From: Carya illinoinensis
Lineage: Eukaryota; Streptophyta; Magnoliopsida; Fagales; Juglandaceae
DNA: 64,000 nt
Direction: 5' to 3'
Assembly (NCBI RefSeq): GCF_018687715.1
Contig: NC_056754.1
Span: 17,779,501 to 17,843,500 of the forward strand
The notes below the pieces were generated by a model. It made no database searches, was not told where the DNA came from, and worked only from the letters and a program-made list of their open reading frames with translations. Below are positions 1-64,000 of this stretch, piece by piece (positions within the stretch are counted from its first letter, which is position 1; each line of letters starts with the position of its first letter). Made by a program: the position numbers and the translations under genes.

Positions 1-490
1 ATGATATGTGAAATAGAATAACTCATGGCAAACTATTATTGGATGGCTTTTTTGAAGGCATAGCAGACCGACCGGTGGGAAGATATTCTCTTCTGGAATA
101 TCCATTGGAATACATAATTGCAGACCCCTCAAGATGGCAAGCAATTCAACTTCAATTGGATCTTGAACCTCATTCTCCCTATCACTCGTTGACAGTAATA
201 CTTTGCCATGAGAATCTCTTAAGATCACACCAATGCCTGATGAAGATAAGTCTGCAAAAATAGCACAATCAGTGTTTAATTTCAGCACCACATCTGGGGG
301 GGATGCCACTTATAATTCATAGTTATAACTTGAGTGGAGGATTTACGAGATTCATCATATTCTCTGTAGAGAGTTCAAGCATGTTCTAGAGAGAGTGCAA
401 GACTTCGAATAATTCCTCATACAAGTATTGATTTCTTCTGTGCCAAAAAGTCCAAGCCATGAGGAAGAATTTTTCTATACCTCCTAAAGT
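1..490 (-). pseudogene. RNase H-like (RVT_3) / zf-RVT retroelement remnant, cut by window edge
   Basis: Read on the minus strand, positions about 480-430 encode FLMAWTFWHRRNQYL, typical of the linker after the zf-RVT region of plant non-LTR retroelement proteins. A frame opening near 313 then reads DVVLKLNTDCAIFADL followed by SSSGIGVILRDSHGKVL and EVELLAILRGLQLC, the first strands of an RVT_3 RNase H-like domain. The first catalytic Asp is kept, but the usual Gly after it is Cys. The two blocks are in different frames with stops between them, and after about position 100 the sequence no longer resembles the family. The frame stays open to the window edge. This is most likely a decayed LINE or a stand-alone RNase H-like gene relic. 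The family call rests on recognised motifs only. Confidence 0.6.
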
Positions 491-1082
491 ACCAATCTGC
501 ATAATCTTCTAAGATAACAACAAAATATCTTCTTACTCACCATCAAAATCTAGAAAACTGAACTGGTTCTTCCAATAGGGCCTGACAGAGAATAGAAAAC
601 AAGTGCATGGCTTGTATCCTTGAGTTTAAAAATAACATTAGTATTTTTTCTTGAGTTTAAAAATAACATTAGTGTTAACATTAGTATTTTAAAAAAAAAT
701 ACTAATATTAGTGATAAAGATATTTTAAAAAAATAACATTAGTATTTCTTAAATGGACTTTATTTTTTATTTTTATATTAGTGATAAAGTCTCCGATTGA
801 GACTCATTTAAAGCAAGATGTTAGACCTAAAGAGAATTATAAAAAAATAAAATAAATAAATAAAATATTTCATAGACTTAAATGACTTTGTCAAGTAATT
901 CATATGTTAGATCGTAAAAACTTCTATCATAAAACTTAATTTGAAGTGTTAAATGTGAAATAGACAGAGATCCTATTTAAGAACATTTAAAAATCAAGAA
1001 AAATACAAACTTTCTTTTTAATTGGTCGTGAAGAGTAACTATCATTTCTCTTATTGGTCGTGTAGAGATAAGAAAAAAGAGT

Positions 1083-1256
1083 AATGTTACATACAGTTGT
1101 AAAGTACATAAGTGTCGTGTAATCGGTTTGAAAAATAATAGTTTATTATTAAAAATTTAATTTTTTTTTATATGAGTCTCTTATTTATTTATTTTTTTTA
1201 AAATGATTGAGTGGCACTTACACAATCACGACTATAATTATTATTTCTCTAATAGT
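1083..1256. repeat. MITE, family A (TACAGTCGTG-type ends)
   Basis: An AT-rich unit of about 170 bp. It starts with a gtaatgttacatacagttgt-like end and finishes with the near-inverse cacgactataatta. It holds a conserved core (gtcgtgtaatcg, atgagtctc). Related copies lie near 4184, 4455, 14151, 16461, 34962 and 41157, so this is a dispersed inverted-terminal-repeat family and not unique sequence. Confidence 0.55.
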
Positions 1257-1516
1257 AATAATCATAATCATAATACTAACATGATGCAAGATTTATGAGG
1301 AGGGGAAGAGACTTCCTACAAAGACTCCGTTACAATCAGCACTCTGTGTAAATCAAAATTAAAAAATTGGATATGGGACCAATAAATTTGTCCCCCTCAA
1401 CCATCCCTATTCATCTGGGGTACACCAACAGGGAGCCACCTTGCAAGGTGGTTTTGATATGGATTGACTTACGGACTAAGGTCTCAATATTGAACACATG
1501 GCAAGTTGAGAAACAT

Positions 1517-2075
1517 TAGGCGTGGCAATATGTTACACACTCGTTAATTTAATATGAACACGATATAATACTAGCGGATTAGGATTTAGTTGTAATGGAT
1601 TCAGGTCAAAATGGGTTGACCCATTAAGACACGATTGTTTAACAGGTTGATAACGGATCAACTCATTATAACCTATTATGACACGTTAAGAACATTAAAA
1701 TTACAATTATACCCTTATACCTAAAAGTAAAATTGTTAGAATTTTAATTTTGATATTTTTATTATTTGGATTATAATTTTGGACTTGTAGTTGGTTTTAT
1801 AATTTTTATAGATATTATGATTTTAACATTTATATAAAATTTTGCTAAATTTAATTAAATTAAAAGGTTAATTTTAAACCTATTCAACTCATTTATATAA
1901 ATAGTTTGAAAACGTCGTATTGTGTTGTATTAACATATTTCGTAATATTTGCTAATGAGTCAAAACGGGTTGACACGATAAGCTTAACAAGTTGGATTAG
2001 GATTGACCTGTATAGTATAATATACATATTTTAACACGATATGAACACGACTCGTTAATACGATTTGACATCCCT
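1517..2075. repeat. hAT-like non-autonomous repeat, GGGTTGACCC family
   Basis: It begins taggcgtggcaatatg and ends with cgatttgacatcccta, whose complement tagggatgtcaaatcg matches the start, so the ends form an imperfect inverted repeat. The interior carries the family words caaaatgggttgacccatt, aacaggttgataacgg and cctattatgacacgtt. Copies of the same family occur at 49231 and 50917. No convincing target-site duplication is visible at this copy. Confidence 0.55.
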
Positions 2076-2385
2076 AAAAAGCAGTAGAAAGAGACATTCA
2101 CTTCCCCTTCCTCATAATCTTTGGTTAAGATTAAGGACAGCAACGACTCATATAACTAAAAATTAAACGAAAAATCCAATAAGAAAAGCATACTAATAAT
2201 ATTTCTACATTCCTATAAGATATGTATGTCTTGTACTCATTGTTATTTATTACTATTTAAAAATCAATGAGTACTATTTATAAATCATCTAAAATCACTT
2301 TAATATCTTAACATAGTCTCAGTTGAAATAAGGGTGAGGCTACTGGGACAAGCAGATAGAGTTTACCTATTTGTCCGGAGGGTTG

Positions 2386-3730
2386 GAGACTGTTGAACCC
2401 AAGGTTTCAAGTTTAATGTGATTATAAATCTACACATGGATTTTGATGATAACAAATGAATTCAAAAAATAAAGGAGTTTCAAACTCAAGTTGTCCACAC
2501 AATGGAGTCAAGCACATCAAAGAACCAAGCATGAGCAAGAAGGAAACAAGTTCACATTAAAGTCATAGAGTAATGTTTTAAATCTCTTAAAATTCAAAAT
2601 TAGGATTAATGCTCAAAATTAATATTTTATCATAAAGCATTAAAATACATTTTCCACATATGCATGAATATTTTTTGAAAATTAACTTTGAAAATATTAA
2701 AGATGATTGATTGTCATCTTTTACATGTGCATTCCTTGATTAAAGGGTTGAACTTTGAAAATATTAAAGATGATTGATTGTCATCTTTCACATGTGCATG
2801 TTTTATTTGAATATTTTCAAAAGTGATTGATACTTTTTTAGACTTATACAAAAGGTAGATGATTTTGTTTGAATTTTTTGAAAAGTAAAGTGTGCTCCTT
2901 TTGTCATATACAAAAAGTAAAAGATTAGGTTTGAATTTTTTGAAAAAGAAAGTGTGCTCCTTTTGTCATATGCAAAAAGTAAAAGATTAGATTTGAATTT
3001 TTTTGAAAAGAAAAGTGTGCTCCTTTTGTCATATGCCAAAAGTAAAAGATTAGGTTTGATTTTTTTGAAAAAGTGAATGATGTTGTCTTTGACATGTGAA
3101 TCTTTTTAAATTTGAATATGAAGTCTCATATGCCTATAAATAGATCATTTGAGAGCTTCACATTCACAACACCAAGAACATACAACATTCATTCAAAGCT
3201 TTCATCTCTCTTCTCTAAACATTGAGATTTAATCCTTGTTCATTTTGAGAGATATAGTTTGCGCTGTATTGTTCTTATTTTACTCATTGAGGAGTGTTTT
3301 CTGATAACCTACCCACTATCAACTCTTGTATAAAAAAAAAAGGGTGTGTATAACCCTTATGCGTGTAGAAAGTATTCTACACAGGAAATAGTTGAATCAC
3401 CACGTGTAAGGTAATTGCAAGTGTAGAGGGTGTTCTACACGGATCCTTTGTAGCGGCGTTGTTCAAATGTGTAATAGGTTTCTATCTCCACCTGAAGGAG
3501 ATTAAATAGTGAATTTGGGAATTCTCAAGGGGTAAAGGCGAGGACGTAGGTAGTGGGGCCGAACCTCGTTAACATACTGAGTTTGCTTCTCTCTTACTCT
3601 TACTCTTTATATTTATTGTTATTTCATATTTTGTTTATATTTTATATTATATATTTGATTTATAATTGTTATTTTTTTAATACAACTCAATTCACCCCCC
3701 TCTTGTATTAGTCGTCTGGGCAACAGAGAC
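2386..3730 (+). mobile_element. Solo LTR of a retrotransposon, 1,335 bp, with target-site duplication gagac
   Basis: The LTR runs 2391-3725, starting TGTTGAACCC and ending GGGCAACA, so it has the TG...CA ends and short TGTTG/CAACA inverted repeat of LTR retrotransposons. It is flanked on both sides by the identical 5 bp gagac (2386-2390 and 3726-3730). No internal coding region, primer-binding site or second LTR adjoins it, so it is a solo LTR left by recombination between the two LTRs of one element. It contains a promoter-like region (cctataaatag, 3134-3144) and an internal tandem repeat at 2865-3060. A second copy lies inverted at 44931-46258. The superfamily cannot be read from a solo LTR. 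The linked copy suggests Copia. Confidence 0.88.
2865..3065. repeat. Tandem repeat of about 63 bp inside the LTR
   Basis: Three to four diverged units, each with tttgaattttttgaaaa, then a(a)gtgtgctccttttgtcata, then caaaaagtaaaagatta. The same array, inverted, is found in the other LTR copy around 45595-45800, so it was present in the parental LTR. Confidence 0.7.
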
Positions 3731-4183
3731 AAAAAATCAAATTTTTGAAGAAAATATATTTAGATTCCTAGATTTAGGGAAAGTAATACTATAGAGAAGA
3801 AATAAGGGTTAGAATAATCCAAGCTTTGTCGACATTGGAGAAGTACGAAGAGTTGTATAGAGTTTCGATGGTATGTAGGGTGCCCATCCTAATGATACAC
3901 TGCTACTTTGATGTAGATCGAGGACCAGAAAATTTATTGGCGTGAGGTGTATGAACTAATAGGTTAATTCAAATCATTCTTGTCACTTTGGATTTTTTTT
4001 CCTATTTAAATTTTTGTCCTTACCATAAGTAACGATAATATAATTTAAGAAGAAGAGATAAATGATAAGTTCCAAAGACTCCATCCCACCAGTCCCGTCT
4101 TTAAGATTTTATTTTATTTTTATTTTTTGTTTTTCTTGCATTGATATCATTGGATCCACCTTTTATATTTGTTGAATAAAAAA

Positions 4184-4612
4184 AAATATTTATAACTATG
4201 AATTATACGACTGTCACGTAATCGTTTTATAAAAAATAAATAATATATAGGATTTATATGAAAAAATTAAATTTTTAATAATGAATCTCATTTTCTCTCA
4301 AAACGATTATGCAGCAGTTACGTATTTCATGGTTGTATGTAGAAATACTCATAAATAATAAAGTCAATTGTTACAGCTGCATTGACCAAACATCGACAAT
4401 GGTTGCAAATGTTCAGATAATAAGATAAGATGAGAATTTTATAAATGAAAACTGATAGTTATAATCGTAAATGTGTAAGTATCTCGTAATCATTTTAAAA
4501 AAAAAAAACAAATAAATACAAGATCTATATAAAAAAATTAATTTTTTAATAATAGATCACACTCTTTCTTAAAGTGATTGCATAATAGTTACACATTTTA
4601 TGATTACATATA
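4184..4612. repeat. Two neighbouring MITE copies, family A
   Basis: Two AT-rich units (about 4184-4350 and 4455-4612), each with aactatgaattatacgactgtcacgtaatcg-like left parts and gcagcagttacgtatttcatggttgtatgta-like right parts. They are the same family as 1083-1256. The spacing and independent divergence suggest two insertions, not a tandem duplication. Confidence 0.45.
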
Positions 4613-5018
4613 ATATTAATTTTTTTTGTTTAAAATTTTAAAAAATTTGTAATAATTGGTTTAAAATAGTTTATATTTAAATGATATTTATAAAGAAAAT
4701 AATAAGTGATGCAAAGAGATGAGATGTAAATTATTTTCAAACATTAGCGGCGCTTTGAACCAAAAAAATATTATATATATTGTCTAACATAAATCCTCGT
4801 TAAATTAACTATAGTTGAGTTGATTAATTGAACTATGGTTCAAATGCCATAAACTACATTACACGTGATTCGTGTGAACTTTAAAAAGAGAGGAATAAAT
4901 TTTCATTTATATTAAAAAATATATATATATTTTTTTTTCCAACAATCTATAGATTTAAGTTTGCAAAAAAGAAAGGTAATAAAATTATAAAACCCACACT
5001 TGTCCAGAATCGCTCTCT

Positions 5019-5886
5019 TTGGGCAACCCGAAAATCAATCCGTTTACACACCATGAGGACCCTGCCCGTCCTGCCCGATACCTGACTGAAAAATTACGGG
5101 CAGTCAGTCAGTCAGTCACCACCAGTACTCTCGCTTCCTCTGTCTCTCACTCCCCCATCCTCTCTCTCTCTCTATCTCCCTTTGAGGCTTCTGATATTTC
5201 TATATCCTGCTCTCTGTCTATAGATCACGATCGGACGGTCGATAATGCACGGACTCTCTGCTGCTTGATTTTTAAAGTTTTAGAGTCTGAGACCATCAGA
5301 TCCAGCATCTCCTCGCCCAGATCTTGCTTTCTGGTATGGTTTCGCTTTCTGATTCTTTATGCATCTTGCGAATTTATCGCCTTTATATAGATTCTCGCTT
5401 TGATTTCTAGCGGTTTCGGCTATCCCTTAATTCTTCGCTTATTATGCAGTTTATTGTGTTAGTTTCTAGCTTCGTGACAATCTTGAGGTATCAAGTTTTG
5501 TTTTGTTGAATATTATCCCGATTTGTTCGAATTATATGATTTCCGGCCAGTTTTGTCAACTTTTGCACCAAAACCTCCTTATCTTCCCGCGATTATGCTA
5601 TATCCGGTAAAAAAATTACGGCTTTATTCGTCGTCGGAGGGTTTTCTCTGAGCTGAAAAGTGGCCGTTTGTCTTTTTCTAATATTATCCGTTTGGAACAC
5701 CTTTATTTTCACTCATTTCTTTCTTTTATTTTTGAAAATGTTTGCACAGATTATAAATATATAGTTTGGCTAAGAATTTTCTATGTGTGTGACGCATATG
5801 GCGTGAGATCCAACGGCCTGCAATGAGTTTGTAACGGATCTGACGGCAGCAGCTCACGTATTTATGTACTTGGTGTGTTTCCTCAG
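5019..5886 (+). promoter_or_regulatory. Probable 5' leader exon and leader intron of the acidic-protein gene
   Basis: GC content rises sharply at about 5000 after an AT-rich upstream region. The stretch 5019-5333 is CT-rich (tctctctctctatctccc) as in plant 5' leaders. A candidate donor (ctttctg/gtatgg) lies at 5334 and a candidate acceptor (gtttcctcag) ends at 5886, just before the coding ATG at 5926. A 123-codon open frame here (from 5019) has no recognisable protein and low complexity, so I treat it as leader. The transcript structure is inferred. Confidence 0.4.
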
Positions 5887-5925
5887 GTAATATATATATA
5901 TTGTAATTATTTCGTTTGCGGCAAG

Positions 5926-8332
5926 ATGGAGGCGAAGCATGGTTCAGTGGTAGCTATGCTTGGTTATGGCGCGCTAATGTGCGCCGGGGAGGCTTTAGGG
6001 ACCTTGCTGGTCTCCGTTCTGCTGAAAACCCTGCTCTCCTCTACGGTAACTTCATTCACTTCTATTTTTAGCTCTTTATTTTCAGTTTTGACAACCTTAC
6101 GGTTCGGAATGTTACGCTTGGGTGGCGTATCTCCTTTTTTCTCACTGGCTCGCTCTCCTTTTTCTCTGATGTTTGTCTTATGGGTCATTGCTAATATGCA
6201 CTGATGCTTTAATTTTCCTTATACTGCGCCCTTTCTGCCGTAATATATCATTTTTATTATTATTTTTTAAGTAAAATCTGATTTGTCGCCGGTTGTTTGC
6301 TTTGCCATTCCTAAAGCCCGGCCGGGTTGGGCTGTCCGAGACCGGCGAGGGAAATAAATGGCAAGCAAGGCTATTGGATGGTTTATGGGTGTTTACTAAC
6401 GTGCGCCGTGGGTAAAAGTAGTCCGAAAGTGGATTTGGAAAATGAATATTAATAGTGGTTTTGGGAGTGGGTTGGAGTTCCGTTGTTGTTGCACGTGGGG
6501 GACCCACCCAACATAAAACTAAAAATCTTTTGTTGTCCTTTTCTGACGAGGAAAAGGTCAAAAGTCTAGCGGATTCGGTTCTCTTTTAGGTACGTGGGAC
6601 TCACGACGTAGGTAGTAGGAATATTCTCTGGGAGATGCCTCTTACCAACTATTCAATGATGGAAAATGTTTTGGATCGACAATAGTCTCGTATTTTTTTA
6701 TGATTAATTAAGGATTTTTTAATAATGTTGTGATTTTTTTAAATGTTTAAGGGGATTAAAAAATGTATGAAAAAAAAAAAAGGGCCTTCTCTGTGGCTTT
6801 TAAGGGATACCCTTGGTGGGTGTAGCAGTCTCCTTCGATGATTTCTTATTAGGAAAAGGGTAGTGCTACGTCTACCAATATTGGGTGCCGAGGTCCCGAG
6901 ACGTGTAATCCCTTTTATTTTATTTTATTTTTTCATGCAATTTTTTAATCCTCTTACACTTAAAAAACAAAAATTACAATATTATTAAAAATTACTTCTT
7001 TAATCATTAAGTTAAAAAAAAATACAATCGGGACTCATTGCCGGAACCATTAGCATTTTCCTTAGAAAAATGATTGGGTGCCTCAAAAGTGTTGTTAGTG
7101 TATTTTATTTTATGTTTTAAATGTTTAAAAATGTTACCATTAGTAAATTTTTTGTTTTTTTTTTTAATTTAAAAAAAAATGAAAATACACTAGGGGTACT
7201 TTTGGAGGCATATTTAGAGGGCATCCTAGCATTCACCTTCTTATTATCTCTCTGACCTCCAAAATTGCAAAAAAGGATTTTAAAAAAAAAACCTGTTATT
7301 TATTTATATATATATATATATTATATTTTTTCTAAGCGAAGTAGATAATGGGCATCGCGTCCTGATGTTGAACTTTCTCTGCTTTTATTTGTACCAGTTT
7401 GTGTATGTATTTGATATTAGAGAAATGTGTTGGTAAAGAATAATGGCTTGAGCTCAAACCAAAGCTCGCACCAATCTCAGAACTATCACTTGAGGCCTAA
7501 GCGAACAGAGAACTTGATGCTCTAATATAGTGAGCCACAAATTGTTGAGTCCAGTATGTGTTGTATTCGCAATGTCGTAAGTGGGGGCAGCCCTCCCCCT
7601 TGTCTATGGGAGGCATATTTCCATGTTAAAATCTGGCGTGATGACATATTCCATTACCACCGATTGCCTTTTTAAAATAGAAGAATAATGCACCACTCCT
7701 CCACTTAGTGCATGTGCATTTGCATAGATGAGGATTATTTAGGCAACGGTTACTTGAAGTTCTTATTATTATTTTTAAATAGCAATACTAATAGTCTGTT
7801 TGCTTGATGATACCTATACAAAAATAGTCCGTCTGCTTGATTAGCCGGATGGGAGCGGATATTCACCCAGGCGAAAAAGTGGGTGCAGTGGGCATTTATC
7901 CACCCATGTCTGCCACCCATTCCACCCACCTGAAGTGGGGACTTCTTTCCAAAACCGGGATCCGTATCCCGGTTCAGTCTGTAAGTCAGGCTTGAGGCTA
8001 CAATTATCTGGTTTTCACCCTTTCAACCTTGAACAATATAAGATAATCTTTATATATTCATGATGAACTTCCACTGCCATGGATTTTTCCGTTCCCCCCA
8101 TGTATCTGATATGTGATACCTTTTAGGGTGAGATTGACCAGGTATATACTAATGGGGGAGCATTGATGATTAGCTTACTGATGGAATATTTATGTTTTCT
8201 TTTCTTGGATGGATATTGTTTATGCATTTAATGATCATTTGCAATAACTGGCCCTTGCAAACTTATGTAGTGCATAACCTTTTATTTTTCAGCATTTTAA
8301 TTGCTTATGTTTCTTCACTGCTTATATTTCTA

Positions 8333-8374
<42 letters not shown>

Positions 8375-8862
8375 GTGTATAAGACTTCACATTCTCTCTC
8401 TTGACCTTCTATGGAACACAGCTTCAGGATCCTAACATCAAAGGAGATCAATGCACCCAATACCAAGACAATCTGGTTGATGCTGATGGAGACGATGGCA
8501 ATGAAGATGACGAGGAAGATGATAATGATGGTGATGGTGGGCTTGAAGAAGGCGAAGACGAGCTGTCGTCTGAAGATGGAGAATATGGTAGCAACCCCAA
8601 CAACAATAAGAGTAACTCAAAGAAAGGTCCAGATGGTGGTGCAGGTGCAGGTGGAGCAGAGGAGAACGGAGAAGATGAAGAGGATGATGAAGAAGATGGT
8701 GATGACCAGGATGAAGATGAAGACGATGATGAAGATGACGACGAGGATGAGGATGGTGGTGAAGAGGAAGAGGATGAAGGGGTAGAGGAAGAAGAAGAAA
8801 ATGAGGAAGAGGAGGACGAAGATGAGGAAGCACTCCAGCCCCCAAAGAAGAGGAAGAAGTGA
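5926..8862 (+). CDS. Acidic Asp/Glu-rich protein with hydrophobic N-terminus and basic C-terminal tail
   Basis: Two coding exons, 5926-6045 and 8428-8862, joined in phase 0, give about 184 residues. Exon 1 starts MEAKHGSVVAMLGYGALMCA and is largely hydrophobic with a possible membrane-spanning stretch (residues 8-38). It ends at a good donor (ctacg/gtaact). Exon 2 is an almost unbroken run of Asp, Glu and Gly with short Gly/Ala/Asn-rich interruptions, and ends in PPKKRKK, a possible nuclear localisation signal or charge cap. Plants have similar acidic proteins that databases often label with uninformative yeast or animal names. I do not recognise a catalytic domain. The 2.4-kb intron contains a (CT)n tract (8339-8370) about 50 bp before the acceptor. 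Two in-frame acceptors 6 bp apart (cacag/ctt and cttcag/gat) would add or drop Leu-Gln. The joining of the exons is inferred from frame and splice sites. The second exon as coding is well supported by composition. Confidence 0.6.
6046..8427 (+). other. Large intron of the acidic-protein gene with MITE-like AT-rich debris
   Basis: A 2.4-kb stretch with no coding signal. It holds AT-rich low-complexity blocks near 6690-7200 and (ta)n at about 7307-7322. A Pro/Gly-codon-like GC patch at 7840-7990 (ccacccattccacccacc) has no open frame of note. The (CT)16 tract sits at 8339-8370. Confidence 0.5.
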
Positions 8863-8899
8863 ATGAAGTAAGAAAAAGAGAGGAGCCTCCCACAAGTAC

Positions 8900-11392
8900 C
8901 GACTCTACGTGACTCGTCTAACTCCATCTGAGGGAGGCATGTTTATTAGAATGGTGGTTCTTTGGGTAATTATATTTCTATTGCACGATTAGAGTACTGT
9001 ATAACTATTGAGCTGAGGCAATGATAAATTTGACAAAAAAAAAAAAATTTGTTACGGCTTCTGTTTTCAGCTACGGTCGGTCAGGTTCTAGCGTAGAATC
9101 TTTTCCTTTTTTAAGTAAATTTAGTTTCCGGTGGTTTAATTCAATTGCCTACATCTGCACTCCTAGCGTGTATTGAGTGAAATTTGAGAAAGAATTGTAT
9201 TCTAACTTGCTTATTAAAATGGTCATCGTGGGCGGCTGACGTCCATCCAATTAACACGATACCACTAATTATATTTGATGTCATATAAAAACTATAAACA
9301 GATAAAATTTGAACTAAAATTTAAGTAAAGCCTGGAACCGAAACAAAAGAAGCCAAACGTTCTATGAAAAGGCAAAATTTATACACCTTTACCACAATCC
9401 CGATCAAAAAGACAAAATCAAGGATCTAATCTAGTTGGCCGCCAAGCAGATGTTCCCTAGGGCAAAACAAAACCATTTTTATCACAAAGAAACCTGTTCG
9501 TGCGCAAAACCATTTTATGAATCATTATAGAACAGAAGATATGCTCTGTGCGTGGTGGTTGAATATCAGCAACTTTTACGATGTCTCCCAAAAATTAAAA
9601 AATACCTATTCATTCTCCTATCTGCAATAACCTTTTGAATATCCCACATAACGGCTAAGTTAATGAGCACAAAGTTCTGTATATCAAAATCAGATTATTA
9701 AGGACGGGCGGATTCCAAAACACATCATTGTCAATTTACCCAAATCATAAATAGAATGTCTCTATGAGATGTAAAAATAAGTACAAAATGCATTCATTCT
9801 ATATCAATCAGATTAGAAATAGTCTTAAACTATGATATATAAAATTTATTTAAAAAAAAAAAAAACCATATACTTAATATGGAGAATCTAAGATTAACTT
9901 GGTATATTCAAAAATTTCAGAGCTGGGCCATATATTTCATCTCTGTCCCACTCCCATCCATCCAATTGCACTTACTTGGACTGTACAATACTTTATAAGG
10001 AAGAAAAAAAAAAAAGACTCTCAAAGAATGTCATTGTGTTTGGAACTGCAAATCAAATTATGCGCCATGAACAAAAAGCATGAACCAAAAGAATAATCGT
10101 ATAGAGATACAACACATTTGTGTAAGCGTGACAGAATAATCAAACAACAGCAAATAGAAAACATAACAAAGGTAGTGAAAGAAAACAGAAAGAAATCAGA
10201 AATAATAATAAAACGAAATAAATTCAAAATAGTTAATCCATACAAGGAGGTTAAAGAAAATAATCAAATAAAAGGGAGAACAAGAATAAAAGAAATCAAC
10301 CAACTATTTGTCATGTTGGCCAAGTAACAAACTTACGAAATACTGAAATAGTTATATTATAGAGCCAAAAGCATAGTCTTATGCACACACACACGTGTGT
10401 GTGACAGAATAATCAAAACACAGCATTTCAAATATTGCAAAGTGAAAAAAATAGAAAGACATTAGAAATAACAATAAAACGAAATGACTTTAAAAAAAAT
10501 GAAAAAAGTTAATCCTTACAAGGAAGATAAAGAAACTATTCAAATAAAGGCGAAAAAAATAATAAAAGAAGTCAACCAACTATTTCTCAAGTTGGCTAAG
10601 TTATGAGATCCTGGATAGTTATATTAGAGTTCAAAAGTTTTCCCTATGAGTAAAACTTCCACAACAATAAATGTTGACCCAGAACAAGCTCTTAGGACAT
10701 CAATCCTCAAGTTCAGCAGCACTTCATCTGCAATATGGAGCCCAGGTATGTAAGGCAGTAAAACAATGAAAAAAATTACTAGTGTCTCAAAATGTTTTTG
10801 ACAAATTTCTAAATAATATTAAAGCCACTTTCAATATAACATAAAAAAATTTAGAACTAGAAAAGAAATAGAGAAGGCCAAGGAAGAAAAAAACTAAAAA
10901 CAAAAACAGAAACTGAGCAAGAGAAGCATTAATACTAAAAAAGTAAAGGTACTAAAAAGAACTCAATGACCATTGAAAGTCAGAATCAGGCCAGACTGGA
11001 TGGCTTACCATCCAAAAAGAAATTTCATCTTGTTAAAAAAATATCATACATTTTACAGTCAAGCATTCAAAAACAAATGAGGTAGGTTGCTGGTGCGTTC
11101 AAGCATAAAAATAAAAGTAAAAAATCTATTTAAAAACAATATATAATTTAAAAACTGATAGTAAGGAGAAAAACATAAGTACACAGGAAGATGAAAAGGG
11201 TCCCGATAGATGTTACAATAGTATATTTAAAAGATGGGAAAAAAGCAGGGGAACAGAGGATATACCACTGAAAGCAATCAATCATGTGGACAGCAAAAGA
11301 TTTTAATTGCATCTTGTATCATTGGGTAATCATGCTAAAAAGTTCAACAATTCTCACAAGTGAAAATGGTAGGTATCTGTTTGTCTATTTTC
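8900..11392. other. Intergenic, no gene recognised; possible spliced 3' exon of the minus-strand RRM gene near 10.7 kb
   Basis: AT-rich sequence with two diverged copies of one unit about 370 bp apart (around 10118-10320 and 10400-10620, sharing gacagaataatcaaa, aaacgaaat and atcaaccaactattt). At 10676-10732 the minus strand shows a patch of normal base composition preceded by a good acceptor (catattgcag). It could be a downstream untranslated exon of the RRM protein gene whose coding part ends near 12.4 kb. The evidence for that is weak. The rest shows nothing I can name. Confidence 0.3.
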
Positions 11393-12030
11393 AAGTGTTC
11401 GGATAAATGACAAGTTCAAATTCCACTTGGTGAAATGGGCCACAGTTTGCTCTCTCATTAAAAGAGGTTTGGGAATCTGGAACTTGAAATCTTTCAACAA
11501 AGCCTTGGTTGGCAAATGGTTATGGAGATATCACTATGAGTCCACGCCGCCCAGGGTGGTGGTGCATGTGGGTTGGGGGGGGGGGGGGGGGAGCCCTTGT
11601 GGATTGTCATCTCATTAAACCATGGGGAAAAATGGGGAGGGTGGTGTTCTAATGAGGTGAGTGAGCCTTATGGAGTGGGGCTATGGAAGCACATACGAAG
11701 AGGTTCAGACACATATGCAGCAAATACTTGCTTAACTGAGGGTAACGGAGTGAAGGTCAAATTTTGGCATGTGGATGGTGGGGCAATAGGGCACTCAAGG
11801 AAGTTTATCCACAAGTTAATGGCTTAGCAAGAATGAAAGAAGCCTTGATTGTAGATCTATTAATCATCTCCAATGGTCTTCCCCAATGGAATGTTACCTT
11901 CCTTCAAGATTCGAAAATTGAGGTTTTTTCGGTGTTCTTTGACCATGTGTACTCCACCCGATTGTTGGGGGGAGGTGAAGACAAGATATTTTGGTGCCCC
12001 TCTAAAAAAGGGATATTCACAATCCAATCA
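11393..12030 (+). pseudogene. Decayed LINE (non-LTR retrotransposon), C-terminal reverse-transcriptase/zf-RVT part
   Basis: Three overlapping frames together follow the end of plant LINE ORF2. The first reads FKFHLVKWATVCSLI with RGLGIWNLKSFNKAL and GKWLWRY (11415-11540). The second reads EKWGGWCSNEV, PYGVGLWKHIRRG and GNGVKVKFWHVD (about 11628-11780). The third reads LPQWNVTFLQD, VFSVFFDHVYS and GGEDKIFWCPSKKGIFTI (about 11876-12030). Frame changes fall at a 17-base G run (11575-11591) and near 11780. The RT catalytic core is absent, so this is a 5'-truncated, dead copy. The call rests on the characteristic GKWLWRY, GGWCSNEV and DKIFWCPSKKG words of that family. Confidence 0.85.
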
Positions 12031-12201
12031 TTATTTTTTTTTTCTTTTTTTTCTTTATTTTTTTATATCCATGAGTGTCTAGGCCAGCTTGCACACACCT
12101 CGACTAATCCCACAAGGCCCTGAAGTGTAAACTTCCTGTGGCCCTGAGGGGACTCGAACTGGTGACCATCGGAGAGCAAACCCAAGGCCTGATTTTAACC
12201 A
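12031..12201 (-). mobile_element. SINE, Au-like, minus strand
   Basis: On the minus strand, starting near 12201, the sequence reads ggccttgggtttgctc, then a pol III B-box-like agttcgagtcccctc, then gggattagtcgaggtg and gcaagctggcc. It ends in an A-rich tail seen as the T-rich run 12031-12066. The gggattagtcgaggtg...caagctggcc block is characteristic of plant Au SINEs. The A-box end is not clear, so the 5' end is approximate. It sits at the 3' break of the LINE fragment, so it interrupts or abuts that element. Confidence 0.7.
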
Positions 12202-12274
12202 AATGAATAAATAAAGGTTTCCACGACTATCTGCAAATCCCACTATTACATTTCCACAATATTAAAAACTGGAG

Positions 12275-13630
12275 TCAGCCATATAACAAATTAGATATCA
12301 TATCACTGGGCAAAAGTTTTACTGCCATCCGATCGGTTGTATAAGTAGAGAAAATCAGAATCAGAATTGCATATAATGTACGATTATCAACTATATACAT
12401 GAAGATAAGATAAAAGAAATCTGATTGAAATATATCATACCACATATATGAAGGGTATCCACTGATAGAGCCACCACCGCCCTGATTCCTACCGGCACTC
12501 GGCTGTCCCACCTGCATGTTTGGATACAAGTGCTGCAGACCCACACCTGACACGCCGTGGGCCCCGAAGAAAGACTGATTTCCCCCTAACTGGGTGGTCG
12601 TCACGCTCGGGTTCAACACCCCTGCAGGTGCCAAGAACCCGGCTTCTGGACTCGGAATGAACCCGCTGTACAATGGGTTCAGGTTCAGATGCTGCCCAAA
12701 CAGCGACGAATTCTGTGCCGCTGCCAAAACCGGTGCTCGCTGCGCTTGTAACGGTGGTTGTGCCGCCACATGCCCCTGCACCAGATTCTTGCCCTTCCCA
12801 TCGGTTGCCTTCTGGCAATGCAATCGGTGCCCTTGAAATGTTCTAAACGGCTCTTCCAGAACCTTCTTGGCACCGGTCTCGCTCTTATACACGAACAACG
12901 CAAAGCCTCTGGATCTTCCGGTGTTCTGATCGAACCCAAATGGACCCGCCTCGATCTCCCCGAATTTTGCGAAGAATTGTCTCAATAACTCGGCGTCCGT
13001 ATCGGCCGGCACGTTGTTCACGTAAATCCTTCGCGCCGCAACGTCCTGGGACTGCAATGGTGCCCCAGGGCCCACGGAAGCCAGCTGCCACGAGGCGAGT
13101 CTGTTGCCGATCTTCTTCGTAGGGTTCTTGAGAGCCTCTTGGGCGCTCTTCCGGGTCTTGAATAAGACGAAGGCATATCCCTTGGCTTTTCCACTGACCT
13201 TGTCCGTGACGAGGGTGCAGTCCTCTATCTCTCCAAAAGGCTCAAAGGCAGAGAGTAATGTCTGGCGAGTGGTGTCCCAGCCAAGGCCATGTACGAAGAT
13301 CTTGCGGTGAGAGACGTCGCGGTCGGCCACCTGGCGAACGAGGCGGGAGAGTGAGGGGAGCTGAAGGGCGGTGCTGGAGATGAGGTCGATAAGCTGGCCT
13401 TTGGAGAAGAGCTCCAGGAGGTTGGGGAGGGAGTCGGAGTCGGAGTCGGAATCGGAATCAGTGTTTAGGGATTGTTGTTGTGGTGGTGGTGGCCGGGGTT
13501 GGGGTTTCCGGGGCTTTTCGGTTTTGGGTTTTTTGTTGGAGGTGGAGGTGGTATCGACTTCTTGTTGTAGATCGTCTTTCTTGAATTTTTTTACAAGCCT
13601 TCGCTTTTTGGTTTTGGGTGTCTTCGCCAT
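12275..13630 (-). CDS. UBP1-associated protein 2C-like RNA-binding protein, two RRMs
   Basis: A single open frame of 451 codons from ATG at 13630. Residues 1-50 are Lys-rich then Pro/Gln-rich, followed by an (SD)n acidic run (58-67). A conserved helix (LLELFSKGQLIDLI) comes next. RRM1 (about 109-186) has RNP2 KIFVHGLG and RNP1 KGYAFVLF. RRM2 (about 200-277) has RNP2 RIYVNNV and RNP1 RGFALFVY. The tail is Gln/Ala/Gly-rich and ends GYPSYM. This is the layout of nuclear hnRNP-like UBA2 proteins, which bind U-rich 3' UTRs and take part in mRNA stabilisation and wounding, senescence or ABA responses. Family members normally end just after YPSYM. Here a donor-like atgtg/gtatga lies at that point (about 12441), so the remaining roughly 50 hydrophobic residues down to 12275 are probably read-through into an intron. 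The true C-terminus is therefore uncertain. Confidence 0.9.
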   Translation of the reverse strand: MAKTPKTKKRRLVKKFKKDDLQQEVDTTSTSNKKPKTEKPRKPQPRPPPPQQQSLNTDSDSDSDSDSLPNLLELFSKGQLIDLISSTALQLPSLSRLVRQVADRDVSHRKIFVHGLGWDTTRQTLLSAFEPFGEIEDCTLVTDKVSGKAKGYAFVLFKTRKSAQEALKNPTKKIGNRLASWQLASVGPGAPLQSQDVAARRIYVNNVPADTDAELLRQFFAKFGEIEAGPFGFDQNTGRSRGFALFVYKSETGAKKVLEEPFRTFQGHRLHCQKATDGKGKNLVQGHVAAQPPLQAQRAPVLAAAQNSSLFGQHLNLNPLYSGFIPSPEAGFLAPAGVLNPSVTTTQLGGNQSFFGAHGVSGVGLQHLYPNMQVGQPSAGRNQGGGGSISGYPSYMWYDIFQSDFFYLIFMYIVDNRTLYAILILIFSTYTTDRMAVKLLPSDMISNLLYG

Positions 13631-13699
13631 TGAAGAGCGAGATGGAGTCTTGGAGATAAGCCTCTCAGGACCGAACAGAAACCGAGAGGTCAGATGAGT

Positions 13700-15952
13700 A
13701 GAAGGTTAGGGTTTCAGTGGACCGAAATCGGCAAATCCAAGTACCAAGTACAAGCTCATTATGTATTGCACCAGAAAAATTCTCTTATTAGCCAGACGTT
13801 TTTAGGTTTTGCTTAGCGACAAGATTTTTTAATGAAAATTTTAAATTTTAAGGTTAAATAATATTATATTTTAATATTATTATTATTTTAAAATTAAAAA
13901 AATTAAATTATTTATTATATTTTATATAAAAATTAAAATAAAAATTATAATAATAAAATAAAAATTTTATATTTAAGATTAAAAATCTTAATGACTAAAC
14001 AATAACTTCCGCATAAACTATTCGAGTTTATATTTCCCATCGAGCGTGCAAAGTTGTCACGTCGTAATATAGTAAATCCTATCGTAAGGGCTCTCTTATA
14101 ACTTCTAATTTTTTTTTAAAGGATTAAGTCTTATTTTGTTATAAAGCAATGTTACATACAGTCGTGAAATTGTAAACGTCACGTAATCGTTTTGAAAAAA
14201 AATGGAGTTCACGATTAAAAAGTTAATTTTTTTTTCATGTGGATCTCATATTAATTCATTTTTTTCAAAATGACTGCACGTCGCTTGCATAACCACGACT
14301 GTAAATATCATTTCTCTTTGTTATATAGATGATATGGAATTATGTCACATCGTGCAGGTTAAAGTGTAAGTGTTATGCGCCACCCTATGGAACTTCTCAC
14401 TACGCGCTACAAGTATCAGAGCTATCGGTTTCTTCAGATCTGACCATCAGCTACACTTCTAAGACAGCACATGTCCCTCGCGCTTCACCACAATCTATTT
14501 AGTTTTATATTTTTTTTGCAAGATTAAAAATACAGATTTACAATTTTTCAAATTGTAATTCATTATTTTCAAATCTATTTTTTTATTTTTTTATTTGCTT
14601 TTATTTAGATTAAAAAATAAATAAAAAATAGTCTCTTAAATATTTTGTAATGAAAGTTATCTCCTCCTCTAAAGAGTTAGGTTTGAAAGCTCTCTCCTCT
14701 TCTAGAGGGTGGGAGATGAAATCTCTGTTTTAAGTAGAGTGTTATCTCTCAAACAGTTATTTGTAGAAAATTATAAAAATTAAGACCATACTAATCATAA
14801 AATAAATTTGTGTATTAGAGGAACTCAAATTGTGAATAGTTGGCTTGTAATTATATCAAATCACAGATCTAATTTCACTTTCATAAATGAATGAAATTTA
14901 TTTCTCAAAAATAGAAATGATGATATGGGATAAAATAAAATATTTATGAATAATTTTGAAATAATTTGTAAATACTAATAAAAGAGCTTTACTATTCAGC
15001 ATCATCACACATCACATTTTTTTTAATTTTTAATTTTATTATTCCTAAACTAATTGAATTTTTTTACTCATCGTCCATATACCACATATTTGATATGAGA
15101 AAAAAATTAAAAAAAAAGGGTGGTGTGTTTTTTTTTTTTTAAGTGTGGTGTATTGTGTCAGGTGTGTGCCGATGATGAATAAAATTTTTTATAAGTAAAA
15201 TAATTTGAGTTAAAGATTTTATAGGATTTTGAAAAATTAGAAAGTTGAATAAAAAAAATTATAAAGTTAAAAGAGAGTTATAATATAATTTTTAATATTC
15301 TTTTTGTTTTAAAATTTAAAAAAAGTTGAATTATTTTTTGTGTTTTATTTGGAAATTTTCAAAACTTGTAATGGTTAGAGGAAAAAATTGAAAAACTGAA
15401 ATTGAAAAATATTTATATTTAAATGGTGTTTGAGATGGAATAAAATGAGATGAAATTGTTTCAAATATTTGTAAAACCAAACCAGACCTTATTCTCTTTC
15501 TCAAATCATTACGTAGAATATATTATTCACATAATTGTATTATTCACATAATTGTATATTATTTACATAATTATATTTTAAAATAAAAAATATTTTTATA
15601 AAATACCTTATAAAAATAACAACACTTTATAAAAGTACCCTCATTTTTATACATATATTGTGAAATATATCGTAAAATATGTTACGTAATTATCATTATT
15701 CATCTAATTTTATATCAAGGAATTATACATATTTCACAACAATTTGCACAACACATATTATAAAATAAGAGTATTTTGTAAAGAGATGTTAATTTTATAA
15801 GGTAATTTATAATAATATCTCTCGTTTTAAATATTATTGTGTAAAATGTTGTAAAATATGATTTATGTTTATCATTTTCCATATATTTATCCGAGGAGCT
15901 GCGTTAGTTTTATTTTAACCGACAAAACTTGGGATGAAGAATCATTATCAAT
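13700..15952. other. Intergenic, AT-rich repeats including a family A MITE
   Basis: The first 100 bp is the promoter side of the RRM gene, with an agggttt-containing leader. 14151-14316 is a family A MITE copy (gcaatgttacatacagtcgtg ... ataaccacgactgtaaatat). 15180-15490 resembles the dispersed repeat with gagttaaagattttataggattttgaaaa...ggtgtttgagatgg...aaccaaaccagacctt, a MITE type seen again near 23585, 40320 and 44755. No open frame is worth naming. Confidence 0.5.
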
Positions 15953-16026
15953 GTCTGGGTGTTGTAGTTGGTTATCACGCTAGTCTCACACACTAGAGGT
16001 CCCCGGTTCGAACCCGGGCTCAGACA
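15953..16026 (+). tRNA. tRNA-Val(CAC)
   Basis: A 74-nt sequence folds into a full cloverleaf. The acceptor stem gtctggg pairs with ctcagac (one G-T pair). The D arm contains tagttggtta. The anticodon stem ctagt/actag closes the loop ctcacac, which gives anticodon CAC (valine). The T arm is ccggg-paired with loop ttcgaac, and the discriminator base is A. The A box and the B box (ggttcgaac) are intact, a CAA motif precedes the gene (tatcaatg), and a TTTT pol III stop lies at 16045. There is no intron and CCA is not encoded, as expected for a nuclear plant tRNA. Confidence 0.95.
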
Positions 16027-16460
16027 TCTATCCTTTCTACTTTATTTTAGATTATTTTTAGATTCACGTGTCTCCGAATCCAACCGTCCGTGATTCCGTC
16101 CAGCTCACTTTAGAGTTGACGGCTAACTGTTAATTTTTGTGAGAGCTGATTTCAAAGTGGTTGATAAATAATATTTGCATATTTTTATGATGCGCAAGTG
16201 TTATTTGTCTCTAGTTTCTCATTCCCCACTTAATGCTCATAAAAGAAACCCTTAATAGAAAAGGTAATTATAATCATGATATAATTTGTTATCAAAGGTC
16301 TTCCTTGAGTTTTCAAAATCAAAAGGAAGCACGCTTGCTTATCTTATTTGCCACGAAAAGAAAAACAACAAATAATTATTTTAAAAAACTAAATCAAGAG
16401 AAAAATAAGAGGATTGTTGAGAAGTTCCCCCCATTTTCGGATCGAGAAATGATATTAGTA

Positions 16461-16588
16461 GGCGTCTGGAGTGCACAAATACTACACAATTTTTTTGAAA
16501 AAATAAATAAATACAAGACCCACATAAAAAATAATATTTTTTAAATAGTAAATCTCACTTTTTTTTGAAACAATTGTGTGACGCTCCT
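16461..16588. repeat. Family A MITE into which the hAT-like element inserted
   Basis: The stretch gcacaaatactacacaatttttttg, aataaataaatacaagacccacataaaaa, tagtaaatctcac and gaaacaattgtgtgacgct follows the interior of the family A MITE up to the insertion point. The remaining right end expected past the hAT-like element (after 22651) is not clearly recognisable. Confidence 0.4.
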
Positions 16589-17387
16589 AGGACTGTTCAT
16601 CCGGGTTCCAACTCGGGAACCCGGATATACCCAAACCGGAACCCAGATTTGAAATCTGGGTCGAAACCCGGACCGGGTTATCCTGGGTCACATTCGGGCT
16701 GGAACCCGGATGAACCCGGGTTTTGCAAAACCCGGATTCCAGGTTCCGAAATGAACTTTTTTTTTTTTTCTCTGACGCTTTAAAAGCATAATTTCTTTTT
16801 AAATAAAAAACCTATATTATATTAAAGATTTTTTAAGAAAAATCAATGTTGAAAAGCATAATTCTCTTTATATAAAAGCCTATATTTATTATAGAAAATT
16901 TTTAAAAAATGTTGAAAATCATACTTTTTAAAAAAAAAAAAACTATATTTTGTGAAAAATTTTCTAAGAGATAATGTTAAAAAGCATAACATTGTCTAGA
17001 ATAATAAAATATATAAAAATGAAAAACTAAAATGCATACAATCCACTAGATATTAGATTACATTACAAAATATAAAATTATAAGATATGAGTTACATATC
17101 AATAACAGTCTTACATGTGATTTAATCACACCAAATAAAACTTCAAGTATATTCGCTATAGCCACTCAAATGGAAGACAACCTCTACATTGAATTCCTAG
17201 TATATTCTCTGCAGCCACCCAAACTGAAAGAGTAAGAATGTATTTCAACAGATAAAAACACAAACCATGAAAAGGAACACTAAATTCTCCATTTACATAA
17301 CTGGGTGAATAAAAAAATGAAAGATGATAAAACTAAAGATATGACAACTCCAACATAATAGGTTATCAAGCCAATCAATTGGATTGC

Positions 17388-17516
17388 TCCAGGGTGTGAT
17401 TTTAGGTACTGCTCCAGTTGCTTTTTGTTGTTGATCTCCTCTCCAGTAGGAGCAACAAACATGATCTCATTCTTCCTAGGTGTACCTCCTTTCTTGGGTA
17501 AGAACTGATGGGGAAT
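17388..17516 (-). pseudogene. Captured MBD-domain fragment of an MBD10/11-like methyl-CpG-binding gene
   Basis: On the minus strand the frame reads [20 protein letters not shown], then [20 protein letters not shown]. This is the first two-thirds of the MBD domain of plant MBD10/MBD11-type proteins, which act in the nucleus in DNA-methylation-linked gene silencing. Homology stops abruptly after HPG, where family members continue with a short loop and then SEFDW and RRSAR. The frame runs on into unrelated residues to a stop at 17280. Upstream it changes to unrelated sequence before about 17516. The fragment has no stop or frameshift inside it, so it looks young or is under little decay. It lies inside the hAT-like element and cannot encode a full MBD protein. 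Confidence 0.82.
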
Positions 17517-17635
17517 AGAAAGCAGAGGCACACATCAAGTGGTACACAACAAGATTTATGAGCTAATAACAAAATCAACTGAACTTGTCCTTGAAGACTT
17601 CCCATCATAAATTCAGTACTGTTATGATAGAATGC

Positions 17636-20600
17636 ACAAGTGTAACAGCCCGCTAGAAATTCAATTGTGAAATTTCTATTAACTTTAGGAATCTTGTGAA
17701 AAACCCATAAGTTTTCACGAATCCATTAATCGTATAGGTTTTTTTTGTCTAACTACATAGTTAGTGTTATTATTTACTATGGTATTAGAAGTGTATTTTT
17801 GATTATTGGAGATAGTTAGAAGTGTCAAAATGTATTATGGTTTGTGCCATTAAACTCGGAGGGTTATTTAAAGTCTTATGGCGCAATAACATTTTTTTCA
17901 TATTTTCGGACAAAATGTCTGTTCAAAATTGTAAATATTATTGGATAAAAAGAAATATCTTGAGGTAATTTTCGTGAATATTATTGGGTAAAAATATTTT
18001 GAGTTGATTTTTATAGATATTATTAGATAAAAATATCTTAAGTTGATTTTTGTAGATATTATTGGATAGAATATTATGAGATAATCTTTTATAGATATTT
18101 TAGGTAGGAGAAAACCACACTTAACTCTCAACTCCAGCCTTATCACCTCCCTTATCTCGTCCATAAATGTGTCCAGCCATCACCCATGAACTTATCTTCA
18201 ATTACTCCTTCTAATAAAAGATTATCAAACACTCTCTCTCGGACAGATTTTAGGAGATCTTTTGCATGCCCATTTCGAAGCTGTTGTAAGTGTTTTATCG
18301 TAAAGTCTCCTTCATATAAGTTGTTCCTTTTTGAGTCTAGTTTACATGGATATCTTATTTGCCCCATTTGAAGATCATTTGGTCAGTCAAATATTGTGTA
18401 AACTATAGAAAGGTCATTCTGGGAGATAAACTGGAGAATATGTTATAGTTTGGAGTTTTTGACCAAGCTAATGGATAGATATTGGTCCGAAATTTTTATA
18501 GAGTATTGTTAACATGTATATGTGACTATTGGTTGAGGATTTTTGCATGATTAAAGGTTTTGATGAAAGATGTTCTTAGATTTAGAAACTTAGAAACTGG
18601 AAGAGGAAAAACAGTTTCTGTTTTGAGAAAGTTTAACTCTTTGGTGGTCTAAACCTATTCTAATGACTTTGATAATTTTATTGGAGGATCCTAAACATCT
18701 TATATACATGTTATATTATTATTTTGAAGATATTTGATGTTAGTTTCAAAGATATGAAATTTTATGCAAAGAGATATTCAAATAAGTCAAAGTGTGGATA
18801 TTCTTGGCTAAATTTATGTTTTGGTTAATTTCTAACCATATGATCTTGAATTAGAAGCTTATATATGTTTTAGGACATCTTTTTAAACCATATGATGGTT
18901 TGGTTTGAAGATCATATATTTATAAGTCATAGATCAAGAGATTTATCAAAACTAGTTGAGGGAAAAGTTTATGTTTTTGGACTAAGTGTAAAACCAAAAA
19001 CTCCAAATGTTATTTTGTGATTTTGGTGACTTTAGTTTGATGATTTAAAGCATGGTTGATGTTAGGATGATATTATGAATATGTTAGAAGTAAGATTTGA
19101 TTTTTGAAATTCTTGGAGATGTTTTGATTTAAGGTCAAAACTTGTGATTCAAGTGCTTGGATCTTTTTACAAAAAAGTTTGGTGTTGATTATTAGTTTTT
19201 TCTAAATGGATGTTTTAAGTATGGTTTTGAACTTAGGATTGGAAGATGTTTGTTGCAAAATTTTGGTTTAAGCATGAGTTTTGAAGTTGGAAGGAATTGC
19301 AACAAAAATAAAGGGAAATGGCCTATGCATGTTTCGACCATAGTGTGTTCTTCATAGTTGTGTTTTGTTTTAAATTTTTCTGAGTTGATATTTAAGTTTA
19401 GGACAAGATTTACATGAGGAATGTAAATTTTAGAAACTTTTGGAGTTAGTATGCAAAATCCTTAAGTTATGGGTAAAACGGTCATTTTCCCACATGTAGA
19501 GAGTAAAATGAAAATTTTACTCTTTAAGTTAGTATTTTCCATATTTCAAATTATTAGTGATTTAGTTCTAACTTTTAGAATCACTAATTACAGTTCCTCG
19601 TGATCGCACTTGAAGTTTTATAAGAAACGCGGAGATCGAGGTAAGTTAGCTTTTAACTTACTAGCAGTCTACTGTGTATGTGTGCTAAGTAAAAGAATTA
19701 CAGTGTATGTATGTATGTTATCATATATGTCATGCCATGCCAAGTTATCATATAATTGTCTATTATACAGAATTTATTCTGTCATAAATTTTTATCTGTT
19801 ACATAATATATTCTGTCATGTATTACTATACATTACAAATATGTCATGCTAAATATGTTGTTTGTTATATGTTATGTCATGTTACGAAATGTTACTATCT
19901 CAAGTTGGTTATGTATTTCAAATTATGTTCAAGTCACGTTATGTTACGTCAGGGCTTCAGTCCTTTCATATTCCAGTCACGTTTCATCTTGAGTATATTC
20001 AGTTTATGTAGAATACATGGGGCTACAACAACTGTGGAGTATGTATTTAACTGCATAGTGATGTGTAGAATACATGGGGCCACAACAACTGTGGAGTATG
20101 TATTTACACATAGAATACATGGGGCCACAACAACTGTGGAGTATGTATTTTCAATGTTAAATCAAGCTTGTGTAGAATACATGGGGCCACAACAACTATG
20201 GAGTATGTATTTACACGTAGAATACATGGGGCCACAACAACTGTGGAGTATGTATTTTTCATGTTAATTCAAGTTTCAGAGCAAGTTCATGCTAAGTCAA
20301 GTTTCAGATCAAGTTCATGTCAAGTCAAGTTCAGTTCATGATTCAATTTAAGCTATGTCAATTATGCTATGTTGTACACTAAGTTATGCTTTAATTACTT
20401 ATGAATTTGATTATGCATTTATGCTTTTACTGTCATACATGTATCATTAGTCTGTATGGAAGTTTTTTGTTAACTTGCTGAGATTTGTAATCAAATCTCA
20501 CTGTGGTAGTCCCAACTACCATTCCCCCCGAATGGTAGATCTTGTTACAGGACCTGAAGGAGGATCAGGAGCTGACCAACTAGACACAGTCGACTGAACG

Positions 20601-20949
20601 ACGGTGCGTCGTTAATGTTAACATAGTAGTTAAATTACTACTTGTACGATAGAGTTGCATCTCCAGTACTTTTGGATCATAACTATTTTGGAATAGTGCT
20701 GAGATCTTAGTTATTTAATGGATCTTTATGTATGAAGTATGTTTTAAGTATTGGGATATTTTTAGTTTGGTGCATAGTATTGCTAAAGAAAAAAAAATTA
20801 TCCGCTGCGAATATTGCATAATGTTAGATGCATGTTAGGATTATTGCATCTTATATGTCATGAACGGGGGCAGGTAACCTTGTGTTGCATGTCTCGACGC
20901 TTCAAATGTCCGTCCAATCCCAAACGGAATTTGGGGGCGTCACAACAAG
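17636..20949 (+). mobile_element. Solo LTR, 3.3 kb, nested in the hAT-like element (target-site duplication acaag)
   Basis: The LTR spans 17641-20944. It starts TGTAACAGCCCGCTAG and ends GGGGGCGTCACA, so it has the TG...CA ends usual in plant LTR retrotransposons. The same 5 bp acaag precedes it (17636-17640) and follows it (20945-20949). It is very long for an LTR, and no gag-pol, primer-binding site or polypurine tract adjoins, so it is a solo LTR. Such long TGTAACA...GTCACA LTRs are common in plant Ty3/Gypsy families, which is my tentative assignment. It contains an array of hairpin repeats near 20.0-20.3 kb. The open frames inside (for example 19610-20267) are not protein-like. Confidence 0.85.
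20008..20257. repeat. Five tandem hairpin-forming repeats inside the LTR
   Basis: Five units, at about 20008, 20065, 20109, 20172 and 20217, each about 42 bp and separated by 2-20 bp. Every unit has arms aatacat/atgtatt (7 bp) and ccaca/tgtgg (5 bp) around the loop acaac, so it can fold into a hairpin. Unit 1 has ctaca in place of ccaca, and unit 4 has tatgg in place of tgtgg. The spacers differ, but the repeat units are nearly identical. Confidence 0.85.
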
Positions 20950-21139
20950 GCCAACTCAGTTTTTATTGAAGCATAAAATAAAACAATATAAAGGCAAATA
21001 TCAATTTAAGAGCGAGAAAAGGGGGGGAAAAACAAAAGGTATATTAAATGTGTGTTCTCACTTCTCAGCTATCCTCTTTTAGTAGAATACAGGATATCAA
21101 ATTAATAATCTAACCTAAGCATCCTCTGATAATATAACC

Positions 21140-21820
21140 TATGCTGTGAGTCAACAGCTTTTTAAGACCTATCAAGATCAACCCGATGGTGTCCTTACTT
21201 CGAAGAAAGAAAAAATAATTTCAAATGTAGCTCTTTGCAAGTTTGGATGTCACCACAAACTTCCGGTAAATGTGTTGTCATTAATTCTTTAAATTCTTGG
21301 TGTTGCCATTCCCATGAATTTGTTATATTCTTCTCTGTTTCTTTTTTTCCTATGATCTGTAATAGATTTATTGTTGCTATTATATATATATATATAGACA
21401 CACACAAACAATCAATACACATAATTAAAAAAACATATATCTGCCAAACCTCCTCTCCCTTTGTGACATGATAATCTATATTGCTTTTCTATGACTATAC
21501 TGATAACTTTTGTTTTTTGTTTTTTGTTTTTAATCGTATATGTGATTAGCTTTACATTCTTCAAATTGTAGAGATTTATTCGAGATAAGTCCTTTGATCC
21601 GAATAAGTGGATCATTACCGGTGATAGATCGGACAGTGCATTCTTTGAGGAGTTACTTTTTAACAGGAGAAAAATCTATATTAGGGAAACTAGGAAAATG
21701 GAAAGTGAAACTGTTGCTGATGTTGTGGAGGCACTAATTGGTGCATTTCTAAGCATTGGTGGTGAAACATCAGCATTATTATTTATGGAATGGTTGGGTA
21801 TAAAGGTGGATTTTCACATA
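21140..21820 (+). pseudogene. Captured Dicer-like 3 fragment (part of RNase IIIa domain), intron kept
   Basis: Two exon pieces join in phase 0: 21140-21265 and 21572-21820, around a 306-bp intron with donor ccg/gtaaat and acceptor ttgtag. The first reads YAVSQQLFKTYQD, then KKEKIISNVALCKFG and CHHKLP. The second reads FIRDKSFDPNKW, then KMESETVADVVEALIGAFLS and ALLFMEWLGIKVDF. This is the middle and end of the first RNase III domain of plant DCL3, which cuts double-stranded RNA into 24-nt siRNAs for RNA-directed DNA methylation. The second acidic motif (DVVEA) is kept. The first one (family consensus ESLETLGDS) lies upstream of the break and is missing. The frame is open throughout and ends at a stop just after the homology. 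The retained intron shows capture at the DNA level. Confidence 0.85.
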
Positions 21821-22333
21821 ACACCACAGTAATCCTATTTTTATCTGGGTTTGACTTTTTTCTACCTAAATATTGCTACCCAATTGACAAGCTCGCCCAA
21901 AAATCTCATTCGACAAAACATTACAGATCTTTCCATTACAGAGTGTACAAACATACTCATAAAAACATTATAGATCTAACCCATAAAAAAATTCCCCAAA
22001 CATTCTCATAAAAAAAAAAAAAAAAAAAAAAACCTAAAATCAACAAAGAGAGAGAAAAAAAGAAAGAGAACAAGATCTTTTGGTGGCTGTTTATTTCGTG
22101 TTTGGCCGATGCACACCCATTTGCTTTCTCTCCATCAATTTCTTTTTGTTTAAGTTATCAAATCCTTTTCCTTTGCTCTGTCTATAATTTCCAATCATCA
22201 AACCAAATCTCTACTCAAGAAATCAGTTCCTAGGTTCATATTATGATCTACTAAAATAATATGAAAACTAAAAGACAGCAAAAGATAGAATGAAAACCGA
22301 GACCCAGAGAGAGAGAGAAGGAGAAGAACTCAC

Positions 22334-22460
22334 TTTGATCGGCGATTTTGCGCACAAGAATGAAGACGACTGAGCGGAACTACCGGCAAGTGGAGGCTAG
22401 GGTTTCCGTGTGGGTGAGACTCTTGAGAGCACGAGAGAGAAGGTCCGGACTCCGAATGTG
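22334..22460 (-). promoter_or_regulatory. Candidate captured 5'-leader exon with telo-box, minus strand
   Basis: Reading minus, the block has normal genic base composition and contains ggaaaccctagcc, a telo-box (AAACCCTA) typical of plant promoters and leaders. It is followed by gcaaaatcgccgatcaaa and a good donor (caaa/gtgagttc) at 22333. A CT-rich stretch follows on the intron side. This looks like a first non-coding exon with its intron start. The source gene is unknown. It could be the leader of the MBD gene, whose coding fragment lies downstream on the same strand. Confidence 0.4.
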
Positions 22461-22659
22461 GGTTTGACGTTCCATATGGTTTTTAACTTTCTCTTACTTG
22501 TTTTTAAACAACCCGGGTACTCTGGGGTTTAGGCATGCGGGTTTCGGTCTGGGTCTAACTTGGGCCGAAACCCATATCCGAGAACCCGGTTATCCGGGTT
22601 CCGGTCCTGGCCGAATAAAATCCAGCCCGGATGAATAGTCATAACGCTCCTGAGCATGG

Positions 22660-24533
22660 GGCAGGATTAACTTTCATCAAGTACTTTATCTTAATTGTCC
22701 AAAAAATTTTGTAAAACCAAAGCTTCAATTCAAATCTAGGCTCTTATAAAAATGAATTTCAATCAATAGAGTCTAATAAGACACAAATTTCTAGCATTTT
22801 TCCCATGATTAATGCATGCCACTAGATGTTTTGTCAACAATGACATGTTTTAAATGAAAACACACTCCCTTCAAACGAAAACCAATTCTGAACATCCATT
22901 GAAAACACACTCCCTTCAAACTTTTTTTTGATAAATCCCATTGGCAATACTCCATGGTCGATCTCGAAGATCTCGCTCATACTTTCTTCCTCAATCTTGC
23001 ACACACTAGTACTGTTATATATATGGCTTGAATTAGTTATGATACCTAGTTATAGCACCACTAGCCACCATCGTTGTTGTAGAGTGATAGCTTTTTTCTA
23101 ATTTGAAAGGGTATCTAGATGATTATTTAGAAGCCTTCAAGATGTTAAGGTATAAAAAACATAAATGGGTTGTGGTTCCAAAGCTGGATAGAGATGATAG
23201 AGAGGACGAGGATGATGGACACTGTTGCGGCTAATGCACTACTATGGATGACAGTGATAAATCACTACTATGGACTCTTGCAGTGAAATTTGGTGGCTAA
23301 ATCACTGTTGTGGACTCTTGCAACAACGAACCTTGGTGGTCAACAGATCTTGGCGAGCAATGGAATTAGGGATGGCAGCAACGAAACTGGTTAGACAAAT
23401 AGCAAAGGATTGTTGGGCAACATAATGAACAAAGATGATAATGAAATCTTGAAATTGCTGGGTGTGATAGTATTATGTTCATTTGTATAGAGTTGCTGAC
23501 GTGATGACTTTTGATTAAGGGCTATTAAACGCCCAATATTAGCCCAACGGTTCTAAAAATGAACTAACTTATAATTTCTCAATATATCTGTAAATTTTAG
23601 TAAAATAGTTTGAGTTAAAATATTTTATTGAGCTTTGAGAGATGAGAGAGAAAAAATTGAATAAAAAAATTATAAAAATAAAAAAGAATTTTTTGAATAT
23701 AATTTTTATTTTAAAAATTGAAAAAAATAATATTATTTTATATATTTTGTTTGAGAGTTTGAAAAAATTATAATAATTGGATAAAAAAATTAAAATTTTA
23801 AAATTAAAAATATTTTATATCCTAATGATATTGAAGATAGGGAATTCCCGTTCTTTCATTGGAACTTTCATCCTCCTCACAATATTAAATAATTAATAAA
23901 TAGGATTGTTTCGTTTTTATTTTCTTTTCAGAGGTAATTTCGTTTTTTACTTGAACACTTGCGGAGGTAGTTGACAACGACTCAAAAGTCCCGGGATTAT
24001 ATCAAATCATGAATGAGAAATGAGAATCCCTAAAGATTTTATAATGTCGAACTCATTAAATGTCAGCACGGTGAGAATCACTTTCAGATCCTTTCAAAAA
24101 AAAAAAAAAAAAAAAACGAATCACTTTCAGACGAAGAGAAGCTCCCAATTCACTGAAATCCTCTGTCAGAACATTTATCTGTAATTTATGTCCGCCAATT
24201 CATCCCCCTATCGGATATACAGCGTTCGCATGCTCTGTCTATAGGGGAAAAGAATCGTCGAGGAGGGACCAAAAAGTTCGAGTGAAGGGACGCAGTAGTC
24301 AAACGGGGAAAAGCTGCGACCCAAACTCGAAAATTCTGTAATTTTTACTAGCCAATCACCATTGGAGAGATTTTTGTTTCTTCTTTTCCCCGTGTCACCG
24401 CTGTTGAATTTCCTATCGGACCGGGACCAAGACACACAAACACACAGAGTGATAGAGAGCAAGCAATAGTCAGGAATTAGGGTTCTTCTTTTGAATTCAT
24501 AGTTCTGGACTCATTCTCCGGAATTTTCTCAAC

Positions 24534-24534
<1 letters not shown>
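22660..24534. other. Intergenic, repeat-like, promoter of the RING-CH gene at its end
   Basis: 22,900-23,500 contains scattered frames and a local repeat (caaatcactactatggactcttgca, two imperfect copies near 23260 and 23300) but no recognisable protein. 23585-23830 is an AT-rich MITE-like block (aatagtttgagttaaaatattttattgagc). 24130-24530 becomes GC-richer and is the likely promoter and leader of the next gene, with an agggttcttc leader just before the CT/CA microsatellite. Confidence 0.4.

Positions 24535-24594
<60 letters not shown>
24535..24594. repeat. Compound (CT)n(CA)n microsatellite in the 5' leader of the RING-CH gene
   Basis: About 19 CT units followed by 11-12 CA units, ending six bases before the start codon at 24601. 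It is inside the likely transcribed leader, so length variation would change the leader directly in front of the ATG. Confidence 0.95.
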
Positions 24595-24595
<1 letters not shown>

Positions 24596-24600
24596 ATTCA

Positions 24601-25561
24601 ATGGCGGATCGCTCGGACTCTTCGCCTCTCATGTCTCCGCCGCCGATGGCCAAGCCCAGCGATATCGACCTCGAGGCGGGCCCCGGCGAACAAATTCAAT
24701 GCAGAATTTGCCTCGAAACCGATGGTGATCTTCCCATTTAATTCCTTTTTATTTCGATATGACACGATTTTTTCTCTCGAAATTCCTCTGTTCTGTTGCA
24801 TATCTGTACCATTTAAGTTATATGTAAGTAAATCAGTGTAAGTTTGAATTATATGCTTTCTGTAGAATTGGTTTTCAGAATTTGCTTTAGAAATTTAGGT
24901 CAACTAAGTTAATGAATTGTACAAGGCGCACGTGTGGCACCGAGTTTTAAATTTTTTGTCTTTATTATTATTTTTCTCCTGAGTTTCTAATATCAAAATG
25001 AATTGAGGGGAAAAGGTGTCAATCTGATACAATCTCCTTTGCAAGTTGTTACTCGGCGATAATATTTTACTGTGTTTTGCTCGAGGAACTGCGTCGAAGT
25101 TAGCATTCTCATGCTTTACAGTTTTGTAAGCTTCTTACAAAAATTTAAAATTAAGTGAACTAATGCAACAACTTCATTCACCTGGCAAAGGCAAGTATTA
25201 CGAAAATTTGGAAGCCATCGAGTGCAGCAAGTTTAGGAACTTAATAATGAGAGTTGGAAGGTTATGGTTCCTCGTAAGGCAACCAACTACCTGCTCCTAA
25301 CGTCTTAGCACTCGCACAAAATATCACCTAGAAAGATTATAACCAAGAAATCAATACGGTCAGTTCTCTATGAACCTTCCTTATTTATGTTATTCGGTGA
25401 CAGGAAAGAACTGGGCTGATTTTGCTGTTTCCATATCAATAATGCAGCCTTTGTGTAGGGTGATGGGCCATGATTTTATTTTAAAATGCTGCTATTTTTC
25501 CCTTTTTACTTGACTACTAAAAGTATATTTAAGAGTTAGAGTTTACCAATTTGGGCTTATC

Positions 25562-25600
<39 letters not shown>

Positions 25601-28600
25601 GTAGGGATTTTATAGCTCCTTGCAAGTGCAAAGGGACATCAAAATATGTACACCGGGAATGTTTGGATCATTGGCGAGCTGTAAGGGTATGGGTGCCATC
25701 TCCATCTCTATAGCTAATATGTTGGATCATGTTATGTGAGGCCATACTTGTAATCTGACTTAGTTACTGAACTCCAGTTTTGAGTCTCCTTCACCATTTA
25801 ATCACTTTACATTGATCAAAGTCTAAGATGTTTCATAGTATGTAGTATGTACTGTGCAGTTGTCTAATATTGCATTTATTTGTATATTCTGCATTGCTCA
25901 TTGTCTGGTGCTTAAGTTGGAGCTTTTGTCTATTTAATAACATTTTCAGCATTTAGATGCTTTTATTCTTATTTATCTATCTATTATTATTTTAGCTGGT
26001 GAAAAGGAGTTTTCATCTGTTAGGTTTTTTTATAGCTTGAGTTTTCAGTGTTTGTTTTAGACCCATTTGCCCTTGTAAAATTGCACTGGCAGACATGCAT
26101 GGTTTTTATTTTACTTTGAAGGATAAATATACTCATTATAAATTAGAGAAATCAAATGCTTGAAGGTACCGACACAGAAGAAAAGTCACAAAGCAAAAAT
26201 GGTTTCTTTTATTCTTTTTTGTTTTTTTCTATTTAGAAGGGTTTAATTATTCATCTTTTCCATTTTTTTAACAGCTTCAGTATGCAATGACTGTTGTCTT
26301 TGGATTTGAAGGCATTTTTCCCTTAAAATTGCAGTGGCAGACATTTATGGTTTTATTGTACGTGAAAGAATGACTATATTTTTATGTGAAATTTGAGAAA
26401 GTCACCATTACTAAGGCGAGATGAAAAGTTGCGAACCAGATCGTGTCATTCGGGTGCATACAAATATGGCAGGGTGCTACCACATATACATCTTTTACTT
26501 ATAAAAAAAATAAATGTGACAGGATGCTTGTGGAAAGATATTAAGAAGCTGATAATTTGAACTTTTCTCGGTAGTCTTTGTTACTAACTAAAGTGGACCT
26601 TAATGACTATGTTGACATGCTCGATCCCAGTGACGTGTGCATAGACACAAATTATCTTTTGACATGCATGAATTGAAAATTTCACAACTGATGCATTTGT
26701 TGCATGTAAATGAACTGCAAAATTGGTTGGTTAACTCAAATTACTGTAACCTTTATACTGATATTTCTCTTGTATTCTATCATTTTCTTTTTAAATTTCT
26801 CTACATCTTACGTTAACTTCTGCAGGAAGGGTTTGCTTTTTCTCATTGCACAACCTGCAAGGCCCCTTACCATTTGAGAGTTCATGTTGCTGCTGATAGG
26901 AAATGGCGAACCTTGAAGTTTCGGTTTTTTGTGACTAGAGATATAATATTTATATTTCTGTCTGTGCAGCTTGTACGCCATTTTTTCTCTACTTTTAGTT
27001 GTGTTCTTGCTTTTTTAGTTTTTGATAAATTGGTTATTGATATTTCTGTTACTTTGTCTATATGTTTATTCTTTGCAGGTGATTGCTTCACTCACGTATA
27101 TGGTATATTTGATAGATGGTTACCAGCAGTTCAGGCTTCGTCTTGCTTGGGGTTTCGATAGTGAGCTTAGTTTCTATTACATTTGTGGTAAAATCTTAAG
27201 AACCCAACTACCAGTTGTCAAAATGCTTACAGAAGTATGCTTGCTGTAGACAGTGTTAGTCAGCATATTTTCCTCATAAACTCTTTTGTGTAATTCTTAT
27301 TTTGGGTCACCTATTATATGCATATTGCGTTCTTCATAGATTGTTGTGGGGCCATTTACATTTATTTATGGTTTTAAGCAACACATATAATGTTACGTGC
27401 CTGTGGAACATATTGGGATGATTTTCATGCACAGTGTTAAGTTTCCTATGTGTTGAATAAAGTTATTAGTTTTTTAACTAGAAAAAAATATCCATAGGGT
27501 GGTGGATTTTATGACAACCAATTATGACAGTACAATGCCCAAACTTTGTTTTTCTGATAAGAAAATGACGGGGGCAGCAGAGTGGTGGTGCAGGGATTGG
27601 CTTTTGTCAGCAGTTGATGACCGGTGAAAATCCTGACAACTATAATCTTTGGACGTATTATAGCTTTGGAAATGGATGGTGATAATTAAGTACAGTTTTT
27701 CTTTGATGGTTGGAGACACTAATGACTCAAAGCTATATGTATTGACTGTCATTACACCTTTTGAACCAGTATATCACTGCTGTTTCTATTGTTGTGAATA
27801 TGTGCATTGATGAGTACAGGTGCTCTATTGTTTTTTGCACTGCTTGGGCTGTCTGGATGCTTTATAACTTGCTATGATCGACGGGTTCGCAATGATTTAG
27901 CTCAGCCTTGTCGAGAATTATGTCTTTGTTGCTGTCATCCAGGGTATGATTCTGTTGCATATATCGTCGAATCATTGGTGCAATTTCTCTAGATGGTTCA
28001 AGTCTTACTGTCTGGTTGTGGATGTCATTATCGTTACCACCATGTTGATTCTTTCGAGTATATTCTATTTTATTAATTATTTGTCTGTGCTTTCAATTAT
28101 GCCTGTGTGATATGTAAGAGCAATGGGACCAAGTTAAATGCCAGAATCCTTTTAGTGCTTCACTGTTTCCATGAGACGCTTCCTAGTTGCAAAGATGCAT
28201 GGCGTTGTTTCCCCCAACACACACCTGTCTAAAGTGGTGTTTTCAATTCTGAGATACATTCCCTGCACACATTGTAATTCCACTTTGAGTAATGCCCTTC
28301 TATTTTTGTTGATGTGGACATGCCTTCTTGCTGCTCATGTAGTGGCAGCTCTGCTATGATGATCCTTAGCATGTTAGCTTATGCATCACAATCATATCTT
28401 AGCATCACCATTTGTTGACTTCGCCATTCACCACAAGTAGGCTGCAATTTTTGGAGACACCTTCGATCTGCCTTTGTTCTATCTCTTGTATTATAATATA
28501 TATATCCGGCATTAGTCATCAGAAAATCTGGTGAATGTTTTGTTTTGGAGTTATTTTAGGTTGAACCATACAAAAATATTACACATTTATATCTGTACAT

Positions 28601-29627
28601 GAGAAATCATTTGGTTTTTGTTTAATAATAAGCTATTTGGTGTGCTTGTCTATGTAAAATATGAAAAATTCATATCAATAATAATGAGTGTGTTGATGAA
28701 ATTTTCCATTATGCTGTTGCAGACTGTGTGCAGACTGTCACTTACCTGGTACTCTCTGTATGTGGACTGACTGCACTACATGCTCTGAAAGTTGCACCGG
28801 GATGATAAGTGAATGTGGTTGCTTAGGAGGTGCTGGTGAAGCAGGGGTACCGTTGCTATTTATAATGGCTTTGATTGTTCTGGGACTTTTTACTGTGATT
28901 GGAATATTCTACAGTGTGTTGGTGGCCACAATGGTAGGGCAACGAATTTGGCAGCGGCATTATCACATACTAGCTAAGAGGATGCTAACAAAGGTGAGTA
29001 CAGTGACCTATCTCCAGCTTCTCTCTACCTTGGTTACATGATGATATACTCTTAAACGGTTGGTGGTGCACTCACTACTCAACAACTCAAACTGCTTTCA
29101 CAATTCATAGCTGCACAGAAAGCAACCACCATTTCATCAATGAGTAATAGTTTTGTTGAAGAATTAACCCTTTAGGACAGGATAATTTATAAAGATTTAG
29201 TTTTTGGATCCTATTGGAGGCATTGGCATTAGAACACCTGTGTTTAAAAGAACATCCATCTTAAACTTAGAATGGTAGGCAAATCAGATATCTCTGGACC
29301 TGGCAGCATACCAATACATTTTGTGAGATCGTCTTTCTTTAGTGACTGCAGAGGGGTATATCTGAAGTCTTTTATTTCCCCCGAATTGCCTTCCAAGTAG
29401 GCAAGTACCAAAATATGTTTCTGTAGATAGTCAATGCAACTTTTATGTTCATATTTTTAACTATTCTAATCACAAATCATTATAAGGTTATTCATTGGTT
29501 TGTACTTTTCTTTACCCAGGAATATGTGGTTGAGGACATTGATGGTGAGATGACACGATCTGATTGGTCTCCCCCGCCCCTCCCGCCAGAGCATGTTCAG
29601 CAGCTGAAAACACTTGGTCTCTTATGA
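24601..29627 (+). CDS. RING-CH (RINGv, MARCH-like) membrane E3 ubiquitin ligase, seven exons
   Basis: Exons 24601-24724, 25601-25686, 26826-26972, 27079-27187, 27820-27943, 28723-28993 and 29520-29627 join without frame breaks at GT-AG sites and give 322 residues. A C4HC3 RING-CH domain spans residues 34-81 (C34, C37, C49, C51, H59, C62, C78, C81). Hydrophobic segments follow at about 105-130, 157-173 and 239-268. Between the second and third lies a block with 13 cysteines (186-230). The tail (WSPPPLPPEHVQQL) is polar. RINGv proteins transfer ubiquitin from an E2 to membrane targets. The plant family with this Cys-rich layout is poorly characterised, so the substrate is unknown. Intron 1 ends in a (CT)n tract that runs straight into the acceptor. 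The start codon is the first ATG after the leader microsatellite and gives the conserved short N-terminus. Confidence 0.92.
25564..25600 (+). repeat. (CT)n microsatellite that forms the 3' splice site of RING-CH intron 1
   Basis: About 18 CT units end directly in the CAG acceptor at 25600. The microsatellite therefore is the polypyrimidine tract of this intron. Confidence 0.95.
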
Positions 29628-29649
29628 AATCAAAGGTTATATTTGGCAA

Positions 29650-32600
29650 GAATAACATGACGCAGAGATAGACTGGCCCTGTGATACGGTGAATCAGTCC
29701 CTAACTTTGGGGGCATTGGAGTCTTGGCTGACAAAAAGCTTTTAGCAGTTATTGAGAAAATCTCAAAGGCTCTGTTCAGTCAATCTTGTGTAAAACCACC
29801 CTTGGATGAAGAAGTTTCTGAAACTCTCATTGTTACTATTAGTATTTACTATTACTTTCCCTTCAGTGAGTGTAAGAAACCAAGTAAATGTAATTAATTA
29901 CCCACCCAGAAGAACTAACAACAGGTTATACGAATGATGCTGCCATGCAATGTTCCTTGTGGTGAAGTATTTCTCTCGCTTGGATAGCTTTTCCTTGACA
30001 ATGAGTATCTTCATTGGCTTGGCCAAATTTATTTTTAAATTTAACTAATATCAACACTTATTTGTATTTACCTATTTCATATAAATTTAATCTTCATATT
30101 GGATTAGCCATTCATTTTCTATATAATAAAAAAATATTATTAAATTAATATTTTTTTAAAGAATTATTTTTCACATTTTATAATTCTATCAATTTAATAT
30201 TATTAATAATTATATTATAATTAAATTAATATTAAAAAAACATATTTTAAAGGTTATTTAATCCTTTGAAATGAAAGTATAAAATATTTTAATATTTAAT
30301 TAGTGAAATGCAACTGTAAAATATTTTAATTGGTAAAAAAAAAGTGTAGGAATGAAAAAGTAATATTTTAATTTTTAATAAATGAAAATAGTCTTTTATA
30401 TTTAGCTAATTATTATAATAAAGGTTTAAAATATTTTAAATTTGTTCAATTCAATGTGAGTCTATTTTATATAAATAATTTAAAATTTAGCCAATATTCC
30501 TATTTGGCCACGTCAACGAGATGCTCCAACAATGGATTTGGCAAACTCATGAAAAAACGACCCATTTTCTAGATCTTTCTTTTAAGGATGAAAATATTCC
30601 GTGGGCCAAATTTCTCAAACGTTGACGTGGCCTTGGTGGGTTTTTCCAAGAGTTTCGAGAAAGCTACCGTCCATACCAAGGGGCCAAGAGTACACAACAT
30701 GTGCCCCTTGGAATCTGATGATGGGCGGCCACTGACAACGGAAAGGTACTGACAATTGACTCTTGGTAGTTCCTCGCCGACCAAACTAAAGTACTTAGTT
30801 TGAAAATACCTAAATTATTATGTATCTAAAACTGTCGAATTTATGAAATGGTCATATATTCAAACCTGAACCACTTTAGATCATTCTTTTATTATGGGAA
30901 ACTACAGATTAACATAAATCTACACTGAAAAAATAAAAAACAAAAAGATCGACCGAATTGATTGTAATTCAGAGTTTTTGAATTCCTAGAAATCCAACGT
31001 TAGATATAAGTTCGATCCATTTTTTTTTAAATTGATTTAAATCGAACCGAAATGAAATATATATTTTTATTTTTTATATTATATATATATTTATATGTTA
31101 TATATATTATACATATTATAAAACTAATATAATATAAAATTTTAATTTTATTATTTGTGCTTCCTTGATATAAACTTACTATTAAACAAAAATATTAATA
31201 TTAAGTTTTTAATAGTTATTAATTATCCATACATACTAAGTTACATACATATATAATATGGTATAATTATAAGAGTATACTTTTGATATATATATATATA
31301 TATATCAAGGATAAATATATTTTGATTCTTGATATATATTTTTAAACATTTTTGGTATATATATCAAATATCCACATTTTTACATATTTTTGGTATAATT
31401 TTTCATTTAGGTAAGAAAAACGAACTAGCCTAACAAAAAAGCACGTAGAATCAAATCAGATTGAAATCGAAAAAATAATAAAAATTCAGTTTCTTAAATA
31501 AACTAGTTTGTATCGGTTTTTAAAATTTTAAAATCGACTTAGATGGGTTTGATTTCAAAACATGTTTAAAATTGGACCGAATCTATTACTTTCTTGCTAA
31601 GCACGTCGATGTGAGATAAATACCATACCGAAAAGATGCTAACATTTTTGTGGAACTGATGGAGCTAGAGACAGGATTATATCGATAACACTTGCAGGTG
31701 GCATACAAATCTAAACTTCATAGCCTCGTAAACAAAACCTAAAACAAATAAAAAATTGATAAACGAGGCCAATAAACGTTCGATGGCTAGCAAACAAAAA
31801 TAGGTTGGTATTAGAAAACTAGGTTGGAAAGGTTTAGAGATAAGCGTTAGCCACACGTATTAATGGCAACATATGCCAAATTAGGGATGGGCAACGAGTC
31901 ATCCAAACCTACCACGTTGTCCTATCCACCATGATCCGTAACATGGGGTCTCTGTTCGTGCCGAGAGCTACGACCTTAAATAATAACTGTTTCTGCATAG
32001 GGACGATCCGCTTATAGATCTTAGATTTTGAGGTTGATTGTTTTATATATGATATTGTCGGTTGTGGATGACTAACAGTGAAAATTTTCTTGTGATTTCT
32101 TTTACTAAACAACGGGTGGAGGCTATTGTACGAATCTTTCTAGATTTAGCCTCAGGGAAACAAATGAAAGAAAAATAATTGAAACGAAGTGAAGCGGAAA
32201 TGATGAGGAAGGATAAATAAGAAAGAAAAGAGGAAAGTGGGCCTAAAAAGAGAGATAGAGAGGTGAAGAATAAGCACACAGAAACAAGATGGAAAAGGAG
32301 GAAAGGAGAGAGAGCAAAAATAAAATAAAATAAAAATAATATTTATAATTTTAATGTGTATAAGTTTTATGTAATCTCTCTTTTTTTTAAAAAAAAAAGA
32401 AAAAAAGAAAAAAAAGAGAAGGTAAATTTGATACCCATATTAAAAAATAATTTTTGGAATTTGGGGAGAAAGGGTCGTTAATTCTAAAATTATATTTCGA
32501 ACAACTTTCAATTTATTATACTCTTGGGAGTATAATTATCATTTGGAAATAATAACAATTCCAATTAATATGAGTAATAAAAGAGAAAACACTTGATGAT

Positions 32601-33200
32601 GTCCTTGTGCCTAAACACTGACGTATGTAAAAACATTAACAAGGTTGAGTAGGTATTACTTGCAAATAATGTCGCCGATTAATGATTTGTATAAGTGTTA
32701 GGTATATAAGTCTTTCTTTATTAAAAATAAAATTAGACCCTGTCATAGAAAAATATAAAAAAAATAACTTTTTTTTTTTTAATGATTTGTATAAGTATTA
32801 GGTATAAGTCTTTTTTGGTAGAGTGTATTATTTTACAAAGAAATTGCACCAGACTTAATTTACATACCTAAAACTTGTGTCTAACATAAAAGCTTGAACT
32901 GCATACATTGTGGGAAGCACCAAAAAAAAAAAAAAAGAATAGGGGATGATTGCATGAGAAGAACATTCAAAGGAAATGTTTCCTCATAATCTATTTAATT
33001 ATATAAAAGTGAATTTAAAACTTGCTTACTTGTCACTTAGAAATAAGCATTTCAACTATTACAACTGTATATTGTTTTTGCAAAAAATTGTGTTGACTTC
33101 CTTGCAACGTTTCAGCAAAAACCTGAAGCAATACAACGACATTTCAACCAAAACTCAAAGCATCGCAACGCTTTATTCATTGCAACGTTTCATGCTTCAC
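29650..33200. other. Intergenic, AT-rich, with one AACCGAACC-type repeat
   Basis: 29,630-30,000 is probably the 3' UTR and downstream region of the RING-CH gene. 30,930-31,600 has gaccgaattgattgtaattcag, aaatcgaaccgaaatg, gtatcggttttt and attggaccgaatc, a repeat type seen again inverted or diverged at 33,795-34,335. 31,080-31,400 is (AT)-rich with microsatellite runs. 32,140-32,420 is purine-rich low complexity. No coding frame with recognisable homology. Confidence 0.45.
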
Positions 33201-33208
33201 TGATACAA

Positions 33209-33545
33209 AATGGACCCAATTTCCGGCTTTTCAAACAGCCCACAACAAAACTATCCGGATGCCATGCCGACAAAATTCTCTTGATCATTACTTCTTTCTT
33301 CCCGTTCAAAGAAGCCGCCATAACTTGCGTTCTATCCAAGCGTTGGCATCATATATGGCATGAAACAAAGAAAGTAGACTTTGATGAGAAATTTTTTGTT
33401 GGAGTTGGTGAATCCCATAAAAGTCAACAAAAACTCAAGTCATATTTTCATAGATTTTGCAAGACATTGGACGGAGAACTATTAATAAAATAATGTTGAT
33501 AAGTTTCGACTCTCATATTGAGTCTTTATTAGTGATGGATTTCGA
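33209..33545 (+). pseudogene. Broken F-box gene, N-terminal part only
   Basis: From ATG 33209 the frame reads MDPISGFSNSPQQNYPDAMP, then hits a stop. A one-base shift at the aaaa before ttctc (about 33270) restores ILLIITSFFPFKEAA, then ITCVLSKRWHHIWHETKKVD and FDEKFFVG, an F-box with the VLSKRW motif common in plant F-box/LRR/FBD proteins. A second shift after GELLIK (about 33490) is needed to continue into VDKFRLS. After that all similarity is lost and no LRR or FBD part is present. F-box proteins are the substrate receptors of SCF ubiquitin ligases. This copy cannot encode one. It is most likely a truncated duplicate. Confidence 0.7.
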
Positions 33546-33794
33546 ATTTTACATGTCGAAACGGTTCCTCTTATCTATATATCTTTCCTTTTGCCAACTC
33601 TTCAAAATACAGTCTCTATTTCCAAAAATCAAATAGAGCACCAGATAGAGCCTTACACAAGAAAACTAAGAAACCTAGGAAGGCCACTTTAGCAACTAGC
33701 AATCTCTCTTCAAACTGAAACACTTATCTCACTGCCATCGAGAGAAATCCAGAAGGAATCGAAGGAGAGTTTTCCCTTCCTCCATTGTCTCATT

Positions 33795-34335
33795 GTTAGG
33801 GATGTAAAAATAAACCAAAAAATCGAAAACTCAGTTCAGACTAAACCGGACTAGATTTGTTGGTTTGTTTTAGTTTTGGATCGGTTTAGTCTGGAATCGG
33901 TTCTTTTATTTTAAAAATCGATCAAATCCGATCCAGAATCGGTTTTACATTCTCCAACACTAGACCAGTTCACATATCATATATATTTTATTAATTTTTA
34001 ATATTATATATAATTATGTATGAAATAATATATTATAATTTATAACATAATATTTTAATTTTAAATGTGAATATTTATTTGATTATATGTTTTAATTATT
34101 TCTTAATAAATTCTTAATATATTTCTTTTGATAAATACATAAGTAATACTAATATACTTAATATATTAAAATCGAAAAACCGAATCAAACTGGACCAAAA
34201 TCGATAAAACTGGATGTATCGATTTAGGAGAGTAACTGTGCGTAATTAATTTTTAAAAATGTAAAACTAGTATATATCAATTCGATTTTAAATTTTGTTC
34301 AAAATCAGATCGGACCAAACTTGTTAAAGCTCTGC
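33795..34335. repeat. AACCGGACC-type dispersed repeat
   Basis: It starts gggatgtaaaaataaaccaaa with actaaaccggactag, tttggatcggtttagtc and ggaatcggttc, has an AT-rich middle and ends with aaatcgataaaactgga, tcgatttt and cagatcggaccaaac. Purine- and pyrimidine-rich edge words are near-inverse to each other. It is the same type as 30,930-31,600. The transposon class is not clear. Confidence 0.45.
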
Positions 34336-36840
34336 TCACTGTCAAATTTTCATCTATGATAGTGATTTAATTTGTGGAATTTGCTCCTACTACGCCATCG
34401 AACCTATGGGAGAGTCGAAAGACCATTCGTGCAATCCAGAAAGTTCCGACCCAATCACCACCATCACACTTCGATTCTTCTCTTGGTAAGACCACGCTGA
34501 TTCCTCTCTCTTTTCTCCACCTTTCTTGAGCCTAACGAAGCCTAAATTATTTTATGCTACATAGAAGCCTTCGCTGTGGTAGCATCGGTCTAGCCAGTTT
34601 CGTCGCATTCTCTCCTTTCTCTTGGTGAGCATGGCTTTTCGCTTAAGTGAATATGTATTTTTCCCTTTCGGCACCGAACCCTCTTTACTTGCAAATTGTT
34701 TTCTTTCTCTAACGTGAGATATGCAGCTAATTGTTCAATCAAATTATCTTATTTTCCCTGTAGCCTCCCTCTGTAAAGCATAAAAGCTAGTTGGATTTGC
34801 TTTTGTCAATACTGTAGTCTCTAAACCATAAGCAGGTCAGATTTATTTCTTAATCTCAAAATTACGTTCACCCTTTTTTTTCTTCTCAAAAGTGAATACT
34901 TTATTCTTTTCAAGACTGAGATTTGGCTCTAGCTTTTTCATAAGACATGTGTAGCACTGTACAGTTAAAACTATTACAAAAATGCCATTTAATATTTTAA
35001 AAAAGATATTTGTAATTGTGAATTGTGCAATCGTAATATAATCACTTTAAAAAAAAAATAGATGAAACATGAGATCTACTATTAAAAATTTAATAAAACA
35101 TAACCCATGTACTAATTTGAAGACCTTATTATATTATTGCTCTTAAATTCTAAATCATGACAAAAAGTGAATACTTACAAAGATTTGGGCTTAATTTCAC
35201 TTGAATTTGTTTTAGTTTGGATTCTGTTTTTATGAGAGTGACACTTAAATTTGATGACAGTTAAAATGGATTACTAAGTATTGATTTATAACTTGATTAC
35301 TGTAGTAAATTACAAAGGATTTGAATAGAATAGTATGACACTTCTTTTTATTTTAAATCGAGTAACATTTGATACTCAATTATTGACACGTCTTTCTAAA
35401 AACTTAATGACATAGAGATCATGTTTAAACATATTAATTATTTAGTAATGTTTGATCAATTATTATTAATTATTAATTTTAAATAATTTTAATAGTAATT
35501 ATGTATAGTGTATATTTAAATATAAATTTAAAGAATCCACATCTATAACCATATGCTCATTGCATGGGTTATACGCTCGTAATAATAATATAGAATCTGA
35601 TGATATATGCTTAGGATTTTTTTCTTCCTTTTTTTTTTTTTTTTCTTTTTTCTAACGATTTTTCAATGATTTTCATTATTTTAATTAAGATTTTTTTGGT
35701 AAACGTAGAAAGATTCAAACGAAAACATAATTGCTAGCAAACCGCCTTCCATTTTGGAAGTATCGTCTGTCGTTAATCTCAGCTCCAGAGGCCCTACTCG
35801 CATCATTCTCTATCTTTCGTAAAAATCCAAGAGTTTTAGATTGGGCTTCCTCCTCCTCCCTATCCTTCCCACCTTCATTTATTTATCCACTATCAAGATT
35901 TTTTTTACTTAATTTTTTTTTACATTATTTAAAGTTGAAAAAAATAAATTTACAACTTTCTATCAACTTATGAGAGATATAAATGACACAAGTACATTTA
36001 CAGGTAAAAAATCATTCAAATGAAAATAATAATTTTGTAAAAATCACCGTGCGTAGTTCTCACACGTCGTCTACATTTATACATGGTTCTCACTCACTAC
36101 CTATTTAGGTAACTCTTATTGACATGTGTACCAGATCACCAAACTCATTACTACTAGATCTTTCAGATCTGACATTTATAGTTGAAAAGAGATAATTGTG
36201 TTGTCTTCTCAGGTCATCACATATTCTAAACTCTACTAGAGTTGATTCAAATTATAATATGTCATTTTTCACATCTATATATCGTATTGCTTTACTTTTT
36301 TTATTTCCTTTTTGTTAATTAAAATAAAAAAAATAATTCGTCTCTTGGACGTTTGTTTATATACGTTGAATCCTTTCTTTCTATAAAAAATAAGATTCAG
36401 TTTCTGTTTAGATAAAGAATGTTATTTTTTAAAAATTTATTTATAAATAGTATTGGTAATAGCAAAAATCAAATCAATCATAAAAGAAAATAATATTCGG
36501 TGAGGTTCTAAATACGTTATTTTAATTTATAATATTACATTTAATATGGAGGCATCTTAAAATACATCAATCATAAATATAAATTTTTTTAATAAATGAA
36601 CTATGACCGTTTCCTTAAAAATTAAAATAAAAACCGCCTTCTATTTTATTTTATCTTTCAACGTTCGGCCTACAACAATATGTTCACAGGATCCTGGAAG
36701 AACTAAACCATGTCCAAGGACCAAAACCACCAACTACAGCAACATAATAATATTAAAAAAAACAGCAGGAGCCTTCAATCTTATCCAAAACCGTGAGCCT
36801 GCCATTTTGTCTCTTTATTCTCTCTCCTTTAAATGTGGCT
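34336..36840. other. Intergenic with a leader-like patch at 34.4-34.8 kb and a partial family A MITE
   Basis: 34,380-34,800 has genic-looking composition and splice-like sites (ctcttg/gtaaga, ctcttg/gtgagc), but I find no protein in any frame. It may be a non-coding exon or an old captured promoter. 34,962-35,100 is a diverged family A MITE. The remainder is AT-rich. The open frame at 35731-35973 is low complexity and not convincing. Confidence 0.35.
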
Positions 36841-36959
36841 CCCAGGTGATATTCCTTCCCATCAAGGTTTCAATCAAAGAAGTGAGAGAGATACTAAAAA
36901 GTGCAAACCGACTTCAGTTTTGTTTTACACAAAAGCGTCTGAAAAATCAAGAGTGAGAG

Positions 36960-37196
36960 ATGTCGGATATTGCTATGTTGGTGGCGGAGGAGTATGAGAG
37001 GAGGGTGAAGAATGCAAGGCAAGCTGGTGGTGCTGAAAGTGGGTTTGAGATTGACCTTTCTTCTTGTGCTTCTGTCTTGGCTCGGAGCCTCAAGATGAAG
37101 ATTGCTGGACTGGGGAAATTGGAGCTTCTTGACTGGGTTCGGGAGCCCAGATCCCAGATTAGTCTTGCTGCTTCTACTGGTTTCTTCTCTGCTTAA
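36960..37196 (+). CDS. Small plant protein, 78 residues, single exon
   Basis: The open frame starts at the ATG in gagagatgtcgg and codes MSDIAMLVAEEYERRVKNAR, then a Gly/Ala spacer, FEIDLSSCASVLARSLKMKI, and ends QISLAASTGFFSA. It lacks a signal peptide and membrane segments and looks like two amphipathic helices. The composition and codon use fit a real gene, in contrast with the AT-rich flanks. A leader-like CT-rich region (tctctttattctctctcc) lies about 140 bp upstream. I have a sense of similar short proteins in other eudicots, with the same start and the same GFFSA end, but cannot name a family or function. Confidence 0.7.
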   Translation: MSDIAMLVAEEYERRVKNARQAGGAESGFEIDLSSCASVLARSLKMKIAGLGKLELLDWVREPRSQISLAASTGFFSA

Positions 37197-37209
37197 ATTT
37201 CCCTTTCTT

Positions 37210-39700
37210 TTGAAAAATAAAAATAAAATGTCTTTTTCTCAAAGATCATCTGTACATGAATTCCAATTTCCTTGCTTCTGTACATCTTTATATTATAATC
37301 GAAGCCCGAAAAGGGTTCGTTGCTGATGTGTTGAGCTTATAATCTTGAATGAAAATGGATCGGAAAATTGTTTATACAAACAGGCTGAATTGGAATAGGG
37401 GGTCCAGAATTCGCAAGGCATGGCTAAGATTTGCATTTGGGTCGGTGCAGGTTGAATCGATCTACAACTATGAATCAAATTCATTTTTGGATATTTTTGA
37501 TCGGAATCGGCATTTCTTGAAATTCGCGTAACAGATCTTATTATTGGCATAATAATTTGGGAAATAATATAAACTATCAGAATAAATATGGGCCGGTTGG
37601 ATGTTTGGGCCTATTGTATACGATATCTGCCCACAGAAAGAAGAAGCTTTGGGCCTAGACTCTTGGTGTGGTTCCTGGAGGCCTCATGATCTACAAGTCA
37701 TTTTCTTCTTTAGCGGATGTACGAGTAGTGGAATGACATCCATCATAGTGACTAGAGGGGTCAGCAAACATGCTCACATTCAAGTTGGAACTGCTCATAA
37801 AAATATTTTTTTTTGTCATCCTCACACTTTACACATCATATTTATTTTAATTTTTTTTTTTTATAATAAATATATAGTTTATAGATGATAAATAGAATAA
37901 TTTAATTAATTTAATAAGAATAAAATGAAATAAAAAATAATATTTTAATATATAAAATATATAGTGTAGGATGATATATAACATTCTTCTAAATATAATC
38001 ATGAGTGACAGCCAAGTCACACATTAGCTATTTATAAGATAAAGTTAAGGCTTTATAAGTGTGGTTCTAGAAAAGTTAAAGCACTACGCTCTCTGTTCGA
38101 GATTCGCATCAAAACACTACTCAAGTTTCACATTTACCAAGATTTTAATACCATACTTAAAGAAAGTGCGCTATAACCCGAAAAGATTGGTGTATTTGAA
38201 TATTTTTCCTTCGAATCACTTATATATAAAGTTCAATTTCAGGTAGTAGGTAGCCAATGTCGTTTAATAAAGAGCCGCTTCTTTTGTTGCACTCCAATTC
38301 AAAGCTAGACAATACGTACCTGTTGGATATGAGAAAAACGTTCATCAAGGAAACTAATTTTATAGTTCAAGGATGACAAATAATTTTGCCAAGAGCCTGA
38401 TGGGATATGATCCGGTTCTTCGAATTGACAACTTGGGTTCGAAATCTCCACCAAGAGATCAAAATATCAGTCCTATTTATCGACCAAAAACATTTTATGA
38501 TCATATTCAAGTATGCATGTAACCCAACCAAACTGAGGGCAACATTATTATTCAAAGTTCTGACAAAGCATACATTGTCTTCTTTATTTAGTTTATTTAC
38601 CATCGATACCCATTTGCATGGATTTCAAGTGCTACAAACCAAAAGCAATTGCAGTTATTAGTACTGATTTGCCGTATCACAGAGGCAGTCTAATCTCTTC
38701 ATCAATGTTATTCATGTGAACAAGAAATACAGTACTAGAATTCATAAGAAGCAAAAGTGTTTTGATTGAGCTGCGCGCAGAACATTTTGTCACTTCGATC
38801 TGTTAAGAGATAATATAAATAATAAAATCTACTTATTCGCTTAAACTTTTAAGAAAAGTTCACCTTATAACATTCTTCATGTTTAAATTTTACATCTTTG
38901 GAAGCTAATTTTAAGCAAATTATACCATGTCGAGCTAATTAAGTACTAGTTAATCATATGACCATTCCTACTATGAACTGGCCTTCCCTCTAAACTACTG
39001 TTTTCGCAAGTAAACCAATCTCCACTGATCTCTCACACAACTAAAGAAATTAAAAAAAAAAAAAAGAAAAAAAGTTAGAGATGCTTCCATTAATTCTCCA
39101 ACTTACAGGAGGTGGTAGTTGGTAGCAACTCTCAAAATATCTTCTGAGAAAACTGCTCCAACTGCCCTTTTCCCCCATCCGGACCTTCATAAATTGTGTC
39201 ATTTAATCTAATTTACAGAGCTTTAGGTTGTTGTTGATGACATTAATGTTTCATACTCTTTTTTTTTTTTTTTTTTGATGGATGTTTCATACTCTTTAAC
39301 GCAATGGATGTGTAACTTATCTGTTACCGAAAAGCATCATTCATTCAGTAAACCGAGTTCTATGTTCTGTGTTTTGGCTTCTGCTGCTGCATGATGCTTC
39401 CTCCTTTCCTAATGATTTGAGTTTTTAGCTTACTTCTTGATACTTGACCTTTCAGTGCTTATTATTCACTCACGTTTGGCTTTGATGATGAGATCTTTAT
39501 AATAAATCAGTTTAACCACTGAGAAATCAACAGGGGAATTTCATTTACCAAGTTTTTCAATCATGGAAAATTAAGTTCAAGTATTAAGAATTAAGTTGGG
39601 AAATTCATCTTAATATCCTTTCACCAGAGTCACTTAGACAAACATTAATCCGAAGAAATATGAAATTTTGATGTACAAAACTCAGGACCTCAACACTTTT
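37210..39700. other. Intergenic, no gene recognised
   Basis: 37,200-37,560 is probably the 3' UTR of the small gene. 37,600-37,700 and 38,060-38,660 contain short frames without homology. 37,800-38,000 is AT-rich MITE-like. The end is the 3' flank of the minus-strand RING-H2 gene. Confidence 0.4.
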
Positions 39701-39711
39701 GAAGAGAGAAC

Positions 39712-40197
39712 TCAGAAAATTCTAGGAAAACCAGTGCCATGTAATGCAGACAACATTAAAATAACGTCCTCATCACTCTCATCAGAATCCACACGATCTC
39801 GCATCCTGTGATAACTTGCCACAACATCATCCGGCAAAACTTTGTTCCTGCAAAGTGGGCAAGTGGCGGAACAGTGTTGCAGCCACCTATCCAGGCAATC
39901 CTTATGGAAAATGTGCTTACATTTCAGCTTCCTAATTTCCTCGTCTTCCTCGAATTCTGACAAACACACAGCACATTCAGTCTGCTGATCCATCCTCAAT
40001 CTCTTGGTGTAACGAATGGTGGGATTGGTTTCTTCGATGAGGTTGAGGTATTGGTTGGAGGTGATTAGGCTTTTATCGGACTTGGGGCTTAATCCCATGA
40101 TTGACCGGATAAGAATTATTACTTCAAGAACCAGGAGAGTGAAGAAGACTTTGGTTATGGTTTTGAGGTGGTAGAGGAAATCAGAGAGAGCTGACAT
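39712..40197 (-). CDS. RING-H2 E3 ubiquitin ligase with N-terminal membrane anchor (RHA1/XERICO-like)
   Basis: An intron-less frame of 161 residues starting at ATG 40197. Residues 16-34 ([19 protein letters not shown]) form one membrane segment. The RING-H2 domain spans 75-116 with C75, C78, C93, H95, H98, C101, C113 and C116, and has the usual W at position 105 (DRWLQHC). The tail is acidic (DSDESDEDV). Length, single exon and one anchor match the short RHA1/RHA2/XERICO-type RING-H2 proteins, which ubiquitinate targets at the ER or endomembranes, several in ABA and drought signalling. I cannot choose between these subfamilies. The stretch 40198-40330 upstream is the probable promoter, with tatataacaa near 40258. 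Confidence 0.92.
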
Positions 40198-40319
40198 GGC
40201 TGCTTCTGCACAAAGTGAAATGGGGTGCTCAGAGAATATACAGTGACACTAGTTCATATATATAACAACTATGTCAATGTGAGGCTAGCTGGGTTGTCTA
40301 TGCCACTTGGTCCTGTTTG

Positions 40320-43300
40320 GATGTTGGAAGATACTGAGATTAACTTAGTTCAGTTTAATTTTAATCTAAGTTTAATAGTTAAATACAAAACTTTCAAATC
40401 ACTAAATATCATTTAACTCAAAACCTCTATATACGTGAGATCTATAATCTTTTTTAATTTTACATAAATATGTCTAAACTCATCTTAATATCTAAATAAA
40501 TATAAATTTATCTTAAATGGATCTCATAAAATTCATTCTACTATTTCAACTCATTACTATTTATAAAGAACTTAATTTATCTCAACATCCAAACACATCT
40601 TAAGTGAGCTTCACAAAATTTATTCTACTATCTCGACTCATTACTATTAATAAAGAACTCAACTCATTTTAATTTAACCTAACATCTAAACAAGGCCTTA
40701 ATTTCGTATATACAAATGTTTTGCACTGGGGTTTCAATGTTTCATGGTGGAACCAACAAAGGAGATCATTTCAAAAAACAAAAAACAAAAACAAAGGAGA
40801 CAAAAGGGAGTCGGCTATGCTGGCCCATCGCTCGGATGCGGACAACCACGTGACAAAGAAAGATCCTTGGACACTCATATCCAAGGAATAGAATTTGTTT
40901 GTGTTAGGTTGAGGGCATTACCATTATTTGTTCTTTTCTCCCTTTTTTTAATAGCTCATGAAAATGATGTGCTTTAAAGGATTGATTATGCTAATGCAGC
41001 TTAATGTGATATGTAGGTTATTTTATTAGAGTTCTAATTTTGCTTCTAGACTTTGGGCATATATATATGAGATCTATCTTCTTATTCTTCTCGACTTTAA
41101 ATAAGGGAAAAAAACTTACTTTATTCTAGAATAACTTCGTCTACTTTTATATTTAAGTAATGTTAGATACAGTCATGGATTATATAAGTGTCGCACTATT
41201 TTTAAAAAGGAGAGGAGATTATTATTAAAAAATTAATTTTTATGTGAATTTAATATTTATTCACTTTTTTTAAAAAAAGTATATAGTGCTTACACACTTT
41301 ATGACAACAAATAGTGGTGGAACCATAAATTTCTATAAGAGGGGCCAAGTTTTCTAATGTGTAACACATTAAAATTCAAAAATCATAAAAATATAACTAT
41401 ATATAAAATTAAATTTCGATAATTTGCAATATACACTTAGAAATCAAATTCATACAACGTCTTAATATATGTTTTATTTTTTTTACGATAATGTTTCATA
41501 AAATAATATTCACCCATTATTAGTTTTGTAATAAAATATTTATAATTTATTTGCTTCATAGAAACTATTAATTGATATTTTAAAATGTCATTTTTCATTC
41601 TTGTACATAAACTAGTTTATTAAGTTTTATTTAAACTCTAGATATTTTCGTGTCACATTAAACATATAATACTATAATTTGACATTAAAGATTTTTTTTA
41701 TTGCTCAATAAAGTCTAGAGGATAAAACCTCTTAACTATTTTCCATATATATCACCAACCTTAATTAATTTTTCTTGTATTTTCAATTTGAATTCCATAT
41801 TAATTAAGAAACTTAATATTATATAACAACAAACTTTGAGATCCATATTAATAAGTTTATTATTTTTCCTAAACTTAGTTTTGATTTAATTTTAGTGAGA
41901 TGACACTCTTGAAAACAAATAATATATATTTATATAAGTTATACAAAATTCTAGGACTATAGGAAAAAAATTAGAGAGATATTTTTAAGAATATTAAAAC
42001 TTTATAAAATTTTGCATAGTATATAGAAATTATAAATTTTTTAGAGGGCCATTTTGTGTGTTTATACAATTAAGATTAAAAATTAGAGTATATTTTTAAC
42101 TTTTTTAAAAATTTTGGGGGAGCCATGGCCCCTCTTAGGTGAACATAGGTCTGCCGCTGACGGCAAATATAATTTTTTTTTTCATATATTTAATGGCGAT
42201 AGTAGTATAGAATGTACAAGCAAGTGTAAACATCTTGCACGCATTCAAGTCCACGCTGGGGTTTGAAGTTTTATCGATGTATGGTTTTATTTAACAAATA
42301 TATAGGGCAAAACAAATTTAAAAATAAAAAAGAAAAATTGGGTCGGAAAAGGTCTGGGCTCCACGAGTTGGCATCTATAAGTAAAAGCCTTGTTTACTTA
42401 CGAATTGGTTTTCTGGTCTGGGCCTAATTATGGAATGGGTTTAAGAGCTTAGAGCATGAAAGATTTTTTCTGTTAGACGGATATTAGGCAAATCAATAAT
42501 GTTATACGTTATATTCTTATTTTATTTTTATTATATTAAATAAAATATAATATATTTATTATTTTTAAATGATAAAAATATATGTAATAAATTATCATTT
42601 AAATATAATAAATATGTCACATCTTACTTAATAAAATAAAAATAAAATAATAATATAGTGTATAAAATTTTCCTAAACGAGAAGTTCCTATTTGGAACGG
42701 AAATTTCTATATTGTAGGATTAACTTTAGCCAATAATTTTTTGACACGTCAGACTCCTTCATAGTAAATTTCTGCACTGCATCACAGAAAACTCCCTCTG
42801 CACTGTAGATCTCCAAATATTTCATATTATCGATTTCATAATTTTTTTTCATTGTACTAATTGATATAATATATTTTAAATAGTTATTTATATAAAAAAG
42901 ATTACTTCAATATTTCAACACAAAAAACAGCGTCCTCTATATTATGCTATAAATATATATATATATATATATATCTATATATATTTCCTCCGTTAATATT
43001 TCTGTCCAGCTTTTGGATAACCAGTATGGTCCACCGTCCACATGCAAAGTGGCCGCCCTTGTATTAAATGGCAATATTCTCTATATCGTCCTAAACCTAC
43101 CTCTTGGATCTCAAACTTACATATCAGTACAGCTGCCAACTGATCAGATCAGATTAATTTAAGAAATTAATTCCATCTCTGTCATCTGATCTCTCGGTTT
43201 TTATTTTTTATTTTTTTAATTAATTGTTAGGAAGTTGATATAACTATCATGGGTTTTATTTGGAAAAGTAGTCAAATATGTTAATTAGAATATCTAATAT

Positions 43301-43847
43301 AATAAAATAGTAATATTATGTACAATTATTTTTACATATTTTTTATTCATTTTATTAATATGATTGATTGAATCATATTTTTTTAATACATAATCAATCA
43401 CATCATTAAAATATATAAAAAATACGTAAAAGTAATTACACATATAATTTTTAATAACAAAAAGATGATCTGATTGATTACCTCGAATTGGGATATAAAT
43501 ACCAATTAGATAATATTTATAAGAGCGGTGCTACTCTATTGCTCGAATAGTACCACTCTATTTGATCACTAGCATACTTTATTATTTTTATTTTTTAGTT
43601 CTTTTTTTCATAATTTTTAATATATTTAAATATTTTTAAAATATATATATATTGATACATTAAAAATTATTATTTTTAATTATTAAGTTATTATTATTAT
43701 TATTATTATTATTTTTTTATGTGAATGACCTATCAAATGAAGTGGTCATTTTTAGAGGCAAAGTATTGTTTTCTTATTTATAAACATTTTGGATATTCTG
43801 GATCAGCCACGTTGCATGTTTTGGGTCTTTTAAAATAGCTCCTAGAC

Positions 43848-43884
<37 letters not shown>

Positions 43885-44930
43885 TATACCACGTCATGTA
43901 CAAAATACCACACATTTCATTTATCAATTCCACTCACAAGTGGAAGTCTCGGATGACATGACATGACGCTCTTAATTATCCGCTGTCAATGCAAACTTTG
44001 ATCTTTAGGCTCGGTACAGATGTAATATCAAAAGGCAACGAGATTTTGGTTAAGATACGAAAAGATTTAACTAATTTACATAATTTAATACGACACGTTA
44101 AATTTATCTTTTAATAAAAATAATTTTATAATTTAATATATCATATTAAGTCACGTCAATTTATTTTTATCAAATTTTACTTAGACTAAAATATTTATCT
44201 TTGGTAAAAAGAAAATACGTAATACGGTATATTCGGATGTCAAACTCATCTTAATTTATCTCAAATTAAATATTAATTTGACTCACTATTTATTCAATTT
44301 AATTTTTATAAAAAGTTAAATATATGTAAAAATATTTTATATATTCATACAATTATATCAACTTATATCATACAAACAAATACATATCAACTTATTCACA
44401 TATAAACTCAGATTACCTCGACCCAAATGTAGTATAAATGAAAAGGCAGAGAGAAAGATCTAGGAGCATATATAATAATGGCTGTCAAGACTTCACAGCT
44501 TGCTGTCACTTTGAGACAAATATCATCCAGAGGTCCCATTTCATATGGATAACAATAATTCTGCGCAGACCAAACGTTTATATGTTACAAATTCATAGCA
44601 AATTTGAAAGTGCACAAAGCTAGCCTACGGCCTACCCACGTGATATATCTCTATCGGGTACTTGAGCCCACCCATTACACCAATATCATAGTGCGTGTGC
44701 GTGCGTTTGGCCGGCCCTCACGGGTAAGTTCTAGCTGTTGAGTTTATCTTATGACTCATTTGGATAGTGAAATAAGAAGATATTAATTGAGATAATTTAT
44801 GAATAATATTAAAATTATTGAGTTGAGAAGAAATGAGATAGTTTTTAAAAATTTTATATTTGGATTAAGAAGTGAGATAAGATGGTTTTAACTTAATTAT
44901 AATTTTGTTTCATAAATTAATGTTGCCCAG
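40320..44930. other. Repeat-rich intergenic region
   Basis: 40,315-40,700 is a TTTGGATgTTGagatgag-type MITE with related pieces at 44,230-44,410 and 44,755-44,900. 41,157-41,312 is a family A MITE. 41,320-42,170 has ggggccaagttttc and a ggggagccatggcccctctt end, like a degenerate LTR or hAT edge. 43,300-43,460 is a family B MITE. Microsatellites are (TTA)n at 43,691-43,712 and (ATA)n at 43,853-43,883. No coding frame is supported. Confidence 0.4.
43300..43460. repeat. MITE, family B
   Basis: An inverted structure: tacaattatttttacata, attttattaatatgattgat at left and the near-inverse atcacatcattaaaatatat, acgtaaaagtaattacacata at right. Similar units lie at 52350, 54205, 62600 and 62790. Confidence 0.5.
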
Positions 44931-46258
44931 ATGACTAACACAAGAGGGGAGGTGAATTGAATTGTATTAAAAAAATAACAATTATAAATCAAATATATAA
45001 TATAAAATATAAACAAAATATGAAATAACAATAAATATAAAGAGTAAGGGTAAGAGAGAAGCAAACTCAGTATGTTAACGAGGTTCGGCCCCACTGCCTA
45101 CGTCCTCGCCTCAAGCTACCCCTTGAGGATTCCCAAATTCACTATTCAACCTCCTTCAGGTGGAGATAGAAACCTATTACAACTTTGAACAAATCCGCTA
45201 CAAAGGATCCCTGTAGAACACCCTCTACACTTGCAATCACCTTACACGTGGTGATTCAACTATTCCTCGTGTAGAATACTTTCTACACGCACAAGGGTTA
45301 TACACACCCTTTTTCTGATACAAAAGCTGATAGTGGGTAGGTTATCAGAAAACACTCCTTAATGAGTGAAATAAGAACAATACAGCACAAACTATATCTC
45401 TCAAAATGAATAAGGATTAATGCTCAATGCTTAGAGAAGAGAGAATGAAAGTTTTGAATGAATGTTGTATGCTCTTGATGTTGTAAATGTGAAGCTCTCA
45501 AATGATCTATTTATAGGCATATGAGACTTCATATTCAAATTTAAAAAGATTCACATGTCAAAGACAACATCATTCACTTTTTCAAAAAATTCAAATAAAA
45601 AGTTCTTCTTTTTCAATTATCAAAGACAACATCATTCACTTTTTCAAAAAAATCAAACCTAATCTTTTACTTTTGGCATATGACAAAATGAGCACACTTT
45701 CCTTTTCAAAAAATTCAAACCTAATCTTTTACTTTTTGTATATGACAAAATGAGCACACTTTACTTTTCAAAATTTTCAAACAAAATCATCTACCTTTTG
45801 TATAAGTCTAAAAAAGCATCAATCACTTTTGAAAATATTCAAATAAAACATGCACATGTGAAAGATGACAATCAATCATCTTTAATATTTTCAAAGTTCA
45901 ACCCTTTAATCAAGGCATGCACATGCAAAAGATGACAATCAATCATCTTTCAAAATTTTCAAATTTAATTTTCAAAAATATTCATGCACATGTGGAAAAT
46001 GTATTTTAAGGCTTTATGATAAAATATTAATTTTGAGCATTAATCCTAATTTCGAATTTTAAGAGATTTACAACATTAGTCTATGACTTTAATGTGAACT
46101 TGTTTCCTTCTTGCTCATGCTTGGTTCTTTGATGTGCTTGATTCCATTGTGTGAACAACTTGAGCTTGAAACTCCTTTATTCTTTGAATTCATTTATTAT
46201 TATTAAAATCTATGTGTAGATTTATAATCACATGAAACTTAAAACTTTGGGTTCAACA
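44931..46258 (-). mobile_element. LTR, minus strand, same family as the solo LTR at 2391; probable 3' LTR
   Basis: Read minus, it starts TGTTGAACCC(A) at 46258 and ends CTGGGCAACA at 44931. It matches the first copy over its whole length, including the cctcgttaacatactgag and tgtgtagaaagtattctac blocks and the internal 63-bp tandem units (45595-45800). Immediately upstream on the minus strand is gcaaaagggagagat, a polypurine tract as expected just before a 3' LTR. No target-site duplication pairs with its outer end (attaa). Confidence 0.82.
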
Positions 46259-47456
46259 ATCTCTCCCTTTTGCACTGTCACATGCACCACCCATTGCATA
46301 TACAGTGGAATACAGGTGCACATAACACCATGAGCCTTCAACCGTGAGCCTGGTCCTTTAGACCGTCAACACCTTCTGTCGCATTGCGAATTGTCACTAA
46401 CGCAGGATACTCACTCCTTAGCAACTTGGAATGCTTCTAGGGCTTCCTTAAGAACTTTAGAATATATTATCCCAAAATACTCATTCTATAAATTTATAAA
46501 TACAGCATAAAACTGTTCAATAGAGAGATTACCTTGTCTATAGTTAGAAATCTCTAACTCAACTTGAAATTTGCTTGCAGTATTGTCTTGATAATATAGA
46601 CACCTACAATAGTCTCACATCTCCTTAGGAGTAGTAAATGATTGAACATTGTTGACCACATATGGTTCAACGTGTTGAACTTAGTAGCCAAGAAACAATC
46701 TTGGCATCCTTGTTGTTCCAATAACTAAATTCTTTGAGAACAGTAAGAACCACATAAGACCCATCCAAGTGATCCCATAATTCCTTTCCTTTCATAATCA
46801 TTTGAAACTAAAATTCCCAACTTCCATAATTCTTTCCATTAAATCAAATGATTGAATTTTCATTTGACAGAATGACCACAAAATCAAAATGAGTAAAAAA
46901 AAAAAAAGAAGTTGTTGTAGATAGGCAACACAAACACTGACCTGAAAATGCTAAAATACCCAAAAATAGCACTGCCAGAAAATACTACTAGAAAATGCAC
47001 CAAAAACTTGAGAAACTCTATCTACAAAAGCCTACACAGAGAGCCCGAGAAGAGTGGACTGAAAGAGGCCAGAAAACACCTCCCTAATGAAACAGAAATT
47101 GACAAAATTTCTAGTAGCCACTGACCACTGATTGAAAGCTCCAAAAGAGGCCAAAAAACACTGCTCTAAAAATAAAGTGTCGATAAGAACCAAACAACCC
47201 TGCTGAAATACAGAGGGTGCCTAGAATCACCAAACAGAAAACCACTTCTTTGTAAATAGAAAGTGCCAAATATGGTGGAAAAAATAGCCCAAAAAAAAAA
47301 AAAAAACCCCCAGAGAGTAGTGAAGGCAGACAATGTCAACAAAACCACAAGAACCCAGAAAGCACTAGTCTGACAACAGACAATGCCGACATAAGCCAAT
47401 GAACTATTGGGAACAAAAAATTGCCCAAAAACAAAATTCTAGGGCTCTGGTACTAG
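46259..47456 (-). pseudogene. Internal remnant of a Copia-type retrotransposon (gag part, primer-binding-site-like end)
   Basis: On the minus strand the stretch around 46510-46760 keeps gag-like wording (for example a frame with the UBN2-like core ...YIIKTILQANFKL...), broken by many stops. At about 47444-47456 the minus strand reads tagtaccagagccctag, close to the initiator-Met primer-binding site TGGTATCAGAGC followed by cctag. Upstream of that (plus-strand 47457 on) aaacttaac may be the end of a 5' LTR of a different family. The polymerase region is missing. I see this as one or two collapsed Copia elements. The exact joins are uncertain. Confidence 0.45.
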
Positions 47457-48438
47457 TTAAGTTTGCTTGAATACCCTCAAATGAGAGTTTCCATATATTA
47501 TATAAACTACCGAGCCTTAATTACAACTTAAAAATCATTTGTAAAATAGGAAATAATGAAACAATATAAGAAAGGAAATAAAACTGAAGTTGGCGCCTAT
47601 ACACATATATACAACTATTGCTATTTACAGCCATATATATATTTACTGTCATATATAGATATCATTGACAACGGTGGCCATGAATATAGAGTGCATTCGT
47701 GATGGGAAGGGAGAGCAGCAGGTGCACATTGTTGTGCACCCAAAGGGGCCATTCTCGTGGCATTTGTGGGCAGGTAGGGTCGCCACCAGCCAACACCAGG
47801 ATGATAAGTATTTTCTGTCATTGGCAAGGTGTTCGTCGATTGCCCAGGCCATGCAGTCACCGCTAGCTTCCCATAGCCTGCTGAGGTTGCCAGGGGCCAC
47901 AATTAGACATGCCCACATGATGGTCCCTAGCAACAGAAAGTGCCGGTGGGACCTTCCCTACCAATCATGCAGCAGCGGACTTCGAATCTCGCCATGAGCT
48001 TCTCACCCAAGGATGGAAGATCTTGCCACCCTCCCTCGGCCACAAGCTTTTTGCCCACAAAGTGGCCAAGGTGCTCCTCAACTATGGAAGATTCTCACCA
48101 CACCATCTCGCCACCCACCCTCGTTCACAACGTGCTTACTTGCCACCATGGCCATTTTCGCACCTTACTACAGCAGGCAAACTTTTTGCCCAATGGACTC
48201 CATCACCGCGAGATCCTCCATTTGTTGTTCGTGAAGTGAGATGATTTTCAATCTCATAAAGCAAAACAAAGCATTTGGATAAAAGAGCATTTCTCTGTAT
48301 GAAGTGAGTTGAGATCAAGGTTTTAAAAACCGTTTCTTTTCGGCCGAAATTTTCCATGCCGGAACAGTAACTATTGTTCTATTTCAGCTCAAATTTTGGC
48401 CGTTTCAACCTATTTCGGTCCATTCCGGCCAAATTCAG
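47457..48438. other. GC-rich island of unknown origin and a GGCCGAAAT-type edge
   Basis: 47,650-48,240 is clearly GC-richer than its surroundings and open in several frames (for example 47665-47997), but none has recognisable homology, a good start context or a consistent frame. It contains cacaagctttttgcccacaaagtggccaag and a similar second unit gcaaactttttgcccaatgg. 48,305-48,450 is full of ttttcggccgaaattt, tatttcggtccattccggcc and caggtgtttcggctgg, a common transposon-edge type. The island may be captured or LTR-internal DNA. Confidence 0.35.
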
Positions 48439-48474
48439 GTGTTTCGGCTGGAACATGTATTCCGGTCAAGAATT

Positions 48475-48760
48475 GGGTTAAATGATAGTTTGGAAAATAT
48501 TTTGAAAAGGAAAAGGCAAACTTGTAAAAATTATGGGCACCAAGGTGGACCGAATTTTAAAGATCATTTGCAAGTTCTAGATAGGCCAATTATAAGGTCA
48601 AGAGCTAAGAAGATCATAGAAGTAATGCAAGGATTGGTGCAATCCACTTAGGACGAAACTAGCAAGCCTCCAACATTTAAGATAGACTTGAAAGAAGAAG
48701 AACCCGTTTTAATTCATGTAATACAAGTTATGGAAGATGGTAACATGACTTAAGGTTTCT
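48475..48760 (+). pseudogene. Retrotransposon polyprotein C-terminal remnant
   Basis: The frame reads GHQGGPNFKDHLQVLDRPII, RSRAKKIIEVMQGLVQST, a stop, then DETSKPPTFKIDLKEEEPVL and IHVIQVMEDGNMT. The words (G)PI-RARAKKI-EA-QGLVQS-WDE belong to the C-terminal tail of plant Ty3/Gypsy-type polyproteins (usually after the integrase and chromodomain). The in-frame stop replaces the family Trp codon (tag for tgg). Integrase and polymerase are absent. Confidence 0.6.
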
Positions 48761-49230
48761 TATTGGGCTATTGTTATGTTTAAGTGCTTGAAGGCTTTGG
48801 GTTGTTTAATTCATTAAAATGACTTATATTATTAGCTATAGGAATTGGTTTAGATTATTTGGACTTGAGGATGTTTAGCCCACATATCTTATTTTTATGA
48901 ACTAGGGTTTTAAGGACATTCGTTTGTTAGGCATTAGGGGGGGCGCCCACCAAGGGGTTCTTTGGGTAATGTGATTTTCGTAATTGGGGAAGGGGTATTT
49001 AATCCTCATGTAGCTGCACCTTACAAGGGTTAAACATTGAGGAATATTTTTATAGTGAGTTGAGTTTATCTCTTTTTAATTTTTAATGAACTTTTGATAT
49101 GTCAACTCTAAAAATTTCGACTCCTTAATTAAATGCTGAATTGCTATTAACCTAAACTCAGGTTATTGTCCAATAGTGCATGTACCTTCCACTTAATTTC
49201 TTGTCCCCTAATAATAATCAGATCTAGAGG

Positions 49231-49807
49231 TAGGGATGACAATATGTGATATGACCTGTTAATCCAACACGATAATGGTGGGTTTGAGTTTAATCTTAAC
49301 GGATTCGGATTAAAATGGGTTGATCCGATAAGATACGATTGTTTAACGGATTGATAACGGGTCAACCTATTATGACACGTTATAACCTGTTATGACACGT
49401 TATAACCCGTTATGACCGGTTAAGAAAGTTAAAATTATAATTATACCCTTATACTTAAAAATAACATTTTTATAATTTTAATTTTGATATTTTTATTATT
49501 TAAATTGTAATTTTAGATTTGTAGTTAGTTTTATAATTTTTATAGATATTATGATTTTAACATTTATATTAAATTATATTAAATTTAATCATGTCAAACC
49601 AGTTAATTTCAAGTCTATTCAATTAATTTACATAAACGGATTGAAATAGGTTGACATGACACGACTCATTATATTAATGGGTTATATTAGGGTTTGATAT
49701 TTTGACACAATAAAATTAAAATGTTAAATTCAGATTTACTCATATGATATAATATATATATCTTGATAAGATAAGAAAAAAACTTGTTAACACGATTTGA
49801 CATCTTA
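49231..49807. repeat. hAT-like non-autonomous repeat, GGGTTGACCC family
   Basis: It starts tagggatgacaatatgtgat and ends cgatttgacatctta. Inside are aaaatgggttgatccg, ataacgggtcaacctatt and a short direct repeat of tatgacacgttataaccygt (49372-49425). It has the same composition as 1517-2075, the closest relative in this window. Confidence 0.6.
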
Positions 49808-50196
49808 ATTTGGAGGTGACGTTGGTGCACTTTTATTTATTTTTGTGGAGCTAATTGTTTTTCTGCACGAGAGATTACTGACACGTACTGCCACCGAAAA
49901 GAAGCCAACTTTTTTATGTATCATCATCCACTTTCTCCGCGGCCGCTTCAATGCCTGTTCTTAAAAAAACCTTGGATTCGCGCACCACTACTGTTTCCTA
50001 TCTCTGCTTGTAATCCATCTTATATAATAACAATTAATAGGATATTACCCTAAACACTTGGTTTGTGAGACGCAAACGCTCTATAAATAGCCTCCCCTTA
50101 GAGAGCCATATATACCAATCCCACCAAACAATATACAGATCAAAACCACAAGTTTCTTAGAAGGACGGAGTACTTTTGTTTAATTAATTTGCAGTC

Positions 50197-50430
50197 ATGT
50201 CCATTGGAGCTAGCTGTGCTGCAGTTTACCTGATGAAGAAACGCCAAGAGGAAAAACTAAAGAGAATGGAGGAGAAGAGAGGGAGTAGTACTATAGCAGG
50301 AGGAGAGAGCAGCAGCGGGATAGAGATGATGAGGAAGGTAGGTGGTTCTACAGTACTTGGGAGGATCAGTAAAAGGGTCCATCCCGGACCTCAGAATTCT
50401 GCTGGAAAGCAGCCTGATGATCATGCATGA
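50197..50430 (+). CDS. Small basic protein or peptide precursor, 77 residues, unknown function
   Basis: The frame begins MSIGASCAAVYLMKKRQEEK and has a Lys/Glu-rich helix (about 14-30), a Ser/Gly spacer and a C-terminal RISKRVHPGPQN with a hydrophilic end. A TATA box (ctctataaatagcc) lies about 115 bp upstream and tttaattaatttgcag just before the ATG could be an acceptor, so the gene signals look real. The base composition is genic. I do not recognise a family. The C-terminal V-x-x-G-P spacing loosely recalls CLE-type peptides, but there is no signal peptide and the rest of the motif does not fit. Confidence 0.55.
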   Translation: MSIGASCAAVYLMKKRQEEKLKRMEEKRGSSTIAGGESSSGIEMMRKVGGSTVLGRISKRVHPGPQNSAGKQPDDHA

Positions 50431-50908
50431 TCAAGAGACATGTAAGGATAATCATGTTATATAGCGCTAGCCTAAGCTTTTTATCGATGATGTAGACATA
50501 TATAAAAGAATATATGCAGGTATCTAAATTACTTAGCTTGGCTGCTTAACGTGGCATATATATGTACGTAGGGGAGTTTTCGATCGAGCTCAATTCATGT
50601 AAAATGCTTGCTTGTTTGTGAGAAGATCGATATACCTTAATTATAATGTGCGCTTGTCTACAGTAGTCAATAAAATAACAACAGTACTACTTGTTTGTAT
50701 TTGATTTGGTTTGGTTTTCACAATATTCAAGTTTCCAAAATATTCATGCTAAGCTACTGGCCATTTCGCCAGTTTGCACATTTATATTTATAATTTGGCA
50801 ACTTTGGCGTGATTTTTGCATGGGCAGGAGGAGCATCTCGATCACATGAACCACAATATATTAATTTCGTTTTCTCAGATATATATTAACGCTAATCTCG
50901 TCGCTAGG

Positions 50909-51922
50909 ATTCTAATAAGGGATGGTAATATATGGCACAACTCATGAACCCAACATGAAATTAACAGGTTTGGATTTGATGTTAATAGATTCGGGTCAAA
51001 ACGAGTTGATTTGTTAAAACACAATTTATAAACAGGTCAATCTGCTTAACACGAAATCAAACCGTTTTGACTTGTTTAGAATTTATTTCAAAACTAAAAT
51101 TTTATTATTGTTAAGGGATGGTAATATATGACACAACTCATGAACCTAACACGAAATTAACAGGTTTGAATTTGCTGTTAATGAGTTCGGGTCAAAACAG
51201 GTTTACTTGTTATAACACGATTTATAAACGGGTCAACCTACTTATCACGAAATCATTAACCCATTTTGACTCGTTTAGAATTTATTTCAAAATTAAAATT
51301 TTATTATTGTTAAGGGATGGTAATATATGACACGGCTTGTAAATCCAACATGAAATTAACAAGTTTGGATTTGATATTAATGGATTCGTTTTGACCATTT
51401 TAGAATTTATTTCAAAATTAAAATGTTATAATTGTTAAGTTGTAATATTGATATTTTTCAATATGGTTGTATTTTTATTATTTTTATTATTGAGATTGTA
51501 ATTTTATATTTATGCTCATATTTGTTATTGTATGGTTTGTAATATTGGTTTTATTATATGTAAAGATTTGAAAAATATTGATATATATTTTTAAAGATAT
51601 TGGGGTTATTAATACATATAAATTTTAAACTTTTATATGAAATTATATTAATAAGGTCAAATGAGTTATAAGTTTTAGTTTAACCTATTCAAATGAAACG
51701 AACAGGTATAAATGAGTCATATCGTGTCAATATATTTATAATTAATTATTAAACGGATGACACGATTCAACCCGTTATCTAAATAGGTTGGGTTAGGATT
51801 TGAAAATTTAACGCGTTTAGTATAATATATTAGATTCAAATTGACTTATATAATCTAATATTTATAACTTGACGCAATACGAACAGGACCCAAAAATCAA
51901 ATTTGCCACCCCTAATTCTGAT
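50909..51922. mobile_element. hAT-like non-autonomous element, GGGTTGACCC family, with 8-bp target-site duplication
   Basis: attctaat (50909-50916) and attctgat (51915-51922) form an 8-bp duplication with one mismatch. The enclosed element (50917-51914) starts aagggatggtaatatatg, and the complement of its end is taggggtggcaaatttg. The left-end unit is repeated: it recurs at 51113 and 51311, each time starting aagggatggtaatatatg followed by ca(a)ctc and gaaattaacaggttt, with a period of about 197 bp. The element is non-coding. Confidence 0.75.
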
Positions 51923-53370
51923 CTTTATGCTGCAAGTACTACTGAATGACATATATAAAGAGTCAAGACTTCATGAAATTGTGGCTTTTTAGCGATCGAT
52001 GGAGGGACAGGGAAAGGACCTTGGCGCATATATAGACGGATCGAATTAATTAACTTAATTGGTATCTATCTTAGTATATGATGAAAGATGGATGCGCATG
52101 CTCGCAATAATTCAGCAAGCACATGCATTATTATTGCCACTTAATTAATTAATCATGAAAGTCTTCAGAATCGATAGTGGGAGAGACGCGTACGTAATTA
52201 ATTACTATCAATTACATACCACTTTTGCAACTTAATTGACTTACAAATTAATCACCGTGGAAAATGTTATAATATTCTCTATCTCTCTATAATCCATTAA
52301 TTGTCAACATATATATATACATATATATATATTTATACATATAATATGATTTGAGTATTGTAATTATATAAATTTTATGTATAATTATTTTTATATATTT
52401 GTTTATATATTCTAATGACGTGAATGATTATATATAATAAAAGATTAATAGAAATAATTATATCAATAAAATATATAAAAATAATTACACCTAACATTAC
52501 TCTTATCATTATGAGCATTATTGTCCTTTAATATTTCTGCTATTAAAAACAACAAAAATTCTCATTAGTAGGAATATCGATCCGTATCAACAATCAAATA
52601 CTTTCGTACACGTACGATATCCAGGATCATTATCATTACTACTTGTCCAAACACGGAACTAACAGTACTCCCAATATTTTAATATTTTATTATAAGTATT
52701 TAAGTGGGACTCTTTTGAAAAGGTATGAGATCTTGGATTAATATATATCTCTTTGCTTGTACTCTCCCCTTCATGTTTTGTACATATGCATGTTGCGGGA
52801 TCCAACCTTTCAAACCTCATATCATGAATTAATTAAACCCACATTTGTTGACCCCGTCTAAGAGCATTAATATAGAAAAAAAAAAAAAAAAAACATATTT
52901 TTATCAATTTGGGAACTTTTTTTTTTTGTTTTCAATTGTTGAACAGAATGAACGTAAATTATTCGATTTTATTTTTACTAATTAACATAAAAATGGTGAC
53001 CTAAATATTTGATATAAAGTTTTTGCAATTAATCAGTGATTTTAATGATCATGAGTTTACTTTGATAGTCTTGTCTATAGAAATGCTTTGTACAAGTTTT
53101 AATATATAAAATTGACTGATCGACTAAAGATTTAGTTATAGATTATTATTATCGGCTTCTTGATGAATCAAAATTAATTAATGAAGCGATTAATCTTTAT
53201 TATTCTTGCTCGAAACGATGGTTTACGTTGTTGATGATGGTGATGAGGATGAATGAGTACTTGCCCATTCCATGCATGCATATATATATACCATGCATGA
53301 TCTTGGATTTGTTTATTTCATCATGTTAACCAAATAAAGTAGTTTGTGTATAGTGGGCCGACTACTTGTA

Positions 53371-53472
<102 letters not shown>

Positions 53473-54204
53473 CTTAAATACTAAAAAAATATATATATTC
53501 AATTCGATCTAACATGCATGAGATCGACACACTTGCACTTAATTTTTAAACGATTTTCTTGTTGGTGAGATAAAAGGATATACCACTTCTCTTTATAAGG
53601 ATCAATGCATGTAGAATATTGTTGATCATGCATGAAGGAGCTAGCTGCAGGCCACACAAAAATAGAGGCCACAAAAGGTGCAGGGATTTCGGTCACCATT
53701 TTAATAATTCGCATTAAAAAAATTAAGTCGAGTTGGCACACACGATTTGCCTATTAATTGCATGAAAGAAGTAAGGAAGCTGGAACCAGCTTCATGTTCC
53801 TCATCATGATCACTCAAGATTAAGCGTAAATTAAGCACGCAGGAGAGTACCTAACAAATTAAAGCTATTTTTTATATTCAGTGTGAAGAAGAGTGTGATC
53901 GTGAATAATTAGGATGGATTATATATAGTAATAGAGTTCTTGGTTACAAATTTAAATGGAATCAGATCAGGAGGGACATCATGTCCCCTGGTTTGCGTTT
54001 TTCTTTATGTTTTATTTGTATGTTTAGAGATAAATGTTATTCCTTGTACTCTTATATCACTTTCATCTTATTGGTATGTATTAATATGAGACATTGTTTT
54101 TTCTTATATCTTGAATAAGATCTAATCCAATTGTTGATGGTAATGCCTCATTAATCCAGTCGGATTTGTGAGTTTATGGTATAGCATGAATTATATTCTA
54201 TACG

Positions 54205-54370
54205 AGTTGTGCTACATACAGTTATTTTTGTATATTCATTACATACTCCATTGATATTATTGACTAAAACAATTTTTTTTATATTTAAAAAAATGATGCA
54301 GTCAATTACATTAGTAAAATATACAAAAAATACACAAAAATGATTGCATATATAATTTTTATATTCCAAA
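54205..54370. repeat. MITE, family B
   Basis: gctacatacagttatttttgtatattc at left and the inverse-like aaaatacacaaaaatgattgcatata at right, around an AT-rich centre with cattgatattattgactaaa. The same family as 43300 and 62600. Confidence 0.55.
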
Positions 54371-55852
54371 CACACATATATCCTAAAAATTACGCTTGGC
54401 TCTGTAAAAGATACAAGTTATACAACAACTAAAGAAAGATGATGGTGGAGTTATTTAACTTATTTTTGCTTCTTTTTTTTTTTTTTGAGCAAACTTAGAT
54501 GGGTATTGGCTTTGTAACATTTCTTTCTAGTTTTTCATATTTTTAATTCAGTACAAGTTCAATCTTGATATCATTCATAATTTTCTGCTCGCATTTTATT
54601 GTGATAGAAGATTGATTCGAAAATATAAATATATTAAGAAATGATTTTTTTTTTTTTTTGTTCTTGTTGGTTCTTTGATAATAAAGCCCCATGCATTCAC
54701 GATTCCATGCAGGGTTAGGATACATCACAATCCAAACAAGTTCGGTGAAATTCTGCTTGATGCCTAATACGGAATCTCATGATTTTCGTATAAATATTGA
54801 TTGGGTCTGAAAGTAGTTGCATCTTGGGCTGCCACAGCCATTTTTAATTTAGAGGAGAGGCCCAAAAGTTCAATTGAAACCACCGACCATGTGGCGTGCT
54901 TTGTGTGAGTTCTGCTTACAGTCTCAATCGTGTCGATATCTCCATAATCGAGTTAATAAAATGAAAATTTTAGTTTGCTTTTATTTTTTATCTCAACATG
55001 TGTGTGGTGTACGGCTGCTGAATAGAATAACTCAAATAAAAATCTTACTTACCATATATTTTACTTTTATTACATTAAATCTTTATTTTTTTTAAAAATA
55101 ATAATAAAATATAATTATATATTTTATCTAATAAGTTGAGAGTGTAGTATATAACATAACGAGATCGATAATCTCTTACACCACATCATATATAATAACA
55201 TATGACATCATTAAAGCAAGAGAAACATGAGCCCCTCTTTGTTCAATAAATTTTCATTAAAATTTGCTCCCAAAATTCTATATATGCTATAAAAAGTAAC
55301 TTCTTGCCCATAATTTTTTTTTTCTTTTCCATTTCTCTTCTAATAGTAAAAACAAAATAGAAATGTTATATTTCATCTATATTGGTGTTTAATCTTAATA
55401 ACAATGAAGGCACATTATAAATCATTCATCAATGTAAAATAGAAAAAAGAGTCATTCCTAACCCCATAAAGGTGACTCGGGCTTTGTTGAAACGGTCTGA
55501 GGCCTACGATGGCAGTTCGAAGTGTCGGTACAGGTATGTATATCTATAAAAGTAAATAGTTAGAAAATACAAAGAATATAAATGTAGAATGAGATTTATA
55601 AATTTACGTAGTTTAGCATAAAACTTACGTCTATAATTATTTGGAGGGGTAAATCCATTATGATAGGAATAATTTATAGTCTCTCCTATCTCTATGTACA
55701 ATGGAGATAAGAAACTCCTTTAACCTAGAGAAGATAATATCTCTCTAGAGCTTCTTGTAGTGAGGTTGAAGAAAATCTATTTTCTTTGTTTTCCAAAACT
55801 ACTTTTATTGAGGTTTTGGAAGTATTTAGTGAGAAATGTTAGTTTTGTATAG

Positions 55853-56645
55853 GGCTACAAATGAACCGAGTTGAGTCGAATTCAAACAAGGGTATTTAAG
55901 CTCAATAAAATGTTTATTTACTCAAACTCGGCTCAAACTTGAATATCCATACTCGAACTTGGTTCATTAATTATTAATATTGTTCAAATTCAACTCAAGC
56001 TTGAACTTGATTTTTTATTTTAAAATTTCTAATCTTATCTTTTGATTAATAAAATTTTTTAAGTTTAACAAAAAAAAAAAAAACTCAAACCATTTAATCA
56101 TTCGACCAAATAATTTTGATTCAAAATTCTTATAGCATAACCTTTTTTTTTTTTTATAAAAATAACTTATAGTTATAAAATAAAAGAATAATACACAAGG
56201 TAAATGTAATAAACTAAACTATTTAATACATATATATAAAATAATAAATCAATAGTTGTAGTTGTATAATATATTATTATACAAATTTTCCTATACACAT
56301 TTTAGGAACATAACATATCTATATTAAATAAGGTAAATTATAAACAAATTAATAATATATAATTAAGTATATAAAATATAACTAACAAGTAATGTATATA
56401 ACATACATATATAAAAATTAAAACATATTACAAGCTTCAAAACGAGCTCAAACGAGACAAACCGAGCTTATATGGATTTTGTTCACGAGTCTAAACTGAG
56501 TCAAGTTGAGTTTATACGAATTTTGCTTATTTAATATTCAAATCTATATTAGTGTTTATGAAAGTCTCATTTATTAAATGAACCGAGTTCGAACCGAGTA
56601 TACACGAGTCGAGCTCGAGCTGTTCATGAGCTACTCTATTTATTT
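55853..56645. repeat. GAGCTCGAG-type dispersed repeat
   Basis: It begins agggctacaaatgaaccgag with ttgagtcgaattcaaac and ends gaaccgagttcgaac, cgagtcgagctcgagctg and ttcatgagct. The edges are rich in GAGCTCGAGCT-like words and the middle is very AT-rich. Such repeats are common in plant genomes. No target-site duplication was clear. Confidence 0.5.
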
Positions 56646-57895
56646 ATTGCCCAAGTTTTGTGTTACTTCACTATCTTCTTTGACTTCCATTCCTTAAGTA
56701 TATTCAAAATCATATCTTTTGAAGATTGATTTTGGATATAATGAAAAACTCTCATATTGAATTATGCATATTTAAATTAAATAATAAAATATTTTTTTAC
56801 TTAAAATTATTATTTTTATCTATTTTACAATTAGCACCATGTGCTCAAAAATATCAATTCTATATATCTAAACACGACTAATTTCATATATCAAAATGAT
56901 TAATTTATCAATAAATATTAATATATACTAAAAATTACTTTACATAATCAACTTAATATAAATTTTATAATCAAAACTATCTTAATACAAATTTTATAAA
57001 GTTGATTTTAATAGATAAGAGAAAAAAATAATAAAATAATATTTAGAGAATAAATAGTACTTATTCAAACTTAAAGAAATATTATTTATAACTATGCAAA
57101 ATTTTAAAGATGCATAATTCAATATAAATTAATTTAAAGAGATATTATATAAATATAAAGATGAATATAAAAATATATAAATTGTTACCAATGCTCTTTT
57201 TAACTTTTAGCCTATTATCTCGTCACTTTCTTCTTCTTTTTTCCTTTCATCTTAATGATTCCTTTACGATGGACTGAGAGCATCCTCATCCGGATCCTCA
57301 TCCCCATCCCTATAATTTAACTCAAAATCACATTTCCTCAAATTTATCCCTAAATTTTATTCATCTTCTAAAAACCTCCCACATCCCATTCCCCATCTCT
57401 ATCTCTATTCTATTAAATAATATTTCTTTATTCTTTTTTTATTACTTTTTTCTCTCTCTTCCATTTACAATTTTAACTACTAACTCTTTCGTCTTATTAT
57501 CTTTTTTTTCAAATATCAATTTCTATAAAAATTTTTTACGGTTTTGACTATCAAATACAACATTTTTTAAACCGAAATTCGTATTATAAAAATAATAATT
57601 TTTTTATTTAATTAGTACATTTTCTAACGTGATAGCCATGTTTTATTATTTAATATTCTTTATCCGTTTTTTTAATGGTTTTGAACCAAGTCACGTATTG
57701 AATATAAAATTTCACGTATTTTTTTCACGTATTTAATATATAATATTATAAATATATATTATTAATAACATTTTATTATAAGAAGTAAGAACTAAGAAAA
57801 AAAATTACTAATTTACTAATTTGATTCATTGTTAATTACTAAATTATTGATTCATTTTTCCTACTCTTATGCCCAGCCACCATTTCTTTGTCTTC

Positions 57896-57951
57896 CTCCG
57901 TGGAAAACCCAGCAAAAATCCATCTCCGTGGAAAACCCAGCAAAAATCCAT
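57896..57951. repeat. 28-bp direct tandem duplication
   Basis: ctccgtggaaaacccagcaa plus eight further bases is repeated exactly twice in the cargo of the second capture element, followed by a third partial copy (aaaaatcca). It is probably an in-element duplication. Confidence 0.8.
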
Positions 57952-58151
57952 CACCGTGCAAAAATCCAGATCCCGCTCCCTTCGATTCACCGTTTCTTCT
58001 CGCCGGAGCATTCTCCTTCGCCGCTCAATCTCAGCCGCTCGATCGGCGTTCTCTATCATCAACCTGAATACGCCCTTCGCTCCTTTCGATCCAGCAAACG
58101 ATCGCAGACCGAGATCAAGAACTCCGACATGGTCGCCGGCAGTGGTGTTAC

Positions 58152-58448
58152 CGTGCTCCCCCAGCGGTCTTTCGGGTCAATCTCGACGCCACGGTCAAGC
58201 AAGAGCGCGGCGACGTCGGTGAAGACCTGGTAGGCCGCAACATGAAGAGCGCTCCGACCGTCGATGTCCTTGAAATTGACGTCAACGCCGGAGTCGAGGA
58301 GCTCGCGGATCCCTTCCAGGTCGCCTCCATTGGCCAGGTACATCAACCGGACCCCCGGATCGATCCCCTCCGCAACTTCGTCATTCTCGGTAACTGACCC
58401 CTCGTCGTCCGTGTACCGGTCCGGCGCCAGCGACGACTGCTTTCCCAT
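58152..58448 (-). pseudogene. Captured first exon of an integrin-linked protein kinase-like (ankyrin-Raf-like kinase) gene
   Basis: From ATG 58448 (minus) the frame reads MGKQSSLAPDRY, then DPGVRLMYLANGGDLEGIRE, LLDSGVDVNFKDIDGRSALH and a second ankyrin-type unit ending DPKDRWGST: 99 codons with two ankyrin repeats. This is the N-terminus of the plant ILK-type Ser/Thr kinases, which continue in the intact gene with PLADA and a kinase domain. Right at GST the sequence has a donor (agcacg/gtaaca), so the exon and the first bases of its intron were copied. After that it changes to unrelated DNA that reads on as MSEFLISVCDRLLDRKERRA, possibly another captured start. The stretch before the ATG looks like the gene's leader and contains a 21-bp duplication (tgctgcgatgctcaggaatcc-like, 58462-58505). 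There is no kinase domain, hence not functional as a kinase. Confidence 0.85.
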
Positions 58449-58745
58449 TGTAAACCTCACCAGTTGCTGCGATGCTCAGGAATCCCGTTGCTGCGATGCT
58501 CAGGAAGCAAACCGTTCACCCTAGTGAGAGGGAAGAACACGCGGGACGGAAGGGGAAAAACAGGAGCCAAATATACGATGCGGATGTACAGTGAGTCCCC
58601 ATATATAGGGACCTTCTGTAGCAGCCGGATAGTTGATCCCCATTTTGGGGAACCGGATGGAGGAGGGTTTTTAGATCAAACCCTAAAAATATCCCTAAAA
58701 TATGAGGATGCGGAAGAGATGGGGAGCCGGATACGAGTGCTCTGA

Positions 58746-59761
58746 ACCAAGTGCATCTTCAGCCCAATATATTTACTCCCAACACAAATAATAATTAGTG
58801 TGCAATAACTTATCAATATTACGTTATAAAAGTGTGAATGTAACGTAAAATCTTAAAACTAACAATATTTGTACAATGATATATTGTACAAGTAAATAGT
58901 TGCGTATTCCGAGTACTACCTTAAGGTAAAGTAGTCATACGGTGAGCATGGGACAGACAGAAAGAGAGAAGGGGTTGTGTTGGGCAACCTCCACGTGAAT
59001 TGGCCCATCCATTAGTTTCCAATTAAATCAATACACATTAATACTGCACAGACAGAAAAGAAAAATATTCCTTTCTCTTTGTTATCATCTAACATCCCTA
59101 TTTTGATTGCCCCAGTACTTGTACATATATAAATGAGCATACCTTAAGTACGGACAACCCAAAGTGATAGCCGTCGATGAGGTCACTATAGGGTGGCTCT
59201 TCTGAGGTTACCTCAAGAGCTGCCCCAGACAGGTGGGTTTAAAGGTACAAAATGTAAAATATATATATATATATATATGTCTTTTTAAAAGTATTTGATA
59301 AGAAGTCTCACGTATTTTTATTTTATTATTTTTTTTAAAAAAAATTAGATATATTTTTATGAATAATATTATATATCATACTATTATTTTATTTATATCT
59401 TATTATATATGATATGATGTATTTGTTATTATTTAATAATAAAAATAGAATATAATAAATAATTATTTAATAATAATAAATATATTATTTCTTTTATAAT
59501 AGAATGTAAATAAAATGATAATAAGCTGTATTAAATTTTCATATCTCCTTACGGTTGGGGGGTATACACCAGCGGCTAACTTTATTTATTTATTTAATAC
59601 TTCCTACAACTTGGCTTGTGAAAGAGAACGATCGTAAATACAACAGGACAAGCTGTCTCCTTCAGTCCTACTGATTTTGACAGAAATTGCTCCTTGCTAT
59701 CAACGAATACCCGGGGATTCTGAATTCTGGATATTTCAAGAACCAAGTTTTCCACTGCCAG
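58746..59761. other. Intergenic and promoter region of the reductase gene
   Basis: AT-rich with (TA)n at 59260-59278. A short plastid-like patch is not evident. The leader of the next gene probably starts near 59,600 (tacttcctacaacttggc). No frame is worth naming. Confidence 0.4.
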
Positions 59762-61067
59762 ATGGATCCCTACGGCAAAGAAGTGGTACTAATCACGGGG
59801 TGTACGACTGGAGGCATAGGCCATGCCCTGGCCCGGGCGTTCGCCGCCAATGACTGCCTGGTCGTGGCCACCAGCAGGTCCCAGGGTTCGATGTCCGATC
59901 TCCAGAACGACCCCAGATTCTTCCTGCAAGAATTGGATGTTCTGTCAGAAGAGAGCGTACATCACGTGCTTGCCAATGTTCTGGAGAAGTATGGTCGGAT
60001 AGATGTGCTGGTTAATAATGCTGGGGTGCAGTGTGTAGCCCCTCTTGCTGAGATCCCTCTCTCTGCTCTCCAAGACACTTTCAATACAAACGTCTATGGT
60101 AATAATAGTCTTCCGCGTTATGTCTCTTCTTCTCTTTTTCCTCTGAGATATGCTTAATCTGTGTTTCTCGGTTGGGTGTTTTTTTTTTTTTTTTTTTTTT
60201 TTTAGCGATTCCCAACATAGTACATGAGGATCTATGAGTTTGCACTGCTGAGTTTTGATTTCCTGCTGATGGTGCAAAATCAGACAACTTATGAATGGCA
60301 TCGTTATTCTTGTGGATATCAATGATTTTCTGTGTGCGTGGGTGTCTGCGTTAATAGTGGAAAATTCAAGATTTCAGCTTAAATTGCAACCTTCTATCAG
60401 TTGGGGATGTAATTTGGAACTGTGTTATGATGGATCTTTCACTGTTTACATCCTGGAAAGCTAATTCCGCGGATTGATTTTTCAGAAACTGTATCACTTA
60501 TATTTATGCTGCGCTGGCAGACCGATGCTCTTCTAGTAACGATTCTTTATTCTCCAAATGAAGAACTTCATTCTTCTACTTGCCAGCTTCTGAAACGAGG
60601 CAGAACATCCATGCCTCCTTCAATTCAATACACTATTCGACAGTTCAATTCAACACACACCCACAAACAAATACTTGAATTGTAGCTTTTTCCCAATAAT
60701 GTCCTAGGACAGGAAAACTTGGCCCCAAAAGCATCCCCCGTGACTGAATAACTTTATATTACCATCCAGAAAGCTTGGAATTTATCTAATACTACAAAAA
60801 AGTTGAACAAAAGATGAAGCATCACATTAACATCCAGCAAACTGGTTGACCACATCCTCTTGATCTTTCTAAACCTAACTGCATAGTTGACCTAGTGAGC
60901 ACATTGATGCAAAGGAGAAATTGGATGATTGGGATTTGTGAAATGTTTCAAATGTTATAAGTTTGGCTATGGATATGGAGCTTAATTCCAGGTTTTATAC
61001 ATTGTAACACCTGGTGCTGCATCTGATTAATAAAAACCTTTTGCGATTACAAGCAGAGGCAACCACT

Positions 61068-61105
<38 letters not shown>

Positions 61106-62248
61106 AAAGGAATCTCTTCATATCTAAATTCCTGTTTTTCTTTTTCTTTTTTTTCTTTTTTTCTCTCTCTCAAATATCTCTTATTTCTTTGTTTACTTGG
61201 AGAACGTTGTTAACAGCATTTATAATAAGATCCATTTTCTTTGTTTATATTGTCATACTCTTAATAGGTCCACTACGGTTGGTTCAAGCAGTTGTTCCTC
61301 ACATGGCATCCAGGAAAAAGGGGAAGATCGTAAATGTTGGAAGCATAACTGTTATGGGACCTGGACCATGGTCCGGTGCCTATACTGCATCCAAAGCTGC
61401 TTTGCATGCACTGACTGATACATTGAGGTATGTATATTCCCTGGATCAATCCTTATAATAAGCCAAGTTTACATCTGCATGAAAACAGAAGGTATTATCC
61501 CTACCCTGCAAAAACAAAAAGCACAAAAAAGTTAGTTTGCTTGCATATTGTTGGTGTTGTCAGTTATTTTGCTTATAGGGCACTGATATATATGCACAAA
61601 GATGTTGATGAGAATTATCTTACTAAACAAACTATTACTGTTTAGCAGAATGACATATTGGAAACTTCATGAAGAAACCCAATGACACAAATATGTTGAA
61701 TGATTATGTTTACAAGTTAAAACTTTCTATTTCGTTTTAGCATGAGCATGGTATCTTAGTATCTAATCCATTCGGAGACCATCTCCTAGTTCATGGCTTT
61801 TTTATGGCTTTCTCACTTCTTATGGGGGATCCAGTGGGTTACTGAAGCAATTGGAATAAAAGGTTGGTGGATCCTTGTTATCTGGTAATTGAAACTCCAT
61901 GTTACATGCAGATTGGAACTCAGACCTTTGGGGATCCATGTTATCAATGTTGTCCCAGGAGCTACCAGGTCGAACATCGGGAATTCAGCCATAGCCAACT
62001 ACAACCGGATGCCTGAATGGAGCCTATACAAGCCCTTTGAAGCAGCCATCCGAGAGAGAGCCCATTTTTCACAAGGACATAAGTCGACCCCTTCAGAGGA
62101 GTTTGCAAGGAAGACAGTGGCTGCTGTGCTGAAGAAGAATCCTCCGGCCTGGTTCTCCTCTGGCCGTTACTCCACCATTATGGCAGTCATGTACCATCTG
62201 CCACTCTTTATTAGAGATTTTATTCTTAGATTGGCAATGAAATGTTGA
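59762..62248 (+). CDS. Short-chain dehydrogenase/reductase, AYR1-like (1-acyl-dihydroxyacetone-phosphate reductase type)
   Basis: Three exons, 59762-60098, 61268-61427 and 61912-62248, join exactly and give 277 residues. The Rossmann nucleotide motif is TGCTTGGIG (12-20), a TGxxxGGIG form, followed by the NNAG structural motif (85-88). The catalytic residues are Ser138 and Tyr151-x3-Lys155 (GAYTASK), and PG (181-182) follows. The C-terminal end is hydrophobic (about 255-275), compatible with membrane association. The TGCxxGGIG form and length match proteins annotated as NADPH-dependent 1-acyldihydroxyacetone phosphate reductase, which reduce acyl-DHAP to lysophosphatidate in ether-lipid and phospholipid synthesis. 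The biochemical role in plants is inferred from the family. The start is the only in-frame ATG before the Rossmann motif. The first intron holds a T run (60179-60203) and a (CT)n tract (61070-61102). Confidence 0.92.
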
Positions 62249-63757
62249 ATTGCAACTAGTGGTTACTTTCGATCGATTGCAACTTGTGCTGAAAATAGGC
62301 ACACATGACTACCCTACACTTCATAATTCGAAGATCTTCTTAGAAAACTGAATGACAAAGAAGGTGATAATTAGTCTGTAAAAGGTAATCCATATCTTCA
62401 CGTTTTCGTTGAGTATACAATGAAAGCTGGACAATGAATAAAACGGTTGGCATATTCTCTCAGACAAGACATGGTTGAGGCCATTTATGGCCGCGGTTGT
62501 CTTTAATTTTTGTTTTTTGGTTCCCAGTTCTTAAGTGGGTGCAAAACACATCTTTAAAAATAAATATTAAAAAAATTCATTTGCCTCTGAAAAGAGAGAG
62601 TTATGCACGTATAATCATTTTTGTATATTCCTTACGCATTCTATTGATTTAATTGGACAAAACAACTATTTTATATTACAAATAAAGTGACAGTTAATCA
62701 CATTAATAAAATACGTAAGGAATACACAAAAGTGACTGCACATTCTTTGTTTTAAAAAGAAATAATAATTGAATCCTCTTAAATGAATTACGTTATATAC
62801 AGTAACTTTTATATATTTTTTGTAAATTTCATTAATATGATTAGTCAAACTAGTTATTTTATATTAAAAATAGTGATACTATCAATCACATTAGTAGATT
62901 ACATAAAGAGTACGCAAAAATAACTGTAAATAAAATTTTTATTTTCCAATTACCTGTAAATTTATCAATTCAGTTGTACCGCAATGTGTTAGGGTTGGCT
63001 CAATGCTAGTGACGGCACGGCAGGGTCCAACTATATAGTCTAGACTCTAGAGTGCATATATCGGCTGCACCAACATCCATTTATTTTCATTTCGTTTTGG
63101 GTATAACATCTAACCCGGCAAATGGTACATTCGGGACCATAACAAGTTTGCCCTCACATCTCCCTATCTAAATTTTAACCTAATCGGCTAGTCCAGTTCC
63201 ATTTTTTAGACTTGCGAGATATCGTGCAACAGACTCGGCCAAACTGACTTTCCAGGAAGCCCGATTCATTGATGATAAGTTTTCACTCATTTCACTATGA
63301 AATGATACATATATTATATTTTTTGTTTTTGTGTATATACTTCCCAGTAGTAGCTCACTCAGTGCGACCCCAGGGGCCGACCAAATTAGTTACTGATAAT
63401 TTTGATTTCATTTCAAGCAAGAGAGCTGGTCCACTAAGAAGAGATGAGTTGCACAACGTTGGTTTTTTTTTTTTTGGCAATCTGAAGTGACCACAACAGT
63501 TCCTTTGAGAAAAATCTTATTTTCGATTAGATTTCAAAGTAGGTTATATATCTAAATCCCTAGTCATTTCTGTGCATCTGGGGAATCATCCCGATGGACC
63601 AATTGAGTTCCAGTTATCACCAAATCCGTTGATTACGGGTATTAAAGGCATCCGAATTATCTGCAAATCTCAACAACGCCAATTTGAGGAAAACAAAAAT
63701 GAATGTATGAAAACAAGGTCACGTGATTAACAGCCTATCTAAACTCAATTAACTTTG
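62249..63757. other. Intergenic, two family B MITEs
   Basis: 62,249-62,500 is the 3' region of the reductase gene. 62,600-62,760 and 62,790-62,950 are two family B MITE copies side by side. 63,100-63,480 contains a frame (63269-63490) without recognisable homology. 63,490-63,757 is probably the 3' UTR of the minus-strand gene at the window edge. Confidence 0.5.
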
Positions 63758-64000
63758 TCACTGAGAATGGCGAGGATTACCATAGAATACCATTCCTGGT
63801 GGCTGAAGTGGCCGGAAACTAGGCGGTGCTGGGGGTTGCTGTGTTAGCGGTATTGTTTGCTGCTGAGTTACTTGCAAAGTCATAGGCACCATTGGGCTGA
63901 CCATATGGGGTGGGGGAGGTGGGGGTCCTGGCGGTAAGGGTACAAGGCTATTATAACCATAAGGGGCCATGATTCCTCCTGATGGCTGTAAATACTGTTG
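63758..64000 (-). CDS. Pro/Gln-rich protein, C-terminal 80 residues (cut by the window edge)
   Basis: The minus-strand frame is open from the window edge to a stop at 63758 and ends QPPGMVFYGNPRHSQ. It is rich in proline, glutamine and methionine (PLPPGPPPPPPHMVSPM, TQQQTIPLTQQPP), without signal peptide or domain in the visible part. The composition resembles tails of plant splicing or RNA-processing regulators, but that is not enough to name it. The start and main domains lie outside the window. Confidence 0.6.
   Translation of the reverse strand, partial: QQYLQPSGGIMAPYGYNSLVPLPPGPPPPPPHMVSPMVPMTLQVTQQQTIPLTQQPPAPPSFRPLQPPGMVFYGNPRHSQ

Follow-up and report, generated by a model that had tools for sequence, protein, structure and literature searches.

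A hAT-like transposon carrying captured MBD10/11-type and Dicer gene fragments in Carya illinoinensis

Main finding

The window, a 64,000-nucleotide stretch of Carya illinoinensis contig C3 (G000:C3:17779501-17843500), contains a hAT-like transposon at 16588-22643 whose ends are matching inverted repeats. We consider it highly probable that this is a Pack-TYPE hAT element that acquired its cargo stepwise, with an MBD fragment, a third fragment and a DCL2-type Dicer fragment captured in turn, and that the cargo is likely inert and the pairing of two silencing-gene fragments likely a coincidence. A sequence-only reading of this DNA had proposed a single transposon bearing fragments of two host genes in opposite orientation. 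This was confirmed: the MBD fragment lies on the minus strand and the Dicer fragment on the plus strand, within ends that recur in the genome. These host gene fragments between inverted ends place the element among the Pack-TYPE transposons, and it is probably non-autonomous. The anatomy of the element, the target duplications, which copies carry which piece, a remnant of the third piece and the junctions were all observed directly.

Structure of the element

The features of the element are as follows (sister copies are named by their contigs).

16580-16587, no strand: left target-site duplication, 7 bp (ACGCTCC) in common at 16581-16587
16588-16777, plus strand: left terminal region, GC-rich, with inverted repeat TAGGACTGTTCATCCGGGTT, common to the family copies compared
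16778-17383, plus strand: left body; parts of the left body and MBD piece match at least 39 other places at 86-95% identity
17384-17640, minus strand: captured MBD10/11-type fragment, with an exon-matching open stretch (17388-17507) and intron DNA
17636-17640, no strand: left target duplication of the solo LTR, ACAAG
17641-20944, plus strand: solo LTR of 3.3 kb, TGTAAC...GTCACA, with a 5-bp target duplication
20945-20949, no strand: right target duplication of the solo LTR, ACAAG
20950-21085, minus strand: remainder of the segment common to the six MBD-bearing copies
21116-21136, plus strand: third-piece remnant, shared with the C5 and C15 copies and with C10:5538136-5538633 (L048)
21140-21826, plus strand: captured Dicer genomic fragment, with an exon end (21140-21265), an intron and an exon (21572-21826, part of RNase IIIa)
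21822-21826, no strand: 5-bp microhomology CACCA at the right Dicer-piece junction, which the Dicer piece has in common with the right arm
21822-22520, plus strand: right body; the four longest matches (L009, L041, L042, L043) are 82-92% identical
22521-22643, plus strand: right terminal region, inverted repeat, reverse complement TATGACTATTCATCCGGGCT
22644-22651, no strand: right target-site duplication, ACGCTCCT

The sequence ACGCTCCT occurs at 16581-16588 and again at 22644-22651, and had been taken as an exact 8-bp duplication. Both sites exist, but a strict match of eight out of eight does not hold, because the T at 16588 is a base of the element; it was assigned there since most other copies match starting from that T. 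The target duplication in the window retains 7 of its 8 bases (ACGCTCC), the eighth having been changed or lost, and this departure from perfection by one base counts against the favored explanation. The terminal inverted repeats of the family, compared by eye among fetched copies and with the window ends, were approximately TAGGGCTGTTCATCCGGGTT on the left and TAGGACTGTTCATACGGGCC on the right.

The element of about 6 kb described in the sequence-only reading is real, but 3.3 kb inside it was overlooked as a later insertion of a solo LTR. This LTR has TG...CA ends, a 5-bp duplication and an empty site in sister copies. The C5 copy runs uninterrupted at the insertion site (GCACAAGGCC, with a single ACAAG), and the LTR is missing from all five other MBD-bearing copies (C5, C15, C9, C3 and C1). 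It breaks up the MBD part of the cargo. Pieces of the same LTR repeat, with the same ends, were also found elsewhere in the genome (L024).

Copies of the family in the genome

The genome searched comprised 674,387,116 bases in 17 contigs. A 200-base query from the left end matched the window and at least 39 other places at 83-89% identity (40 of 694 candidates scored), each match spanning at least 159 of the query bases; nine more weak rows were opposite-strand matches at places of this kind. Parts of the left body likewise matched at least 39 further places (40 of 496 candidates scored). Of 20 left-end copies retrieved, 15 had a right end and an 8-bp target duplication containing no more than one mismatch when register shifts of up to 3 bases were allowed. 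No such duplication was found in the other five (L011, L016, L020, L023 and L028); L023 and L016 do have right ends, and their duplications contain 2 and 3 mismatches, respectively. The recurrence of the ends and the duplication, on which the transposon proposal had depended, was thus established. The short terminal inverted repeats common to the copies and the 8-bp duplication are both features of hAT elements. Among the 24 stop-to-stop frames overlapping the element, no transposase domain was found in the seven that were scanned against Pfam.

The ends remained constant over about 150-190 bp across the family, while the interiors varied and were unlike one another although the ends agreed. 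In a Pfam scan of ten hand-picked frames from other copies, only the MBD match in the C9 copy (4.2e-6) lay above the cut-off. Cation efflux (1.7e-5) and MFS (5.7e-5) fell below it, HATPase was weak (0.04), one match was at chance level (0.045), and five frames gave none. Weak matches among the cargo of the family copies thus include cation-efflux, transporter or kinase domains. Because the interiors differ, some with these weak domain matches, this appears to be a family of Pack-TYPE hATs whose cargo can be exchanged. That the cargo domains of the other copies, MBD excepted, stayed below the cut-off is a point against this explanation.

Ends and interiors also diverged to different degrees. 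At least one end was more diverged than the interior in all four copy pairs compared (L009/L041, L010/L012, L013/L014 and L013/L018), and the C5 and C15 copies differed by 7.1 and 4.7% at their ends and by 0.8% in the interior. Terminal exchange between copies is a possible source of the extra end divergence. CpG decay as the sole cause was not supported, since mismatches in CpG context were a minority in the four pairs, with the exception of the left ends of two of them.

The MBD10/11-type fragment

The MBD piece matched the Pfam MBD domain at 4.9e-8 and, among PDB sequences, MBD11 (6acv) at 1.8e-14, the next best being 0.12. The nearest match outside the family, among the matches listed (40 of 41 candidates scored), was an MBD10/11-type gene on contig C2, whose exon was 91.6% identical. 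The two differed at 10 of 117 bases and in 3 residues (dN 0.033, dS 0.376), and the frame of the C2 gene continues beyond the domain within the 1-kb stretch read. The assignment of this piece to MBD10/11 in the sequence-only reading is borne out by these matches. Since the match to the C2 gene extends into the intron, the captured material was genomic DNA.

The MBD segment is carried by six copies, namely those in the window, on C5, C15 and C9, at 47.98 Mb on C3 and at 52.24 Mb on C1. Compared with the window, it differed at 4 of 392 sites in C5 and also in C15, 9 of 392 in C9, 10 of 392 in C3 and 11 of 385 in C1. Three other MBD-like fragments of equal score (79%; 40 of 41 candidates scored) lie at C7:42890016 (contained in L046), C3:21392254 and C1:47882842, and are perhaps carried by another repeat.

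The Dicer fragment and its class

The Dicer fragment includes parts of two exons and has GT and AG splice sites. It scored 14.9 bits against Pfam Ribonuclease_3, below the 27-bit cut-off, and was 88-94% identical to Dicer genes in the same genome. Used as a query (12 of 12 candidates scored), it matched eight places on C8, one on C7, 52 bases on C5 and the window, with a best genome identity of 91% in the C8 cluster; none of the matches outside the window lay at a known family copy.

The fragment had been read as part of DCL3. Its Dicer origin, RNase IIIa position and plus strand were upheld, but its class was not. The PDB comparison gave nearly tied scores for DCL3 (29.0 bits), DCL1 (27.9) and DCL4 (27.8), and a C8 Dicer gene of 503 residues scored 245.6 with DCL1, 242.7 with DCL3 and 233.9 with DCL4. 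When the solved DCL3 piece was compared with the genome, identity was 55-67% for exons on C14, against 33-51% for the C8 cluster; the single best row was C1:18348159, 47% over one long frame. For the DCL4 piece, identities were 43-71% on C15 (at least 52% in seven of the eight rows), 43% on C1 and 26-51% in the C8 cluster. By these sequence matches, DCL3 of this genome is on C14 and DCL4 on C15, and the C1 locus is perhaps DCL1. The fragment itself matched the C8/C7 Dicer group, so DCL3 identity was rejected, DCL3 not being its closest class. As the fragment is not from DCL3, the proposed tie of the cargo to RNA-directed DNA methylation through 24-nt RNAs no longer holds.

The fragment and the C8/C7 genes are apparently DCL2-type by exclusion from the references compared (DCL1, DCL3 and DCL4), where DCL3 and DCL4 were excluded through the genome comparison and DCL1 only through the near-equal PDB scores. 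In relation to Dicer-like 2 genes, the piece corresponds to the RNase IIIa exons of the C8/C7 group; it differs in being only a fragment, with its DCL2 identity given by exclusion. The DCL2-type genes or fragments on C8 form a tandem cluster of eight places by our grouping, over about 450 kb (C8:17886140-18339283), and one further place lies at C7:18437673-18440029 (fetched loci of the group: L034, L035, L037, L038 and L044).

Donors and divergence

The MBD exon was 91.6% identical to the C2 gene, in line with its named parent; the Dicer piece was at best 91% identical to C8 genes and did not trace to DCL3. The absence of a near-identical donor for either piece in the assembly counts against the favored explanation. 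The second Dicer exon differed by at least 6.3% from each of four C8 genes examined closely (best 93.7%), and the remaining four C8 places were 84-91% identical. Because the MBD segments of the window and C5 differ by 1.0%, as against at least 6.3% for this exon, either the Dicer donor is outside the assembly or conversion has homogenized the MBD segments. Pecan is reported to show presence-absence variation and introgression (PMC8257795), which would allow a donor to be missing from the assembly. In eight donor-side loci (22,922 bases, partly overlapping), no family end that would point to local hopping was found nearby.

Junctions and order of captures

The C5 and C15 copies match the window element in the MBD part and the right arm, without the Dicer piece. 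At the Dicer site they hold about 410 bp of other sequence, which largely matches C10:5538136-5538633 at 95-98% and which appears, from a translation judged by eye only, to be retroelement RNase-H-like. A scenario in which the Dicer piece simply entered an unoccupied site was therefore rejected. The window retains about 20 bases of this C10-type piece to the left of the Dicer piece. The start of the right arm is present in the C2 and C16 copies and missing from C5, so C5 has its own change there. The C9, C3 and C1 copies contain the MBD segment with about 225 bp of other sequence at the Dicer site. A comparison of copies with and without the cargo, as the sequence-only reading had suggested, gave the MBD piece in six copies, the Dicer piece in the window copy only, and unrelated interiors in the others. 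The contents of the sister copies and the remnant in the window indicate that MBD came first, the C10-type piece next and Dicer last.

We propose that a family with constant ends and variable interiors would first have acquired the genomic MBD10/11 fragment now present in six copies. Capture of the third fragment, found on C10 too, would have followed; last, in the window copy alone, a DCL2-type genomic fragment would have replaced most of it. Each capture might be attributed to gap repair during which the template switched to ectopic DNA, as suggested by the single-copy state, the internal breakpoints and the microhomology, in analogy to animal Pack-TIRs. Mobility would have relied on a putative hAT transposase provided in trans.

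Alternative explanations

The MBD piece is in six copies but the Dicer piece in one, so the two were acquired separately. This, together with the unrelated interiors of other copies, favors chance as the simplest account of their co-occurrence. If about 1 in 100 host genes is silencing-related, a further capture by an MBD-bearing copy would bring in such a gene about once in 100 times by a rough estimate, which is unremarkable over hundreds of elements. The two silencing-gene pieces in one element call for no special explanation at present, and the cargo is most likely inert. A more active role was considered, in which small or antisense RNA from the element dampens the host DCL2-type (and MBD) genes and aids escape from silencing. 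Sequence identity would permit small-RNA cross-talk between the element and the C8 Dicer genes: exact 22-mers in common numbered 44 of 102 for the first exon (C8_18312) and 68 of 234 for the second (C8_18244), rising to 102 of 102 and 186 of 234 at up to two mismatches. The opposite orientation of the two fragments also fits this role. For the MBD piece, 75 of 129 22-mers matched the C2 gene at up to two mismatches, but just 6 of 129 were shared exactly with this intact gene. The restriction of the Dicer piece to the window copy (12 of 12 candidates scored) and the unrelated interiors of other family copies further argue against such a role, which we regard as very improbable. The specific version, in which RNA from the DCL2 fragment lowers the host DCL2 cluster and the donor was a DCL2 copy absent from the assembled haplotype, seems equally far-fetched. 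If true, it would mean a transposon-borne silencing suppressor built from the host's own gene, and the Dicer piece, if expressed, would offer a direct test of captured silencing-gene fragments feeding back on silencing.

Retention of the Dicer exons or the MBD exon as coding sequence for a chimeric protein is rated slightly lower still. The Dicer exon stretches are open, with their splice sites, and a 120-base MBD stretch is identical in the window, C5 and C15; the second Dicer exon gave dN 0.047 and dS 0.147 relative to C8_18244, to which constraint in the element could contribute, although constraint in the donor explains the values equally well. Yet the two fragments are on opposite strands, a stop codon follows shortly after the junction of the second Dicer exon, and 8 of the 84 residues of this exon are changed compared with C8_18244. 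The MBD stretch has three residue changes in the C9 copy, its intron is conserved between copies as much as its exon, and the solo LTR interrupts it. The lack of near-identical donors would also suit an old segmental duplication in which the Dicer and MBD pieces came to lie between similar repeats by chance, with no transposon capture. This is the least credible account: it is contradicted by the same ends with 8-bp duplications at other sites in 15 of 20 copies, and by the MBD piece accompanying the left end in the C5, C9 and C3 copies.

Comparison with known Pack-TYPE elements

Stepwise capture by a Pack-TYPE hAT element thus remains our preferred explanation, and several known groups invite comparison. 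MULEs have longer inverted repeats than the window element and target duplications of 9-11 bp. Pack-hAT elements have been annotated in maize and rice, and according to PMC8903248, capture from several loci is common among maize Pack-TYPE elements. The window element resembles the maize and rice Pack-hATs (PMC8903248) in its inverted ends, 8-bp target duplication and captured coding DNA; it differs in that the order of its three-piece capture can be read from sister copies. According to PMC4858842, 5-10% of MULE-derived putative genes contain sequence from two or more parental genes, so that Pack-MULEs are alike in multi-parent capture. They belong to a different superfamily. PMC8277862 describes single-copy Pack-TIRs of animals that are made by gap filling involving microhomology, and the window element is similar in having a single-copy insert at internal breakpoints with microhomology. 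The donors of animal Pack-TIRs are mostly on the same chromosome (PMC8277862), whereas the likely donor family of the window element is on other contigs, which counts against our explanation. With three ordered captures and junction microhomology, the element is a detailed example of cargo being exchanged step by step within a Pack-hAT family.

Other features of the window

A Pfam scan of the longer frames in the window gave four domain matches outside the element, all in host frames: an RRM protein (12278-13705), an F-box-like frame just below the Pfam cut-off (33047-33490), a RING finger (39715-40248) and a short-chain dehydrogenase (59681-60154). The window also contains an inverted pair of 1.35-kb repeats, 92.7% identical, at 2386-3725 and 44921-46263.
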